This document shows positions 1 to 64,000 of a DNA stretch of 64,000 nt, in pieces (positions within the stretch are counted from its first letter, which is position 1; the number at the start of each line of letters is the position of its first letter). The DNA is from Porphyromonas levii DSM 23370 (GTDB taxonomy: Bacteria > Bacteroidota > Bacteroidia > Bacteroidales > Porphyromonadaceae), in contig NZ_KB904239.1 in assembly GCF_000379925.1 (NCBI RefSeq), positions 1,605 to 65,604 of the forward strand. Direction: 5' to 3'. Below the pieces are notes generated by a model, which worked only from the letters and a program-made list of their open reading frames with translations, searched no databases and was not told where the DNA came from. A program made the position numbers and the translations under genes.

Positions 1-176
1 CTCCAGTCTCTCCCCAGAGGGACTCCAGTCTCTCCCTAGAGAGACTCCAGTCTCTTCCCAGAGGGACTCCAGTCTCTCCCTAGAGGGACTCCTGTTTCTC
101 CCTAGAGAGACTCCAGTCTCTCCCTAGAGGGACTCCAGTTTCTCCCTAGAGGGACTCCAGTTTCTCTCCTGAGGGA
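1..176. repeat. Tandem array of eight 22-bp repeats
   Basis: Eight contiguous units of exactly 22 bp start at 1, 23, 45, 67, 89, 111, 133 and 155. Each begins CTCCAGT (one CTCCTGT) and ends GAGGGA or GAGAGA around a TCCCTAGA core. Units differ at a few positions. Some unit junctions read GAGACT-CC-AGTCTC, an inverted repeat. There are no spacers, so this is not CRISPR. The array touches the window edge and may continue to the left. Related units in reverse orientation lie at 50738-50803, and a degraded reverse piece lies near 205-222. Confidence 0.9.
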
Positions 177-383
177 CTTTCAGTACTATGCCTAGTCATT
201 ATTGTTCCTCTAGGGAGAGACAAAATAGGAGATCGGTTAGTTGGGGCAGGGCAGACGCTTCTTTCAGAGCCTAGATAGTGCGTTTTTTGTAGTATTAAGT
301 AGGGAAAAATTGGTATATTGTCTCTCAATTTGTAGAGCTCTCTAACAGAAGAGTTCATTGTTGTTATACATATAGTTAGGTTT
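177..383. other. Leader region before the GH84 gene
   Basis: This stretch follows the repeat array and precedes the glycosidase start. It contains a reverse-oriented fragment of the 22-bp unit (CCTCTAGGGAGA near 208-219). I found no convincing coding sequence and no exact TAnnTTTG box. The promoter of the downstream gene must lie here or within the repeat array, but I cannot place it. Confidence 0.4.
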
Positions 384-2900
384 ATGATTAGAAAAGTTTG
401 TTTGGGTATCAGTCTAGTGGGAATGCTTTCTACTTATGGTGTCTTGGCACAGACCGATAGTTTTGACCTCGGAAGCCAGCGTCGTGAGTCGCAAGTGGTC
501 AGTACAGTGCCAGGAAAGAAGGTGGATCACAAGGGCATTGTCTTGAATCCAACACCTCAAGAGATGAGGATTGATTGGAGTAATAGTCTTAGTATCCGAA
601 ATGGGTTCTCTATCCGTGATCCCAAGAAGAGTTATAGTCGTGACATAGACTTTCTTACAATACGAAGTGGAAAGGGCACTATTCGGGTGACTGTCGACTA
701 TGGAGAGCGTATTGCGAAGCGTGCCGGTGTTAAGGCCGTGTCGGGGGCATATTTCCTCTCAATAGGCAAGAAGGGTATTACTATTACAGGCTACGACGAT
801 AGGGGCGCATTTTACGGACTGCAGACGCTTCGTCAGTTACTCTCTAGCCCTTATTTACGTGGTGGAGTGCTACCTTATATGACCATTAATGACTATCCCG
901 ACTTCCCTAATCGTGGCGTAGTAGAGGGCTTTTATGGAGCACCTTGGTCGCACGAGGTTCGGCTATCATTGATAGACTTCTACGGTAAAAATAAGATGAA
1001 TATCTACCTCTATGGCCCTAAAGATGATACCTACCATCGTACTCCAGGGTGGCGCTTACCTTACCCAGAGGAAGATGCGAAGAAGATTGTTGAGCTAGTT
1101 GAAGCGAGCAAGCGAGCTCGCGTAGACTTCGTATGGGCTATCCATCCAGGTCAGGATATCCATTGGAATGAGGAGGACTTCAATAATATTGTGCGTAAGT
1201 TCGAGATGATGTACGACCTTGGGGTGCGCCACTTTGCTGTCTTTTTCGATGATATTAGTGGTGATGGCACCAATCCGTATAAGCAAACGGAGTGGCTCAA
1301 TCGTTTGACCACGGATTTCGTAGATAAGAAGGGCGATGTATCTCCGCTTACTGTTTGCCCCACCGACTATACTAAGTTGTGGGCTAATCCTACGGAGGAG
1401 GGTGCCCTTGCTGTATATGGTAAGACATTGAACCCCGAGATTAAGGTATTCTGGACGGGCGATGTCGTGTGTGCCGATCTTACTTGTTCCACGCTAGAGT
1501 TTGTAAATAGCCGTATCAAGCGCCCTGCTTACTTTTGGTGGAACTTCCCTGTCACCGACTATGCTCGTCAGGTGCTTATGATGGGACCTTCGTATGGTTT
1601 GGATACTACTCTAACGAGCAATGAAGTAGTGGGTGTCCTGAGCAATCCAATGGAGCATGGTGAGGCCAGCAAGTTGGCTCTTTATGGTGCTGCGGACTAT
1701 GGTTGGAATGTGCAGGACTTCAATTCTATGGACAATTGGGAGCGCGGTTTGGTAGAGATTGTGCCAGAGGCTCCAGAGGCTTTCCGTACTTTTGCTATCC
1801 ACGCTACAGATACGGAGACTGGCTATCGTAGAATTGAATCGTGGGAGACCGAGACCTTTACGATGGAGCAATGGGAGCCTGCAAAGGTAAGTGCACTGAA
1901 TGTGGAGTTCATCAAAATCCAAGAAGCAGCGAAGTGCCTACTGAGTGTGGGTATCAATCCCCTTTTGCTCTCAGAGCTGAAGCCTTGGATTATAGAGTTG
2001 GGTAAGCTAGGAGCCCGTGGACAGCGTGCTATTGAGCTTGGGCAAATCTATAATGATGGGCACAGTGATGCTCTATTCTGGAATAGGTATGTAGCCAATG
2101 TAATGAGTGATGACGAGGTAAAGAACTACCAAGCGCATAAGTCAGGGACCATGAAGCTACAGCCTTTCTATGACCATATGATGGCCGATCTCGCTTTCTT
2201 ATTTTACCAAAAGCTCACTAATGAAATTCCTCACGACTATAAGGGCATTAGTTCGTTTGCCAATAGTGGTGGGGCTACTTCCAAGCTGATGTTGGATAGA
2301 AATGATAGTACCTATTACACATCAGCGGTATCTCAGCAAGCTGGTTCGTGGATAGGAGTAGATCTTAGAGAGGCTCGTCCTGTCCGTGAGATACGTATAT
2401 TGCAGGGACGTAATAGTGTGGATGATGTAGACTATTTCGACCATGCTACGCTACAATACTCAGTAGACGGTAAGGAGTGGCATACTCTGATTCCTGAAGT
2501 AGAGAAGAAGTATGAGATAGAGTGGAAGGGCAAAGAGGTGCAGGCACGGTATGTACGTCTCATGCGTCTCAATTCTGAGCGCCGCAATTATGCTGCCGTG
2601 CGTAGCTTCGAGATTAACCCTATGGAGGGGTACAATGCAGCAATGGATTGCAGTCTTTCTACGGCGCTTGATCTGAATGGTTCTCTCGAGTTGGAGGTTG
2701 CTTCAGGTGCCAAGCAGCTGGTATTGCTCCTCGGTGAGGTGTCCGCACCAATAGAGGTGAAGCAGCTTAATGCCAAGGGAGAAGTGGTGGCAACTGATAG
2801 GGTTACGAGTCCGTATACTCAATTGGATAAGGTGAGTCCTCAGGTGACCAAACTATTGATAAGTGGTAATGGAACTATCTATGAGGTTATTACTAGATAA
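384..2900 (+). CDS. Secreted GH84-type beta-N-acetylglucosaminidase
   Basis: The 838-aa product resembles GH84 beta-N-acetylglucosaminidases (the bacterial O-GlcNAcase/NagJ/hyaluronidase-like family). It begins with a signal peptide (about 1-22, cleaved near LAQ). An N-terminal alpha/beta domain (about 50-165) is followed by the catalytic barrel, which opens with RGVVEGFYGAPWS near 177-189. Adjacent D289 and D290 in FFDDISGDG match the Asp pair this family uses for substrate-assisted catalysis. A helical region follows, then a discoidin/F5-8-type carbohydrate-binding domain at about 640-755 (SWIGVDLREARPVREIRI). The product probably removes terminal GlcNAc from host glycans in the periplasm or outside the cell. 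A GH123-type gene overlaps its 3' end, so the two are probably co-transcribed. Substrate specificity is inferred from the family. Confidence 0.9.
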   Translation: MIRKVCLGISLVGMLSTYGVLAQTDSFDLGSQRRESQVVSTVPGKKVDHKGIVLNPTPQEMRIDWSNSLSIRNGFSIRDPKKSYSRDIDFLTIRSGKGTIRVTVDYGERIAKRAGVKAVSGAYFLSIGKKGITITGYDDRGAFYGLQTLRQLLSSPYLRGGVLPYMTINDYPDFPNRGVVEGFYGAPWSHEVRLSLIDFYGKNKMNIYLYGPKDDTYHRTPGWRLPYPEEDAKKIVELVEASKRARVDFVWAIHPGQDIHWNEEDFNNIVRKFEMMYDLGVRHFAVFFDDISGDGTNPYKQTEWLNRLTTDFVDKKGDVSPLTVCPTDYTKLWANPTEEGALAVYGKTLNPEIKVFWTGDVVCADLTCSTLEFVNSRIKRPAYFWWNFPVTDYARQVLMMGPSYGLDTTLTSNEVVGVLSNPMEHGEASKLALYGAADYGWNVQDFNSMDNWERGLVEIVPEAPEAFRTFAIHATDTETGYRRIESWETETFTMEQWEPAKVSALNVEFIKIQEAAKCLLSVGINPLLLSELKPWIIELGKLGARGQRAIELGQIYNDGHSDALFWNRYVANVMSDDEVKNYQAHKSGTMKLQPFYDHMMADLAFLFYQKLTNEIPHDYKGISSFANSGGATSKLMLDRNDSTYYTSAVSQQAGSWIGVDLREARPVREIRILQGRNSVDDVDYFDHATLQYSVDGKEWHTLIPEVEKKYEIEWKGKEVQARYVRLMRLNSERRNYAAVRSFEINPMEGYNAAMDCSLSTALDLNGSLELEVASGAKQLVLLLGEVSAPIEVKQLNAKGEVVATDRVTSPYTQLDKVSPQVTKLLISGNGTIYEVITR

Positions 2901-4614
2901 GTTAGCAATGGGTGTGTGGCTGGTGGCGATTCTTTCGTCACCAGCACTACTTGCTCAGGACTATGTGGAGCTGGGCGATCCTAAACCGCACGATAGTGCG
3001 CAGGTATGGGATAAGGGTTTGCAAGAAAAGATGGCTGTGGAGTGGGGTTCGACTAATACCCGCTATCCTAAGCACGATCTCCCACGAGAGATAAGGGGTA
3101 AGAGTGTAGAACTATCGGCGTGGCGAGGAGAGCGGGTTAATGCCCAAGCGGTACTGTATACTCGGGTGCCCCTTCATCAAGTAAAGGTGGAAGTGAGTGA
3201 CCTGAGAGGTGAGCAAGGTTTAATACCTTCGGATGCTATACGTACCCACTTCGTACGCTATGTGATGAGTGATGAGCTAAATCCTGAAGGTTCGGGCAGC
3301 GGAGGCTGTGGTCAGAGACCCGACAAGAGTCAGTGGGACTCTATCCTTGTGGCTGACGTACTAGATAGTATTGCAACTCGGGATGTGCAGGCATATACCG
3401 TCCAACCCATTTGGGTACAAGTGGCTGTGCCGAGCGAGGTGGCTCCAGGACTATATACGGGGAGTATTGGAGTAGCAGGACATAAGTTGACTCTAAAAGT
3501 AAGGGTAGGGGTGAGAGAGCTTCCTCCACCTTCGGAGTGGCAACAGCATCTTGACTTTTGGCAAAACCCTTATGCCGTAGCACGATATCATCAGGTTCCG
3601 CTGTGGAGTAAGGCACATTTCGAACTGATGAAGCCCCTATTTGGTATGCTACGTGATTCAGGTCAGCGGGCTATCACAACAACTATACTGTACAAGCCTT
3701 GGAATGGACAGACCGAGGATCACTACGATAGTATGATTGGTCGTACTCTTAATATTGATGGTACTTGGCGCTATGATTATACGGTATTTGATAGATGGGT
3801 GACCTTTATGCTCGAGGAAGTAGGTATAGATGGGATCATTAGTTGCTACAGTATGATACCTTGGCAGCTTAGCTTCGACTACTACGACCAAGCTACCTCT
3901 AGGGTAGAATACGTAAAGGCAAAACCAGGAGATAAGGCATATACTGACTATTGGTACCCCTTCCTGAAAGACTTTGCTAAGCATCTAAGAGAGAAAGGGT
4001 GGTTCGACCGCACTATGATTGCCATGGATGAGCGCCCTATGGAGGCTATGCGTGAGGCTATCAAGATTATTAAGAGTGCCGATGCTGACTTTAAGATATC
4101 GCTAGCAGGCAACTATCATGAGGAGATTATTGATGACCTTTACTATTGTAGCATTCCCTATGGACACAAGTTCCCCGAGCAAAAGCTCAAAGAGCGAAGA
4201 GCAAAGGGACAGATCAGCACGGTGTATACTTGCTGTACGGAGGCTTTCCCCAATATCTTTACCTTCTCGCCACCTGCCGAGGCTTCATTTACTGCAGTCT
4301 ATGCACTAGCCGCTAATTACGATGGCTATCTGAGGTGGGCTATTAATAGTTGGGTCAAGGATCCATTGAGGGATAGCCGTTTCCGCTCATTTGCCGCTGG
4401 TGATCCTTACACTATCTATCCAGGGGCAAGGAGCAGTATTCGTTTCGAGAAGTTCCTCGAAGGCAAACAGATGGCTGAGAAGGTACTTATCCTCAGGCGA
4501 GAGGGCTACAATCCACACCTAGAAAAGCTCCTCGAGAGATTTGTCTCCAATGAGCGACAAGAGAGTGCAGAGGAACTGATAGAGGCGCTTGGGGTACTTA
4601 TCAATCAGTTGTAA
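2881..4614 (+). CDS. Secreted GH123-type glycoside hydrolase (DUF4091)
   Basis: The product, about 577 aa from this start, resembles the DUF4091/GH123 catalytic family, whose characterised members are beta-N-acetylgalactosaminidases. I chose the ATG at 2881 because it gives a clean signal peptide (MRLLLDK, hydrophobic core, SSPALLAQ). An upstream in-frame ATG at 2863 and a later one at 2908 are possible. The N-terminal half is beta-rich. The catalytic region follows HLDFWQNPY, and Asp383-Glu384 in AMDERPM fits the family's Asp-Glu pair. The start overlaps the GH84 gene by 20 bp, which suggests translational coupling. Together the two enzymes would trim GlcNAc and GalNAc from glycoconjugates. 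The 3' end overlaps the convergent MATE gene by 10 bp. Confidence 0.8.
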   Translation: MRLLLDKLAMGVWLVAILSSPALLAQDYVELGDPKPHDSAQVWDKGLQEKMAVEWGSTNTRYPKHDLPREIRGKSVELSAWRGERVNAQAVLYTRVPLHQVKVEVSDLRGEQGLIPSDAIRTHFVRYVMSDELNPEGSGSGGCGQRPDKSQWDSILVADVLDSIATRDVQAYTVQPIWVQVAVPSEVAPGLYTGSIGVAGHKLTLKVRVGVRELPPPSEWQQHLDFWQNPYAVARYHQVPLWSKAHFELMKPLFGMLRDSGQRAITTTILYKPWNGQTEDHYDSMIGRTLNIDGTWRYDYTVFDRWVTFMLEEVGIDGIISCYSMIPWQLSFDYYDQATSRVEYVKAKPGDKAYTDYWYPFLKDFAKHLREKGWFDRTMIAMDERPMEAMREAIKIIKSADADFKISLAGNYHEEIIDDLYYCSIPYGHKFPEQKLKERRAKGQISTVYTCCTEAFPNIFTFSPPAEASFTAVYALAANYDGYLRWAINSWVKDPLRDSRFRSFAAGDPYTIYPGARSSIRFEKFLEGKQMAEKVLILRREGYNPHLEKLLERFVSNERQESAEELIEALGVLINQL

Positions 4615-5945
4615 GACTTTGTGAGCCTCGTGATATAGCGATAGCTCATGATACCAATGAAGAGGAAGTAGATCACCTCTACGGTGAAGCACATGGCTAC
4701 TGTAGCACCTAGGAGATAGACCATTACGGCTCCGTATACGAGATAAAAGGCAGTATTGATGAGTTCGATCAGGAATACCATCTTGGTATTTCCGGTCGAA
4801 CTCACTGCATTGAAGTACATATTACCTGCAGAGGCAATGAGTGCTGCAAGTGAAAATACCCTTAGGGTGGCTACTGCATCATGGATAAGATCCGGATTGT
4901 CTGTAAATATGCGGAGCGGTAGCTCAGGAAATAATTGTATGAAGGTAAAGATAATGAGCATCGTGCCAAAGGAGAGACGTACTGCGCGTGCCATATATCG
5001 TGATAATTGTTCTAGCTGTCCAGCTCCTACGATATGCCCTACGGTGGTACGTACTGAGGTTCCGTATGAGTTCATCGGCATAAATATAAGGACATAGATC
5101 TGTCGGGTAATAGATGCCACTGCCAGCTGCCTCTCGCCCAAACTCTCTAGCATGAAGAAGAATATTGCCCATACCGATTGGCTAACAAATGCTTGTAGCA
5201 TTAGGTATGAACTCATATTGAAGAGTTGTTTGGAGAGCTGTCTATCTAACGCCAATAGGCTAGATCTATTGATGCCGAATACTTCGGTATCTACCTTGAA
5301 TCGGATATAGAGGATATAAAACAGCACGGATGCTGCTTCGGCTGCTACACTCGCTATAGCTGCTCCTTTTACGCCCATCTCTGGGAACCCTAGATTGCCA
5401 AAGATAAGTCCGTAGTCTAGTACGATATTGACAATGGACATCACTACTGAATTGAGCGTAAGTACCTTGGTGCGACCAATGCCTACAAAGAAGGAGCGGA
5501 AGGTGGCAGAGAGAAAGGCGAATACAAAACCGAAGCTGCGATATGTCCAATACTCTATCGCTGTTTCCGCAACCCTTGGGCTACTGAGTAGCCCTCTGAA
5601 GAGGGTCGGACCAGCAACTATAGCGATGGTGGTAACGGTAAGTGCTGCTAGGATGAGGAGTTTGATACTTTGCCCCAATACCCTGCCGATGTCGGCTTTG
5701 TTATTCGCTCCGTAACGATGACTGGTGAGGATCTGAGTACCACTTGCCAATCCCCATCCTATGGTGTAAATACTAAAGTATACCAAGCTGCCCATAGCGG
5801 TACCGCCGAGCTGAATTTCTCCCACACGGGTGATGAAAGCAGTATCCACTACCCCAATAAGGCTTTGAGCTATTAGGGAGATAAAGACAGGCCACGATAG
5901 CCTGAGTATATTCTGGGTTGTAAGATCTAGTTTATATTCCGACAT
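4605..5945 (-). CDS. MATE-family multidrug/cation exporter
   Basis: This 446-aa inner-membrane protein has about twelve hydrophobic segments and the MATE-family layout of two homologous six-helix halves (LSWPVFISLIAQSLIGVVDT near the N-terminus). Family members export cationic drugs or metabolites in exchange for Na+ or H+. I placed the start at the ATG reading MSEYKLDL, because the longer in-frame extension crosses a promoter-like TATATTTGC box at 5973-5981. It is transcribed away from the helicase gene, whose terminator lies just upstream. Its last 10 bp overlap the convergent GH123-type gene. The substrate cannot be told from sequence. Confidence 0.88.
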   Translation of the reverse strand: MSEYKLDLTTQNILRLSWPVFISLIAQSLIGVVDTAFITRVGEIQLGGTAMGSLVYFSIYTIGWGLASGTQILTSHRYGANNKADIGRVLGQSIKLLILAALTVTTIAIVAGPTLFRGLLSSPRVAETAIEYWTYRSFGFVFAFLSATFRSFFVGIGRTKVLTLNSVVMSIVNIVLDYGLIFGNLGFPEMGVKGAAIASVAAEAASVLFYILYIRFKVDTEVFGINRSSLLALDRQLSKQLFNMSSYLMLQAFVSQSVWAIFFFMLESLGERQLAVASITRQIYVLIFMPMNSYGTSVRTTVGHIVGAGQLEQLSRYMARAVRLSFGTMLIIFTFIQLFPELPLRIFTDNPDLIHDAVATLRVFSLAALIASAGNMYFNAVSSTGNTKMVFLIELINTAFYLVYGAVMVYLLGATVAMCFTVEVIYFLFIGIMSYRYITRLTKSYN

Positions 5946-5972
5946 ATATCGCACTGGATGTTTGTTTCCTAC

Positions 5973-5981
5973 GCAAATATA
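5973..5981 (-). promoter_or_regulatory. -7 box for the MATE gene
   Basis: On the minus strand this reads TATATTTGC, an exact fit to the Bacteroidota TAnnTTTG box, 28 nt before the chosen ATG at 5945. Confidence 0.6.
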
Positions 5982-6000
5982 CCCAATATAAATAGGAAAA

Positions 6001-6027
6001 GCCCGTGGAGTAGGGTGCTCCACGGGC
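6001..6027 (-). terminator. Terminator of the DEAD-box helicase gene
   Basis: Perfect 10-bp arms (GCCCGTGGAG and CTCCACGGGC) flank a 7-nt loop. On the minus strand the hairpin is followed by TTTTCCTATTT, as expected for Rho-independent termination a few bases after the helicase stop. Confidence 0.85.
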
Positions 6028-6032
6028 TTCTA

Positions 6033-7718
6033 TTACTTCTTGCGCTTATGGCGGGTAACCCTGATGGGTTTCTCTCGGTATTCAAACTCATTGAGCGCCT
6101 CTTGCACATCCTCAGCATCGTGCGGACGTATCTCGAAGGTAGCATTGCGGTCATAGACATCTATCTTGCCTATAGGCACTCGGCGGCCAGTGCAGTGCTC
6201 AATCATATCTATCAGGATATTTGGGTAGAGCTTATCTTTCTTCCCGAAGTTAATCTGAAGGAGCTCCATATTCTCTCGCCCTTTACCTTTCCTTGGCTTC
6301 TCACTCCTTTCTCGTTTATTGCCTCGCTCAGGTCGCTCAGGTCTCTCCTGCCTATCACGTCTCTCCCTTTTATCCTCTCGAGGTGCTCTATCGGGAATTT
6401 CTTCTATCTGCTGAGCATTCTTGTAGTAGTCGAGCATCCGAGAAATCTCTATATACACTAGCCTTTGTAATAGTTCCTCGCTATCCAACCATGAGAGGCG
6501 GTTTATTACAGCCTCCATATAGGGAGCTATGGCCTCAAGGTCTGGCACAGTATGTTCCATGCGATGGACAAATTGCATTAGCTGTTTCTCGCAGATATCT
6601 TCTGCCTTAGGGAGCATTGCCCGTTCGATAGTGATGCCACTCTCCTTTTCTATGCGCTTAATCTGTCCCCTCTCTCTTGCGTGGCAGATAGCTATAGAGA
6701 TACCTTTTTTCCCCGCACGAGCTGTACGACCACTACGGTGGGTATAGTTCTCGACCTCAGTAGGGATACCATAGTGGATGACGTGCGTAAGGTTATTCAC
6801 GTCTAGTCCTCTAGCTGCTACATCTGTGGCTACAAGCAACTGAATCATTCCGTGACGGAAACGATTCATCACGTTGTCTCTCTGTGCTTGGGATAGCTCC
6901 CCATGGAGCGCATCGGCACTATAGCCATCGGCGATCAACTTTTCCGCTATCTCCTGGGTGCTCCTACGTGTCTTACAAAAGATGATACCATAGATATTGG
7001 GGTAGTAGTCCGCAATGCGTTTGAGCGCTAAGTAACGGTCATCCGAAGACACTACGTAGTAAAGATGCTGTATATTGTGATTGACCCTCTGCTCATTACC
7101 CACCGAGATTTCAGTAGGATCTTTCATGTACTTGCTGATAATCTTTCTTATCTCCTCGGGCATTGTAGCGGAGAAGAGTAGTAGATGGCGCTCGGAAGGA
7201 ATGTTCTCAAGGATACTATCAATATCCTCGCTAAATCCCATATTGAGCATCTCATCGGCTTCGTCGAGTACGACATCGTAGACCTGACTTAGGTCAATCG
7301 CTTTCCGCCTCAGGAGATCGAGCAAACGCCCAGGCGTAGCAACGACTATCTGAGCCCCTCTTCGGATACGTGAGATCTGATCCTCTATAGAGGCTCCACC
7401 GTACACAGCTACAATATTAACATCGTCTAGGTGGATAGCAAACTGGGCTAAATCACGAGTAATCTGCATACATAGCTCACGGGTAGGAGCTAGTATTAGC
7501 GCTTGTGGATGGTGCTGAGTCGTATCAAGATTTTGCAGAATCGGAAGTCCGAAAGTGGCGGTCTTGCCACTACCTGTCTGTGCGAGTGCAATAATATCTC
7601 GGGCTTCGCCTAAGAGCAGTGGTATTACTGCTTCTTGTATAGGCATAGGGGCTTGGAAGCCCATCTTGTTGATGGCTTCGAGTAGGGGACGAGATACCCC
7701 CAATTCTGCAAACGTCAT
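6033..7718 (-). CDS. deaD: DEAD-box ATP-dependent RNA helicase, DeaD/CsdA type
   Basis: The 561-aa protein has the full DEAD-box set: Q motif region (PMPIQ near 25), Walker A AQTGSGKT (46-53), APTREL (77-82), DEAD (152-155), SAT in LLFSATMP, and HRSGRTARAG. A C-terminal DbpA-type RNA-binding domain covers about the last 75 residues (INFGKKDKLYPNILIDM). Between core and RNA-binding domain lies a charged linker rich in Arg, Glu and Pro (about 440-480). Family members unwind structured RNA in ribosome assembly and mRNA decay. The start lies 6 bp after the stop of the THUMP methyltransferase gene, so the two probably form an operon dedicated to rRNA maturation. Confidence 0.93.
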   Translation of the reverse strand: MTFAELGVSRPLLEAINKMGFQAPMPIQEAVIPLLLGEARDIIALAQTGSGKTATFGLPILQNLDTTQHHPQALILAPTRELCMQITRDLAQFAIHLDDVNIVAVYGGASIEDQISRIRRGAQIVVATPGRLLDLLRRKAIDLSQVYDVVLDEADEMLNMGFSEDIDSILENIPSERHLLLFSATMPEEIRKIISKYMKDPTEISVGNEQRVNHNIQHLYYVVSSDDRYLALKRIADYYPNIYGIIFCKTRRSTQEIAEKLIADGYSADALHGELSQAQRDNVMNRFRHGMIQLLVATDVAARGLDVNNLTHVIHYGIPTEVENYTHRSGRTARAGKKGISIAICHARERGQIKRIEKESGITIERAMLPKAEDICEKQLMQFVHRMEHTVPDLEAIAPYMEAVINRLSWLDSEELLQRLVYIEISRMLDYYKNAQQIEEIPDRAPREDKRERRDRQERPERPERGNKRERSEKPRKGKGRENMELLQINFGKKDKLYPNILIDMIEHCTGRRVPIGKIDVYDRNATFEIRPHDAEDVQEALNEFEYREKPIRVTRHKRKK

Positions 7719-7724
7719 AATGTT

Positions 7725-9260
7725 TTATTCTTCAGAAGGTGTGTTGTCTCCAGGCTTACGCTCATGATTGGCTCTAGGGGTGAAGCGAACTGGCTCACAC
7801 TCCTCGCGGTGGCGAGAGCTGAACATAGACCTCTGCTCCTCATACGCTTCATTGGCATGATTGGCTTGGAAACTACGACGTTCTCCACGCTCCTCCCTTG
7901 GTTGGGAACTGCGTCTGTCGTCGCGATTGTTACGGTTGTCGCGTCTGCGATCGTCGCGATTGTCTTGTCTTGGTCGGCGGCTACTCATACGGAAAGCTTG
8001 TTGCTCACGCTTCATCGCCTCGCGCTCACGATAGTACCGCTCACGCTCCTCGAGTGATGGAAGTAACCCCTGTTCACTAAGCTCCTCTAGGTGGTCGCTA
8101 CGCTTGCCCTCAAACATCTCGTAGCCTCTGAGTTCACACTCAATCATCCCATTGTAGAGCTTCTCTCTATGGAATTGCTTTAGTCCAATGGCATTGAACC
8201 CTTCCTCTAGGCTGCCACTTATAATCCACGCTTTCCACCCTGTAAATACATGCTTAAGGGTAGACCCAATATTGCTATAAAGCTTCTCAAGGTCATTGGG
8301 GCGCATACGGTCGCCATAGGGAGGATTCATGACGATGATACCCTCACTTGCAGGTCTATCCTCTAGAGTGTACTCCTCAAAAGCCTTTACCTGAAGGTCT
8401 ACATACTTTGTGATACCAGCATTCTTGATATTTCCTCTCGTGATAGCAATAGCCTTAGGATGATTGTCCGAACCATATATCTTATGTTCGAAAGGCTTCT
8501 CTTCCCAGTCCTCAAGGACGTCACTAAATAGTTCGCTGTCGAAGTCTGTCCAGCGCTCAAAGGCATACTGAGCTCTGAATATACCTGGAGGTATGCCTAG
8601 CGCAATCAACGCAGCCTCTGTTAGGAATGTCCCACTACCACACATGGGGTCTAGGAAATCGCACTGTCCTTCCCAGCCAGCTCGTAATAAGATACCGGCA
8701 GCTAGCACCTCACTGATAGGCGCATCGTTTTGTCCTAGACGATAGCCACGCTTGTGCAGACTTTCCCCACTAGAGTCGAGAGCCAGGGTTACAGTAGTAT
8801 CCGCTATATGTATATGGAATAGCACATCAGGATCCGCTACCGATACATTCGGACGGCGATCTGCGACATCATTGAAATAGTCTGCAATAGCATCCTTAGC
8901 TCGATAGGCTACAAACTTACTATGAGTAAACTGCTCTGAGTAAACGACTGTGTCTACTGCGAATGTAGTACGAGGAGTGAGGTATTGATCCCACTTTATA
9001 TTATCGTAGAGGTATTGGTAGATTTCATCGGGATTGGTTGCTTCGAATTGAGCAATAGGCTTGAGTATCCTAAGCGCTGTTCGGAGGTGGATATTGGCTT
9101 TGTAGAGCATCTTTTGATCTCCTCTAAAAGCTACCATTCTCCTTCCTGGTACTATATCCTTTGCGCCTAACTCTTTAAGCTCATCCACCAAGATATCCTC
9201 CAGACCATACATGGTCTTGGCAAGCATATCAAACTCCCCAGTAATCACTTCGTTCACCAT
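7725..9260 (-). CDS. THUMP-domain rRNA N2-guanine methyltransferase (RlmL N-half/YpsC-like)
   Basis: The 511-aa product has an N-terminal ferredoxin-like plus THUMP RNA-binding region (about 10-160) and a class I SAM-dependent methyltransferase domain. DPMCGSGTFL is the SAM-binding motif and MNPPYGDRM is the NPPY motif typical of N2-guanine methyltransferases acting on 23S rRNA. It matches the stand-alone RlmL-type enzyme without the RlmK half. The last roughly 110 residues form a low-complexity tail rich in Arg, Asp and Asn (RDDRRRDNRNNRDDRR), not needed for catalysis in the family. The gene precedes deaD by 6 bp. The exact target base is inferred only. Confidence 0.85.
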   Translation of the reverse strand: MVNEVITGEFDMLAKTMYGLEDILVDELKELGAKDIVPGRRMVAFRGDQKMLYKANIHLRTALRILKPIAQFEATNPDEIYQYLYDNIKWDQYLTPRTTFAVDTVVYSEQFTHSKFVAYRAKDAIADYFNDVADRRPNVSVADPDVLFHIHIADTTVTLALDSSGESLHKRGYRLGQNDAPISEVLAAGILLRAGWEGQCDFLDPMCGSGTFLTEAALIALGIPPGIFRAQYAFERWTDFDSELFSDVLEDWEEKPFEHKIYGSDNHPKAIAITRGNIKNAGITKYVDLQVKAFEEYTLEDRPASEGIIVMNPPYGDRMRPNDLEKLYSNIGSTLKHVFTGWKAWIISGSLEEGFNAIGLKQFHREKLYNGMIECELRGYEMFEGKRSDHLEELSEQGLLPSLEERERYYREREAMKREQQAFRMSSRRPRQDNRDDRRRDNRNNRDDRRSSQPREERGERRSFQANHANEAYEEQRSMFSSRHREECEPVRFTPRANHERKPGDNTPSEE

Positions 9261-9299
9261 TTTTGGTTCCTAACAGACTCTTAAAATCAATTTCGGGCA

Positions 9300-9307
9300 C
9301 AAAGGTA
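9300..9307 (-). promoter_or_regulatory. -7 box for the methyltransferase-helicase operon
   Basis: The minus-strand sequence is TACCTTTG, an exact TAnnTTTG match about 40 nt before the ATG. It is divergent from the lysO promoter about 45 bp away. Confidence 0.6.
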
Positions 9308-9349
9308 CAAATAATCAGGGGAATATCAATAGCATACAGCGAGATTGAG

Positions 9350-9357
9350 TATCTTTG
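9350..9357 (+). promoter_or_regulatory. -7 box for the lysO pair
   Basis: TATCTTTG matches TAnnTTTG exactly and lies 34 nt before the ATG at 9392. Confidence 0.6.
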
Positions 9358-9391
9358 TCACTAATTTGCAAAACTATATAAGGTAGAATAT

Positions 9392-9652
9392 ATGTTCAAA
9401 GTCGTAGCATTTATGCTCTTAGGCGTGGGGACTGGTTGGCTACTCAGACGATGGAGGATGAAGTGGATTAGTCAGGTAACCATGTTGCTTATCTGCTTAC
9501 TACTCATTGTCCTCGGAGCAGAAGTCGGTTGGTCTAGAGATGGTATTGACAACGTATTTGTAGTGGTCGGTAGTGCACTCCTTGTTGCCGTTCTTGGCAT
9601 AACTGGTAGCGTATTGCTTACCCATATATTGCACAGGAAGGAGCAGAAATGA
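9392..9652 (+). CDS. LysO family lysine exporter, N-terminal part
   Basis: The 86-aa protein has three hydrophobic segments and resembles the N-terminal portion of LysO/YbjE (DUF340), an inner-membrane lysine exporter. In E. coli one polypeptide of about 300 aa carries both parts; here they are separate genes. The stop codon overlaps the start of the next gene as ATGA, a translational-coupling arrangement. The pair probably functions as one transporter. The split looks intact rather than broken, since both halves start and end cleanly. Confidence 0.75.
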   Translation: MFKVVAFMLLGVGTGWLLRRWRMKWISQVTMLLICLLLIVLGAEVGWSRDGIDNVFVVVGSALLVAVLGITGSVLLTHILHRKEQK

Positions 9653-10251
9653 GAGACAACTTTATACTCCTAGGTTGCTTTTTCCTCGGACTCGTACTAG
9701 GTATTTACGAATTAATTCCACCCCAGGTTATAGAGTCTGACCTTAGCAATTACCTTCTATATCTTCTGATGTTCACAGTGGGGATGAGTGTTGGTAATGA
9801 TGCCGAAACACTCAAGGGCTTTCGCAAACTGCCAAAGCGCATCGTAACACTACCATTTCTCTCTATTGTAGGTAGCTTACTAGGGGGCGTAGCGGCTGCG
9901 CTTATCCTCGGAGGTAGCTTTTTCTCCACTATGGCGATAGCTTCGGGACAAGCCTATTATTCTCTCTCCAGCATCATCATCACTGAGCGATTAGGGATAG
10001 CGCTAGGCGCCATTGCACTTCTGGCTAATGTGATACGCGAACTATTGACCATTGTACTTGCCCCTATGTTGGCTAAGTATATCGGACCTCTGGCTCCGAT
10101 TGCAGCAGGTGGAGCTACTACCATGGATGTTACGCTTGCGCCGATCCTCAGAGCATCAGGCGCTGAATACTTAGTGCCCTCGATATACCATGGTTTTGTC
10201 TGTGACTTTAGTGTGCCTATCCTTGTCACACTCTTCGTAGGATTAGTGTAG
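9649..10251 (+). CDS. lysO: LysO family lysine exporter, C-terminal part
   Basis: This 200-aa membrane protein matches the main conserved part of LysO. It has about six hydrophobic helices and the conserved stretch SGQAYYSLSSIIITE followed by PIAAGGATTMDVTLAPI. Family members export L-lysine and toxic analogues such as thialysine. The start overlaps the upstream gene by 4 bp (ATGA). The window also encodes DapA and LysC, but those lie in other operons, so any link is functional rather than transcriptional. Confidence 0.82.
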   Translation: MRDNFILLGCFFLGLVLGIYELIPPQVIESDLSNYLLYLLMFTVGMSVGNDAETLKGFRKLPKRIVTLPFLSIVGSLLGGVAAALILGGSFFSTMAIASGQAYYSLSSIIITERLGIALGAIALLANVIRELLTIVLAPMLAKYIGPLAPIAAGGATTMDVTLAPILRASGAEYLVPSIYHGFVCDFSVPILVTLFVGLV

Positions 10252-10270
10252 CAAAATAATCCTCCAAACA

Positions 10271-10302
10271 TTTGGTTTATATTATAAACTTATATACCTT
10301 TG
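10271..10302 (+). promoter_or_regulatory. Promoter of the membrane protein/winged-helix operon
   Basis: TTTG at 10271-10274 and TACCTTTG at 10295-10302 are separated by 20 bp, close to the ideal Bacteroidota promoter. A 15-bp palindrome at 10275-10289 occupies the spacer, so a protein bound there should block polymerase. Confidence 0.7.
10275..10289. promoter_or_regulatory. Palindromic operator candidate 1
   Basis: GTTTATA-T-TATAAAC is a perfect palindrome with one central base. It sits between the -33 and -7 boxes and is repeated in reverse complement exactly 70 bp downstream. The winged-helix protein encoded in this operon (10998-11282) is the natural candidate to bind it. Confidence 0.6.
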
Positions 10303-10305
10303 CAT

Positions 10306-10332
10306 CGAGAAAGGTGGTGCGCACCCTTTTTT
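10306..10332 (+). promoter_or_regulatory. Leader hairpin with T-run (possible attenuator)
   Basis: The palindrome GGTGCGCACC is flanked by AAAG and CTTTTTT, forming a short hairpin followed by six T residues. It lies immediately downstream of the predicted transcription start and about 50 nt before the first ATG. It could be a leader terminator, or a terminator for read-through from lysO. Confidence 0.4.
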
Positions 10333-10344
10333 ATTGTGTGAATG

Positions 10345-10359
10345 GTTTATAATATAAAC
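10345..10359. promoter_or_regulatory. Palindromic operator candidate 2
   Basis: GTTTATA-A-TATAAAC is the reverse complement of the element at 10275-10289, 70 bp away and 21 bp before the ATG at 10381. The spacing is compatible with cooperative or looping repression, which is inference. Confidence 0.55.
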
Positions 10360-10380
10360 TTACTTTGACTATGTGAGATT

Positions 10381-11001
10381 ATGGATGATAAGAAGATGAA
10401 CGAGTATGAGAGCCTGAAGACGATAGAACAAATGCTACAGGCTACAAAGAGTGACGATGTACGCGGTATCCGTGCGAGCTTTAGGGTATGGGGCAGTGCC
10501 TGTCTCTTACTTGGCTTAGGTGCCTTTTTTGCCACTACCTATTTTACCAGTCCTTGGTGGAATATGCTGTGGTTCCTCCTATTTCTATTGCTACTTATCC
10601 CTGCGGCTCGTGGTAAAGGAAATAGTGAGCATGTCACTACCTACCTAGAGGAGAGTGTCTCCAAAGTGCTAGGTGCGATGGGCTTCTGTTTCGCTGCCAT
10701 TAGTGTGGCATTCTTTATTACGTTATTTGCCAAAGGGGAATGTCATTTTCAGCTGATGGCACCATTATCTGTAATAATTGTGGCGCATACCTCTATGCAA
10801 GTGTGGAGCTTAGCGAAGAAGAAAGGCTACTTTATCTTTTCGATGGTGATACTGATTGCAGGTATCTTACTGATGAGCAAGGTTGTACTGTCGCTGCCTC
10901 ACTTTTCTCCTGTCCTACACCTATCAACGGGTGTGCTTTTGGGACTTCTATTCTTGGTGCCAGGGAGTTATTACAATAGAAGGAAGGGACGTAAGTTATG
11001 A
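10381..11001 (+). CDS. Multi-pass membrane protein of unknown function
   Basis: The 206-aa protein starts with a charged segment of about 38 residues (MDDKKMNEYESLKTIEQML) and then has about six hydrophobic segments, ending in a basic tail (NRRKGRKL). I do not recognise a catalytic or transport family. The next gene, a small winged-helix protein, overlaps its stop by 4 bp (ATGA). Paired membrane protein plus small winged-helix regulator modules are common in Bacteroidota, where the membrane protein may sense or respond to envelope stress. That role is inference. Twin palindromes upstream suggest autoregulation. Confidence 0.7.
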   Translation: MDDKKMNEYESLKTIEQMLQATKSDDVRGIRASFRVWGSACLLLGLGAFFATTYFTSPWWNMLWFLLFLLLLIPAARGKGNSEHVTTYLEESVSKVLGAMGFCFAAISVAFFITLFAKGECHFQLMAPLSVIIVAHTSMQVWSLAKKKGYFIFSMVILIAGILLMSKVVLSLPHFSPVLHLSTGVLLGLLFLVPGSYYNRRKGRKL

Positions 11002-11282
11002 GAGATTTGGATCCACTACTACACTCTCAGTTGAGGCTCTCTATTGTCTCTATCTTGCTGAGTGTAGTCGAGGCAGACTTCGTCTATCTCCGCCAGAAGA
11101 CAAGAGCCACCAGCGGAAACCTCAGTGTGCAGCTCGATAAGCTGTCCGAGGCAGGCTATATAGAGGTGGAGAAGGAAAATGCAGGGCGATCTAGCCGCAC
11201 TAGTTGTCGCCTAACAGCTAAAGGTCGTGCCGCACTAGAGACTTATATCAGGGTGCTCAAGGAGGACTACTTCCCTATGTAG
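10998..11282 (+). CDS. Small winged-helix transcriptional regulator
   Basis: The 94-aa protein is a single winged-helix domain. HSQLRLSIVSILL resembles the first helix, TSGNLSVQLDKLSEAGYI the recognition helix, and RTSCRLTAKGRAAL the wing. It resembles the MarR/PadR-like stand-alone winged-helix family found in Bacteroidota. No ligand-binding domain is present. The gene is coupled to the upstream membrane-protein gene by an ATGA overlap. The palindromes at 10275 and 10345 are its likely binding sites. Confidence 0.82.
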   Translation: MRDLDPLLHSQLRLSIVSILLSVVEADFVYLRQKTRATSGNLSVQLDKLSEAGYIEVEKENAGRSSRTSCRLTAKGRAALETYIRVLKEDYFPM

Positions 11283-11306
11283 TAAAATAATAAGAAATCA
11301 GTAATG

Positions 11307-11314
11307 TAAGTTTG
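11307..11314 (+). promoter_or_regulatory. Possible -7 box before the DUF2141 gene
   Basis: TAAGTTTG matches TAnnTTTG, but it lies only 8 nt before the ATG and has no clear -33 element. It would give an almost leaderless transcript. Confidence 0.35.
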
Positions 11315-11322
11315 ATAATAAT

Positions 11323-11775
11323 ATGAATGCGATAAAAAGAATGATCTTCCCACTGGCTATCTTAGCTATGTGCCTAGGAGGTGTTGCCAAAGTTTTCGCT
11401 CAAAGTGAGCAGGAGACTATCGAAGCTAATCTTAAGATTTTTCTAAAAGGTCTTGAGTGTAATGAGGGGCAAATTATGATAGCGGTATTTGATTCCCCAG
11501 AATTTTTTCTCCTGAAGCCAATCAAAGCAATTGCTATTCCTGCAGATAGTATATCTTCCATCCCAGTATCACTAAATCTTCCTAGAGGAATATATGCTAT
11601 CGCACTATTTCAGGACGCCAATAACAACGGAATATTAGATATTGGAAACAACGGTATCCCTACAGAGAAGTATGGTTTTAGCAATGATGTTGAACCTGTG
11701 ACGGGTCCGCCTAGTTTTAAGGATTGTTCCTTTGAAATAGAGGAAGACACTACCGTCATGATATCTATGAGATAG
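11323..11775 (+). CDS. Exported DUF2141 protein
   Basis: The 150-aa product has a signal peptide (about 1-26, ending VFAQ) and a compact beta-rich domain matching DUF2141. Signatures are LPRGIYAIALFQDANNNGILD and IPTEKYGFSND, followed by PPSFKDCSFEI. The function of DUF2141 proteins is not established. The DANNNGILD loop resembles a calcium-binding Asp/Asn-rich loop. The gene lies 40 bp after the winged-helix regulator and may be part of that operon or have its own promoter. A very large palindrome begins 10 bp after its stop. Confidence 0.82.
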   Translation: MNAIKRMIFPLAILAMCLGGVAKVFAQSEQETIEANLKIFLKGLECNEGQIMIAVFDSPEFFLLKPIKAIAIPADSISSIPVSLNLPRGIYAIALFQDANNNGILDIGNNGIPTEKYGFSNDVEPVTGPPSFKDCSFEIEEDTTVMISMR

Positions 11776-11784
11776 CAATATCAG

Positions 11785-11943
11785 GCCCTAGATTCCGCAA
11801 AGTATGCGTTAGCCCCTGATTATTAGTAGGTGGCGCTATTGATAATTAAAGCCCTGTATTCTCCTTGAATACAGGGCTTTAATTATCAATAGCGCCACCT
11901 ACTAATAATCAGGGGCTAAAGCACACTTTGCGGAATCTAGGGC
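11785..11943. repeat. 159-bp near-perfect palindrome (77-bp arms)
   Basis: The left arm 11785-11861 and right arm 11867-11943 are reverse complements over 77 bp with only two mismatches, around a 5-nt centre (TCCTT). The innermost part (AAAGCCCTGTATTC paired with GAATACAGGGCTTT) looks like an ordinary bidirectional terminator. The outer arms extend it far beyond any normal terminator. It could be a foldback duplication or a miniature mobile element. Confidence 0.95.
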
Positions 11944-12139
11944 GCGAGCCGTGATGTCTTTTCAGGGAACTAGCATGGCATGAGTTCCTTTTGAACTCTC
12001 TTCTAATCCACTGGGGTGGGGAATGATTGTGCTTCTTCCTGAGTGGATGAACCGAGAGTATTCATCCGTGTCTATTTCTCTAGACTACCGCAAGATATGT
12101 TTTCCAAGAGGTGAAGTAGGGCAGATGCTTAGTTTTTTG

Positions 12140-12147
12140 TAATTTTG
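12140..12147 (+). promoter_or_regulatory. -7 box for dapA
   Basis: TAATTTTG followed by C fits TAnnTTTG and lies 37 nt before the dapA ATG. No clear -33 box is seen. Confidence 0.55.
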
Positions 12148-12184
12148 CTCGGGTGAGAGGGTGACACATTATATATATTAATAT

Positions 12185-13105
12185 ATGAGCAACAAGAGAG
12201 AGAGATTATTCCTCAAGGGAATGGGTACGGCTATCGTAACCCCTTTTAAGCAAGATAAAAGTGTAGATTATAATACATTAGAGGCTCTAGTAGAGCGACA
12301 AATAGAGTGTGGTGCCGACTTCCTCGTCGTTTTGGGTACTACTGCTGAGACTCCCACGCTTAGCACGGCTGAGCAAGATGTCATTATCCATACTTGTGTA
12401 AAGGTCAATAATGGGCGAGTTCCTCTTGTCGTTGGGGCTTCGTCCAATGGCACTTTGAGGACAATTGATAGGCTCAAGACCATGCCAACAGAGGGCGTCG
12501 ATGCTGTGCTCGTTGTATGCCCCTACTATAACAAGCCCTCTCAGGAGGGACTCTTTCAGCACTTCAAGGCTGTCTCTGAGGCTTCTCCGCTCCCTGTTAT
12601 ATTATATAATGTGCCTGCACGTACAGCGGTGAATATGCTTCCAGCCACTACCCTGCGATTGGCTACAGAGTGCCCTAATATTATAGGAATTAAGGAGGCC
12701 AGTGGGATTGTAGGGCAGATAGACTTGGTGTCTAAGCAACGCCCTAAGGACTTCTTTGTGCTTGCGGGAGATGATACCATCACATTCCCACTTATGGCGA
12801 TGGGTGTAGATGGCGTCATCTCTGTAATTGGCAATGTATTCCCAAAGCAATTTGGGCGCATGGTGCACCTAATGCAGGAGAAGCGATATGAGGAAGCGTT
12901 GGTGATTCATCACTTCTTTAAGGAGCTTTATGGACTACTTTTTGTGGATGGTAATCCTGTGGGGGTGAAGTGCGCTATGGCTCAGTTGGGACTTCTAGAG
13001 GAAGTTTTGCGATTGCCACTTGTGGAGATGCAAAGCCCTAATAGAGAGAAGATGGTGGAGGAGATGAAGTTACTATGTGCTTCGGAGATTATTAAAGGAG
13101 AATAA
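12185..13105 (+). CDS. dapA: 4-hydroxy-tetrahydrodipicolinate synthase
   Basis: The 306-aa protein condenses pyruvate with aspartate semialdehyde, the first committed step to diaminopimelate and lysine. It shows the DapA motifs GTAIVTPF (14-21), GTTAE at 51-55, the active-site Tyr141 in LYNVPART, and the Schiff-base Lys170 in GIKEASG. Length is normal for the family (about 290-300 aa). It heads a run of four genes with short gaps or overlaps (permease, nitroreductase, DUF4954). Those have no obvious lysine role, so co-transcription may be housekeeping. Confidence 0.95.
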   Translation: MSNKRERLFLKGMGTAIVTPFKQDKSVDYNTLEALVERQIECGADFLVVLGTTAETPTLSTAEQDVIIHTCVKVNNGRVPLVVGASSNGTLRTIDRLKTMPTEGVDAVLVVCPYYNKPSQEGLFQHFKAVSEASPLPVILYNVPARTAVNMLPATTLRLATECPNIIGIKEASGIVGQIDLVSKQRPKDFFVLAGDDTITFPLMAMGVDGVISVIGNVFPKQFGRMVHLMQEKRYEEALVIHHFFKELYGLLFVDGNPVGVKCAMAQLGLLEEVLRLPLVEMQSPNREKMVEEMKLLCASEIIKGE

Positions 13106-13125
13106 TTAATTTGGTACAAGATTAA

Positions 13126-14394
13126 ATGGATCACACTACAACAAAAAAGACAGGAGCGGGGGGCGTAACGCTACAGTTGATAGCGATGAATTTCTTGCAG
13201 TTCGCAGTCTGGGGGGCTTGGCTTATTTCTTTGGGCGCATACCTAGGAGGCACACTACAGTTTAGTGGAATACAGATTGGTAGCTTCTTTGCTACGATGG
13301 GTATTGCGGCTCTCTTTATGCCTACTCTGATGGGTATAATTGCAGATAAATGGATTCCTGCTGAGCGATTGGTTGCCATCTGTCATCTTTTTGCAGGCGT
13401 GCTAATGGTGTACGCTGCTCAGAGAGTAGACTATTTCGGGCTGTACACCTTTGTCCTACTTAGTGTCTGCTTCTATATGCCCACACTGGGGCTTACCAAT
13501 GCGGTTGCCTATAGCAAGCTCAATGAAGCCAATCTTGATACCGTGAAGCACTTTCCCCCAATTAGGGTATTTGGTACTATTGGTTTTATTGTAGCGATGC
13601 TCGTAGTAGACTGGAGTGGTGTGAAGATGACCAATATTCAGTTTTATATCTCAGCTGGACTCTCCTTTGTGCTGGCGTTATTTATGCTTACCTTCAGACC
13701 TACTCCTATAGTCGACAAAGTGGAAAAAGCCAATCGCACGCTTGTAGAGAAGCTCGGCTTGCAGGCTTTTGCGCTCTTTAAGGAGCGGAGGATGGCTATC
13801 TTCTTTATCTTCAGCATGCTTTTGGGGATTTGCTTGCAGATAACCAATGGATACGCCAACGACTACCTCACCAATTACTTTGGCAAGATGCCCGAGTATG
13901 CCAATAGCTTTGGGGTGAAGTATTCAGGTACACTGATATCCATCTCTCAGATATCCGAGGCGTTGTGCATCTTGATGATTCCTTTCTTTCTTAGGAAATA
14001 TGGCATCAAGGCAGTGATGCTGATAAGCTTATTCGCTTGGGCTTTGAGGTTTGGCTTCCTAGGGTTTGGTAATCCTGGAAGCGGGGTGATTTTACTTATC
14101 CTCTCCATGCTCGTCTATGGAGTGGCATTTGACTTCTTCAATATCTCTGGTTCACTCTATGTGGACAAGAATACGGATGTAAGCCTGCGCAGTAGTGCCC
14201 AAGGCGTATTCCTGATGATGACCAATGGATTTGGTTCGTTTATAGGTTCGTATGTGGCAGGATGGGTCGTAGATAAGTGGGGTTATCCTTACTCGTGGTA
14301 CATTTTTGCTGCCTATGCGCTGACAATTACGATTGCATTTTATTTCTTATTTCAAGATAAATCCAAAGACAAAATAGCGTATGAACATGCTTGA
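13126..14394 (+). CDS. NupG/XapB-type nucleoside:H+ symporter (MFS)
   Basis: The 422-aa inner-membrane protein has about twelve hydrophobic segments and matches the nucleoside-H+ symporter branch of the MFS superfamily. Family-like features include FAVWGAWLISLGAYL in the first helix, GIIADKWIPAERL in the loop between helices 2 and 3, and IRVFGTIGFI. It probably imports nucleosides for salvage. It starts 20 bp after dapA and overlaps the next gene by 14 bp. Substrate choice within nucleosides is not visible in the sequence. Confidence 0.85.
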   Translation: MDHTTTKKTGAGGVTLQLIAMNFLQFAVWGAWLISLGAYLGGTLQFSGIQIGSFFATMGIAALFMPTLMGIIADKWIPAERLVAICHLFAGVLMVYAAQRVDYFGLYTFVLLSVCFYMPTLGLTNAVAYSKLNEANLDTVKHFPPIRVFGTIGFIVAMLVVDWSGVKMTNIQFYISAGLSFVLALFMLTFRPTPIVDKVEKANRTLVEKLGLQAFALFKERRMAIFFIFSMLLGICLQITNGYANDYLTNYFGKMPEYANSFGVKYSGTLISISQISEALCILMIPFFLRKYGIKAVMLISLFAWALRFGFLGFGNPGSGVILLILSMLVYGVAFDFFNISGSLYVDKNTDVSLRSSAQGVFLMMTNGFGSFIGSYVAGWVVDKWGYPYSWYIFAAYALTITIAFYFLFQDKSKDKIAYEHA

Positions 14395-14902
14395 ATTATT
14401 GAGGACACGCCGCTCCATCCGTAAGTTTGATAGGAGTAGGGCTGTGCCAGACGAAATACTAGAACGCATCTTAGAGGCAGGGCATATAGCACCTTCGGCA
14501 TGCAATAAACAGCCTTGGCATTTCTATCTGATCAAGAGTCAGGAGGCTAGGGAAAAGGTATGGGCATGCTATGATCGACCATGGGTACAGGATGCTTATG
14601 CCTATGTCTTGATTACAGGCGAGGTGGATCAGTGTTGGACTTATCCCGATGGATTAGGCGATACATCACTCTATACCGACTGTGCTATTGCAACAACTAG
14701 TATGATGCTACAGGCAACAGCCGAAGGGGTAGGGACCTTGTGGATCTGTAATTTTGATAGACCTAAGTGCTGTGAGCTGTTTGGACTGGATGTCAATAGC
14801 CGACGCCCGATAAGTTTCCTCGCTATAGGCTACCCCGATGAGGATACTTCTACACTGCCTTTCAAGCGGAAAGAAATGGAGGAGATCCTAACCATACTCT
14901 AA
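14381..14902 (+). CDS. Nitroreductase-family flavoprotein
   Basis: The 173-aa protein belongs to the FMN-dependent nitroreductase family. The N-terminal RTRRSIRKFD motif binds the FMN phosphate, and APSACNKQPWHF follows at the usual distance. It is short but complete for the family. Members reduce nitroaromatics, quinones or enones, or serve biosynthetic dehydrogenations. The physiological substrate cannot be assigned. The start overlaps the permease gene by 14 bp. A second ATG at 14387 is equally possible. Confidence 0.85.
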   Translation: MNMLELLRTRRSIRKFDRSRAVPDEILERILEAGHIAPSACNKQPWHFYLIKSQEAREKVWACYDRPWVQDAYAYVLITGEVDQCWTYPDGLGDTSLYTDCAIATTSMMLQATAEGVGTLWICNFDRPKCCELFGLDVNSRRPISFLAIGYPDEDTSTLPFKRKEMEEILTIL

Positions 14903-14927
14903 AACACACCATATAAATTTAATACTT

Positions 14928-16913
14928 ATGAGAGCATTGACAAAAGATGAAGTGGTAGTATTGGAGCACAATAACTGCCACTCCGATGATTGGCCTCTGA
15001 TAACAGTGGCAGAGGGGTTCGACCCTATGTGCTGTAGGGATGTTGTATTCATAGGGCAGTGTACTATCGGAGACCTAAGTGGGAGCCGAACCAATGAATA
15101 CGGCGTGCCTATACCTAATGGAATCCGTTCGGCACGTATTCATGAGTGTACTATTGGTGATGGTGTATGTATTGACCATATACACGACTGCTTGTCTCGC
15201 TATGATATTGGAGACCATGTAACCATAACCAATGTGGATGTGGTGGCAATGAAGGGAGAGAGTTCTTTCGGTGTAGGTGTAAGAGCTTCTGTGCTAAATG
15301 AGACAGGCGGTATCGAGGTGCCTATCTCTCGGAACTTAAATGCCCAAACAGCCTATATGCTTACCCTGATGAGCTTCCAAGATAGAGCGTTGAGAGTGAG
15401 CTTAATAGAGCTGATTGATGCAGAGTCTGAAGCGGTGCGCTCTACTAGGGGGATAATCGAGGAACATGTGGAGATAAAAAACACGGGTTCCATTGTTAAT
15501 GCTTTCGTGGGGGCTTATGCCACAATTGAAGGCGCTACTAAGCTGGAAAATTGTAGTCTATGTAGTAGTGTGGAGCACCCGATACGTATAGGATACAATG
15601 TGCAGGGGCGTGATTTTATTGCTTCTTTGGGCGCAATGATTGGTGGTAGCTCCATTGTAGAGCGCTGCTTTGTAGGTCAATCGTGCCATATAGACCACTT
15701 ATTTTCGGCTCATGATTCGTTGATATTTGCCAATTGTAATCTAGAGAACGGTGAGGCTTGTGCTATCTTCGCTGGACCATTTACTGTCTCCAGCCACAAG
15801 AGTAGCTTGCTGATAGCTGGGCACTTCTCGTTCCTCAATGCAGGTAGTGGTTCCAATCAGAGCAATCACCTCTATAAACTAGGTCCTATCCATCAGGGCG
15901 TAGTAGAGCGTGGTTCCAAGACAAGTTCGGATTCGTATGTCTTATGGCCCTCTCGGATTGGTGCATTCACCTTGGTTATGGGGCGACACGTACATAATGT
16001 AGATACAACCGACTTCCCATTTAGTTATCTGATAGAGTCGGAAAATAAGAGTTTCCTTGTTCCTGGTCGTAGCCTACTTAGTGTGGGTACAATGCGTGAC
16101 GCTAAGAAGTGGCCAGCAAGAGATAAACGCCCCAAGAGCTCTCGTCCAGACTGTATCAACTACAACCTCCTTAGCCCCTTTACCATTGGCAAGATGGAGT
16201 GTGCCTACAACAAACTAAAAAGTCTTCAAGACTTTCTTGGACTACACGACCACGTCTATGCTTTTAATAATATCTTCATCAAGTCGAGTAGCCTAAAGCG
16301 AGGTCTGGAGACTTATCGCTGGGGTATTGAGAAGTTTGTCGGGAACTCCCTTATCCAGAGAATACAAGATAAATTTGGAGATAAAGCCATCTCCTCCCAA
16401 GAGGAGTTGCTCACAGCCCTTCGCCCCGATCATACAGAAGGAACAGGTGAATGGATAGATATGAGTGGTATGATAGCTCCTATCCAGGGGATACACGAGA
16501 TTATTCGTAAGATAAAGTCTGGCGCCCTTGCCACACTTCCGGAAGTAAATAGTGCGGTGCGTGATCTCCACAGTCGGTACTACGATTTGGAATGGGACTG
16601 GAGCTATGAATTGCTGTGCCGGTGGTTCGGAGAACCATTGTCAGCTTCTAAGGTAGTGGAGATAATAGAAAAGTGGCTTCGTGCTGTGGTTGCGATAGAC
16701 CAGGCACTACTGAATGATGCGCATAAGGAGTATAATATCATAGGTAGGGTAAACCTTGGTATTCAGCCTGATAATGAGATGAATAGATCTTATGGAGAGC
16801 AGATAGAAGAGGAGTTTAGTCACAATTCTATTGTGCTCTCAGTACAAGAGCATATTGAGCGCAAGCGAGCCCTAGCTTCGGCTGTTTTGGCTCAATTATC
16901 CGGATTATGCTAG
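14928..16913 (+). CDS. DUF4954 protein with left-handed beta-helix repeats
   Basis: The 661-aa protein matches DUF4954, a large family common in Bacteroidota and spirochaetes. The N-terminal two thirds contain many hexapeptide-like turns (CTIGDGVCIDHIHDC, GTIV-type strands, CNLENGEACAIFAGP), suggesting a left-handed beta-helix as in sugar nucleotidyltransferases and acyltransferases. I see no nucleotidyltransferase domain. A helical C-terminal part follows. Function is unknown; a role in sugar or polysaccharide metabolism is only inference from the fold. It is the last gene of the dapA run, 25 bp after the nitroreductase. Confidence 0.8.
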   Translation: MRALTKDEVVVLEHNNCHSDDWPLITVAEGFDPMCCRDVVFIGQCTIGDLSGSRTNEYGVPIPNGIRSARIHECTIGDGVCIDHIHDCLSRYDIGDHVTITNVDVVAMKGESSFGVGVRASVLNETGGIEVPISRNLNAQTAYMLTLMSFQDRALRVSLIELIDAESEAVRSTRGIIEEHVEIKNTGSIVNAFVGAYATIEGATKLENCSLCSSVEHPIRIGYNVQGRDFIASLGAMIGGSSIVERCFVGQSCHIDHLFSAHDSLIFANCNLENGEACAIFAGPFTVSSHKSSLLIAGHFSFLNAGSGSNQSNHLYKLGPIHQGVVERGSKTSSDSYVLWPSRIGAFTLVMGRHVHNVDTTDFPFSYLIESENKSFLVPGRSLLSVGTMRDAKKWPARDKRPKSSRPDCINYNLLSPFTIGKMECAYNKLKSLQDFLGLHDHVYAFNNIFIKSSSLKRGLETYRWGIEKFVGNSLIQRIQDKFGDKAISSQEELLTALRPDHTEGTGEWIDMSGMIAPIQGIHEIIRKIKSGALATLPEVNSAVRDLHSRYYDLEWDWSYELLCRWFGEPLSASKVVEIIEKWLRAVVAIDQALLNDAHKEYNIIGRVNLGIQPDNEMNRSYGEQIEEEFSHNSIVLSVQEHIERKRALASAVLAQLSGLC

Positions 16914-16997
16914 TTAATTTTCTACCAATATAAAGGGAATTAGAGTGTTACGGCACAAAAATATAGCTCAAGATTTCGGAAAGCCAATTAAAAATGC

Positions 16998-17005
16998 TAT
17001 CTTTG
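16998..17005 (+). promoter_or_regulatory. -7 box for hup
   Basis: TATCTTTGC matches TAnnTTTG exactly and lies 86 nt before the hup ATG, giving a leader of roughly 80 nt. Confidence 0.6.
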
Positions 17006-17091
17006 CAATCCGATTACTTTGTGGACGAGAATAACGCTGCTCGGAATGGGAGCGGTGGGAAGTATATAACGATTGTAAAGACATAGATATC

Positions 17092-17376
17092 ATGACTAAA
17101 GCAGAGCTCGTAGGAGAGATCTCAAGAAAGACAGGTCTGGAGAAAAAGCAGGTGATGGATACCGTAGAGACCCTGATGGATGTAGTGAGCAATAGCCTCT
17201 CAGCGGGTGAGCCGGTATATCTCCGTGGTTTTGGAAGTTTTATCATCAAGCAGCGTGCAGCTAAGACCGCTCGTAATATCACTAAGAATACTACGATTCA
17301 ATTGCCTGCACGTAAGGTACCAGCGTTTAAGCCTTCTAAGACATTGTCTGTAAAGGTAGATAAGAAGAATGCCTAA
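17092..17376 (+). CDS. hup: HU family DNA-binding protein
   Basis: The 94-aa nucleoid protein has the standard HU/IHF fold: helical dimerisation part (MTKAELVGEIS), then GFGSFIIKQRAAKTARN leading into the DNA-contacting beta-arm. The arm is shorter in conserved sequence than typical HU (NITKNTTIQLPARKVPAFKPS), with Pro in the intercalating position. It bends and compacts DNA. A gene for a 29-aa basic peptide follows 40 bp later, then a structured leader and RNase G. Confidence 0.93.
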   Translation: MTKAELVGEISRKTGLEKKQVMDTVETLMDVVSNSLSAGEPVYLRGFGSFIIKQRAAKTARNITKNTTIQLPARKVPAFKPSKTLSVKVDKKNA

Positions 17377-17416
17377 GACTAGGCAAAATTGATAACAACT
17401 AATATAGATTTGTAAT

Positions 17417-17506
17417 ATGCCAAGCGGAAAGAAGAGAAAGCGCCATAAGATGGCCACGCACAAGCGTAAGAAGAGACTGCGTAAGAACCGCCATAAGAAG
17501 AAGTAA
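17417..17506 (+). CDS. 29-aa AURKAIP1/COX24 (mS38-like) basic peptide
   Basis: ATG CCA AGC GGA opens a 29-codon frame ending TAA at 17504-17506. The peptide is almost entirely Lys, Arg and His, with the pattern KKRKRHKMATHKRKKRLRKN. It matches the AURKAIP1/COX24 domain, which in mitochondria is ribosomal protein mS38, and short homologues are annotated in Bacteroidota. It is probably a small-subunit ribosome-associated peptide. The gene lies between hup and rng. Confidence 0.8.
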   Translation: MPSGKKRKRHKMATHKRKKRLRKNRHKKK

Positions 17507-17539
17507 TAACACTTTTGAATATGGTGTGACTCCAGCATG

Positions 17540-17660
17540 AGTACCCAACTGGGCATAGATTGGTGGCTATGAAGCTACAACAGGCATGCTAAGAAAGCAT
17601 AAGCTCTTGGAGAGGTTGCCGCCTACTTGTATTAGGTACAGCGACGACTCCAAGGGCTTA
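17540..17660 (+). ncRNA. Structured leader RNA before rng
   Basis: The 225-nt gap between the 29-aa peptide gene and the RNase G start contains a series of hairpins. They are CCC/GGG near 17544-17553, GTGGCT/AGCTAC at 17563-17578, ATGCT/AGCAT at 17586-17600, and a long one whose 12-bp outer stem pairs 17601-17612 with 17648-17659. The long one has an inner CCTA/TAGG stem. E. coli rne is autoregulated through a structured 5' leader, so an analogous role for rng is plausible. No known riboswitch is recognised. Confidence 0.5.
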
Positions 17661-17731
17661 TCTGCTTTATTGGGGAAAGGGAATATACTGGAGAACTGAA
17701 GTTTATTAATTTATTATTTACCAAAACTCGC

Positions 17732-19393
17732 GTGAAAAGTGAACTAATCATAGATGTTAGACCTAAGGAGGTCTCCATTGCTGTCCTGGAGGATAAGCGA
17801 CTGGTGGAGCTCCAGAGGGAGAAGCAAAATATTGCTTACTCCGTGGGCGACATCTACCTCGGCAGGGTGAAGAAGATCATGCCAGGTCTGAATGCGGCTT
17901 TCGTAGATATCGGGCACAAGAAGGAGGCTTTTCTCCATTACCGTGATCTAGGAGCTAGCTTCAGGACTGCAAAGATCTTTATCCAGGCACAGAGGAAGTA
18001 TGGCAAGGGCTTTTCTCCCGAGAGGGTAAGGTTGGAAAAGGAGATTGACAAGGCTGGGGCTATCGCAGATATGCTTCAGCAGGGTGATGAGCTGATGGTG
18101 CAGATTACCAAAGAGGCAATTTCGACCAAGGGACCAAGAGTTTCTTCGGAGCTGTCGTTTGCGGGTCGATACCTCGTGCTTATCCCATTTGCCGACAAGG
18201 TGTCGGTCTCACAAAAGATAAGAGCAGCTGAGGAGAGGCAAAGGCTCAAGCAATTAATCCTCAGTATTAAGCCCACCAATGTATCCGTAATAGTAAGGAC
18301 ATCGGCTGAGGGCGTAAAGGTGGCAGAGCTTGACCACGAATTGCGTTCGCTTGTCAAGAAATGGCAGACTACGGTAGAGAACTTAGGTAAAGAACCAGAG
18401 CAGGAGCAACCCAAGGGCAAGAAGGGGAAGCAGAATAATAAGCCTGCAGTGTGGATGCTACATCAGGAGAGCACTCGCCTTCTGAGTCTATTGAGGGATA
18501 CCTATAGCTCGTCATTTAAGGAGATATGGATCAATGACAAATCGCTCGTACAAGAGACAGCTGATTACATTGATCTAATCGATCCAGGGCACGGTAATAT
18601 CGTAAAGCTCTATGAGGGACAGAAGCCCATCTTTGATTACTATGAGGTAAGCCGACAAATCAAGCATCTATTTGGTAAGACTGTTACTTACAAGAGTGGA
18701 GCATACCTTGTGATAGAGCAGACAGAGGCGATGCATGTAGTCGATGTAAATAGTGGCAATCGCTCTCGAGGTTCTAAAGAACAGGAAGAGACTGCGGTAG
18801 ATGTCAATCTCTCTGCAGCAGAGGAGATTGCTCGTCAGATGAGGCTGCGAGACCTAGGTGGTATCATTATTATCGACTTTATCGATATGGCTCAAGCCGC
18901 CAATAGGCAGAAGCTATTTGAGCATATGAATGAGTACATGCGAAATGATCGTGCAAAGCATACTATTTTGCCTATTACTAAGTTTGGTCTGATGCAGATT
19001 ACACGACAGCGTGTGCGCCAAGCTACAAAGATTGAGACAGAGGAGGTATGCCCTACCTGCCATGGTAAGGGACAAGTACAGCCCACTATTTTCTTTACCG
19101 ATCAGGTAGAAGAGATGGTGCGTAAGCTGGCTAATGAAGAGAAGATCAATAAGTTTGCCCTCCATCTCCATCCATATGTGGCTGCCTATCTTACTAAGAA
19201 AAAAGGTTTCCTAGGTGGGTCGATACTCACATCATGGCGTTCGAAGTACGGCAAGGGTATTAATGTGATACCTGATGAGTCATTGGGGATGCTTGATTAT
19301 GAGTTCTACGACTCTGATAAAAACGAACTCTCTTATCTCCTTGAGCCTGAGGATGACAATGAGAGAGAGGACAAAGAGGATTTAGGAAAATAG
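17732..19393 (+). CDS. rng: Ribonuclease G (RNase E/G family)
   Basis: The 553-aa endoribonuclease starts with GTG, chosen because MKSELIIDV aligns with family N-termini. An S1-like RNA-binding domain (about 38-125, DIYLGRVKKIMPGLNAAFVD) precedes the catalytic DNase I-like domain. D338 and N340 (DVNSG) and D382 (IIDFIDM) correspond to the Mg2+-binding residues, and C440/C443 (CPTCHG) form half of the zinc link between subunits. The long scaffold tail of RNase E is absent. A short Lys/Gln-rich insert occurs near 222-240. The enzyme matures rRNA and initiates mRNA decay. Confidence 0.93.
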   Translation: MKSELIIDVRPKEVSIAVLEDKRLVELQREKQNIAYSVGDIYLGRVKKIMPGLNAAFVDIGHKKEAFLHYRDLGASFRTAKIFIQAQRKYGKGFSPERVRLEKEIDKAGAIADMLQQGDELMVQITKEAISTKGPRVSSELSFAGRYLVLIPFADKVSVSQKIRAAEERQRLKQLILSIKPTNVSVIVRTSAEGVKVAELDHELRSLVKKWQTTVENLGKEPEQEQPKGKKGKQNNKPAVWMLHQESTRLLSLLRDTYSSSFKEIWINDKSLVQETADYIDLIDPGHGNIVKLYEGQKPIFDYYEVSRQIKHLFGKTVTYKSGAYLVIEQTEAMHVVDVNSGNRSRGSKEQEETAVDVNLSAAEEIARQMRLRDLGGIIIIDFIDMAQAANRQKLFEHMNEYMRNDRAKHTILPITKFGLMQITRQRVRQATKIETEEVCPTCHGKGQVQPTIFFTDQVEEMVRKLANEEKINKFALHLHPYVAAYLTKKKGFLGGSILTSWRSKYGKGINVIPDESLGMLDYEFYDSDKNELSYLLEPEDDNEREDKEDLGK

Positions 19394-19448
19394 ATAATTA
19401 TCGCTTTTCCAACCTTCTCCCATAGGGAGAATTTAAGCGTAACTACTC

Positions 19449-19486
19449 GAAGTGGAGCTATCGGAGATCACCGACAGTTCCACTTC
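19449..19486 (+). terminator. Terminator after rng
   Basis: GAAGTGGA at 19449 pairs with TCCACTTC ending at 19486, with inner pairing CGG/CCG, followed by TTCTTGATATT. It lies 56 nt after the rng stop. Confidence 0.75.
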
Positions 19487-19501
19487 TTCTTGATATTGTG
19501 C

Positions 19502-19531
19502 TTGGTTGCTGATGCTCTTTTTGTACCTTTG
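19502..19531 (+). promoter_or_regulatory. Promoter of nhaD
   Basis: TTG at 19502-19504 and TACCTTTG at 19524-19531 are 19 bp apart, the ideal spacing. This rules out the longer nhaD frame that would begin inside the promoter. Confidence 0.75.
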
Positions 19532-19562
19532 CGGCTCTAAATTACAATTAATACTGTTGGTT

Positions 19563-20951
19563 ATGACTTTTATATTAATGCCAATTGTTTTTGTGCTAGG
19601 TGTTATAGGTATCGCTTTTGAGGATAAACTGCATATCAATAAGAGCGCAATAGCGCTTCTTATGTGCGTTATTCTTTGGGGGCTGCTTATTGTAACTTAC
19701 CATGGGAATTATTCTAACGAACTCTTTCGTACTTTCCTAGAGCACAATCCTGCTCTTGCCGATGCCTCTCGGATAGATAAGGCTCAGGCTTATGTTGCAG
19801 AGTCTCTTAACATCCACTTGGGCGATGTGGCGGGGACTTTGTTTTTTGTCCTTTGCTCCATGCTTATTGTTAATACCGTAGACCGATATGGAGGATTCAA
19901 AGAGATTGCTGCGAAGCTTGCTACAGCCAATAAGCGTAGGCTTATATGGCATATTGGTTTTCTTGCCTTTTTCTTCTCAGCTCTCTTGGATAATCTTGCA
20001 GCTGCCATTGTGGTTATTGCTATTATTCGAAAACTGGTGCGGGATAAGACAGATCGCATGAAGTATGCTTGTATTTCTGTAATCGCGTGTAATGCAGGAG
20101 GCTCTTGGAGCCCAATCGGTGACGTGACCACATTGCTCCTTTGGCAGAGCGGATATATCACTCCTTTTGTACAGATTAGTCGTCTGTTTATTCCAGCTTT
20201 AGTCAATCTACTAGTCCCTCTTACTATTAGTCACTTCTGGTTGTTTAGAAAAGGTGATCAGCTACGTCAAGTGACTCCTCCTCTCTTTGCCAATAAGCAC
20301 AAAGTAGAATTGCCAGGCACTACTCGAGTAACCGTCTTTATTATTGGGTTCTTGTCGCTCGTTATGGTGCCAGTCTATGAAGTGCTATTTGGTATACCAG
20401 CATATATGGGAGCTATCATTGGTCTAATCATCCTCTGGATCTACACCGATCGGATGCAGCTTCGTTTGGAGAATGCAGAGGATCTAAAGGTAGTTCACTT
20501 GCTCAAGGATGCCGATCTCTCTTCTCTCTTCTACTTCCTCGGGGTGCTTATGTCTGTGGCAGCTCTTATCACTGGAGGGCAATTGGCAGTAGCTGGTGGG
20601 TATTTAGAGCGAGTTACTGATCTATCAGGAAACCAATTTGCTGATACTTCATTTCTCGCTGCTATCTTAGGTGTACTGAGTTCCGCAGTAGATAATGTGG
20701 CTCTTGTCGCCGCTACGATGGGTATGTTTCCTGCTGGATATAATGCCGCTATGGTCGTGGATGGCTCATTTTGGCTCTTCCTTGCTTATGCAGCGGTCAC
20801 GGGTGGTAGTTTGCTGATTATCGGTTCTGCTACTGGAGTTACTGTAATGGGACTAGAGGGCGTGACCTTTGGCTATTATCTAAAACGCTTTTCCGGTCTC
20901 GCTCTGGTTGGCTACATAGCAGGGGCTATGGTCGCTTTGATGTTAGTGTGA
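19563..20951 (+). CDS. nhaD: NhaD-type Na+/H+ antiporter
   Basis: The 462-aa inner-membrane protein has about 11-12 hydrophobic segments and fits the NhaD branch of the ion transporter superfamily. Signatures are LDNLAAAIVVIAIIRKLV, CNAGGSWSPIGDVTTLLLW and, in the second half, SSAVDNVALVAATMGM. It exports Na+ in exchange for H+. I use the ATG at 19563 because an upstream in-frame ATG at 19506 lies inside a strong promoter. A terminator follows at 20994-21039. Confidence 0.9.
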   Translation: MTFILMPIVFVLGVIGIAFEDKLHINKSAIALLMCVILWGLLIVTYHGNYSNELFRTFLEHNPALADASRIDKAQAYVAESLNIHLGDVAGTLFFVLCSMLIVNTVDRYGGFKEIAAKLATANKRRLIWHIGFLAFFFSALLDNLAAAIVVIAIIRKLVRDKTDRMKYACISVIACNAGGSWSPIGDVTTLLLWQSGYITPFVQISRLFIPALVNLLVPLTISHFWLFRKGDQLRQVTPPLFANKHKVELPGTTRVTVFIIGFLSLVMVPVYEVLFGIPAYMGAIIGLIILWIYTDRMQLRLENAEDLKVVHLLKDADLSSLFYFLGVLMSVAALITGGQLAVAGGYLERVTDLSGNQFADTSFLAAILGVLSSAVDNVALVAATMGMFPAGYNAAMVVDGSFWLFLAYAAVTGGSLLIIGSATGVTVMGLEGVTFGYYLKRFSGLALVGYIAGAMVALMLV

Positions 20952-20993
20952 AGCAGATTAGTCTAGGGAGAATACGATACATTTAGGTCACTT

Positions 20994-21039
20994 ATTACTT
21001 CTCAATAGCGACGTTGATACATCTCTATTGAGGAGTAAT
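20994..21039 (+). terminator. Hairpin after nhaD
   Basis: Arms of 15 bp (ATTACTTCTCAATAG and CTATTGAGGAGTAAT) pair with one G-T wobble. The T-run is poor, so termination strength is uncertain. Confidence 0.6.
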
Positions 21040-21127
21040 TGCTTATATCGTGATTACAAATTTGATAATCACCTATTTCCACTCGTTATTTGTGCCAAAA
21101 AGTGTAGGATAGGTGGGGATAAATTTG

Positions 21128-21135
21128 TAATTTTG
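21128..21135 (+). promoter_or_regulatory. -7 box for ftsAZ
   Basis: TAATTTTG matches TAnnTTTG 61 nt before the ftsA ATG. A second exact match, TAGCTTTG at 21168-21175, is only 21 nt before it. Either or both may serve. Confidence 0.5.
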
Positions 21136-21196
21136 TGGGAATTATAGTGCTCGGCTATTGGGAGAGGTAGCTTTGTGGTAGTTGGATATATAATTG

Positions 21197-22699
21197 ATGA
21201 TGGATAGCAAGGATAAGAAAATGGTGGTAGCGGTGCTAGACTTCGGTAGTAGTGCTATCAAGTTGGCTGTTGCAGAGAAGGAGCTGTCGGGAGACTCAAA
21301 GATTCCAAGAGATAGATTCAAGGTGATTTATCTTGATACAGAGCCCTCTGAAGGTGCTGTGCAGCGTGGCGTAGTATTTAATCTCTCTGAGACTTCTGAG
21401 AAGGTGCGTAACCTATTGGTGCGTGCCGAGGAGGAGATAGGGGTTAAGATTACCAATGTGCATGCTAATATTTCAGGTCAGGGTTTGCACTCGCTTCTGG
21501 CAAAGATGTCGGAGGAGTATTCATCACCTCACGAGATAACTGATGAGGATATTCGGAATATCTGGAGTGCTCTGGACGAGGAACCAGGTAAGCTTTATCT
21601 CTATTCTGATCCTGCTTTTGCTCGTTTCGTAGTCAATGGTAGTGTTGTGCAGCGTCCAGTGGGTGTTAAGGCTATGAAACTGGAGATGAGTATTCAGGCT
21701 GTAGTGACAGAGTCTTTTGTAGGAGACAACGTGGAGGAAGTCGTATCAGGAAAGCTAGGGCTTGGATTACCTCCTTTTCTTGTAGGCGCTATTGAACTTA
21801 GCAAGAGAGCTCTTACGCCAGAACAAAAGAGGATAGGTTCGGCTATGATAGACTTCGGTGCAGAGACTACTACTGTTTGTTACTTCAATCACGGAGTACT
21901 AGAGTCACTAAGAGTGCTACCGATGGGTGGTAATCAATTGACATATGACCTTACATCACTGGATATTAGTCCTGAGGAAGCGGAGCGCATCAAGCTTACT
22001 AGTGGTTCGCTTACATTGGATACCAGCGATAAAGAGGAGCTAACGGTTAAGGCTCCAGATATGCGTACGGATAAGAGGGTTTCTCGCTATAAGGTCAACC
22101 AGTTTATCGAGGCGCGCACACGAGAGATTATTGATAATGTAAAGGCTATTATCGCTCGTGCAAAGGGCGCCGATGACGATTATAGACTGCCTGGAGGTAT
22201 TGTTATTACGGGTGGTGCTTCTCGACTTGCAGGACTTGTAGAGTATGTTAAGGAACAGTTCGGAGGAGAATTGAGTGTAAAGCAGGTAGGAACAGGTTTC
22301 TTTCCTGATGCTAATAATGAGGAGCTTATCAATAATCCCGAGTTCCATTCTGTCTATGCACTATTATACCAAGCCGATGAGGATGCAACATTGGCTGTGG
22401 AGGTAGAACGACCTGCCCATGTGACTCAGCCAGAGACGCCAATTGTAGTTACACCGGTCGAGACTGAAAACAATGAAAAGGCTCCTACTGTTATAGAAAC
22501 TGCTACTCTATTCGACGAAGAGGAGATGGAGGAGATGATAGAGGATGAAACTCCAGTAAAAGAGGTTCTGCCTACACCGAAGAAGACAAAGAAGAAAGCT
22601 GCAAGGAAGGGTAGCTTTTGGGGGTCTATTGGTAAGGGGATAACAGACCTCTTTGCAATGCAAGGTGATGAGTCACAACTGTCTGATGATGAGGATTGA
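21197..22699 (+). CDS. ftsA: Cell division protein FtsA
   Basis: The 500-aa actin-like ATPase anchors FtsZ at the division site. Features are the phosphate-1 motif VAVLDFGSSAIKLAV at the N-terminus, MIDFGAETTTV as phosphate-2, and GIVITGGASRLAGL as the adenosine motif. The C-terminal third is longer than in E. coli FtsA (420 aa). It is acidic (EEEMEEMIEDE), then Lys-rich, and ends near GSFWGSIGKGITDLFAM, a plausible membrane-binding amphipathic helix. I start at ATG 21197; TTG 21194 and ATG 21200 are alternatives. ftsZ follows 11 bp after the stop. No other dcw genes are adjacent; nhaD lies upstream. Confidence 0.94.
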   Translation: MMDSKDKKMVVAVLDFGSSAIKLAVAEKELSGDSKIPRDRFKVIYLDTEPSEGAVQRGVVFNLSETSEKVRNLLVRAEEEIGVKITNVHANISGQGLHSLLAKMSEEYSSPHEITDEDIRNIWSALDEEPGKLYLYSDPAFARFVVNGSVVQRPVGVKAMKLEMSIQAVVTESFVGDNVEEVVSGKLGLGLPPFLVGAIELSKRALTPEQKRIGSAMIDFGAETTTVCYFNHGVLESLRVLPMGGNQLTYDLTSLDISPEEAERIKLTSGSLTLDTSDKEELTVKAPDMRTDKRVSRYKVNQFIEARTREIIDNVKAIIARAKGADDDYRLPGGIVITGGASRLAGLVEYVKEQFGGELSVKQVGTGFFPDANNEELINNPEFHSVYALLYQADEDATLAVEVERPAHVTQPETPIVVTPVETENNEKAPTVIETATLFDEEEMEEMIEDETPVKEVLPTPKKTKKKAARKGSFWGSIGKGITDLFAMQGDESQLSDDED

Positions 22700-22710
22700 T
22701 AGAGGAGAAT

Positions 22711-24069
22711 ATGATGGGAGATTTTGTAGAAGGCGTATTGCCAATAAAGGATAAAGCTAAGAACCAGCGTACAATCATCAAGGTAATTGGCGTAGGTGGC
22801 GGTGGTGGCAATGCTGTGAACTATATGTATAAGCAGGATGTGGAGAATGTCTCCTATTTGCTCTGTAATACCGACCAGCAGCATCTCAATGCCTGTGATG
22901 TGCCTCATACTATATGCCTCGGAGAAAAGACAACTAAAGGTCTTGGTGCTGGCAATAATCCTCGTCTAGCACATGATGCTGCCGAAGAAAGCGAGCAAAA
23001 GGTGCGTGAAGCACTTAGCGATGGTACTGAGATGGTCTTTATTACGGCTGGTATGGGAGGTGGCACAGGTACGGGAGCAGCTCCTGTAATTGCTCGCATC
23101 GCTAAGAGTATGGGTATCCTTACGGTAGGTATCGTGACAATTCCCTTCCTGTTTGAGGGACGTAGTAAGATTCTTCAGGCTATCGATGGCGTAGAGGAGC
23201 TTAAGAAGAATGTAGATGCCATACTTGTGGTCAATAACGAGTTGTTGAATAAGATTTATCCCGACTTAAGGATGACTGAGGGCTTTCGTAAGGCAGATGA
23301 GACACTTACCACGAGTACCCGTTCTATCTCTGAGATGATTACTATTCCTGGTATCGTGAACCTCGACTTTAATGATGTTAAGACTACTTTGGAGTCGGGC
23401 GGGGTATCGATTATTACTCGCGGCTTCGCTAGCGAGGAGGAAGGTCTCAAAAAGGCGATGCAAGAGGCTCTAGACTCTCCACTTCTCAATACTTCTAACT
23501 TTAGCCAGGCTACTAGGTTGCTGATACAAGTGACCTATAAACATGATCATGAGCCAACGACCAAGATGGCGGAGGAGCTCAAGGATATGACTGCCAAGGT
23601 GACGACTAAGTTCGACTTTATCTGGGGTATGAGTGAGCGTAATGATGATACGATGGAGAATGACCTGGGCTTCATATTGCTTGCTTCAGGCTTCGACGAT
23701 AGTGTCATGATTGCAGATGAATATCAGGATGAGATACCTCGTAGAAGCAAAGAGGAGGAGGAGAAGACGATTGGTAATTACTACGGTAGTGACCTATCGC
23801 AAGCTAATACTTACAAGGAGTATGAGACTGTGATCTTCACTGACGAACTGATGGTCAATAATGGTTTTATCTCACTTGTTAATCAGCGCCCTACACTTAC
23901 CCGCTCTAAGGAGCAGCTTGAGACTATCAAGCAGTTCCTTGATGGGGATAATGGATTTGGTAATTGGAGTGCACAACCAGTAATCTCCTATCCAAGGGAG
24001 AATAAGCCTGTAACAAAGTCAAATACTGGTGCTACTACCGGTGGAGTAATTAAGTTTGGTGACGATTAA
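22711..24069 (+). CDS. ftsZ: Cell division protein FtsZ
   Basis: The 452-aa tubulin-like GTPase forms the Z ring. It carries KVIGVGGGGGNAVNYM for nucleotide binding, the tubulin signature GGGTGTGAAPVIA, and TIPFLFEG. The C-terminal linker (about 330 onward) contains acidic patches and ends GGVIKFGDD. The last residues would be the FtsA-binding peptide, though they differ from the E. coli consensus. I chose ATG 22711, which is preceded by GAGGAG, an uncommon good Shine-Dalgarno for this genome. The longer TTG start overlaps ftsA. GatB/YqeY follows after 12 bp. Confidence 0.95.
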   Translation: MMGDFVEGVLPIKDKAKNQRTIIKVIGVGGGGGNAVNYMYKQDVENVSYLLCNTDQQHLNACDVPHTICLGEKTTKGLGAGNNPRLAHDAAEESEQKVREALSDGTEMVFITAGMGGGTGTGAAPVIARIAKSMGILTVGIVTIPFLFEGRSKILQAIDGVEELKKNVDAILVVNNELLNKIYPDLRMTEGFRKADETLTTSTRSISEMITIPGIVNLDFNDVKTTLESGGVSIITRGFASEEEGLKKAMQEALDSPLLNTSNFSQATRLLIQVTYKHDHEPTTKMAEELKDMTAKVTTKFDFIWGMSERNDDTMENDLGFILLASGFDDSVMIADEYQDEIPRRSKEEEEKTIGNYYGSDLSQANTYKEYETVIFTDELMVNNGFISLVNQRPTLTRSKEQLETIKQFLDGDNGFGNWSAQPVISYPRENKPVTKSNTGATTGGVIKFGDD

Positions 24070-24081
24070 ATAATAGAATAT

Positions 24082-24531
24082 ATGGGACTTGTAGAACAAG
24101 TAAACGAAGGAATTAAGCAGGCAATGCTGAGCCGTGACAAGGTAAGACTAGAGGCTCTGCGTGCTATGAAGAAAGAGTTTCTCGAGGCAATGACTGCCAA
24201 AGGTGCCACGCATGAGCTAGGTGACGATCAAGCACTTAAGATTGTGGCTAAGCTGGTGAAGCAGAGAGAGGAGAGCGCTAGTCTCTATCGCGATGCTGAC
24301 CGATTAGAACTTGCCGAAGCAGAGGAAGCAGAGGCAGAAGTATTTAAGGGGTTCCTCCCCGCACAGCTCTCCGAGTCTGAGATAGAGGAAAAAGTAAAAG
24401 AGATTATTGCACGTCTTGGTGTAACCGATATCAAGGGAATGGGTCAGGTCATGGGCGCTGCTACAAAGGAGTTAGGAGCTTCGGCAGAGGGTAAGGTAAT
24501 CTCACAAATAGTAAAGAAGCTATTATCATAA
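24082..24531 (+). CDS. GatB/YqeY domain protein
   Basis: The 149-aa helical protein matches the stand-alone YqeY family, which shares the tRNA-binding tail domain of GatB amidotransferase subunits. Motifs are RDKVRLEALRAMKKEF and the C-terminal GMGQVMGAATKELG. Its cellular role is not established; tRNA binding is inferred from the fold. It lies between ftsZ (12 bp) and pnp (42 bp), probably in one transcript. Confidence 0.88.
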   Translation: MGLVEQVNEGIKQAMLSRDKVRLEALRAMKKEFLEAMTAKGATHELGDDQALKIVAKLVKQREESASLYRDADRLELAEAEEAEAEVFKGFLPAQLSESEIEEKVKEIIARLGVTDIKGMGQVMGAATKELGASAEGKVISQIVKKLLS

Positions 24532-24573
24532 GCGAGACATATTATAAGCTGTTTTATATAGACGTTTTTTATC

Positions 24574-26790
24574 ATGAATGTAATCACTAAGACCATCACA
24601 ATGGGTGATGGACGCACCATTACAATTGAGACTGGCAAGCTAGCTAAGCAAGCCGATGGTGCCGTAACTGTTCGCATGGGCAACACCGTATTGTTGGCAA
24701 CGGTTACTGCTGCACAGGATGCTAATCCTGGGGTAGATTTTATGCCTCTTCAGGTAGAGTATAAGGAGAAGTTCTCCGCTATTGGTCGTTTCCCTGGAGG
24801 TTTTACTCGTCGAGAGGGTAGGGCTTCCGACTATGAGATTTTGATTTGTCGTTTGGTAGATAGGGCACTCCGTCCACTATTCCCAGAGGATTACCACGCC
24901 GAGGTATTTGTTAATATCATCCTCTTTAGTGGAGACGAGAATGAGCTTCCTGATCAGTTAGCTGGTTTGGCAGCTTCAGCCGCACTCGCAGTGAGTACCG
25001 TGCCTTTCCAAGGACCTATCTCTGAGGTGCGTGTGATTAGGCTTGATGGTAAATTCATAGTAAATCCTTCTAAGGAGCAACTCGATAGAGCTGATCTGGA
25101 TCTAATGGTGGCAGCCACACTGGACAACATCATGATGGTCGAGGGTGAGATGAAAGAGGTTCAGGAGGCAGATATGCTCGAGGCTATCAAGATTGCTCAC
25201 GAGGCTATCAAGGAGCAGTGCCAGGTTCAGATCGACTTGATGAATGAGTGTGGTACTAACGAGAAGCGTACCTACAGCCACGAAGATAACGACGAAGAGC
25301 TAAGGAATAAGGTACATGAGTTCTGCTACGATAAGGCATACGCTGTAGCAACTTCAGGTACTTCTAAGCACGAGCGTACCGATGCTTTCGCGCAGATTGT
25401 AGCAGACTTCAAGGCTCAGTTTACTGAGGAAGAGTTAGCTGAGAAAGAGGGTATGATTAACCGTTACTACCATGCTGTAGAGAAAGAGGCAATGCGCCGT
25501 ATGATTCTAGACGAAGGCAAGCGCCTTGATGGTCGTGATACCAAGACCATCCGTCCAATTTGGTGTGAAGTGGACGCACTACCAGCACCTCATGGTTCAT
25601 CTATCTTTACCCGTGGAGAGACACAGGCTCTAGCAACTGTTACCCTAGGTACTAAGAGCGATGAGAAGCTTGTCGATGATGTTCTTAATTATGGAAAGGA
25701 TCGTTTCCTACTCCACTATAACTTCCCACCATTCTCTACGGGGGAGGCACGCCCACAGCGTGGTGTAGGTCGTCGTGAGATTGGTCATGGTAACCTTGCA
25801 CAGCGTGCACTCAAGGCAGTAATTCCTGCCGACTATCCATACGTTATCCGTATCGTTAGTGATATCTTAGAGAGTAATGGCTCATCATCAATGGCAACTG
25901 TATGTGCTGGAACCCTTGCACTTATGGATGCAGGTGTGAAGATTGAGAAGCCAGTGAGCGGTATCGCTATGGGTCTGATCTCAGAGAATAAGGGTCAGAA
26001 CTATGCTATCCTCTCCGATATCCTAGGAGACGAGGATCACCTTGGTGATATGGACTTCAAGGTAACTGGTACTCGTGATGGAATCACTGCTACTCAGATG
26101 GATATCAAGGTAGATGGTCTTAGCTATGAGATTCTGGAGAATGCATTGGCTCAGGCTAAGGCAGGACGTATGCATATCCTCGATAAGATTACCTCAACAA
26201 TTGCTGAGCCACGTGCCGACTTCAAGCCTCAGACTCCTCGTATCGTGACTATGCGTATACCTAAGGAGTTTATTGGAGCTGTCATTGGTCCTGGTGGTAA
26301 GATTATCCAGAGCATACAGGAGGAGAGTGGCGCTAGTGTAAATATCGAGGAGGTAGACAATGTAGGTCTCATCGAGATTGCCGCTGCAGGTAAGGCTCCT
26401 ATCGATAAGGCACTTGAGATGATCAATGCTATCGTAGTTATTCCAGAGGTTGGTAAGGTATACGAGGGTAAGGTAAAGAGCGTTATGCCTTACGGTGCTT
26501 TCGTTGAGTTCTTGCCTGGCAAGGAAGGTCTACTTCATATCTCTGAGTGGGATTGGAAGCGCTTCGACACCATCGAGGAGACAGGTGTAGAGGAAGGTCA
26601 GAAGCTCAATGTAGTACTTCTTGAGATTGATCCAAAGACAGGCAAGTTCCGTCTCTCTCGTAAGTCTCTCTTGGAGAAGCCAGAGGGGTGGGTAGACCGT
26701 CCAGAGCGCCCTCGCAACGATCGTCCTCGTAATGACCGTCCACGTGGCGACCGTGGTGATCGTAACAATAACCATCGCAACAACGACTAA
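24574..26790 (+). CDS. pnp: Polyribonucleotide nucleotidyltransferase (PNPase)
   Basis: The 738-aa phosphorolytic 3'-5' exoribonuclease has two RNase PH domains (about 1-220 and 310-545), a KH domain (about 555-615, [13 protein letters not shown]) and an S1 domain (about 625-695, [20 protein letters not shown]). The second RNase PH domain carries [23 protein letters not shown]. After S1 there is an Arg/Asn/Asp-rich tail with repeats of RPRNDRP and RGDRGDR, not part of the catalytic enzyme. It works in mRNA decay with RNase G and helicases. A terminator follows. Confidence 0.96.
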
Positions 26791-26812
26791 TCGTCTTCCA
26801 TATAAACTTAAT

Positions 26813-26851
26813 GAGTGATTATTTGTAGGTTTAGAGACCTCATAATCACTC
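26813..26851 (+). terminator. Terminator after pnp
   Basis: GAGTGATTAT and ATAATCACTC form perfect 10-bp arms with an inner GGT/ACC pairing, 23 nt after the pnp stop. The T-rich tail is weak. Confidence 0.7.
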
Positions 26852-26961
26852 TAAGTATTTGAGATATCTTCGCTATAGAGGGCTTTTGTCTCCTCTGTAG
26901 TGGAGATTTTATTGATACTCAAGTAGAACGGATGATAATGCTCTCTCCTAAAAATATTTAG

Positions 26962-26969
26962 TAACTTTG
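26962..26969 (+). promoter_or_regulatory. -7 box for the GH20 gene
   Basis: TAACTTTG matches TAnnTTTG, 49 nt before the ATG at 27018. Confidence 0.6.
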
Positions 26970-27017
26970 TGATGGGTAAGAGTGTAACTAATAATCAACA
27001 TTAAATATAGTTTTGAT

Positions 27018-29426
27018 ATGAAGAATGTATTGAAGGTTGTGCTTGCTGTTGCGACAACTACTATCGCTTTGGTAGCTTGTGGTAAAGGCTCTAGCACTAT
27101 CGTGGATCACCCGTATAATGCTGGGATCAACGTCATACCTATGCCTGCATCTATAGAGGCTAAAGGTGAGGGTGGCTTCGAGCTAACCAAAAATGTCTCT
27201 TTCGTTGCTGATGGTGAAGAGCTAACGAAGATTGCTAAGTTCTTTGCTTTGAAAATTAAGGGCTCTACTGGTTTTGAGCTACAGACAATTCCCGCAAGTA
27301 AGAACCCAAAGCAGGAGATTGCTTTTGCTCTTGTTGGTGCCGATATTGTACCAGCTGAGGAAGGGTATACACTGGATGTATCTAGTGAGGGTATCAAGAT
27401 TCAAGCTCAGACACCTAGAGGTATTTTCTGGGGTATGCAGACACTACTCCAACTCCTTCCTGCCGAGATTGAGAATCGTGATGTGATTCGTAACGTGGAT
27501 TGGAAGATTCCTTATGTGTCTGTCATAGACGAGCCTCGATTTGGATATAGAGGACAGCACCTTGATCCATGCCGTCACTTCCTTACTGTAGAGGAGACCA
27601 AGAAGTTTATCGACGTACTATCTATGCTCAAGATCAATAAAATGCACTGGCACCTTACTGATGATCAAGGTTGGAGGGTCGAGAGCAAGGTATTCCCTAA
27701 GCTGAACGAGATTGCAAGCAAACGTATAGAGGGCGATGGCAGTACCTACGGACCATTCTTCTATACTCAAGAAGAGATTAAAGACATCGTGGCGTATGCC
27801 AAGGAGCGCTATGTAGAGGTAATTCCCGAAATCGAGTTCCCTGGGCACAATGTAGGTGTGATTACTGCATATCCTGAACTAGGGTGCTGGGGAGAGGAGT
27901 TCCCTTATGAGGTGCGTAATATCTGGGGTATCTCCGACGAGGTTCTATGCGCAGGTAATGACAAAGTCTTTGAGTTTGCCGAGAAGATTCTAGATGAGAT
28001 TATACCATTATTTGATAGTGAGTATTTCCACATCGGTGGTGATGAAGCACCAAAGCGTATTTGGGCTAAGTGTCCTAAGTGCCAAGCTCGTATCAAAGCC
28101 GAAGGTCTCAAGGATGAATATGAGCTACAGAGCTACTTTATCCATAGAATAGAGGAGATCGTACTAAAACACGGTAAAAAGATGATAGGCTGGGAGGAGA
28201 TTCTCGAGGGCGGTCTCGCTCCTAGTGCTATCGTGATGAGTTGGACTGGTGAACAGGGTGGTATCACCTCTGCAAATATGGGACATGACGTAATAATGAC
28301 TCCTGCGAGCGCAGGACTGTATGTCGATCATTATCAGGGAGATCCAGCTATTGAGTCACAAGCTATTGGCGGATTCTCTACCCTAGAGAAGGTGTATAGT
28401 TACAATCCAATCCCTGAAGCTATTCATGCAGATAAGCGTCACCATGTGCTTGGAGTGCAGGCGAACCTATGGGCAGAGTACTTCTATGAGAGTTGGCAGA
28501 ACGAGTACCACGCTTTCCCTCGTGAGATAGCTGTCGCAGAAGTAGGTTGGACTCCACTAGAGAAAAAAGACTTCGCCGACTTTGAGCGTCGACTTCAGAA
28601 TATGCAGAAGCGACTCGACTACCACGATATGATGTATTACATCCCACAGCCTGAGCAACAAGGATTGGGCGGAAGCATCAATACAGTAGCATTTGTGGAT
28701 AGCACTACCCAGGAGTTTAAGACCAGTGGACATGTGTACAAGATCATTTATACCCTCGATGGTTCGGAGCCAACCGCAGATAATGGTACCGAGTACACGA
28801 AGCCACTCACCTTTACAGATGATGCTACTCTAAAGATAAGGTCGCTTGTGTTAGGGGGCAAGATGAGCCCAGTACGTGAGATCAATATTCTCAAGCAGTC
28901 TTATGAACCAGCTATTGCTCAGCCAGAGGATGCTGGAATCGCCAAGGGTATTAACTTCGGTATCAAGCATGGTCGCTTCACTAATACCGATGAGGTACTA
29001 GCACTTCCTACTGATAGTCTAGACTGGACGGAGGGTATTGCCTTCTCTAAGACAGGTCAGCCATTCTATATCGAGGATCGACTAGAGCACCTTATGTCTA
29101 ATGTAAATCACTTTGGCGGAATCTATGAGGGCTATATCAATATCCCAGAAGACGGCGTGTACCGCTTTTGTTCATTGCACCACAAGCTCTGGCTCAATGA
29201 TCAGTTAGTCGTCAATAATGAAGGAGAAGTGATGAAGACCGCTCGCCACGATATTTCTGTAGCGCTTGGTAAGGGGTTACATAAGATTAAGATTGTGACT
29301 ATTGGAGAGATCCAAGGCGGATGGCCTACTTTCTGGAACGATGTTCGTCTCCGTTGGTCTCGTATGGATAAGGGCGAGGCTCTCGACTTTATTCCAGATG
29401 AAGCTTTCTTTCATTCAGTGAAGTAA
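27018..29426 (+). CDS. GH20 beta-hexosaminidase lipoprotein
   Basis: The 802-aa enzyme has a lipoprotein signal with lipobox LVAC (Cys21). A GH20b-like domain (about 35-165) precedes the catalytic barrel (about 170-520), which shows HWHLTDDQGWR and the catalytic pair Asp342-Glu343 in HIGGDEAPK. After it come a beta-sandwich (YTLDGSEPT, chitobiase C-terminal-like) and a PA14-like domain (about 665-790, GGIYEGYINIPEDGVYRF). It should release terminal beta-linked GlcNAc or GalNAc by substrate-assisted catalysis. The residues after Cys21 (GKGSST) lack the acidic patch that often directs surface display, so periplasmic location is possible. It is bounded by its own promoter and terminator. Confidence 0.93.
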   Translation: MKNVLKVVLAVATTTIALVACGKGSSTIVDHPYNAGINVIPMPASIEAKGEGGFELTKNVSFVADGEELTKIAKFFALKIKGSTGFELQTIPASKNPKQEIAFALVGADIVPAEEGYTLDVSSEGIKIQAQTPRGIFWGMQTLLQLLPAEIENRDVIRNVDWKIPYVSVIDEPRFGYRGQHLDPCRHFLTVEETKKFIDVLSMLKINKMHWHLTDDQGWRVESKVFPKLNEIASKRIEGDGSTYGPFFYTQEEIKDIVAYAKERYVEVIPEIEFPGHNVGVITAYPELGCWGEEFPYEVRNIWGISDEVLCAGNDKVFEFAEKILDEIIPLFDSEYFHIGGDEAPKRIWAKCPKCQARIKAEGLKDEYELQSYFIHRIEEIVLKHGKKMIGWEEILEGGLAPSAIVMSWTGEQGGITSANMGHDVIMTPASAGLYVDHYQGDPAIESQAIGGFSTLEKVYSYNPIPEAIHADKRHHVLGVQANLWAEYFYESWQNEYHAFPREIAVAEVGWTPLEKKDFADFERRLQNMQKRLDYHDMMYYIPQPEQQGLGGSINTVAFVDSTTQEFKTSGHVYKIIYTLDGSEPTADNGTEYTKPLTFTDDATLKIRSLVLGGKMSPVREINILKQSYEPAIAQPEDAGIAKGINFGIKHGRFTNTDEVLALPTDSLDWTEGIAFSKTGQPFYIEDRLEHLMSNVNHFGGIYEGYINIPEDGVYRFCSLHHKLWLNDQLVVNNEGEVMKTARHDISVALGKGLHKIKIVTIGEIQGGWPTFWNDVRLRWSRMDKGEALDFIPDEAFFHSVK

Positions 29427-29448
29427 CTAGTGTTTTGTGCTTAATGAT

Positions 29449-29485
29449 AAAGGCGGGCAGTATCCATTTGGTGCTGCCCGCCTTT
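29449..29485 (+). terminator. Terminator after the GH20 gene
   Basis: AAAGGCGGGCAG and CTGCCCGCCTTT are perfect 12-bp arms, with ATTATTACTTTT following. The tail runs directly into the tfoX-like promoter. Confidence 0.9.
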
Positions 29486-29490
29486 ATTAT

Positions 29491-29498
29491 TACTTTTG
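29491..29498 (+). promoter_or_regulatory. -7 box for the TfoX-like gene
   Basis: TACTTTTG fits TAnnTTTG and ends only 4 nt before the ATG at 29503. The transcript should start at or very near the start codon. Confidence 0.6.
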
Positions 29499-29502
29499 CC
29501 GT

Positions 29503-29868
29503 ATGAATGTATCAGAAGAATATGCAAGCTTTGTAGCCGATCAGTGCTCTGGCGCTGGAGAGATAAGGCTGCGCAAGATGTTTGGAGCTTATTGCCTATA
29601 TTGCAATGATAAGGTAGTGGCTTTTCTTGTTCACGATGAGTTTTTGCTCAAGCCTACCGAGGCGGTTCGTCCGCTACTCAAAGAGGTGGAGGAGAAGGAG
29701 CTATTCCCAGGCTCCAAGGGCTTCTTCTGTATTACAGATATTGATAATCATCGGTACATGTCGGATATCGTACGGGCTACATACGAAGCACTCCCTATGC
29801 CCAAGCCTAAAAGACCTAAGAAACCTATAAAAGGCGATGGACTTGAGAAGATTATCAATGAACGCTAG
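29503..29868 (+). CDS. TfoX N-terminal domain protein
   Basis: The 121-aa protein matches the TfoX N-terminal family. Signatures are IRLRKMFGAYCLYCNDKVVAFLVHDEFLLKP and FPGSKGF, ending in a basic Pro/Lys-rich segment (PMPKPKRPKKPIKG). In gammaproteobacteria TfoX controls competence, but single-domain homologues in other phyla have no established role. I chose ATG 29503 because a longer frame from 29437 starts inside the preceding terminator. The transcript is probably leaderless. A bidirectional terminator separates it from the convergent ClpC-like gene. Confidence 0.82.
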   Translation: MNVSEEYASFVADQCSGAGEIRLRKMFGAYCLYCNDKVVAFLVHDEFLLKPTEAVRPLLKEVEEKELFPGSKGFFCITDIDNHRYMSDIVRATYEALPMPKPKRPKKPIKGDGLEKIINER

Positions 29869-29905
29869 TGGTAAAATGGTTGAGACCTTGCCTATGTGCA
29901 ACATA

Positions 29906-29942
29906 AAAGGACTACGCAAATCTTGCTTTTGCGTAGTCCTTT
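29906..29942. terminator. Bidirectional terminator between tfoX-like and clpC-like genes
   Basis: AAAGGACTACGCAAA and TTTGCGTAGTCCTTT are perfect 15-bp arms with A/T flanks on both sides, serving convergent genes. Confidence 0.9.
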
Positions 29943-29949
29943 CATCTTC

Positions 29950-32100
29950 TTACTGTGCTGCTATTTCTGGTTGTAGCAACCGTAGTTTTTCAGGCGATTT
30001 CCCATGATCTACGTCGATAAGATAGCGCCCACCAGGGATAGCTTCACCATCGATAATAGCTTGGGTAATCAAGTCCTCTACATACTGAGCAATGGCTCGG
30101 TTGAGAGGTCGGGCACCGAGCTTAGGGTCATATCCTTTCTTAGCAAGAAATGCGCGTGCCTTTTCGCTGTACTCAACTGTAATCTCCAAGGCATCCAGTC
30201 TAGGCGCAAGTTCTTGCAGCTGAATGTCCACAATCGAACGGATAACCTCAGGGCTCAGAGCATTGAAGGTTACAATCTTATCTATACGATTAAGGAACTC
30301 AGGAGCAAAGCTCTTCCTAAGCATCTTCTGTATTACCTCCTGAGATAGTTTGCTCATCTCCTCTGCGCTTGCATCACGGAATCCTATGCCCGTACCGAAG
30401 TCATCGAGTTGGCGGGTACCTACATTGGAAGTCATGATGACAATGGTATTCTTGAAATTGACCTTTCTACCATTACTATCGGTGAGCACACCATCGTCCA
30501 GCAATTGCAGGAGGATATTGTGGACATCGGCATGAGCTTTCTCAATCTCATCAAAGAGAACCACAGAGTATGGCCTACGCTTAATCTTTTTCGTAAGTTC
30601 ACCACCCTCGTCATAACCTACATATCCTGGAGGTGCTCCTACAAGACGGGAAACCGTATGTCGTTCCATAAACTCGCTCATATCCACTCGGATCATGGCA
30701 TCCTCACTTCCGAATAATTCCTTAGCTAGGTTCTTGGCTAGGTGGGTCTTGCCCACACCTGAAGAGCCAAGGAATAAGAATGACCCAATTGGTTTCTTCG
30801 GATTACGTAGCCCTATCTTATTTCTCTGGATAGCACTAGCTATGGCATCGATTACATGATCCTGACCCTTTACCTTTTCTTTGAGCCTATCAGCCAGCCC
30901 TGCTAGCGATGCCAGATCGTCTTTGGTAAATGACTCCACTGGCACTCCGCTTGTGAGCGATACCACCTTTTGTATCTCCTCCACACCGACCATTACCTTC
31001 TGCGTAAGCATCTCGCCACGCTCCAGTCTAGCCTTGTATTGGTCAAACTCACTTATTGCTTCCTTCTCCTCATCGCGGTACCTTATAGCTAGCTCGTAGT
31101 CGCTCTCACTTACGGCTTTTTGCTTAAGGGCACGTGCCTCGTTAATCTTTGCTTCGAAGTGAGAGAGGTCAACCGGCTTTTGGTTTGCCATGAAGGCATA
31201 AGCCCCAGCTTCATCGATAGCGTCGATAGCCTTATCGGGGAAGAAACGATCCGTTACATATTGATCGGTGAGCTTTACCGCTGCCAATAGGGCATCGTCG
31301 GAATAAGTTACGTGGTGGTGCTCCTCATATCTAGGGCGTAGCTTGTGGAGTATCTCCAGGGTCTCTTTAGTATCAGGAGCCTCCACGACAATCTTTTGGA
31401 AACGGCGCTCCATAGCACCATCCTTCTCGATAGTCTTGCGGTACTCCTCCAAAGTTGTAGCACCTATTACCTTTATCTCGCCTCTAGAGAGAGCTGGTTT
31501 TAGAATATTAGCTGCATCGAGCCCACCTTGGCTATTGCCGCTACCCATGAGCGTGTGTATCTCATCGATATAGAGGATAATATCGGGATTAGCCCTTAGC
31601 TCCTTGATCATCCCTTTCATACGCTCCTCGAACTGACCTCTATACATCGAGCCCGCTACCATACTTGCCAAATCTATAGATATGATGCGCTTATTCAGTA
31701 GGGTAATAGGTACATCGTTGGCTACTATCTTTTGGGCTAAAGCCTCCACAATAGCTGTCTTACCCACACCAGGCTCTCCTAGAAGAATTGGGTTATTCTT
31801 CTTTTTCCGTGCTAATATCTGTGCTACGCGTTGGATCTCTCCATCACGTCCGTATATTGGGTCGAGCTTATTTTTTTTCGCAAGGTCATTGAGCCAAGTG
31901 CCATATTGGTCTAGGGTAGGGGTATCCGACTTGCCTTTACCTCCGCCTGTGGTGCCCTTATCCTTACTTGGCTCCTTGTTGCCCTCATGCTCCTCACCTT
32001 TGCCCTCGTCCTTACTGAATAGTTCGCCGAGGTCATCGTCAGGATAATTGGGCATCGATGCCATCATATCTAGTCTATGTTGTCTTGCTCTATCTTTCAT
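29950..32100 (-). CDS. ClpC-like AAA+ unfoldase lacking the N-domain
   Basis: The product, 716 aa from this start, carries two AAA+ modules. The first has GEPGVGKT (about 108-115) and the second GSSGVGKTHLAK. Between them lies a UVR-like coiled segment (DYELAIRYRDEEKEAI). The GIGF tripeptide loop after the second Walker B region matches the ClpP-docking loop. The usual Clp N-terminal repeat domain of about 145 residues is missing: the frame opens with about 60 acidic, Lys- and Gly-rich residues. No coding space exists upstream, because the kinase-like gene and a terminator lie there. I use ATG 32100; ATG 32127 falls in the terminator loop. It probably works with ClpP but recruits substrates differently. 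Confidence 0.88.
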   Translation of the reverse strand: MKDRARQHRLDMMASMPNYPDDDLGELFSKDEGKGEEHEGNKEPSKDKGTTGGGKGKSDTPTLDQYGTWLNDLAKKNKLDPIYGRDGEIQRVAQILARKKKNNPILLGEPGVGKTAIVEALAQKIVANDVPITLLNKRIISIDLASMVAGSMYRGQFEERMKGMIKELRANPDIILYIDEIHTLMGSGNSQGGLDAANILKPALSRGEIKVIGATTLEEYRKTIEKDGAMERRFQKIVVEAPDTKETLEILHKLRPRYEEHHHVTYSDDALLAAVKLTDQYVTDRFFPDKAIDAIDEAGAYAFMANQKPVDLSHFEAKINEARALKQKAVSESDYELAIRYRDEEKEAISEFDQYKARLERGEMLTQKVMVGVEEIQKVVSLTSGVPVESFTKDDLASLAGLADRLKEKVKGQDHVIDAIASAIQRNKIGLRNPKKPIGSFLFLGSSGVGKTHLAKNLAKELFGSEDAMIRVDMSEFMERHTVSRLVGAPPGYVGYDEGGELTKKIKRRPYSVVLFDEIEKAHADVHNILLQLLDDGVLTDSNGRKVNFKNTIVIMTSNVGTRQLDDFGTGIGFRDASAEEMSKLSQEVIQKMLRKSFAPEFLNRIDKIVTFNALSPEVIRSIVDIQLQELAPRLDALEITVEYSEKARAFLAKKGYDPKLGARPLNRAIAQYVEDLITQAIIDGEAIPGGRYLIDVDHGKSPEKLRLLQPEIAAQ

Positions 32101-32107
32101 ATCTAAA

Positions 32108-32147
32108 AATCCCCTCATAAGTATCAACGTATACTCATGAGGGGATT
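32108..32147 (-). terminator. Terminator directly before the clpC-like start
   Basis: AATCCCCTCAT and ATGAGGGGATT form 11-bp arms, with AGTAT/ATACT inside. On the minus strand TTTTTAGAT follows and then the ClpC-like ATG. Transcription of the downstream gene must read through or be initiated inside this structure. Confidence 0.85.
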
Positions 32148-32167
32148 GGTATAATTATGAAATCATC

Positions 32168-32824
32168 CTATTCCATAGGGAAACCACGTCTCCTCATGAG
32201 TCCTACTATCATATCTACCGCATAATCTATGCCAACAGACGATAGCTTAATAGACAGGTCATAATTGTCAGCCCTGCCCCAGTTCCGAGAGGTGTAATAG
32301 TTGTAGTACTCTCTACGATCTTTGTCCACCTTTTCCACTTCTGCTGTAGCATCCTCTATAGCCTCCATTCCGAGACGCTCTTGGATATGCTTAGCTCTCA
32401 GCTCTATGTCATCTGCAATATAAACAGTCAGCAAGTGGGGATGTTCGCGAAGTACATAGTCTGCACATCTGCCGACAAATATGGCGGAACCCTTCGCCGC
32501 TAGTTTTTGGATGGTCTCAGCCTGGAGTGTGAAGAGATGATCATTGGAGAGGTAGTTATTGGTGTACATATAGAAGGGATTAGGCATACATAGAGTACTG
32601 CCTACTACTAGGGGAAGCTCGTAAACATTCTTTTCGTCTGCCTTCTCGAAGAGTTCTTTGCGGATATTGTTGTCCTCGGCAGCCTTGTCTAGTATCTCCT
32701 TGTCGTAGAGCATTACCTTGAGTCTCCTCTGTAGCTTACATGCAACCTTATAGCCTCCGCTTCCGAAAGAGCGTCCAATACAGATGGCGAAGGTATTGTC
32801 TGGGTAAATCATCTCATTCTCCAT
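32168..32824 (-). CDS. Cytidylate-kinase-like family protein
   Basis: The 218-aa protein matches the cytidylate kinase-like family seen in anaerobes, which is distinct from Cmk. A P-loop-like GRSFGSGGYKVA lies at about 17-28, followed by LYDKEIL and IFVGRCADYVL, and a lid-like Arg-rich helix (RAKHIQERLG, DKDRREYYNYYT). Nucleoside monophosphate phosphorylation is inferred and untested. Its first 11 bp overlap the end of the CoA-transferase gene, so the two are co-translated. Confidence 0.8.
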   Translation of the reverse strand: MENEMIYPDNTFAICIGRSFGSGGYKVACKLQRRLKVMLYDKEILDKAAEDNNIRKELFEKADEKNVYELPLVVGSTLCMPNPFYMYTNNYLSNDHLFTLQAETIQKLAAKGSAIFVGRCADYVLREHPHLLTVYIADDIELRAKHIQERLGMEAIEDATAEVEKVDKDRREYYNYYTSRNWGRADNYDLSIKLSSVGIDYAVDMIVGLMRRRGFPME

Positions 32825-34154
32825 AATTCATCAAAAAAAACTTCTTGGTAGGGAATTGCTCCATTACAGAGCGCTCTAGCTCTTCTCTAAACTTAGGGTG
32901 GGCGATGCTCACTAGTGCTTCTGCACGCTCTAGTTCGGTGCGTCCCGAAAGCTCTGCCACACCATACTCAGTTACCACGTAGTCAATATCATTGCGTAGG
33001 GTAGTGACTACGTTTCTATTACTTAGGGTAGGGGCGATACGGGATATCTCACCACCCTTTGCTGTAGACTGAATAGCGATGATGCTCTTACCTCCCTCAG
33101 AGATGCGTATACCACGGACATAGTCAAACTGACCTCCCGAGCCACTAAACATCTTGCCACCTACTTTCTCGGCACATACCTGTCCATACAGATCTACTTC
33201 AATACATGAGTTGATAGAGATCATGCGAGGGTTCTTACCAATAATATAAGGGTCATTCATCAGGTCTACAGGATATTGCTCGAAAAGCTCATTGCCATCT
33301 AGGAAGTCATACAGTGCTTGGTCTCCCATCGTAAAGGCAGCAGTCATCTTGCCTTGGTGTATGCCCTTGTATCTACCAGTGATTGCACCACTCTTGAATA
33401 GCCCTAGCACACCTGGAGTGAGTAGCTCAGTGTGAATACCAAGTTCGCTGTGGTTGGTTAGTAGCGATAGTACCGCATCAGGTAGCGCCCCAATACCAAT
33501 CTGTAGGGTAGCCCTATCGGGTACGAGTTCTGCACAGAATGCCGCAATCTTCTTGTCTAAATCGCTTTGCTCAGCACTAGGAACAAGGTGTGGCTGTGAG
33601 CTATGCTCCACGATGACATCTATTTCATCAGCGGTAAGGAAATTATCTCCACCTACAAAAGGAAGTTGATTATTGACCACTGCCATTACCTTCTTAGCAT
33701 ATCTTGCAGCTGGAAGTCCAAAGTCGCTAGAAAGGCTGCAACTGTATCTGCCCTGATTGTCTGGAGGTGTTACTTGTAGGATAGCCCAGTCCGGCTCAAA
33801 AGTACCACCAGGAGCAAATAGAGATGGTACCTGAGAGAAGTGACGTGGGATAAAATCAGCACGTCCCTCATTCACTGCATCGCGCATCGCTTTGCCACTC
33901 ATGAAAGGTGAGCAAACCCTTATGTGCTTCTCCATCCCTGGCTCCAAGTGCACTGGTGTACCTAGGTATATCAAGTGGAATAGCCTAAGGTTCGTAAAGC
34001 GCTCTTTTTGCCTTACAATCTCTTCTACCACACAATTGGGGGTTACTGCTCCATGTCCGAGCACTAGCTTTTCGCCATCCTTAATCTCTGCTACTGCCTC
34101 GCTGAGTGGCATTACTTTAGCTCTTTGCATATTACTACTTAATTCGGTATCCAA
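32814..34154 (-). CDS. Acetyl-CoA hydrolase/CoA-transferase family protein
   Basis: The 446-aa protein belongs to the acetyl-CoA hydrolase/4-hydroxybutyrate CoA-transferase family. Typical parts are LVLGHGAVTPNCVVEEI, IGIGALPDAVLSLL, and the C-terminal GGQFDYVRGIRISEGGKSIIA with VTEYGVAEL. The likely catalytic Glu is in NSCIEVDLYGQ. In asaccharolytic anaerobes such enzymes move CoA between acetate, butyrate or succinate derivatives during amino-acid fermentation; the acyl substrate here is unknown. A minus-strand TAAATTTG lies 39 nt upstream. ATG 34130 is an alternative start. Confidence 0.85.
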   Translation of the reverse strand: MDTELSSNMQRAKVMPLSEAVAEIKDGEKLVLGHGAVTPNCVVEEIVRQKERFTNLRLFHLIYLGTPVHLEPGMEKHIRVCSPFMSGKAMRDAVNEGRADFIPRHFSQVPSLFAPGGTFEPDWAILQVTPPDNQGRYSCSLSSDFGLPAARYAKKVMAVVNNQLPFVGGDNFLTADEIDVIVEHSSQPHLVPSAEQSDLDKKIAAFCAELVPDRATLQIGIGALPDAVLSLLTNHSELGIHTELLTPGVLGLFKSGAITGRYKGIHQGKMTAAFTMGDQALYDFLDGNELFEQYPVDLMNDPYIIGKNPRMISINSCIEVDLYGQVCAEKVGGKMFSGSGGQFDYVRGIRISEGGKSIIAIQSTAKGGEISRIAPTLSNRNVVTTLRNDIDYVVTEYGVAELSGRTELERAEALVSIAHPKFREELERSVMEQFPTKKFFLMNYGE

Positions 34155-34192
34155 AAATTATTATAGGTTAGGTTGTACTCCCTCTCCACCCA

Positions 34193-34223
34193 CAAATTTA
34201 CCAAAATTGGCTATCGTGTGCAA
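34193..34223 (-). promoter_or_regulatory. Promoter of the CoA-transferase gene
   Basis: On the minus strand TTG (34221-34223) and TAAATTTG (34193-34200) are 20 bp apart, fitting the Bacteroidota consensus. Confidence 0.65.
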
Positions 34224-34321
34224 CAAACACTTCAGAATAAGCCTAACTCCCTTTGGCTTCTTGGGATAGAGCCCAAAGTTTCCTACGTTGGAAAGGAAAG
34301 TTTCCAAGGAGGGAACAGAAG

Positions 34322-34361
34322 TTTTCCATGCTTGGAAAGAAATCTTTCCAAGCATGGAAAA
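34322..34361. repeat. 40-bp palindrome with 19-bp perfect arms
   Basis: The arm starting TTTTCCATGCTTGG (34322-34340) is repeated perfectly in reverse complement at 34343-34361 across an AA centre. It is too tight to fold without opening the loop. GGAAAGTTTCC-like sequence also occurs just to the left. Confidence 0.9.
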
Positions 34362-34527
34362 TATTTTGGAAAATATGGTATTCCTGAAAATAGTACACAG
34401 TTTGTTTGTTATTCCTGTTATTGTATACACTTCTTTTTGCAATCCTAAATGTGTACACACCCTGTGCCCTCTAACCCTGAATGGGTACACAAATATAGAT
34501 GTTTTTGCGCAGATTACGGGCGGAGCC

Positions 34528-34578
34528 CACGAGCCGCCGCCCCCCCCCCTCTCTCTCTTAGGGGCGGGCGAGCTCGTG
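34528..34578. repeat. GC-rich hairpin with C10 tract
   Basis: CACGAGC (34528-34534) pairs with GCTCGTG (34572-34578), with further GCC/GGC pairing inside. The loop side contains ten consecutive C residues (34540-34549) followed by CT repeats. It lies just past the 3' end of the transposase remnant and may be the terminal region of the insertion element. Confidence 0.6.
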
Positions 34579-34588
34579 CGTCATATAA

Positions 34589-35221
34589 TCAAGCGATATT
34601 AGTCCGCTTCGTGAGCGGGTTTTGGTGCTGTGGTAGTAGCATCTGCATGGGTGGTATCATGCCGATGGCGCGGTGGGGGCGAGCTGTATTATAGAGTTTT
34701 ATTGACTCAGATATCCTTTTCTGTGTCTCCTCAAAGCTTAGGCTCTCGTAGTTGTACAGCCAGTCGTTCTTTATGGTGCCGTTAAGTCGCTCTGTCATAG
34801 CGTTGTGGAGCGGGTCTCCTGTTTGGGTAACACTCGTAATCATCCCTAACTCTGCTTCATAATTGGTCATCATGCTTGATACATACTGGCTACCTCGGTC
34901 GCTGTGGAAGATAGCTCCTGAGAGATCTATCTTGTGTTGTCTACAGAAAGCTACTGTCTGATCTAAAGCTTCGAGGGGACCGTCTGTGAAGAGGCTGCGC
35001 TGTAGGCTAAAGCCAGTGATAATACGACTATAAGCATCCATAGTAAGGGATAGATAAAGAAAGCCTTCCTTCGTTTTGAGGTAAGTAATATCTGAGACAA
35101 AGAGCATACCATGTCCTGTTGGGATGTACTTAGGTGTGGTATTAAGGTGATCATAGAAGCCGTGATTAACTACTCCCATAGTAGTGCGGGGAGGGCGATA
35201 GGTCTTTTTGTTCTCAAGAGC
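34589..35221 (-). pseudogene. IS3-family transposase remnant (OrfB, 5'-truncated)
   Basis: The frame encodes the rve/DDE integrase domain of an IS3-type OrfB. VSDITYLKT has the first Asp, FHSDRGSQYVS the second and MTERLNGTIKNDW the Glu, so the catalytic triad is present. The N-terminal helix-turn-helix, the OrfA gene and the 5' part of OrfB are missing: in-frame coding (LENKKTYRPPRTT) precedes the ATG at 35179, and a stop occurs at about 35222. No terminal inverted repeats could be identified. The element is probably immobile. Confidence 0.85.
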
Positions 35222-35268
35222 ATATCATTGGCTCCAATCTATAAAACAGTTGATGTAGAAGTATTTAT

Positions 35269-35299
35269 TTTGCGGTATAATAAATAATCTATATCTTTG
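35269..35299 (+). promoter_or_regulatory. Consensus promoter of the broken lipoprotein gene
   Basis: TTTG at 35269-35272 and TATCTTTG at 35292-35299 are separated by exactly 19 bp. It is one of the best promoter matches in the window, 57 nt before the ATG at 35357. Confidence 0.75.
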
Positions 35300-35356
35300 G
35301 AAATAAGAATTTTGTCTTGAGTACTAAGAGATGATTGTATAACTAATATCAAATGT

Positions 35357-35775
35357 ATGATGATGAAAAAGAAGTTCGCATTTCTATTTGTAGCAATGGG
35401 GCTATTTATGTTTGCCTCATGTTCTTCAGAGGATAGTCTAACACATAAGAGGCTACTCAGGTAGAGACTGAGGCAGAAGTGCCCCCAATGAATTATGGAG
35501 ATGAGGGTCCCGTTTATTGCAATGACTCAGGCGAGGCCGTGGTTCAAGTCCTTTCAATGGATGAGAAAGAATTGAGCATTCGTTTGCTTGATAGAGATAT
35601 GATTCTCGAGCTCCAGCGTGTAGAAGGCGAGGGGATTGTCTATAAAGACATGAACCAGAATATGACAACCTTTGAAAGTGAGGAGTACCAGACCATGACA
35701 GTTCTGTATGCAGATGCTGCTGAGCAACCTATTGAGCTACAATTGCGTAATGGTAATTCTGTAGTAGCAGAATAA
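35357..35775 (+). pseudogene. Frameshifted small lipoprotein gene (possibly MliC-like)
   Basis: ATG 35357 opens a lipoprotein signal (MMMKKKFAF, lipobox FASC, then SSEDS) that stops at TAG 35462. The adjacent frame, open from 35449, continues EATQVETEAEVPPMNYG and runs to 35775 for about 108 residues. The two frames overlap at 35449-35461, so a one-base loss there would explain the break. The mature part begins with a VYCNDSGEAVV strand, then GEGIVYKD, which recalls MliC-type lysozyme inhibitors; this resemblance is weak. The promoter is intact and a terminator hairpin follows. No classic slippery heptamer is visible. Confidence 0.65.
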
Positions 35776-35854
35776 CCTTCTGTCGTATTTTTTGGGGGGG
35801 AGAAGTCGGTAGTTCCAATTGTCTGTCTGTGGCGTAAACGCAGGTAGAGTATTG

Positions 35855-37972
<2,118 letters not shown>

Positions 37973-37994
37973 TACAAAATAATCATGAGAGGAG

Positions 37995-38034
37995 GAGGGG
38001 ATAGAAGAGCTTAGGAATGTTCTTGTATCCCCTC
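37995..38034 (+). terminator. Terminator after gyrB
   Basis: GAGGGGATA and TATCCCCTC with inner AGAA/TTCT pairing lie 22 nt after the gyrB stop and are followed by TTCGTTCGTT. Confidence 0.7.
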
Positions 38035-38055
38035 TTCGTTCGTTATCAATGAGCA

Positions 38056-39774
38056 ATGGAAGGAATGAGTTTTTCGCTAAAGGAACTACAGTTGGAGATA
38101 TCAAGATGTAGTAGGTTCCTTAAGGGGGACAAACCAGTGATAGGTATCTCTACTAACCACAATCATGTGGATGAAAATACGCTCACTGATACTTATTGTG
38201 ATAGTATCAGGCATGCGGGGGGTATTCCTATGATTATCCCTAAGACGGATGATAAAGAGCTATTGCTGGAGACTCTAGGACGGTGTGATGCGCTGATTAT
38301 CAGTGGGGGTGGAGATCCTCATGCTCTGTGGTGGGGCGAGATGCCACACCACAAGATAGGGAAAGTGGTGTATGAGAAAGATGTCTTCGACCTTGCACTC
38401 ATACAGAGTGCATTTAGGCTCAATGTACCTATCTTAGGGATTTGCCGTGGTCTCCAGTTGCTCAATGTGGCACTAGGTGGATCGCTGATTCAGGATATTC
38501 CGAGTACCATTGAGGGTGCTTTTAACCATTCGCAGACGGCGACACGATATGAGGAGTGGCACTCAGTAGAGATACTACCAGGGGGTAGGCTTCAGACGAT
38601 AGTGGGGGAAGAGATGCTGATGGTCAATTCCTTCCACCATCAGGCAGTTGGTACGATTGCAGATTGTGGCGTGGTGTGTGCTCGGTCTAGCGATGGGGTA
38701 GTAGAGGCAGTGGATTATTATCCAGAGTATAATGCCCTTGGGGTACAATGGCATCCCGAGGCACTTGCCTGTGGAGGGAAGTCGAGACACCTAGAGCTAT
38801 TTAAGTGGTTAGTAGGCGAGGCGAGGTTGTTCCAAGAGGCTCGCCGTATTCATCAGCATGTTGTTACGCTTGATTCGCATGTAGATACACCATCATTATT
38901 GGTTGGGAACCCTTGTGGAGATAGCGATACGGCTCGGGTAGATTATCCTGGAATGGTGATTGGTGGGCTGGATGTGGTCTTTATGGCGGCTTATGTAGCG
39001 CAGGGGAGCGACGATGCCTATAATCATGTGATAGAGATGCTTGACGCTACTGATAGGTATGCCGAACAATCGGAGGGTAAGATAGTGGTATTGGGAGAGA
39101 CCACTAAGGCTTGGGAGAATAAGGTAAGTCGTCGGAAGATGCTCTGCAAGGCGGTAGAGAATGGGTATGCCATAGGCGATGATCTTACGAAGCTAGAGGT
39201 GTTGGCTCATCGTGGTGTAAAGTATATGACCCTTTGTCACAACGGTGATAATCTCATCTGTGATTCTGGAGCAAGGAGTCTGCAAACACATGGTGGGTTA
39301 AGTGACTTTGGAAAGAAGGTCGTAAGAGAAATGAATCGGCTAGGTATTATAGTAGATGTATCGCATGCCTCTGATTCTACTGTGCGTGATGTATTGGCGG
39401 AGAGTGATCAACCGATTATTGCTAGTCATAGTTCTTGTAGAGCACTCTATGACCACTCGCGTAACCTACCCGATGAACTACTGAAGGCAATAGCCGAGAA
39501 GGGTGGAGTGGTTCAGCTCTGTATGTACTATGGATTCTTGGGGGGCAAGCATGCAACACTATTGGACTTTGTAGACCATATACTACACGCAATGGAGGTG
39601 ATGGGAGAAAAGCACGTGGGTATTGGTACAGACTTTGATGGCGGGGGAGAAGTTATTGGTTGCCGAAATACCGCTGCTTTGCCACGCATTACGGTGGAAC
39701 TTCTGCGCCGAGGAGTTGCAATAAAGCAACTAAAGGCGCTTTGGGGAGAGAATTTATTAAATGTGATTAAGTAA
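38056..39774 (+). CDS. Fusion of class I amidotransferase-like (C26) and membrane dipeptidase (M19)
   Basis: The 572-aa protein joins two hydrolases. Residues about 25-260 form a peptidase C26/gamma-glutamyl hydrolase-type domain with the nucleophile in GICRGLQLLN and the His in VQWHPEA. Residues about 265-572 form an M19 renal-dipeptidase domain with metal ligands in LDSHVDTPSLL and the conserved VDVSHASDSTVRDVL and IIASHSSCRAL. There is no signal peptide, so it should be cytoplasmic. C26 enzymes cleave gamma-glutamyl bonds and M19 enzymes cleave dipeptides including Cys-Gly, so the fusion could degrade glutathione or other gamma-glutamyl peptides. That is inference. Confidence 0.88.
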   Translation: MEGMSFSLKELQLEISRCSRFLKGDKPVIGISTNHNHVDENTLTDTYCDSIRHAGGIPMIIPKTDDKELLLETLGRCDALIISGGGDPHALWWGEMPHHKIGKVVYEKDVFDLALIQSAFRLNVPILGICRGLQLLNVALGGSLIQDIPSTIEGAFNHSQTATRYEEWHSVEILPGGRLQTIVGEEMLMVNSFHHQAVGTIADCGVVCARSSDGVVEAVDYYPEYNALGVQWHPEALACGGKSRHLELFKWLVGEARLFQEARRIHQHVVTLDSHVDTPSLLVGNPCGDSDTARVDYPGMVIGGLDVVFMAAYVAQGSDDAYNHVIEMLDATDRYAEQSEGKIVVLGETTKAWENKVSRRKMLCKAVENGYAIGDDLTKLEVLAHRGVKYMTLCHNGDNLICDSGARSLQTHGGLSDFGKKVVREMNRLGIIVDVSHASDSTVRDVLAESDQPIIASHSSCRALYDHSRNLPDELLKAIAEKGGVVQLCMYYGFLGGKHATLLDFVDHILHAMEVMGEKHVGIGTDFDGGGEVIGCRNTAALPRITVELLRRGVAIKQLKALWGENLLNVIK

Positions 39775-39779
39775 TTGTT

Positions 39780-39787
39780 TATCTTTG
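39780..39787 (+). promoter_or_regulatory. -7 box for nfnAB
   Basis: TATCTTTG matches TAnnTTTG 41 nt before the ATG at 39829. Confidence 0.6.
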
Positions 39788-39828
39788 TGGCTGATTGTCA
39801 GAATTAACCTACTACGTATATTAGTTGT

Positions 39829-40626
39829 ATGAATAAGATTGTCTCCAAGGAGTTCCTCTCCGAAAGGGTAGTTAAGTTTGTAATCGAGGCTCCTCGTATT
39901 GCGAAGTCACGCAAGGCAGGGCATTTTGTGATTGTGCGTGTCGGTGCGATGGGCGAGCGTATTCCGCTTACTATTGCCGACTCAGATCCTGTAGAGGGTA
40001 CCATTACAATGGTGGTACAGAATGTCGGTAGAAGCTCTCAGAAACTCTGTGCTCTGAATGAGGGTGAGTATGTCACCGATGTGGTGGGGCCTCTCGGTCA
40101 GGCTACTAAAATAAAGAAATATGGTACTGTAGTCTGTGCTGGAGGTGGCGTAGGTGTTGCTCCGCTTTTCCCTATAGTACAGGCGATGCATGAGGCTGGT
40201 AACCGTGTGATTGTGGTACTGGCAGCACGTAATAAAGATCTCATAATACTAGAAAAGGAGATGCGTGCTAATTCGGATGAAGTAGTCATCATGACCGACG
40301 ACGGTTCGTCGGGAAAGCAAGGACTAGTGACCGCAGGTATCGAAGAGGTATTGCAGCGGGAGAAGGTAGATCTTTGTGTTACTATTGGTCCTGCTATCAT
40401 GATGAAGTTTGTGGCAGAGCTTACTAAGAAGTATGAGGTACCTACCTATGCTAGTCTCAATACGATTATGGTGGATGGTACTGGTATGTGTGGCGCTTGT
40501 CGAATCACGGTGGATGGCCAGACTAAGTTTGTGTGTGTCGATGGTCCTGAGTTTGACGCACACAAGGTGGACTTCGATGAGATGCTTAAGAGGATGAACG
40601 CATTTAGAGATCAAGAGAAGGCATAA
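39829..40626 (+). CDS. nfnA: NADH-dependent ferredoxin:NADP+ oxidoreductase, small subunit (NfnA)
   Basis: The 265-aa flavoprotein has an FAD-binding beta-barrel (GHFVIVRV, RIPLTIAD), an NAD-binding region (CAGGGVGVAPLFP), and C-terminal Cys residues for a [2Fe-2S] cluster (GTGMCGACR and KFVCVDGPEF). It resembles NfnA and sulfide dehydrogenase alpha. With the next gene it should couple NADH and reduced ferredoxin to NADP+ reduction by electron bifurcation, a typical anaerobe activity. The two genes are 6 bp apart. Confidence 0.85.
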   Translation: MNKIVSKEFLSERVVKFVIEAPRIAKSRKAGHFVIVRVGAMGERIPLTIADSDPVEGTITMVVQNVGRSSQKLCALNEGEYVTDVVGPLGQATKIKKYGTVVCAGGGVGVAPLFPIVQAMHEAGNRVIVVLAARNKDLIILEKEMRANSDEVVIMTDDGSSGKQGLVTAGIEEVLQREKVDLCVTIGPAIMMKFVAELTKKYEVPTYASLNTIMVDGTGMCGACRITVDGQTKFVCVDGPEFDAHKVDFDEMLKRMNAFRDQEKA

Positions 40627-40632
40627 TAAGAC

Positions 40633-42111
40633 ATGGATCTAATCAAAGAAAGACGTGCCCAAGAGTGGCGTGAAGAGCTCCGTAAGGCTACTAGCCCTAA
40701 GGAGCGTATGGCGATGACTAGGGTAGAGATGCCTGCCTTAGACGGTAAATACAGGGCTACGAACCATGAGGAGGTAAGCCAAGGTCTTACTGATGAGATG
40801 GCAAGAAGCGAGGCCAAGCGTTGTCTCGACTGTGTCAATCCATCATGTATGGAGGGTTGCCCTGTAAGTATTCATATACCTAGCTTTATCAAGAATGTAG
40901 AGGCGGGTAATATAATGGATGCAGCTAAAGTTATTCGCGAGACTAGCTCATTGCCTGGTGTGTGCGGTCGTGTTTGTCCTCAGGAGAAACAGTGTGAGAG
41001 CAAGTGTATCTACACCCAGAAGATGAATAAGCCAGCGGTGGCTATCGGTTTCCTAGAGCGTTATGTTTCGGACTATGAGCGTAAGGCTATCCTTAGTGGC
41101 GCAGTCAAGGAGGATACTGAAGAGATTGTCCCTAATGGAATTAAGGTGGCGATAGCAGGTGCTGGTCCAGCTGGTCTCTCTTGCGCTGGTGACTTGGCAA
41201 AGTGGGGCTATGATGTGACGGTATTTGATGCACTGCACGAATTGGGAGGCGTACTCAGGTATGGTATCCCAGAGTTTAGGTTGCCTAATGATATCGTAGA
41301 CTTTGAGATTGATAGGCTAAAGGCGCTTGGTATTAAGTTCGAGACCAATGTAATTGTGGGTAAGACTATCTCCTATGAAGATCTACATGAGGAAGGCTTC
41401 AAGGCTATTTTTGTAGCAAGTGGTGCGGGACTTCCACGCTTCATGCATATCCCTGGTGAAAACCTAGTTGGTGTGATGTCTAGTAATGAGTACCTCACCC
41501 GTGTCAATCTGATGAAGGCTGGTCAGCCAGGTGCAGATACTCCTGTTTCTCATGGTAAGAATGTCGCCGTTATTGGTGGAGGCAATACAGCTATGGACTC
41601 TGTGCGTACCGCACTTCGCTTGGGAGCAAAGCGCGCTATCATTGTTTATCGTCGTAGCGAAGATGAGATGCCTGCTCGTTTGGAGGAGGTACACCATGCC
41701 AAGGAGGAGGGTGTTGAGTTTATGACGCTCCATAATCCTATTGAGTACGTGGATGATGGGACAGGCAAAGTACGTGCTATGCGTGTGCAAAAGATGGAGT
41801 TAGGCGAACCAGATGCATCAGGACGCCGTAGCCCAGTACCTGTAGAGGGTGCTATCGAGGAGATTGAGGTAGACCAGGTAGTAGTGAGTGTTGGTGTTTC
41901 TCCAAACCCTATTATTCCTACTAACTTCAAGGGGCTAAAGATTACTAAGAAAGGAACTATTGAAGTGAAAGCTGAGACCAATCAGAGTGATCTTGAGGAT
42001 GTATTTGCTGGAGGCGATATTGTACGTGGTGGTGCTACTGTAATCCTCGCTATGGGCGATGGTCGTAAGGCTGCTGCTGGTATCCATGAGTATCTCCAGT
42101 CTAATAAGTAA
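40633..42111 (+). CDS. nfnB: NfnB/GltA-type flavin oxidoreductase
   Basis: The 492-aa protein has an N-terminal domain binding two [4Fe-4S] clusters (CLDCVNPSCMEGCP and CGRVCPQEKQCESKC), then FAD-binding (AIAGAGPAGLSCAGDLA) and NADPH-binding (VAVIGGGNTAMDSVRTA) motifs. It is homologous to the glutamate synthase small subunit and is often annotated gltA. Pairing with NfnA favours the bifurcating transhydrogenase over a glutamate synthase role, since no large glutamate synthase gene is adjacent. A strong terminator follows. Confidence 0.88.
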   Translation: MDLIKERRAQEWREELRKATSPKERMAMTRVEMPALDGKYRATNHEEVSQGLTDEMARSEAKRCLDCVNPSCMEGCPVSIHIPSFIKNVEAGNIMDAAKVIRETSSLPGVCGRVCPQEKQCESKCIYTQKMNKPAVAIGFLERYVSDYERKAILSGAVKEDTEEIVPNGIKVAIAGAGPAGLSCAGDLAKWGYDVTVFDALHELGGVLRYGIPEFRLPNDIVDFEIDRLKALGIKFETNVIVGKTISYEDLHEEGFKAIFVASGAGLPRFMHIPGENLVGVMSSNEYLTRVNLMKAGQPGADTPVSHGKNVAVIGGGNTAMDSVRTALRLGAKRAIIVYRRSEDEMPARLEEVHHAKEEGVEFMTLHNPIEYVDDGTGKVRAMRVQKMELGEPDASGRRSPVPVEGAIEEIEVDQVVVSVGVSPNPIIPTNFKGLKITKKGTIEVKAETNQSDLEDVFAGGDIVRGGATVILAMGDGRKAAAGIHEYLQSNK

Positions 42112-42142
42112 TATAAATCCTTTACTATAATCTACACACACT

Positions 42143-42175
42143 AGGGGTTGGCTATTCGGTAGCCGACCCCTTTTT
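42143..42175 (+). terminator. Terminator after nfnB
   Basis: AGGGGTTGGCT and AGCCGACCCCT pair over 11 bp with one G-T wobble, a 7-nt loop and a five-T tail. Confidence 0.9.
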
Positions 42176-42244
42176 ACATAATGGACAGTGGAGGATCAGG
42201 TCTTATATTTGGCATAACGTAGCGGTATTTGTGCCAAAAATAAG

Positions 42245-42252
42245 TATCTTTG
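42245..42252 (+). promoter_or_regulatory. -7 box for fabI
   Basis: TATCTTTG matches TAnnTTTG 30 nt before the fabI ATG. Confidence 0.65.
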
Positions 42253-42282
42253 TCGCGGTAATAATTTTTGAAAGATAACGTT

Positions 42283-43116
42283 ATGGCTTACGGTTTATTA
42301 AAGGGGAAGAGGGGAATAGTATTTGGTGCACTTAACGAGCAGTCTATTGCTTGGAAGGTAGCGGAGCGAGTAGTAGAGGAGGGAGCAACAATCACCTTGA
42401 CCAATACTGCTATTGCGCTTCGTATGGGTACGCTCAATGACCTTGCGGCTAAGACAGGCGCCAAGGTTATTGCATGTGATGCTACTAGTATTGAGGATCT
42501 TGAGAATGTGTTTATCGAGAGCCAAAAGGAGCTTGGTGGTAAGATAGACTTTGTTCTACACTCTATAGGCATGAGTCCTAATGTGCGTAAAGGTATTCCT
42601 TATGATGATATCAACTACGCTAATATGACCAAGACACTGGATATCTCGGCAATCTCATTGCATAAGATGCTATCGGTGGCTAAGAAACTTGATGCTATCT
42701 CTGAGGGTGGTTCGGTAGTCGCACTCACCTATATTGCAGCACAGCGTAGCTTTGTGGGCTATAGTGATATGGCAGATGCCAAGTCACTTCTTGAGTCTAT
42801 CACTCGTAATTTTGGCATGATCTATGGTAAGGAGAAGGGCGTTCGAATCAATACTGTGAGCCAGTCGCCTACTGTGACTACAGCGGGTAGTGGAGTAGAG
42901 GGTATGAATCTGCTTCGTCACTTTGCTGAGAAGGTAGCTCCTCTGGGCAATGCCGATGCCGATGATTGTGCAGACTACTGTGTAACTCTCTTTAGTGACC
43001 TTACTCGTAAGGTGACCATGCAAAACCTCTTCCATGATGGTGGTTTCTCTACCACAGGTATGAGCGCAGATGCTCTTGAGCAATACACTAAGGGTGGTCT
43101 TGATAATATAGACTAA
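42283..43116 (+). CDS. fabI: Enoyl-[acyl-carrier-protein] reductase (NADH), FabI
   Basis: The 277-aa short-chain dehydrogenase-type enzyme performs the last reduction in fatty acid elongation. It has the FabI N-terminus GKRGIVFGALNEQSIAWKVA, SIGMSPN, and the catalytic Tyr/Lys in YSDMADAKSLLES with an upstream Tyr in LTYIAAQRS. A FabI-type enzyme is the expected target of triclosan-like inhibitors. I start at ATG 42283 (MAYGLL); the longer frame uses TTG. dedA follows after 2 bp. Confidence 0.93.
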   Translation: MAYGLLKGKRGIVFGALNEQSIAWKVAERVVEEGATITLTNTAIALRMGTLNDLAAKTGAKVIACDATSIEDLENVFIESQKELGGKIDFVLHSIGMSPNVRKGIPYDDINYANMTKTLDISAISLHKMLSVAKKLDAISEGGSVVALTYIAAQRSFVGYSDMADAKSLLESITRNFGMIYGKEKGVRINTVSQSPTVTTAGSGVEGMNLLRHFAEKVAPLGNADADDCADYCVTLFSDLTRKVTMQNLFHDGGFSTTGMSADALEQYTKGGLDNID

Positions 43117-43118
43117 GG

Positions 43119-43772
43119 ATGGAGGATGTAGGATTTATCCAATGGGCGCTAGAGCACCTAAATTATTGGACAGTGACCTTATTGATGGCCATTGAGAGTT
43201 CTTTTATTCCATTTCCTAGCGAGATTGTTGTTCCACCTGCAGCATATATGGCTGCTTCAGGCGAGAGCGATATGACCTTCGTGGGTATTATCTTTTTCTC
43301 TACTCTAGGCGCAATGATAGGAGCTTTTATCAATTATTCATTAGCGCTTTGGTTGGGACGGCCGATAGTGCATCGCTTTGCAAGAAGTAGAATAGGGGGC
43401 TTTTTCCTACTTTCCGAAGAGGCTGTAGTGAAAGCAGAGCAGTACTTTAATGAGCATGGCAAGATATCGACGTTTATCGGGAGATTAGTTCCGGGTATTC
43501 GTCAGTTAATCTCAGTCCCTGCGGGGTTGGCTAATATGCGTATAGCTAAGTTTGCCCTTTTTACAGCACTAGGTGCGGGTGTGTGGAATATGCTACTCGC
43601 TACAATAGGGTGGTATCTACAGGATGTAGTGCCTTATGATCAGCTTCGTACTAGTGTGGAGCACTACAGTAAGCCTATTGGTTACGCGATCTTGGCCATT
43701 GTCCTCTTGGTACTCAGCTACATGCTCTTTAAGGCTTTATCAAGACCGAAGGTTAATATAACAAATGACTAA
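43119..43772 (+). CDS. DedA family membrane protein
   Basis: The 217-aa inner-membrane protein matches the DedA/SNARE-associated family. ESSFIPFPSEIVVPPAAYMA near the N-terminus and FIGRLVPGIRQLISVPAGLANM are hallmark segments. Family members act in lipid recycling, including undecaprenyl phosphate or phospholipid translocation, and in envelope stress resistance. The specific substrate is unknown. It lies 2 bp after fabI and overlaps the next gene by 8 bp. Confidence 0.88.
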   Translation: MEDVGFIQWALEHLNYWTVTLLMAIESSFIPFPSEIVVPPAAYMAASGESDMTFVGIIFFSTLGAMIGAFINYSLALWLGRPIVHRFARSRIGGFFLLSEEAVVKAEQYFNEHGKISTFIGRLVPGIRQLISVPAGLANMRIAKFALFTALGAGVWNMLLATIGWYLQDVVPYDQLRTSVEHYSKPIGYAILAIVLLVLSYMLFKALSRPKVNITND

Positions 43773-44415
43773 GAAGATAATTGTAGAGATTTGGGCTGAT
43801 ATTACTTGCCCCTTCTGTTATATCGGGGAGACCTTACTACAGCGAGAGCTTGAGCAATGGGTACATGCCGATATGGTGGATGTGAGGTGGAGGAGTTCGC
43901 TCCTTTCGCCACAACTTCCTCTTGAGAAGTCTTTTACTTGGACTGAGACTGTGGCTAGGATAAAGGCTCCAGAGCAACTAGCTCTTTTCCAAAAGAAGAC
44001 TGAGGTATTGAAGCGCCTATCCGAGAAGTATGGCTTGGCATACAACCTAGAAACAGCTTACTCACACAATGCCCAGCGTGCAGCTAGGCTATTAAAGGCC
44101 GCAGGAGAGTTCGGGCTTACACTACGGCTTGCAAACCTATTTGGTCGGGGGTATTTTTCTGAAGGGAAGGACTATAGTAAGCCTGAAGAGCTAAGAAACA
44201 CTGCACTTGAGGCTGGACTTCCTAAGGAGGTTATCGACAATGTGCTTCATGGAGATCTCTATCTAGCAGAGGTGGAGGCAGACCAAGTGCTGGCGGAAAA
44301 GTATACCCCTAACTACGTCCCAACGATCTACTTTAATGGCAGTGAGATGATAGAAGGTATCCTCAAACCGGAGCAGTTAAGGCGAAGTCTTGAGATGGCT
44401 TGGGAGAAGCTTTAA
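43765..44415 (+). CDS. FrnE/DsbA-like thioredoxin-fold protein
   Basis: The 216-aa protein has the thioredoxin-fold active site CPFC (Cys15-Cys18 in ADITCPFCYIGE), a helical insertion, and a cis-Pro segment (NYVPTIYFNG). It matches the FrnE/2-hydroxychromene-2-carboxylate isomerase-like DsbA group. No signal peptide is present, so it is a cytoplasmic disulfide oxidoreductase. It overlaps dedA by 8 bp and ends 4 bp inside the convergent menA gene. Confidence 0.85.
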   Translation: MTKKIIVEIWADITCPFCYIGETLLQRELEQWVHADMVDVRWRSSLLSPQLPLEKSFTWTETVARIKAPEQLALFQKKTEVLKRLSEKYGLAYNLETAYSHNAQRAARLLKAAGEFGLTLRLANLFGRGYFSEGKDYSKPEELRNTALEAGLPKEVIDNVLHGDLYLAEVEADQVLAEKYTPNYVPTIYFNGSEMIEGILKPEQLRRSLEMAWEKL

Positions 44416-45296
44416 GAGAGTAGTGAACACATAACGACTACGCCGATTATCAGAGTCGTCATATTAGTATAGCGGAGGAGCTTGTTTAGGCTCCTCCCTT
44501 TTAGTCTACGAATGGCAAGATAACCATTGCCGAATAGTAATAACCCTACAATCCCAACAACGATGGCACCTACCCAGCTCCCTTCATTCCCCAATCCTAT
44601 AATTAAGAATACGAGTGTCAATAGGGCGTTGATTAGGTAGAGCATCGGCCCCGACCTTCTACCCATTCTCACGATAAGCGTTCGCTTGCCGCTCTCCATA
44701 TCTTCGGTGTAATCTCGGTAGTTGTTACACACAAGAATATTTGCCTCCCAAAGCCCAATCCCAAGGGCGAGGAGGATAAGATAGAACGGAGGCCTACAAG
44801 CTGCGATAGCATAATAGGCAGCCAGAATAGGCACCAGACCATAGAATAGCACTACAGCAAAATCTCCTAAGGCAGTCCTAGATAGAGAGTAGGGAGTCGC
44901 AGAGTAGGCAATCACACCGATAACCACTATTGCTCCAATCGCTATTAACCACCAATTGGTTAGAGCCACAAGAGAAATGCCTGCGATAGCGCACACAGAA
45001 AGTGAGAGACCAAGAGCCATCAACATCTGCTTTGGTGTTACTTCCCCAGTAGTCAGCAACCTCGAAAAGCCTATCCGCTGATCCGTATCTTCCCCACTCT
45101 TATAGCCGAAGTAGTCGTTAGCGAAGTTGCTAGAAATCTGAGCCGTAACGGCGACAATGAAAGCAAGTAGATACAATCCCCAATGCATATTATCTTCGGC
45201 AAGCAAAGCACCGAGCAGTATCAGCATTGGCGCAATGGAAGCACCTAGAGTGTGCGGACGGGTCGCATATATCCAAGTACGGATGCGGTCTTTCAT
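44412..45296 (-). CDS. menA: 1,4-dihydroxy-2-naphthoate polyprenyltransferase (MenA)
   Basis: The 294-aa UbiA-superfamily membrane enzyme attaches a polyprenyl chain in menaquinone synthesis. It has about eight to nine hydrophobic segments. The first Asp motif reads NDYFGYKSGED, where the usual pattern NDxxD has Gly instead of the second Asp. The second motif, NNYRDYTEDMESGKRT, is intact. The N-terminal TRPHTLGASIAPMLI is typical. It overlaps lysC by 4 bp (ATGA) and is probably the last gene of a ftsE-lysC-menA operon. Confidence 0.88.
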   Translation of the reverse strand: MKDRIRTWIYATRPHTLGASIAPMLILLGALLAEDNMHWGLYLLAFIVAVTAQISSNFANDYFGYKSGEDTDQRIGFSRLLTTGEVTPKQMLMALGLSLSVCAIAGISLVALTNWWLIAIGAIVVIGVIAYSATPYSLSRTALGDFAVVLFYGLVPILAAYYAIAACRPPFYLILLALGIGLWEANILVCNNYRDYTEDMESGKRTLIVRMGRRSGPMLYLINALLTLVFLIIGLGNEGSWVGAIVVGIVGLLLFGNGYLAIRRLKGRSLNKLLRYTNMTTLIIGVVVMCSLLS

Positions 45297-46642
45297 ACCC
45301 CCTCGTGAAAGAGGTGATAGCTCAGTAGGCGAAGAGATTCTATCTTATCCTCATTCCTAACGAGGATAGATACGCCATAGTTAGACCCTCCATAGGAAAT
45401 CATTCGTACCGGTATATCTTGTAGCGCCTCTATTACTTTGCTCTCAAAGCCAACATTTTTCCAGTTGAGGTCACCCACCACACTAATGATAGACATATTC
45501 TCGTCTACTGATACATGTGCAATCTTATTCAGTTCAGATAGAATCTCCTCTAGTCTATTCGGATTGTCAATGGTTAGCGACACAGCTACTTCACTAGTTG
45601 TCACCATATCTACTGGAGTCTGATGACGTTCAAATATTTCAAATACCTTCCTCAGAAAACCTTGAGCCAGTAGCATGCGCGTACTCAGTATGCGGAGTAC
45701 CGTAATACCGTCTTTAGCGGCTACAGCCTTAAGCTCACCTTCAATGATTCTATTAGAGATAAATGTGCCCTCTGCCGATGGCTCCATGGAGTTGAGCAAA
45801 CGGACAGGGATATTAGCCATCTTAGCCGGATGAATACATGTTGGATGCAATATCTTCGCACCGAAGTAAGCAAGCTCAGCTGCCTCATCAAAGTGGAGAT
45901 GACGCACCGCAGTTGTATGGCTTACCATACGAGGGTCATTATTGTGTAGCCCATCTATATCCGTCCAAATCTGAATTTCCTTAGCATCCACGGCAGCACC
46001 GACCAGCGATGCAGTATAGTCACTACCGCCACGCTTTAGATTGTCTACCTCGAGGTAAGCATTCCGGCAGATGTACCCTTCTGTAATAAATATTTGTTGC
46101 TGTGGGTAGTGGCTAAGGAGTTCAAGTAGTTGTTCCTTGATGAGCTTTTGATTGGGCTCACCCTGCTTATTGGTAATCATATAGTCCAGGGCAGAGATCT
46201 TGATAGCCTTCAAACCCTCTTCTACTAGGTGAAGGCGCATCATCTCCACCGATATTATCTCTCCTTGGGCTAGCACCTGACGCTCTTCAAAGTCGGTGAA
46301 ATACTCCCCTTTGAAGCCGCGAAGGAAATCCATAATCTCAGCTACAAAAGCTCTGGAGGATGCTCTATTTTTCTCATCCTTATACAGGTCATGTATTACG
46401 GCATGGTACAAGCTTTCTAGCTCATTGATTTTATTGAGTGCTCCCTGAGCATTGTTGCTATAATAGAGTTGACTAATCTCTACCAGCCTATTGGTAACCC
46501 CCGACATGGCACTGAGGACAACTATCTTCCTCCCTTCGGTGCTGACTAATTGGGCTACATTTCTAATACGCTCAGCGTTACCTACAGAGGTGCCGCCGAA
46601 CTTCATGACCACTAGATCTGAATAATTATTGCTTTGAATCAT
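45293..46642 (-). CDS. lysC: Aspartate kinase
   Basis: The 449-aa monofunctional aspartokinase phosphorylates aspartate for lysine, threonine, methionine and diaminopimelate. It has the kinase motif VMKFGGTSVGN (12-22), EGYICRNAYLEVDNLKRGGSDYTASLVGAA, and two ACT regulatory domains in the last roughly 150 residues (ITVLRILSTRML, ISVVGDL). Lysine or threonine feedback is likely but not visible. It starts 8 bp after ftsE ends and overlaps menA by 4 bp. Confidence 0.94.
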   Translation of the reverse strand: MIQSNNYSDLVVMKFGGTSVGNAERIRNVAQLVSTEGRKIVVLSAMSGVTNRLVEISQLYYSNNAQGALNKINELESLYHAVIHDLYKDEKNRASSRAFVAEIMDFLRGFKGEYFTDFEERQVLAQGEIISVEMMRLHLVEEGLKAIKISALDYMITNKQGEPNQKLIKEQLLELLSHYPQQQIFITEGYICRNAYLEVDNLKRGGSDYTASLVGAAVDAKEIQIWTDIDGLHNNDPRMVSHTTAVRHLHFDEAAELAYFGAKILHPTCIHPAKMANIPVRLLNSMEPSAEGTFISNRIIEGELKAVAAKDGITVLRILSTRMLLAQGFLRKVFEIFERHQTPVDMVTTSEVAVSLTIDNPNRLEEILSELNKIAHVSVDENMSIISVVGDLNWKNVGFESKVIEALQDIPVRMISYGGSNYGVSILVRNEDKIESLRLLSYHLFHEGV

Positions 46643-46650
46643 CGTGCCGA

Positions 46651-47349
46651 TTAAATCTCTTCCCTTAATTGCATCTCTTTCAGTTTACCCTCTATCACTT
46701 GGACTATACGAGCTGGGTGCTTCTTCACAAGCGCATAGTTGTGCGTACTCATCAATACGGCTGTACCTGCATTGCTAATTTCTCTAAGTAGCGTAACAAT
46801 CTGCTCTCCTGTGAGAGGGTCAAGATTTCCTGTCGGCTCGTCTGCAAGAATCATCTTAGGCTTGTTAAGTAGGGCACGCGAGATTACCACACGTTGCTGC
46901 TCACCACCCGAGAGTTCATGTGGCAACTTGTAACCTTTGCTTTCGAGACCTACCTGCTCCAATACCTCTGAGATACGGTTGCGTATAAGAGACTTATCCT
47001 TCCAACCGGTGGCTTTGAGGACAAACTCTAAGTTCTTTTCTACAGAGCGATCAGTGAGCAACTGAAAATCTTGGAAGATGATGCCGAGATGGCGGCGGAG
47101 ATATGGGATTTGTTTCCTTTTAATCTTCCTAAGGTCATAGTCTGCAAACCGCCCCTCGCCCTGAGCAATAGGGAGGTCGGCATAGACCGACTTGATAAGT
47201 GTGGACTTGCCAGCACCTACACGTCCTATGAGGTAAACAAATTCTCCTGGAAATATGTCGAGCGAAGCACCATTGAGAATGATATTCTCATCGCGCTTCA
47301 CAATTATATCTTTTAGCGTAAGTAATGCCTCTTCTGCCATCTCTATCAT
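46651..47349 (-). CDS. ftsE: FtsE-type ABC transporter ATP-binding protein
   Basis: The 232-aa ATPase has Walker [10 protein letters not shown] (42-50), signature LSGGEQQRV, Walker [10 protein letters not shown], and the H-loop STHNYA. It matches FtsE, which with FtsX activates peptidoglycan hydrolases at the septum. No ftsX is adjacent. lysC follows 8 bp later. A minus-strand TAAATTTG at 47367-47374 is its -7 box. ATG 47340 is an alternative start. Confidence 0.85.
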
Positions 47350-47366
47350 ACTATAATATTATGGTG

Positions 47367-47374
47367 CAAATTTA
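47367..47374 (-). promoter_or_regulatory. -7 box for ftsE-lysC-menA
   Basis: Minus-strand TAAATTTG fits TAnnTTTG, 17 nt before the ftsE ATG at 47349. Confidence 0.55.
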
Positions 47375-47393
47375 GTCAATTCCCACCACTTCC

Positions 47394-48734
47394 CTAAATA
47401 ACGCTCAATAAATTACCTAAAATACTTCCTAATTGTGTAGAAGATGTTTCGATGCCAATAACCAAAGCACTATCTACGTCGGTAGCTCTGGCCATCTCAC
47501 TTATATCGAAGGGTAGTGCTGCAATTATCTCCCCATCGCACTCCAGTACAGGGCAAAATGGTCTGTAGAACTCAGGGACACCTTTCTCCCCTAGATACCT
47601 GAAGAGTGATTTTCGTCCTTGCTTCATGCCAAAGGGCCGGAACATATCTTCATGCTTTCCCATTCGCACCAATAGCTCCTTATCCCTATAACCATTGTCT
47701 ATATACAGTATCTTCGTTCCCCTCTTTTCTCCTTTATGGATGGTTAATGAGTCGAGAACACATGAGTCCGTTAGTGGTATTGGCTCGAAGCCCTTGTACT
47801 CCGATTCATGTCCTATTATATACAACTTGCTCCGATATATCTGTGCCAGTGCATCTCTATTCCGAAAGGAAATACTCTTCTTGCTCTCTGAGCTCTCAAG
47901 CATATCCTCAGCTTGAGCATAATTAAACCCAAGGTAGTGTACCCACCTTTTGAAGAAGTATCTACTACTAGTACTGTGTATCGCTTCTCTTAGGTCGATA
48001 CTATTTTCCTTTACATCAACATAACGGCTCTCAAATATCTCTTTCTGCTCATCCAGCACTAGTTGCTCTTCTTCGATGTGCGACATACTCTCCAGCATGC
48101 TAGACCTAAACGAAGGATTAAGCACTTCAAAAGCAGGTATCAATTTGTGCCTTATGTAGTTGCGCTTTATCTCAGTGTCTCTATTTGTGCTATCCGTCAC
48201 ATACTCTAGTTGTTGTGTTTCGATATACTTAAGCACCTCTTTTCTCGTTGTGGTGAGGAATGGGCGGAAGATATTACCATTGACCACCCTCATGCCTGCT
48301 AGCCCATTTCCACCAGTGCCTCTTGCCAGATTGAGTAGAGCTGTCTCTACCTGATCATCGGCATGATGCGCCACAGTAATCCATTGGCATTGCTTCTCAG
48401 ATGCCACAATACCAAATACTTCGTATCTAATCTCACGGGCAGCCATTTCTATAGATATTCCTTCTCCCTTAGCAACAGCTTCTGTCTGAGCCGATGATAT
48501 GGCAAGAGTAATACCAGGGAAGTGCGTCTTACAAAACTCCTCTACAAATCTCTGATCTCTCTCGCTCTCCTCTCCCCTCAGATGGAAGTTGACATGAATT
48601 GGGAGTATCTGGTAACCCATACTATACAATAGGTGGGCGAGAGCAATTGAGTCTGCCCCTCCACTTAGCCCTACGAGCACTTTTTCGTCTGGCGCTATCG
48701 TATGCCTAATCAGTCTCTTCGCTTCTTCTAGCAT
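47394..48734 (-). CDS. tilS: tRNA(Ile)-lysidine synthetase
   Basis: The 446-aa ATP-dependent enzyme converts C34 of tRNA-Ile (CAU) to lysidine. The PP-loop SGGADS (24-29) is followed by AHHADDQVETALLNLARG and GMR, conserved in the family. The C-terminal part holds the TilS substrate-binding domain (MFRPFGMKQGRKSLFRYL). It starts 3 bp after the SLC13-type transporter gene, so the two are probably co-transcribed. Confidence 0.93.
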   Translation of the reverse strand: MLEEAKRLIRHTIAPDEKVLVGLSGGADSIALAHLLYSMGYQILPIHVNFHLRGEESERDQRFVEEFCKTHFPGITLAISSAQTEAVAKGEGISIEMAAREIRYEVFGIVASEKQCQWITVAHHADDQVETALLNLARGTGGNGLAGMRVVNGNIFRPFLTTTRKEVLKYIETQQLEYVTDSTNRDTEIKRNYIRHKLIPAFEVLNPSFRSSMLESMSHIEEEQLVLDEQKEIFESRYVDVKENSIDLREAIHSTSSRYFFKRWVHYLGFNYAQAEDMLESSESKKSISFRNRDALAQIYRSKLYIIGHESEYKGFEPIPLTDSCVLDSLTIHKGEKRGTKILYIDNGYRDKELLVRMGKHEDMFRPFGMKQGRKSLFRYLGEKGVPEFYRPFCPVLECDGEIIAALPFDISEMARATDVDSALVIGIETSSTQLGSILGNLLSVI

Positions 48735-48737
48735 AAC

Positions 48738-50606
48738 TTAGAATGGATAAATAAGGGGTAGCGCTACTACCATCACAATCAGAATCACCACCTGTAGTGG
48801 TAGCCCAACCTTGATGTAGTCCTTAAAACTATACTTACCAACACTCATCACCATGGCATTAGGGGGTGTGGAGAATGGGCTAGCAAAGCACATACTGGCA
48901 GCTACGGTAACCCCTATAAGGAAGGGCATGGGGTTTACCTCTAGCATCTGAGCCGCAGCTATAGCAATAGGAGCAAAGAGGATAGCTGTAGCAGTATTGC
49001 TGATAAACATTGTGAGTATGGAGGTGCCAAGAAGAATCCCCGCAAGTACGGCATAAGGACCCATTGACCCTAAAGAGTGTACAAGTCCATCCGAGATAAG
49101 GCTACTAAGCCCCGTATTCTCCATGGCAGTCGCTAGTGGCATCATGCAAGCAAATAGCACTACACTGTCCCAATTGATTGTATTATAAGCATCCTTAGCA
49201 CTCCTGAAGCAGCCTCCGAGAATAACCAGCACAGTGGCAATCAATACCGATACCACAGGGGGCAACCAATTAAATACCATGGATAGAATCATGAGTAGGA
49301 TAACAATAGAGGCAAAGGTGCCCTTATGGTCTAGCGTTATCTTGGAAGCCTTATCCTCTGGTTGCCCAATGACTACAATATCACTCTCCATTTGGCTCAT
49401 TTTCGCAATATCTTCCCAGGTGCCTTGTACTAAGAGCATATCACCCGAGAGGAGCTTTGTATTGGAGATATCCTGTAGGAGATAATTGTCATTGCGTTGC
49501 ACAGCTAGGATATTGACATTGTACATGTTCCTCAGGTGTGTATCCCGGACTAGTTTGTCGTTAAGGCGTGACCCTCTTAGGAGTACCACTTCCGCCAATC
49601 CAAACTGGTTGAACTTAAACTTGCCGCTAAACTTAGGTGGGGTGACCGCTAGTTCGGAAGTAGCATCGAAAAACTTCAGACGATTCTCCTCTGCAAATCG
49701 CTTTATATCATCAAACTCTCCCAAGACATACAGGAGGTCATTCAGCCCAATCTCAGTATCTCCTTCAGGTAAGTTGGCAACCACATTCCTACCAAATGCT
49801 GTATGGTGACGGGTACGGATCTCTGCTATCGTACAAGAATAGCGCTGAGTGATGGCGAGTTCCTTGAGGGTCTTCCCTATTAAGGGAGAGTCTTTTGCAA
49901 TATCCAGTCTATAGAGATTATCTACAATCTTGTATTCATACGATAGTTGATGTTGGCTCTTGACTCTCGACTTGCCTCCATTGCTTTGCCCTTTCTCTCC
50001 TTTTTCTAATAGCTTGGACATTGGAATCAGCATCACCATACCCAATACTAGAATGATCAGACCTACAGGAAGGGTGGTAAAGAAGCCGAGCCCCTCATAC
50101 CCTGCCTTCATCAACACACCGTGTACGATGAGAGTAGGGGGCGTACCGATAAGAGTCATCATACCGCTGATACTACACATGAAAGCCATGGGCATCAGTA
50201 GGCGGCTAGGATTGGTATTAGACTGGTTGGCTAGGCTTATCACAATTGGCATCAATATAGCAGCAGTACCTGTATTGCTCACAAATAATCCTACTACAAC
50301 GGTCACGAGCATCACCATCATTGAGAGTTTATTGGGACTACCTCCAGCAAGAGCCAATGTCTTATTGCTAATCTTAGTAGCTATACCTGTCTGGGTTATG
50401 GCTCCGCCTATGATAAATAGCCCTGCAATCATGATGACTACCGAGTTGGAAAACCCTGCCAATCCCTCTTCGGGTGTGATTACCCCAGTGAGTACCAATG
50501 CCAGCATTGAGCAAATGGCAATGATATCGGAGCGAATCTTATCCCATACCAATAGTGCTGAAGTGAGCACTAATATTATAAGTGTCGCAATCATACTAAA
50601 TTTCAT
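48738..50606 (-). CDS. SLC13/DASS-type anion transporter with RCK-C domains
   Basis: The 622-aa membrane protein has two half-transporter regions, each with SNT signatures (VSNTGTAAILMPI and ISNTATAILFAPI) and Thr-Pro-Pro motifs (GTPPTLIV, FSTPPNAMV). They flank two soluble TrkA-C/RCK-C regulatory domains (about 215-410). This is the DASS/SLC13-type layout for sulfate or dicarboxylate uptake. The cytosolic RCK-C domains may bind ligands that gate transport. A minus-strand TAAGTTTG lies at 50623-50630. Confidence 0.87.
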   Translation of the reverse strand: MKFSMIATLIILVLTSALLVWDKIRSDIIAICSMLALVLTGVITPEEGLAGFSNSVVIMIAGLFIIGGAITQTGIATKISNKTLALAGGSPNKLSMMVMLVTVVVGLFVSNTGTAAILMPIVISLANQSNTNPSRLLMPMAFMCSISGMMTLIGTPPTLIVHGVLMKAGYEGLGFFTTLPVGLIILVLGMVMLIPMSKLLEKGEKGQSNGGKSRVKSQHQLSYEYKIVDNLYRLDIAKDSPLIGKTLKELAITQRYSCTIAEIRTRHHTAFGRNVVANLPEGDTEIGLNDLLYVLGEFDDIKRFAEENRLKFFDATSELAVTPPKFSGKFKFNQFGLAEVVLLRGSRLNDKLVRDTHLRNMYNVNILAVQRNDNYLLQDISNTKLLSGDMLLVQGTWEDIAKMSQMESDIVVIGQPEDKASKITLDHKGTFASIVILLMILSMVFNWLPPVVSVLIATVLVILGGCFRSAKDAYNTINWDSVVLFACMMPLATAMENTGLSSLISDGLVHSLGSMGPYAVLAGILLGTSILTMFISNTATAILFAPIAIAAAQMLEVNPMPFLIGVTVAASMCFASPFSTPPNAMVMSVGKYSFKDYIKVGLPLQVVILIVMVVALPLIYPF

Positions 50607-50923
50607 TCCTATCGAGTATTTGCAAACTTAACTATTTTTTGAGACTATAGCACTTGCGGTATTGACCCTTTGTCTTTTGTCTCTTCCTCTTTCTGTAGGT
50701 ACTATTTCCAGCCAGGCTCTAGGTATATCAGAGAAAGTCCCTCTAGGGAGAAACTGGAGTCCCTCTAGGGAGAAACTGGAGTCCCTCGCCGGAGAGACTT
50801 TTTCTACTCAGTAGTGCGCCATCTTATTTTCTATAGAGAGAGGAACTCTCTAGGCATGATCTTTTTTATCTATTTGGGTAATTATTAGTAAATTGCAGGT
50901 CGAATCACCTGATTTGCTATAGT
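50607..50923. other. 317-bp divergent intergenic region with repeats
   Basis: It separates the minus-strand transporter from cardiolipin synthase. It contains the minus-strand -7 box TAAGTTTG (50623-50630), two and a half inverted copies of the 22-bp repeat (50738-50803), and a TAGAGAG/CTCTCTA hairpin (50834-50852). No gene and no clear cls promoter were seen. Confidence 0.55.
50738..50803. repeat. Inverted copies of the 22-bp repeat
   Basis: Two complete units (50738-50759 and 50760-50781) are identical to each other and match the reverse complement of unit 7 of the array at 1-176. A degraded third follows (TCCCTCGCCGGAGAGA). Two intergenic sites about 50 kb apart therefore share the family. 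Confidence 0.9.
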
Positions 50924-52396
50924 ATGGGCTGGAATATCTTGGGGAACATATTATTGATGATTATAGTTATTGGCATTATCTTTGTCATTATACTAGAAAA
51001 CAGAAATCCACACAAGGCTATTGGTTGGCTAATCATATTAGTACTCCTGCCTGGCGTGGGGGTCTTGCTGTATGCCTTACTTGGGCAGGAAAAACTTTAT
51101 CTGCGGAAGATCAATAGACATGCACCAGAGCACTTTGATCTCAATGAAACGCCCTCTTTTTCGGAGGATAATAAAGATCAAGTAGTCAATGATCAGCAAA
51201 AACAACTCTATGATATGGTGTATCATGCTACCCTAGGTAGCATGCTCAAAGCGGATGAGGTGGCTACGTTTACCAATGGTATTGATAAGTTGTATGCACT
51301 TCTGGAGGATATCAAGCGTGCCAAGCGTTTTATCCATATAGAGTATTATCGCTTTTTAGATGATAAGTCGGGGCAGCTTGTCTCGGAAGCTCTGAAGGAA
51401 AAAGCAGCACAGGGCGTGAAGGTACGATTGCTTTGTGACTATGTTGGAAGCTTCTCTACACGTAATTCTTTCTTTTCTGACCTCAGGAAGCATGGGATAG
51501 AGGTTCGGCAGTTCCTCAAAGTAGTGTTCCCATCTCTAAGGAGTGATATTAACTTCCGTGACCATCGCAAGATAGTGGTTATCGACAGCAATATTGGCTA
51601 TATCGGGGGCATGAATATCGCTGATCACTACTCTTTTGGTAATATTAGGGGGACATGGAGGGACGCTCACTTTAGAATAACTGGTCTAGCTGTGAATGGT
51701 CTGCAAGCTGCCTTTATGTCGGACTGGTATGTAGCAAGCAAGATAGCTCTTTCTTACGACTATTTCTTAAATCCCATTGAGGGGCGACATGTACAGGCAG
51801 CACCTAATTTCTCGGATGGTTATGTAAGGGCACCTAAGGTAGGGGATGTGCAGATGCAGACTTTCACGAGTGGTCCTACAAGTCTGTATGATACTTTGCT
51901 ACAAGTCTGGTGCCGAAGTATTTATGGGGCTAAGGAGCGTATCTATATAGAGACACCTTACTTTTTACCACCCGATGCCCTCCTAAAAGCACTCATTGGT
52001 GCAGCTCTAGGAGGTGTGGAGGTGTATATGGTTATCCCTGCAGCTAGTGACATCTGCCCCTTAAAGTTTGCTATCCAATCATACTATGAGGAGCTTCTGG
52101 AAGCAGGTGTTAAGCTCTACAGGTACGACGGTGAGTTTAACCACTCTAAGCTACTGACTATTGATGGAGAGGTATGCTTTATTGGTTCAGCTAATATGGA
52201 CTTCAGGAGCCTTGAGCATAATTTTGAGATAACATCGGTGGTATATAACCAGCCTTTTGCTCGTCAGATAGAAGATATGATAAGGCAGGATATTGATAAG
52301 TACTGCACTGTTTACGACCTCGAGCGCTGGAAGAGGCGCAGCTTAGCCCTGAGATTTACACAGTCCTTTTGTAGACTATTCTCTCCTCTTATGTAA
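50924..52396 (+). CDS. cls: Cardiolipin synthase
   Basis: The 490-aa protein has two N-terminal membrane segments (about 4-24 and 34-52) and two phospholipase D domains. The HKD motifs are DHRKIVVID in the first and NHSKLLTID in the second, each followed by Gly and Ser/Gly residues. It joins two phosphatidylglycerol molecules, or PG and PE, into cardiolipin at the inner membrane. Length is usual for the family. It lies 154 bp upstream of pstS. Confidence 0.92.
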   Translation: MGWNILGNILLMIIVIGIIFVIILENRNPHKAIGWLIILVLLPGVGVLLYALLGQEKLYLRKINRHAPEHFDLNETPSFSEDNKDQVVNDQQKQLYDMVYHATLGSMLKADEVATFTNGIDKLYALLEDIKRAKRFIHIEYYRFLDDKSGQLVSEALKEKAAQGVKVRLLCDYVGSFSTRNSFFSDLRKHGIEVRQFLKVVFPSLRSDINFRDHRKIVVIDSNIGYIGGMNIADHYSFGNIRGTWRDAHFRITGLAVNGLQAAFMSDWYVASKIALSYDYFLNPIEGRHVQAAPNFSDGYVRAPKVGDVQMQTFTSGPTSLYDTLLQVWCRSIYGAKERIYIETPYFLPPDALLKALIGAALGGVEVYMVIPAASDICPLKFAIQSYYEELLEAGVKLYRYDGEFNHSKLLTIDGEVCFIGSANMDFRSLEHNFEITSVVYNQPFARQIEDMIRQDIDKYCTVYDLERWKRRSLALRFTQSFCRLFSPLM

Positions 52397-52440
52397 CGCA
52401 AATGTAACAGCTCCGAAACACCATAGATACACCACCTTAT

Positions 52441-52448
52441 TATCTTTG
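52441..52448 (+). promoter_or_regulatory. -7 box for the pst operon
   Basis: TATCTTTG matches TAnnTTTG and lies 102 nt before the pstS ATG. Just upstream, TGTAACAGCTCCGAAACA (52403-52420) contains two AACA-type half-sites and might be a PhoB-type site; this is speculative. Confidence 0.55.
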
Positions 52449-52550
52449 CGATAGAAAAAGGGAAGATGAGGATATAGGCAGTAGATAATCACAGTCTAGC
52501 ATATTGCTAAACCTCATGAAGAGTATTCATAATGAAATGATAATAGGTGT

Positions 52551-53615
52551 ATGAAATTAATGAAATGGTCAGTACTTGCTGTAATATCAGTGTCGCTACT
52601 CACAGCTTGTGGTAGTGGAGGGAGTAAGGTATCACTAAGTGGTGCAGGAGCTACGTTCCCTGCCCCATTTTACAATGATGCTACGAAACAGTACGGAGAG
52701 ATTTCTGGCTTACGGGTGAGCTATGGCGCCACCGGTAGTGGCGCAGGTATCCGTAATCTTCAGGATCTTACTGTAGACTTTGGTGGTACTGATGTATTCC
52801 TTTCGGATGAGGAGATGAAGAGGATGTCTGGGGAAGTGCTGCATATCCCTACTTGTATCGGTGGAGTTGTGATGGGCTATAACCTTCCTGGGGTGACGGA
52901 GCTTAACCTTAGTCCTACTCTCGTAACCAAGATGTATATGGGTGAGATTAGTAATTGGAATGACCCACAAATTGCAGCAGTCAATCCAGGTGTCACACTC
53001 CCAGACCAAGCTATTACACCTGTATATCGGAGTGAGGGTAGTGGGACAACAGCTGTATTCTCGGGCTTTATGTCGGCAGTGGACTCAGTGTGGGCTGCTA
53101 CTTTCGGTGCAGGGAAGTCGATTGACTTTACTAATGGCATCGCTGCAAAAGGCAATCCTGGTGTTGCTGGAGTAATCAATGAGACAGTAGGTTCGATTGG
53201 CTATTTGGGCTCTGAGTATACTTTGGCTCTAAATATCCCATCTGCTAAGATGCTCAATAGTGCCGGTAACTATGTGGATGCCAATATGGAGAGTATCTCT
53301 CTGAGTGGCGATGTCGCAGATATGCCAGATGATACCCGAAAGGTTATCTCTAATTCGGCTAATCCTAACGCTTATCCAATTAGTACATTTACTTGGCTGA
53401 TTACCTACAAGGAGCAGTCCTATAATAATAGGAGTGTTGCACAAGCTAAGGCGTTGCAGAACTTCCTCCTTTATCTTGTGGGTGATGAAGGCGCAGAGAG
53501 TGCAAGTAAAACTCACTTCTCTCCACTTCCAGCAGCCGCAAGGGCAAAGGCTGAGGCTGCTATCAATAGTATGACCTATGGTGGTGCACTCCTCAAGGAT
53601 CTCGGAATAGAGTAA
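52551..53615 (+). CDS. pstS: Phosphate ABC transporter substrate-binding lipoprotein
   Basis: The 354-aa protein has a lipoprotein signal with lipobox LTAC (Cys20). Phosphate-contact signatures are GAGATFPAPFYNDA, DFGGTDVFLS and YRSEGSGTTAVF, and the C-terminal region matches the PstS fold. It delivers phosphate to PstCA. The following gap holds a hairpin with a T tail that probably lets only part of the transcripts continue into pstC. Confidence 0.93.
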   Translation: MKLMKWSVLAVISVSLLTACGSGGSKVSLSGAGATFPAPFYNDATKQYGEISGLRVSYGATGSGAGIRNLQDLTVDFGGTDVFLSDEEMKRMSGEVLHIPTCIGGVVMGYNLPGVTELNLSPTLVTKMYMGEISNWNDPQIAAVNPGVTLPDQAITPVYRSEGSGTTAVFSGFMSAVDSVWAATFGAGKSIDFTNGIAAKGNPGVAGVINETVGSIGYLGSEYTLALNIPSAKMLNSAGNYVDANMESISLSGDVADMPDDTRKVISNSANPNAYPISTFTWLITYKEQSYNNRSVAQAKALQNFLLYLVGDEGAESASKTHFSPLPAAARAKAEAAINSMTYGGALLKDLGIE

Positions 53616-53633
53616 GTCTTCATAGGGCTTTGG

Positions 53634-53686
53634 GTGGTGAGTGGTGGACAGTAGGTGCCAAAATATACTAGTTCATAGCTCACCAC
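53634..53686 (+). terminator. Partial terminator between pstS and pstC
   Basis: GTGGTGAG (53634-53641) and CTCACCAC (53679-53686) pair around a 37-nt loop and are followed by TTTTCTATTATTATT. It lies inside the operon, so read-through is expected. Confidence 0.6.
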
Positions 53687-53715
53687 TTTTCTATTATTAT
53701 TAAGCTATTGGTCGG

Positions 53716-54567
53716 ATGAAAGACAAGTTGTTTAATCTGCTACTCACGTTCTCAGGGGTGCTGATTATTATGGTCGCGGGCGGTATCCTCTATGCGCTGA
53801 TGAGCCAGAGTCTACCTGCTATCCAAGAATACGGACTATGGCACTTTATCACCTCTGCGCAGTGGTCAGATAGGGAGAATGTCTTTGGAGCACTCCCATT
53901 TATTATAGGGACCTTGATGACCTCGGTATTGGCACTTCTCTTCTGTATCCCTTTCTCACTCTCTGTAGCGCTGTTTACTGGTGAGTACTTTAGGGGCAAA
54001 AAGGTCGCTTTGGTTGTAGGTACGGTGGTAGATTTGCTTGCTGGTATTCCATCGATCGTATATGGTCTATGGGGCTTCTATACAGTTCGTCCACTTATGA
54101 TAAGCATGGGGGTGAATGACCAAGGTATGGGAGTTTTGTTGGCTTCTATTGTGCTCGCTATTATGATTATCCCTTATGCGTCATCATTGAGTTCGGAATT
54201 TATTAGCATGGTTCCCAATGATCTTAAAGAAGGGGCGTATAGTTTGGGAGCAACTCGCTTGGAGGTGATAAAGAGCGTATCTATGCCAGCTGCAGGTAGC
54301 GGTATATTTGCTGCTTATATCTTGGCATTTGGTCGAGCACTCGGAGAGACAATGGCAGTGACTATGCTGATAGGTAATACCAAGAATATCCCGCTTAGTC
54401 TTAGAGATACAGGTGATACAATGGCGAGTGTGATTGCCAATCAGTTTGGTGAGGCTTCTGGTCTTAAGCTGAGTTCGCTCTTCGCTATTGGCTTCCTATT
54501 ATTCCTCATAACTGCTCTAATCAATCTCTTCGCAAAGAGTGTGATTAAGCGTGTCAATAACCAATAA
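53716..54567 (+). CDS. pstC: Phosphate ABC transporter permease PstC
   Basis: The 283-aa inner-membrane permease has about six hydrophobic segments and the EAA-type cytoplasmic loop (LKEGAYSLGATRLEVIKSVSMPAAGSGI). With PstA it forms the phosphate channel. It has no extended N-terminal region and is at the short end for the family. pstA follows after 4 bp. Confidence 0.92.
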   Translation: MKDKLFNLLLTFSGVLIIMVAGGILYALMSQSLPAIQEYGLWHFITSAQWSDRENVFGALPFIIGTLMTSVLALLFCIPFSLSVALFTGEYFRGKKVALVVGTVVDLLAGIPSIVYGLWGFYTVRPLMISMGVNDQGMGVLLASIVLAIMIIPYASSLSSEFISMVPNDLKEGAYSLGATRLEVIKSVSMPAAGSGIFAAYILAFGRALGETMAVTMLIGNTKNIPLSLRDTGDTMASVIANQFGEASGLKLSSLFAIGFLLFLITALINLFAKSVIKRVNNQ

Positions 54568-54571
54568 TCCT

Positions 54572-55468
54572 ATGAGTAAGATAAATATTGATACAATCTC
54601 TAAGCGCTCAGGCAACCTTAAGCGCAGAGGCGCTCTGAGTAAAGGAGTATTCTTTGCTGTTATCTTACTTAGTGTGCTAACAGCAGTCCCATTGCTCTTT
54701 ATTCTCTTAGACCTCATCCTAAAGGGTTGGAAACAGTTTAACTTTAGTCTATTCACCGAGGTCGTGCCCACTTCTATGGAGGCGATGTTCGCGAGACAGA
54801 CTGGTGATATTATCCCAGGTGGTATTCTCAATGGTATTACAGGTACTTTGGTGATGCTGGGTATTGCGATGGTGCTATCAATTCCTATCGGACTCTTTGG
54901 TGGCATATACTTATCGGAGAAAAAGGGAACTAAGATGGCAAATATCGTGCGCACCCTTACCGATATACTCCAAGGTATACCTAGTATTGTCTGGGGTATT
55001 GTGGTGTACATGCTGGTAGTGAAGGCTATGAATAGTTATAGTGCACTTTCGGGCGGTATCGCACTAGGGCTCATGATGATTCCAATGATTATCCGAAGTA
55101 CCGAAGAGGGGTTATTGATGATACCATCGACCTATAAGGAGGCAGGGCTTGCACTTGGTGGTTCGTATACTTCCGTAATGTTCAAAGTGATTATTCCAAG
55201 CGCCTTCGGAAGTCTTTTCACGGGTATTCTGTTGGCTGTCTCCAGAGTGATGGGAGAGACGGCTCCCCTGATGGTCACAGCACTAGGGGCTACCTATGTG
55301 CACTGGGATATATCCCAGCCAATGAGTGCTATCAGTTTGCTGATATGGGAGTTTTATAACGACCCTAATCTAGCTGACTTAGTGTGGTCATCTTCTCTCC
55401 TTTTGCTACTTCTTATTCTTAGCATGAATCTTCTAGCGAAGTCTATTGCCGCTAAGTGGAGAATATAA
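54572..55468 (+). CDS. pstA: Phosphate ABC transporter permease PstA
   Basis: The 298-aa inner-membrane permease has six hydrophobic segments and an EAA loop ([31 protein letters not shown]). I chose ATG 54572; the longer frame from GTG 54551 would overlap pstC by 17 bp. It pairs with PstC to move phosphate across the membrane. pstB starts about 17 bp downstream. Confidence 0.92.
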
Positions 55469-55484
55469 ATACATACGATTGATA

Positions 55485-56330
55485 ATGATTATGAACGATA
55501 ATAAGACCCCCCTCGGAGGTATTCCAGTAGCGGATGGCCTACTCGCTACTCCATCAATATCTAAAGGTGAGCTAACACCCATCATTGAGGTGAAGAACCT
55601 ATCTGTATCCTATAGTCCGGAAAAGAAAGCTATCAAGGATGTAGATGTTACAATCTATAAGAACCTAATTACCGCAGTAATGGGCCCTAGTGGATGTGGG
55701 AAGAGTACCCTACTGCGTGCTATAAATCGCATGCACGACCTCTATCCATCTATAAAGGTGGAGGGACAGATATTGATTGATGGCGAAGACATGTTGTCAA
55801 TGGATCCCATGCTAGCACGTAGGAGAGCGGGGATGGTATTCCAACGCCCCAATCCCTTTCCTACCATGTCGATTGAGGAGAATGTATTGGCAGGTTATAA
55901 ACTGAATGGTATCAAGCTCTCTAAAGATGAGCGAGAGGAAATCGTACAAACTAGTCTAGAGAGCGTTGCTCTATGGGATGAAGTGAAGGACTCTATGAAG
56001 AAGCGGGGCTCTTTCCTATCAGGAGGTCAGCAACAGAGACTCTGTATCGCTCGTGCCTTGGCACTTCGCCCTGAGGTGCTATTGATGGATGAGCCCACGT
56101 CTGCACTCGATCCTATCTCTACCAATAGGGTGGAGGAACTCATCTTCGAGCTTAAGCAGCGGTATACAATCGTGATTGTTACACACAACATGAGTCAAGC
56201 TGCAAGACTTTCGGATAAGTCCGTTTTTATGTATCTTGGGGAACTAATCGAGTATGGTGATACCGAGCAGATGTTTACCAAGCCTAAACACAAGCAGACG
56301 GAGGATTACTTGACTGGCGTATTTAGCTAA
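55485..56330 (+). CDS. pstB: Phosphate ABC transporter ATP-binding protein PstB
   Basis: The 281-aa ATPase has Walker [10 protein letters not shown], signature LSGGQQQRL, Walker [14 protein letters not shown] and an H-loop (IVTHNMSQA). An N-terminal extension of about 30 residues precedes the ABC domain. ATG 55485 or 55491 are both plausible; the longer frame overlaps pstA. The [23 protein letters not shown] tail is typical of PstB. phoU follows after 26 bp. Confidence 0.95.
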
Positions 56331-56356
56331 TTACTAATGGATAAGAATTAAGGACT

Positions 56357-57076
56357 ATGAATAATAACCCTTTTACTAATCATATCAAGGATCAGCAGTT
56401 GCAGATACTTCTCAATCAGTTCGAGATGATTTCTAGGAATACACTGATTCAGCTGTCCATATTGAAGCAGCTATTTGATGAACCTAAGAGTAAGGAGCTA
56501 TACGAGGAGGCTCTTGGCAATGAGATTATCATCGACCGCTTAGAGGTAAAGATACGAGAGGAGGTTGCTTTCTCTATCTTTAAGTTTTCGCCAGTGGCGG
56601 AGGACCTAAGGCGCATTATTGCTTACCAAGACCTTACTACTAACTTAGAACGTATTGGGGATATGGTACTCAATGTAATTCGTTTCGTGAGAGAAACACC
56701 CCTCAATGACCCTAAGTTGTATGAAGTGCGCTTGGAGATAGTCAAGATGACTGAGCACGTGACGCAGATGATTCGTAATGCTATCATGTCTTTTACCAGC
56801 GGGTCATTAGAAACAGCATACGCAGTCATTAAGAGTGATGATGTGATGGATGATATGTATCATCAGTTGAAGGCTATACACTGTAAGATATTCGCTCATG
56901 TCGAGCTTTCTCCAGAGGAGGTGAATTCCTTACTCGCCCTTGAAGGAGTAGGACATAATCTGGAGCGCTGTGGAGATAGCGCTACTAATATAGCAGAATC
57001 AACAATTTACCTTGTAAAAGGAAGGGACATCAGACATGTCAAAGAAGGAGACAACTCAGAAAATACTAGTCGTTGA
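56357..57076 (+). CDS. phoU: Phosphate-specific transport accessory protein PhoU
   Basis: The 239-aa all-helical protein has the two-fold repeated PhoU bundle with acidic metal-binding motifs (one in DLTTNLERIGDMVLNV, one in GHNLERCGDSATNIAE). It represses PhoR-type kinase signalling when phosphate is plentiful and controls Pst activity. The last 41 bp overlap the response-regulator gene, so translation of the two is linked. Confidence 0.94.
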   Translation: MNNNPFTNHIKDQQLQILLNQFEMISRNTLIQLSILKQLFDEPKSKELYEEALGNEIIIDRLEVKIREEVAFSIFKFSPVAEDLRRIIAYQDLTTNLERIGDMVLNVIRFVRETPLNDPKLYEVRLEIVKMTEHVTQMIRNAIMSFTSGSLETAYAVIKSDDVMDDMYHQLKAIHCKIFAHVELSPEEVNSLLALEGVGHNLERCGDSATNIAESTIYLVKGRDIRHVKEGDNSENTSR

Positions 57077-57743
57077 TGACGAAAGGGATATTACGGATAT
57101 CCTACAGTTTAATCTCGAATACGAGGGGTTTGAAGTAACTGCTGCTGCTTCGGCTGAGGAGGCTATGGAACTACTCGACAATAGTTTTTCGCTATTAATT
57201 CTCGATGTAATGATGGGGGGAATGACTGGCTTCAAGATGGCAGACCAATTGCGCAAGAGTGGCAATGATATCCCTATTATTTTCCTAACCGCAAAAGACA
57301 CCGAGAATGACATGCTTACCGGCTTTTCGATAGGCGGAGATGATTATATCAAAAAACCATTCTCTATCAAAGAGCTAGTAGCTCGGGTGCATAGCGTGCT
57401 CAATCGTGTTCATATTGCTTATCCCGTGGTAAAAGAGACCACTAACTTACTTGTCCGAGGGACTCTTACTATTGATCTTGAGACAATGAAGGTGTTTTCC
57501 TCAGAAGGATTAGTAGAAGTCACTAAGACGGAGTATGACATCCTGAAACTACTTGCAGCCAATGAAGGACGTGTATTCTCACGTACCGAGATATTGGATG
57601 CTGTATGGCCCGACAATAGTATTGTGCTTGAGCGAACGGTTGATGTACATATTGCAAGACTAAGGAAGAAGTTAGGGAATGCTGGTAATTGCATAGTTAA
57701 TCGAGTAGGCTTTGGGTATACTTTTAGGTCTGAGCAACAATAA
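57036..57743 (+). CDS. PhoB-like OmpR-family response regulator
   Basis: The 235-aa regulator has a receiver domain with acidic D14 and D15, phospho-acceptor D57 (LLILDVMM) and Lys in IKKPF, and a winged-helix output domain with RTEILDAVWP and the RTVDVHIARLRKKLG recognition helix. Its place after phoU points to a phosphate-starvation regulator equivalent to PhoB. It overlaps phoU by 41 bp and precedes the kinase by 16 bp. Confidence 0.9.
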   Translation: MSKKETTQKILVVDDERDITDILQFNLEYEGFEVTAAASAEEAMELLDNSFSLLILDVMMGGMTGFKMADQLRKSGNDIPIIFLTAKDTENDMLTGFSIGGDDYIKKPFSIKELVARVHSVLNRVHIAYPVVKETTNLLVRGTLTIDLETMKVFSSEGLVEVTKTEYDILKLLAANEGRVFSRTEILDAVWPDNSIVLERTVDVHIARLRKKLGNAGNCIVNRVGFGYTFRSEQQ

Positions 57744-57759
57744 TAATCCTGATGAAACT

Positions 57760-59463
57760 ATGAGACTAGAAACACAATTTGCTCGAAAGTTATTCGCTTT
57801 GACTCTCCTTGTCTTATCGCTCTTTGCGGTATTGATGGTGGTCGTACAGCAAAAGTATGAGCACGAATCTCGCTTCGAGGTAATGGCCTCAAGGCTCAAT
57901 TCCTATAATGAGATTATTGAGAGCGCCTTTACTGGAGGAAGGTTAGATGCTTTGCTGGGTGACATCCCGAGCAACCTGCGCGTCACCATTATTAGCGCCG
58001 ATGGGAAAGTGCTTGTGGATACTGAGGCAAAGAACGTAGATCAACTCGAAAGCCACGAGAGTCGCCCTGAGCTACAACAAGCTAGGTTCTACAAGCATGG
58101 CTCACAAATTCGTGAGTCGGCTACGGTTGGGCACGAGCTGCTTTACTATGCTACCTATTATAGTGACCATTATGTCCGAACGGCTCTTCCATTCGATACA
58201 GACTTAAAGGGTGCACTTAAGGCCAGTAACTACTACGTATACGTTGCGATATTTTTCTTCTTCATTATGGTGGTCTTGGTCTATCTCCTGATACAGAGAT
58301 ACGATAAGATGATGTCTAGACTTAGAGAGCTCACGAGAGAGATTGCCAATAATGACTCCAAGATTGACCTAAAGGTAACTTACAAGGAACTAGATGAAGT
58401 CTCTAACGAACTAATCAAAATACTCGAGCAAAAGGAAGAAAGTAGGATGAAAGTCGAGGAGGCAAAGGAGCGCCTTATCGAACATTTTAAGTCGTCTAAT
58501 ATTGGTATTGCGCTATTTGATAATGATTGTAGTACTCAGTTTGCCAATACTCACTTTATCCAATATGCCAATATGCTTGCGACAACTCCGATAGTCGACC
58601 CCAGAGAGACAATTAATATACCACTTCTGGAACCTGTTAAGCGCTTCCTGCAGGAGAAGACAGAGCAAAATAGCTTGGCGCTCACTATTAGTCATAGCAA
58701 TAAGATTTATGAGATTAAGACTCTAAAAAGCAGTGCCGGAGGCTATGAAATAACGATTGAGGATATCACTAAACAAGAAAAAAATAGACTCCTCAAGCAG
58801 GAGATGACTAGCAATATCACCCATGAGATTCGCACTCCTCTCACCTCCATTCGAGGATATCTGGAGACCCTCAATTTTATGGAACTGTCGGGAGAGAAGC
58901 AGAGAGAATTTATCGAGAAAGCCTATAAGCAGGCACTCCGTCTTAGTGATATGATGACGGATATCTCCTTGCTAAGCAAGCTGGATGAGGAGAGCCGACC
59001 TTTTGAGTTCGCAACCGTTAATCTGCATCAGGTTACAGAAGAGGTGCGTATCGCATACCTTACCAAAATTGCTGAGGCTGGTAATACATTCAACAATTAC
59101 CTCCCCGAAGACCTTGAGATTAGAGGCAATCAGTCGTTGCTCTACTCAATCATTCAGAATCTCGTCGAGAACTCACTCCGCTATGCAGGGTCTGAGGTCG
59201 AGATGTCTCTCTCTTGCTATCATCAAGATGATAATTACCTTTTTTTATCGTACTATGATACGGGTAGGGGCGTTCAAGTGAGTCAATTGAATAGACTATT
59301 CGAACGCTTTTATAGAGTAGATCAAGGGCGTACGCGTGAGACAGGAGGTACAGGACTAGGTCTGAGTATCGTAAAGAATGCAATACTTGTACATGGTGGT
59401 CAAGTGCAAGCTCGTATTCATAAGTCCGGAGGATTAGAGATTTTATTTAATCTGCATAGGTAA
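57760..59463 (+). CDS. PhoR-like sensor histidine kinase
   Basis: The 567-aa kinase has two transmembrane segments (about 12-30 and 158-178) around an extracytoplasmic domain, a HAMP/PAS-like region, and the kinase core. The phospho-acceptor is His355 (ITHEIRTPLTSI). HATPase motifs are NLVENSLRYAG, DTGRGV and GTGLGLSIVKNA. I chose ATG 57760; a longer frame overlaps the regulator gene. It should phosphorylate the adjacent PhoB-like regulator on signals from PstSCAB-PhoU. A strong terminator follows. Confidence 0.92.
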   Translation: MRLETQFARKLFALTLLVLSLFAVLMVVVQQKYEHESRFEVMASRLNSYNEIIESAFTGGRLDALLGDIPSNLRVTIISADGKVLVDTEAKNVDQLESHESRPELQQARFYKHGSQIRESATVGHELLYYATYYSDHYVRTALPFDTDLKGALKASNYYVYVAIFFFFIMVVLVYLLIQRYDKMMSRLRELTREIANNDSKIDLKVTYKELDEVSNELIKILEQKEESRMKVEEAKERLIEHFKSSNIGIALFDNDCSTQFANTHFIQYANMLATTPIVDPRETINIPLLEPVKRFLQEKTEQNSLALTISHSNKIYEIKTLKSSAGGYEITIEDITKQEKNRLLKQEMTSNITHEIRTPLTSIRGYLETLNFMELSGEKQREFIEKAYKQALRLSDMMTDISLLSKLDEESRPFEFATVNLHQVTEEVRIAYLTKIAEAGNTFNNYLPEDLEIRGNQSLLYSIIQNLVENSLRYAGSEVEMSLSCYHQDDNYLFLSYYDTGRGVQVSQLNRLFERFYRVDQGRTRETGGTGLGLSIVKNAILVHGGQVQARIHKSGGLEILFNLHR

Positions 59464-59483
59464 CTGCCTATTATAATGGGTAT

Positions 59484-59536
59484 AGAGAGGGCGTGTCAGT
59501 GGCTTTGCATATCAAACCCACTGGCACACCCTCTCT
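59484..59536 (+). terminator. Terminator of the pst-pho operon
   Basis: Arms of 19 bp (starting AGAGAGGGCGTG and ending CACCCTCTCT) pair with one wobble and one mismatch, followed by CCCTTTTAG. It closes the operon 20 nt after the kinase stop. Confidence 0.9.
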
Positions 59537-59589
59537 CCCTTTTAGTTTTGGGATTGATGCCGTTTAGCTTTCGACTACAAAATTGTGGG

Positions 59590-59597
59590 TATCTTTG
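59590..59597 (+). promoter_or_regulatory. -7 box for the patatin gene
   Basis: TATCTTTG matches TAnnTTTG and lies 23 nt before the ATG at 59621, with TTTC 20 bp upstream as a weak -33. Confidence 0.65.
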
Positions 59598-59620
59598 TCT
59601 ATCATTTAAAGGATATAATT

Positions 59621-60403
59621 ATGAGAAAGAAGTATAAGATAGGATATGCTCTGTGTGGTGGTGGCGCAAAAGGTTTCGCGCACCTAGGAGCGTTCAAAGT
59701 ACTCGAAGAGCGAGGGATTCATCCAGATATCATTGCAGGCACAAGTGCAGGAGCTCTTGCTGGCGTCTTTTATGCCGATGGCTTTGCCCCAGAGGAGATT
59801 GCAGATTTATTTAGAGGTCATAAGATGACTGACTTTGCAGGGATTAGTCTCTTCTCTGGCGGACTATTAAGACCTAGTGGAGTAGCCAAGATGTTGCGCA
59901 ATAATCTTCAAGCTCGTAGGTTCGAGGAACTTAAGATTCCATTTAGAGCCGTTGCTACAAATTGGGAAACAGCTCAGATTAAAGTATTTAGCGAAGGAGA
60001 TAATCTTGTCGATTCCGTCATTGCTTCATGTGCAGTGCCAATGGTGTTTGAGCCCACAGAGATAGATGGTGTGCAATATGTCGATGGTGGTGTGCTCAAA
60101 AACTTTCCCGTATCTGTTATAAGGGAGGAAACAGAGTGCGTGATTGGGGTCAATCTTATGAGGTTACAAGAGTTCACTCGATCCAAAAGTATTAAAGGGA
60201 CAGCCTCTAGATACTACGATATAATCTCCAAGCTCAACGTAAAAGAAGATATTGAGCAAACAGATATCCTGATTGATATGGATGGGTTACGTAACTACTC
60301 GATGTTCGACCTGAAATCTATAGACTCCATCATGGATTTAGGGTATAAAAGCACTACTGAAGTATTAGACTCTAAAGATACGAAGGGTAAGCTAAAGAAG
60401 TGA
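59621..60403 (+). CDS. Patatin-like phospholipase
   Basis: The 260-aa protein is a bacterial patatin/RssA-type domain. It has the oxyanion motif GGGAKGFAHLG, nucleophile Ser42 in GTSAG, and the dyad Asp155 in DGG. There is no signal peptide or transmembrane segment, so it should be a cytoplasmic or membrane-peripheral serine esterase acting on phospholipids or acyl esters. I chose ATG 59621, because the longer frame begins inside the promoter box. Confidence 0.88.
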   Translation: MRKKYKIGYALCGGGAKGFAHLGAFKVLEERGIHPDIIAGTSAGALAGVFYADGFAPEEIADLFRGHKMTDFAGISLFSGGLLRPSGVAKMLRNNLQARRFEELKIPFRAVATNWETAQIKVFSEGDNLVDSVIASCAVPMVFEPTEIDGVQYVDGGVLKNFPVSVIREETECVIGVNLMRLQEFTRSKSIKGTASRYYDIISKLNVKEDIEQTDILIDMDGLRNYSMFDLKSIDSIMDLGYKSTTEVLDSKDTKGKLKK

Positions 60404-60687
60404 TTGATATATAGTAAGATATCGTATTATACTGAGCGCCAAATTTTTTCTCTAGGAATAAAAATATTTATTTGTACAGAAAAATTTCCCCTCTCAGTAG
60501 GGATAAATTGACCGCGCTACTGAGCGCATTAGCTTAGTAATGGGATTCGCTTATTTGAGAGCTGGTAGTAGCCCTAGTGCCATCCACTTTCAGGCGTGGA
60601 AAAGATAGTGGTATAAATGCTTGGTAGTTAGGTTGAATTTTATTACCTTTGCGGTCGCATTTGTGTTTTACTAACAATATATACAAT
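60404..60687. other. Intergenic region before rpsF
   Basis: It contains a CTCAGTAG/CTACTGAG inverted repeat (60494-60525), a GCGCT-ACTG-AGCGC hairpin overlapping it (60515-60528), a CCACT/AGTGG hairpin (about 60584-60612) and the rpsF promoter. No gene was found. Confidence 0.5.
60622..60652 (+). promoter_or_regulatory. Promoter of rpsF-rpsR-rplI
   Basis: TTG at 60622-60624 and TACCTTTG at 60645-60652 are 20 bp apart, fitting the consensus and excluding the rpsF frame that starts at 60649. Confidence 0.75.
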
Positions 60688-61074
60688 ATGATGAACAATT
60701 ACGAAACCGTTTTCATTTTGACTCCCGATTTGTCTGCAGATCAGACAAAGGAAACGGTAGATAAGTTCGTTAGCATGATCACTGATAATGGTGGTGAGCT
60801 AGTGAATCGTGAGGAGTGGGGTATGCGTAAGCTTGCTTATCCTATCCAAGCTAAGTCTACTGGTTACTATGTATTTGTGGAGTTTAAGAGTGAGCCATCT
60901 TTTATCTCAACGCTAGAGGTAAACTACCGTCGTGACGATAAAGTGATGCGTTTTCTAACCTTCCGTCAGGATAAGTTTGCGCACGAGTATGCTGAGAAGC
61001 GTCGTCGTAATCGTAAGGAGACTAAGGCTGCTGATGAGGTAGCTAGCACTACCACTGAGGAGGAGAACAACTAA
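60688..61074 (+). CDS. rpsF: 30S ribosomal protein S6
   Basis: The 128-aa protein binds 16S rRNA with S18. It shows the S6 pattern [12 protein letters not shown] at the N-terminus, [14 protein letters not shown] in the middle and [14 protein letters not shown], and ends with a charged acidic tail. I use ATG 60688; ATG 60691 is equally good. It heads the S6-S18-L9 operon. Confidence 0.95.
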
Positions 61075-61095
61075 AGTAGACGAAGGGAAAGAATT

Positions 61096-61380
61096 ATGGC
61101 AAAGAAAGGTAAGGGAAAGTCAGAAGTGCGTTATCTAACGCAGTTGTCTATGGACCGCAATCGTAAGAAGTATTGTCGCTTCAAGAAGGCAGGCATCACT
61201 TATGTGGACTACAAGGATCCAGAGTTCCTCAAGAAGTTCCTCAATGAGCAGGGTAAGATTTACCCACGTCGCCTTACTGGCAACTCGCTCAAGATGCAGC
61301 GTCGTGTGGCTCAAGCAGTAAAACGTGCACGTCACCTAGCACTGCTTCCATACGTAACCGATATGATGGGTGTTAATTAA
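61096..61380 (+). CDS. rpsR: 30S ribosomal protein S18
   Basis: The 94-aa basic protein matches S18, with [50 protein letters not shown] and a short tail. It forms a heterodimer with S6 on the small-subunit platform. Spacing to its neighbours is 21 and 24 bp, in the usual S6-S18-L9 order. Confidence 0.96.
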
Positions 61381-61404
61381 TAAATAATATAGAGGAGACA
61401 GAAT

Positions 61405-61938
61405 ATGAAGATTATTTTGAAAGAAGATATGCCAAATCTTGGCTTTAAGGGCGAGATCGTCGATGTAAAGCCAGGTTATGGTAGAAACTTTCTAATCCCA
61501 CAAGGCAAGGCTATCATTGCGTCTGAGTCTGCAATAAAAATACTTCAGGAGAATCAGCGTCAGCAGGCTCGTAAGATGCAAGCTGAGCTAGATAAGGCTC
61601 GCAAGTATGCAGAGAAGATCGAAGGTACTAAGCTGACCTTTGAGGTGAAGACTAGTAATGCAGGTCGTATCTATGGTTCAGTAAATAGCTCAATGGTGGC
61701 TGATAAGCTTGAAGAGCTAGGCTTTGCTGAAATCAACCGGAAGATGCTCGTATTGCCTAATATCAAGGAGGTGGGCGAGTATGCAGCTAAAGTGCGTCTA
61801 CACAAGGATGTTACCGTAGAGGTTCCTGTGACTGTTGTTTCTGATGAGCCTATTGTAAAGGCAGCTCCAGTGGAGCAGGTACCTGTAGCAGAAGAGACTT
61901 CTGTAGAGGAAGCAACAGAGGAGACTACTGAGGAGTAA
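61405..61938 (+). CDS. rplI: 50S ribosomal protein L9
   Basis: The 177-aa protein matches L9. The N-terminal globular domain has KEDMPNLGFKGEIVDVKPGYGRNFLIPQGKA. A long connecting helix follows, then the C-terminal domain. The end is extended by an acidic tail (PVAEETSVEEATEETTEE), making it longer than the usual 150 aa. A long hairpin follows. Confidence 0.95.
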   Translation: MKIILKEDMPNLGFKGEIVDVKPGYGRNFLIPQGKAIIASESAIKILQENQRQQARKMQAELDKARKYAEKIEGTKLTFEVKTSNAGRIYGSVNSSMVADKLEELGFAEINRKMLVLPNIKEVGEYAAKVRLHKDVTVEVPVTVVSDEPIVKAAPVEQVPVAEETSVEEATEETTEE

Positions 61939-61991
61939 TCTCAACTGATTACATAGAAGGCTAGGAACTTAGGCTCCCTGAATATATCTTC

Positions 61992-62040
61992 AAGGGTGTG
62001 TCAAGTGTATTTTGCTTTGCAAGATCATTGACACACCCTT
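61992..62040 (+). terminator. Terminator after rplI
   Basis: AAGGGTGTGTCAA and TTGACACACCCTT are perfect 13-bp arms. The T tail is weak. Confidence 0.75.
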
Positions 62041-62211
62041 TGGGGTGTGTGATATACGAAATGCAATGGCTGCGAGTATTATCTGGATACTGTTGTGTGA
62101 AGCGCTGCACTGAATACAAAAGGCAACGAGGGTGTACCGACACTAAGAGTGTACTCCCTTTCGTGTATCAAACATTTTGCCTATCTAATATGTTTGACTA
62201 ATAGATACGGG

Positions 62212-62219
62212 TAAATTTG
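62212..62219 (+). promoter_or_regulatory. First -7 box before rpoD
   Basis: TAAATTTG is an exact TAnnTTTG match, 67 nt before the rpoD ATG. Confidence 0.5.
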
Positions 62220-62221
62220 GC

Positions 62222-62252
62222 TTGATAATCTCAGTGAAAATGAGTAAATTTG
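62222..62252 (+). promoter_or_regulatory. Second promoter before rpoD
   Basis: TTG at 62222-62224 and TAAATTTG at 62245-62252 are 20 bp apart. The second box is 34 nt before the ATG. It repeats the first box 33 bp downstream, so rpoD may have tandem promoters. Confidence 0.65.
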
Positions 62253-62286
62253 CCCACTTTTTGGTAAGAGTAATAGAGGAGATAGC

Positions 62287-63159
62287 ATGAGACAATTAAA
62301 GATAGAAAAGTCGATTACCAGCAGGGACGACGCTGTAATGAATCGCTACATGAAGGAAGTAGCGAAAGAGGAGATGATTACTCCTGAGCAGGAGGCTGAG
62401 CTAGCTATGCAGATACAGAGGAATGATGAGAACTCTGCAGCTGCGGTAGATAAGTTGGTTCGTGCCAATCTTCGCTTCGTCATCAGTGTGGCAAAGCAGT
62501 ATCAGGATCTCGGTCTTCCTCTTATTGACCTTATCAATGAAGGTAACCTAGGTATGATACGTGCAGCTCAGGGTTTCGATGGCTCTAGAGGATTTAAGTT
62601 CATCACCTATGCTGTTTGGTGGATTAGGCAGAGTATTCTAAAGGCTCTTGGAGACCAAGGTCGTATTGTTCGTCTACCGCAGAATCAGGTGGGAAATGTG
62701 ACGAAGCTTAAAGCAGCTCGTGATCGTTTTGAGCAGATGAATCAGCGCCTTCCGTCACCTGAAGAGCTTGCTGATGATCTAGATATGGAGGTGGATAAGG
62801 TGATTGATATTATCCAGATTGATAAGGGAGAGGTCTCAGTGGATAAGACCTTTGATGATGGAGAGTCTAATACGCTGCTTGATGTGCTTCAGGATGAGGA
62901 TGCACGAGATGTTGATGGTGGACTGATTGATGAGAGCTTGGTGAATGAGATTCGTGGGGCTATGCAGTGCCTATCGGAGCGAGAGCAGTTCGTACTTATT
63001 CATACTTATGGACTTGGTGGGGAGCAAGAGATGAGTCTTGATGAGATTGGTTCTGCTGTAGGACTTAGCCGAGAACGCGTACGTCAGATACGTGAAAAGG
63101 CGATTCGTCAGCTCCGTAAGAATGCCGATGAAACGCAGTTGCGAAGCTATCTTGGCTGA
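62287..63159 (+). CDS. rpoD: Primary sigma factor (sigma-ABfr, RpoD/SigA)
   Basis: The 290-aa sigma-70 factor is the short Bacteroidota primary sigma. It lacks region 1.1 and begins with YMKEVAKEEMITPEQEAELA (region 1.2). Region 2 is LVRANLRFVISVAKQYQ through GFKFITYAVWWIRQSI, region 3 follows, and region 4 ends with LSRERVRQIREKAIRQLR. It directs transcription from TTTG/TAnnTTTG promoters. GAGGAG 7 nt before the ATG is a good Shine-Dalgarno. A weak terminator follows at 63185-63223. Confidence 0.96.
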   Translation: MRQLKIEKSITSRDDAVMNRYMKEVAKEEMITPEQEAELAMQIQRNDENSAAAVDKLVRANLRFVISVAKQYQDLGLPLIDLINEGNLGMIRAAQGFDGSRGFKFITYAVWWIRQSILKALGDQGRIVRLPQNQVGNVTKLKAARDRFEQMNQRLPSPEELADDLDMEVDKVIDIIQIDKGEVSVDKTFDDGESNTLLDVLQDEDARDVDGGLIDESLVNEIRGAMQCLSEREQFVLIHTYGLGGEQEMSLDEIGSAVGLSRERVRQIREKAIRQLRKNADETQLRSYLG

Positions 63160-63186
63160 TGATAAAAATGCCGTTTTGATATATAG

Positions 63187-63218
63187 GGAATAGTGCTTAA
63201 TAGGGCTCTGTTCCCTTT
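63187..63218 (+). terminator. Terminator after rpoD
   Basis: AGGGAA and TTCCCT pair around a loop that can pair further, followed by TTATTTTTTG. Confidence 0.6.
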
Positions 63219-63259
63219 ATTTTTTGTAACTTGCAGCCAGTTTAGAAATTAATGCACTT

Positions 63260-64000
63260 ATGAAGACATACGAATACGATTATGTTGTAGTTGGTGGAGG
63301 ATTAGCAGGGATTAACACTGCCTATCATCTCTCCAGGCTCGGTAGAGTAGCCTTGTTGTCTTTGGCAACACTTGAGGATAGCAATTCTTACTTTGCACAG
63401 GGTGGAATGGCTGCTGTTACTGCCCCTAGCGATAGTCCATCTGAGCACTTGGAGGACACTCTGGTAGCTGGTGCTGGGTTGTGCGACCTAGAGGCCGTAA
63501 GGATACTTACCGAGAAAGCACCAAAGCGAGTTGACGACCTTATTGGCATGGGTATGCAGTTTGATACCAAGGATGGGGAATTGGAGCTTGGTCTTGAGGG
63601 CGGTCATCATCAGCATCGTATCCTACATGCAGGGGGTGATGCAACGGGGAGGCAGATAACTACCTTTATGATTAAGGAGCTTGCAACAAGAGAGAATGTC
63701 GATGTTTTTGAGGAGCATGCATTACTTGAGTTGATTGTAAGGGATAATCATTGCTATGGTATCTGGGTGGAGAATATAGTGAGGGGCGAGGAAGAGGCTT
63801 TTTATGCGAAGTCTGTAGTTATTGCCACTGGCGGAGCAGCAGCTCTCTATAGACCGACTACCAATCCTCACACAGCTCTTGGCGATGGGTTATCTATTGC
63901 TTATCAGGCAGGCGCTGTGGTTAGAGATATGGAGTTTATCCAATTTCATCCAACAGCATTGCATGTTAAGGGTGCTCCAGCTTTCTTGATTAGTGAAGCC
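63260..64000 (+). CDS. nadB: L-aspartate oxidase, 5' part
   Basis: The frame runs to the window end with 247 codons, about half of the usual 520-540 aa. It begins with the FAD dinucleotide motif VVVGGGLAGINTAYHLSRLG. NSYFAQGGMAAV, HHQHRILHAGGDATGRQI and ATGGAAALYRPTTNP follow, then MEFIQFHPTA, the pattern of L-aspartate oxidase. It converts aspartate to iminoaspartate for NAD synthesis. The 3' end is outside the window. Confidence 0.92.
   Translation, partial: MKTYEYDYVVVGGGLAGINTAYHLSRLGRVALLSLATLEDSNSYFAQGGMAAVTAPSDSPSEHLEDTLVAGAGLCDLEAVRILTEKAPKRVDDLIGMGMQFDTKDGELELGLEGGHHQHRILHAGGDATGRQITTFMIKELATRENVDVFEEHALLELIVRDNHCYGIWVENIVRGEEEAFYAKSVVIATGGAAALYRPTTNPHTALGDGLSIAYQAGAVVRDMEFIQFHPTALHVKGAPAFLISEA

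Follow-up and report, generated by a model that had tools for sequence, protein, structure and literature searches.

A 155-bp palindrome of Porphyromonas levii composed of two ends of an IS1380-type insertion sequence, probably a rearrangement scar

Nearly precise excision of Tn10 is credited to Foster et al. 1981, as cited in PMC5991714, and replication copy-choice work is summarized in PMC12524634. These two sources underlie our comparison, and Tn10 details that go beyond them are general background. IS1247, a member of the IS1380 family, has a length of 1672 bp, IR 16/13, and a DR of 5 bp (PMC3281130). Bacterial MITEs have been reviewed (PMC10969869), and a MITE of P. gingivalis is the subject of PMC4596501. 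An interrupted palindrome of 246 bp folds into a hairpin each time E. coli replicates it and is cleaved by SbcCD; an 85-bp palindrome was a shorter test case in the same work (PMC3315005).

The palindrome described here lies in a stretch of 64,000 nucleotides from P. levii DSM 23370 (contig NZ_KB904239.1, positions 1,605 to 65,604), hereafter called the window. As the initial annotation had claimed, its two arms (11785-11861 and 11867-11943) are 77 nt long and differ at only two pairs of positions, 11804/11924 and 11808/11920; they are 97% complementary and are separated by a loop of 5 nt. The RNA fold predicted for the palindrome had an energy of -139.5 kcal/mol, as compared with a mean of -39.3 (sd 4.2) for shuffled sequences. 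Because this corresponds to z = -23.6 and 0 of 200 shuffles folded as well, a chance origin is excluded. Within the window, no other close inverted repeat of such size was present, and an Rfam search of the window returned no match. Other copies in the genome share the sequence only as far as CCTAG/CTAGG, and the two terminal bases of either arm (11785-11786 and 11942-11943) are therefore flank, leaving a repeated element proper of 155 bp (11787-11941). On its left, a gene for a DUF2141 protein (11323..11775, plus strand; Pfam PF09912, E 2.1e-26) ends 11 bases before the element. Further left lie others, including a MarR-like gene, and on the right a dapA-like gene (12185..13105, plus strand) is the first of a block; both of these genes were named from their sequences alone. 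A separate feature of the window is a 22-bp tandem repeat (CTCCAGTCTCTCCCTAGAGGGA and variants) at its start (1-220), of which an inverted partial copy is found 50 kb away (50719-50799).

A search of the genome with one arm, as advised in the initial annotation, gave the answer to what the arms are. Each is assignable to the transposase-upstream end (IRL) of a multicopy IS1380-type insertion sequence (IS). Used as a query, the palindrome hit 19 loci besides its own, each aligned to one arm and the loop region (93 nt, positions 64-156) at 94-100% identity; another 16 short matches covered its tip alone. Of the 19 other IRL copies, 18 are no more than some 370 bases away from a contig end, the usual effect of a multicopy element on a short-read assembly. 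Read inward from unique flank, the IS consists of the 16-bp terminal repeat CCTAGATTCCGCAAAG, about 46 nt, a hairpin, an A/T-rich stretch, and the transposase frame, which begins MAKVQFISTNRKTAIGGAQFF. The hairpin, 62 nt in from the end, has a 13-bp stem and reads AAGCCCTGTATTC-AAGGA-GAATACAGGGCTT. IRR ends carry the same 16-bp repeat with a different interior. A 98-residue N-terminal transposase query matched positions 2-94 of 419 of the NCBIfam IS1380 model NF033539 with E 8.5e-7 and 27.9 bits, below the curated cut-off of 180 for a full protein; the query was a fragment assembled from the end of one contig (C51) and a relic in another (C59), as no contig was seen with the whole gene. The same fragment had no match in Pfam. 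The relic is a decayed IS copy (L058, 3087-3550, C59) in which an IRL, the hairpin, and a frameshifted transposase start are followed by unrelated sequence.

A genome-wide scan that allowed up to 2 mismatches found 40 sites of the terminal repeat and 0 of a reversed control, and CCTAGATTCCGCAAAG, exact or with one mismatch, was seen at 19 IRL and 17 IRR ends. A 5-bp partner among the IRR flanks existed for 14 of the 19 IRL flanks (21 pairs, versus 0.85 in shifted controls) and a 6-bp partner for 9 of the 19 (control mean 0.85 pairs); individual pairings are ambiguous, as target words are shared by several IS ends. The target duplications appear to be either 5 bp, such as TCTGA for L011/L036, or 6 bp, such as CTAGCG for L013/L038, a mixture suggesting that the transposase staggers its cuts loosely. 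An intergenic palindromic repeat, TTCCTAGGAATAAATTT, occurs genome-wide (e.g. L018, L026-L035, and L037-L041) with 99 exact matches over both strands; it had 0 matches in the 11 relatives searched. Since 15 of 17 IRR flanks of the IS, and only 7 of 19 IRL flanks, are located within or next to TTCCTAGGAATAAATTT, the IS seems to insert at this repeat in a preferred orientation. In the closest relative (G004), an IS with the same terminal repeat was located downstream of the counterpart of the MarR-like gene (L084, about 3337-3604, C28).

The IRL copies fall into two subtypes. Type B has the tip GTATGCG (L005, L007-L011, and L013-L018), and type A has the tip GTGTGCT (L002-L004, and nearly L006); the tips of L012 and L019 are mixed between the subtypes. 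The left arm (11787..11861, plus strand), which starts with the terminal repeat and runs through the 5' half of the hairpin stem, is identical at positions 1-75 to the 12 type B copies and departs from them only at position 76, the first loop base. Loop and right arm (11862..11941, minus strand), read inward, are identical to the type A copies L002, L003, and L004 at all 80 positions compared. Both arms end in CCTAGATTCCGCAAAG, at 11787..11802 on the plus strand and at 11926..11941 on the minus strand, as located by the genome scan at up to 2 mismatches. The natural IS hairpin, which other IS ends also carry ahead of their transposase start, occupies 11849..11879 with its stem AAGCCCTGTATTC and the loop TCCTT on the plus strand. 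The two arm mismatches (11804 A and 11808 G on the plus strand) are exactly the two sites that separate subtypes A and B. Two random substitutions on identical arms would give exactly both subtype states with a probability of about 4e-5. Because the arms match subtypes B and A and their mismatches fall on the diagnostic sites, the palindrome has two parents, which are joined within the left half of the 13-bp stem (11849-11861). It unites two different IS copies and is not a foldback of one. The closeness of the mismatches had initially been taken as a sign of one old event. The palindrome does look like the product of one event; the mismatches, as diagnostic parental differences, were there from the start.

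The derivation of the arms from two different subtypes also spoke against a template switch at a single hairpin, one of the origins first considered. A variant, in which one IS copy underwent a foldback template switch and one arm then acquired the sequence of the other subtype by gene conversion, appears very improbable. The stem is a natural foldback point, and the mosaic tips of L012 and L019 indicate that conversion may occur. However, a foldback would have copied the outer flank as well and produced identical inverted flanks, whereas the actual flanks differ from base 3 on, and a second event would be needed to account for the two subtypes.

We consider it probable that the palindrome is a rearrangement scar, left by a deletion at the 13-bp stem that stripped a pair of inverted IS copies of all sequence between the two hairpins. 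IS1380-type copies of subtypes B and A would once have been inverted with their transposase-upstream ends outward. Both ends would have carried the natural 13-bp hairpin. As this holds the stem word together with its reverse complement, the inverted copies would have presented AAGCCCTGTATTC in direct orientation. Slippage during replication, or a template switch, would then have caused a deletion between these direct repeats, aided by pairing of the inverted copies, and both transposase genes would have been lost with any sequence separating them. The expected remnant runs left flank, IRL(B), stem, loop, stem, inverted IRL(A), right flank, and a deletion between the two direct stem words would yield exactly the observed sequence, loop included. 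We infer both the parental arrangement of two inverted IS copies and the deletion, as opposed to another rearrangement, with its enzymology. Identity of both arms to present-day IS copies suggests that the event was recent.

No target duplication of 4, 5, or 6 bp surrounds the palindrome (flanks TCAGGC and GCGCGA), as expected if its two ends came from two separate insertions. None of the IRR flanks matched the left flank, which fits a deletion without proving one. For the right flank there is a possible 6-bp target-duplication partner, L138 (flank GCGCGA), which fits copy L005 as well; a partnership with L138 would suggest a translocation or an inversion rather than a simple deletion.

The flanks also bear on the idea of a miniature inverted-repeat element, raised at the outset, according to which a unit with two IRL ends was moved to this site by the IS transposase. 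The terminal repeat is perfect at both ends, which makes the palindrome in principle a possible substrate of the transposase. Nevertheless, this origin is very unlikely, because the palindromic form exists in a single copy in the genome and has no target duplication. Numerous genomic copies with target-site duplications, which the initial annotation had named as the mark of a known kind of mobile element, were thus found for one arm, as the IS end, but not for the palindrome. Scanning of a public genome collection for paired terminal repeats at the spacing of the palindrome gave no match, nor did an exact scan with a conserved 25-mer of the arm in a public collection from which the genome itself or very near ones may be left out. 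A plasmid collection returned only one short, chance-like match, and no palindrome of the same kind was seen in the relatives. The palindrome might also be a newborn miniature element, both of its ends being predicted transposase substrates, although we regard this as quite unlikely. If true, it would reveal a one-step origin of palindromic MITEs from inverted IS copies via a built-in hairpin.

Gene order was compared with that of relatives. The dapA block to the right of the palindrome is syntenic in G004, G006, G010, and G011. In G004, the genes of the MarR side are on a different contig from dapA, and no left-side genes were seen in the dapA neighborhoods fetched from the relatives. The DUF2141 gene was found among the relatives only in G003 and G008, on contigs other than that of dapA. 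Thus, the left and right genes were not found adjacent in the relatives examined, a supporting observation that is weak by itself because gene order is scrambled across the genus anyway. The gene upstream of dapA in G006, G010, G002, and G007 is here on contig C55, and in four other genomes it is likewise apart from the dapA contig; the neighbors of dapA in G004 are here on C97 and C44. With the dapA neighbors of relatives scattered over other contigs in this way, the ancestral gene order is not recoverable.

The lack of adjacency in relatives would also agree with an assembly or amplification chimera, in which IS ends of different molecules were joined via the 13-bp stem, so that the DUF2141 and dapA sides are not truly adjacent. 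Such an artifact would be in keeping with a draft genome of 124 contigs with N calls, in which the same IS stands at contig ends for 18 other IRL ends. Yet the shared word is only 13-14 bases long, and assemblers normally accept only longer overlaps or k-mers. Moreover, the element lies inside an 85-kb contig, its 155 bp are short enough to be spanned by ordinary reads, and just one such join exists among about 20 copies. A chimera is therefore unlikely in our view.

As for function, the terminator-like core noted initially was confirmed and corresponds to the natural hairpin of the IS. On either strand, CTTTAATTAT comes after it as a weak T-rich tail. A terminator scan gave one terminator-like site on the plus strand versus 0.7 expected, which is no evidence in itself. 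The present role of the palindrome is probably passive; at most, it would terminate transcription in both directions between dapA and the DUF2141 gene. A related IS of G004 that shares the terminal repeat also has a hairpin between its end and the transposase, but one with another sequence (AAGGGTGAGA...TCTCACCCTT). The hairpin that recurs in these ISs plausibly insulates the transposase from outside transcription. With regard to stability, the genome encodes an SbcD homologue (C32, 166.7 bits, above the cut-off). At 155 bp the palindrome falls between the 85-bp and 246-bp cases of E. coli, and its presence alone does not call for special protection.

These results indicate that a long bacterial palindrome can be traced to two identifiable parents when the resident IS has subtypes, and that a hairpin near one IS end can serve as a fusion point for deletions. 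They also provide a worked example for the sifting of palindrome findings, in which a genome search with one arm should come first.

The parent IS resembles the IS1380 family in its 16-bp terminal repeat, its target duplication of 5 bp (also 6 bp), and possibly the N terminus of its transposase (a fragment match below the cut-off), whereas the palindrome, unlike IS1380 members, consists of two left ends and lacks both a transposase and a target duplication. With MITEs it shares its short length, the absence of coding sequence, and terminal inverted repeats from a resident IS; it differs from them in being single copy, without target duplication, and fully palindromic from two IRLs. Like REP and other intergenic palindromic repeats it is an intergenic hairpin, but it is not repeated as a palindrome and can be traced explicitly to an IS end. 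A 29-bp palindrome from a different genus of the family, CCTAGATTCCGCAAATTGCGGAATCTAGG (L106, G036:C37:8087-8115), consists of two terminal repeats back to back and is possibly a smaller remnant of the same sort. As far as the sources cited above describe it, nearly precise excision of Tn10 likewise involves inverted IS copies, deletion between short repeats in internal inverted repeats near the IS ends, and a short remnant. In the palindrome, too, the fusion lies inside a short repeat that is present in both parent IS copies in direct orientation. In contrast to Tn10, an IS1380-type element is involved, the remnant has 155 bp and its history is deduced solely from its sequence, and flanks without a target duplication point to two independent insertions rather than one composite transposon. 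There is no sign of a new kind of genetic system; the palindrome is an unusually legible example of an ordinary process.
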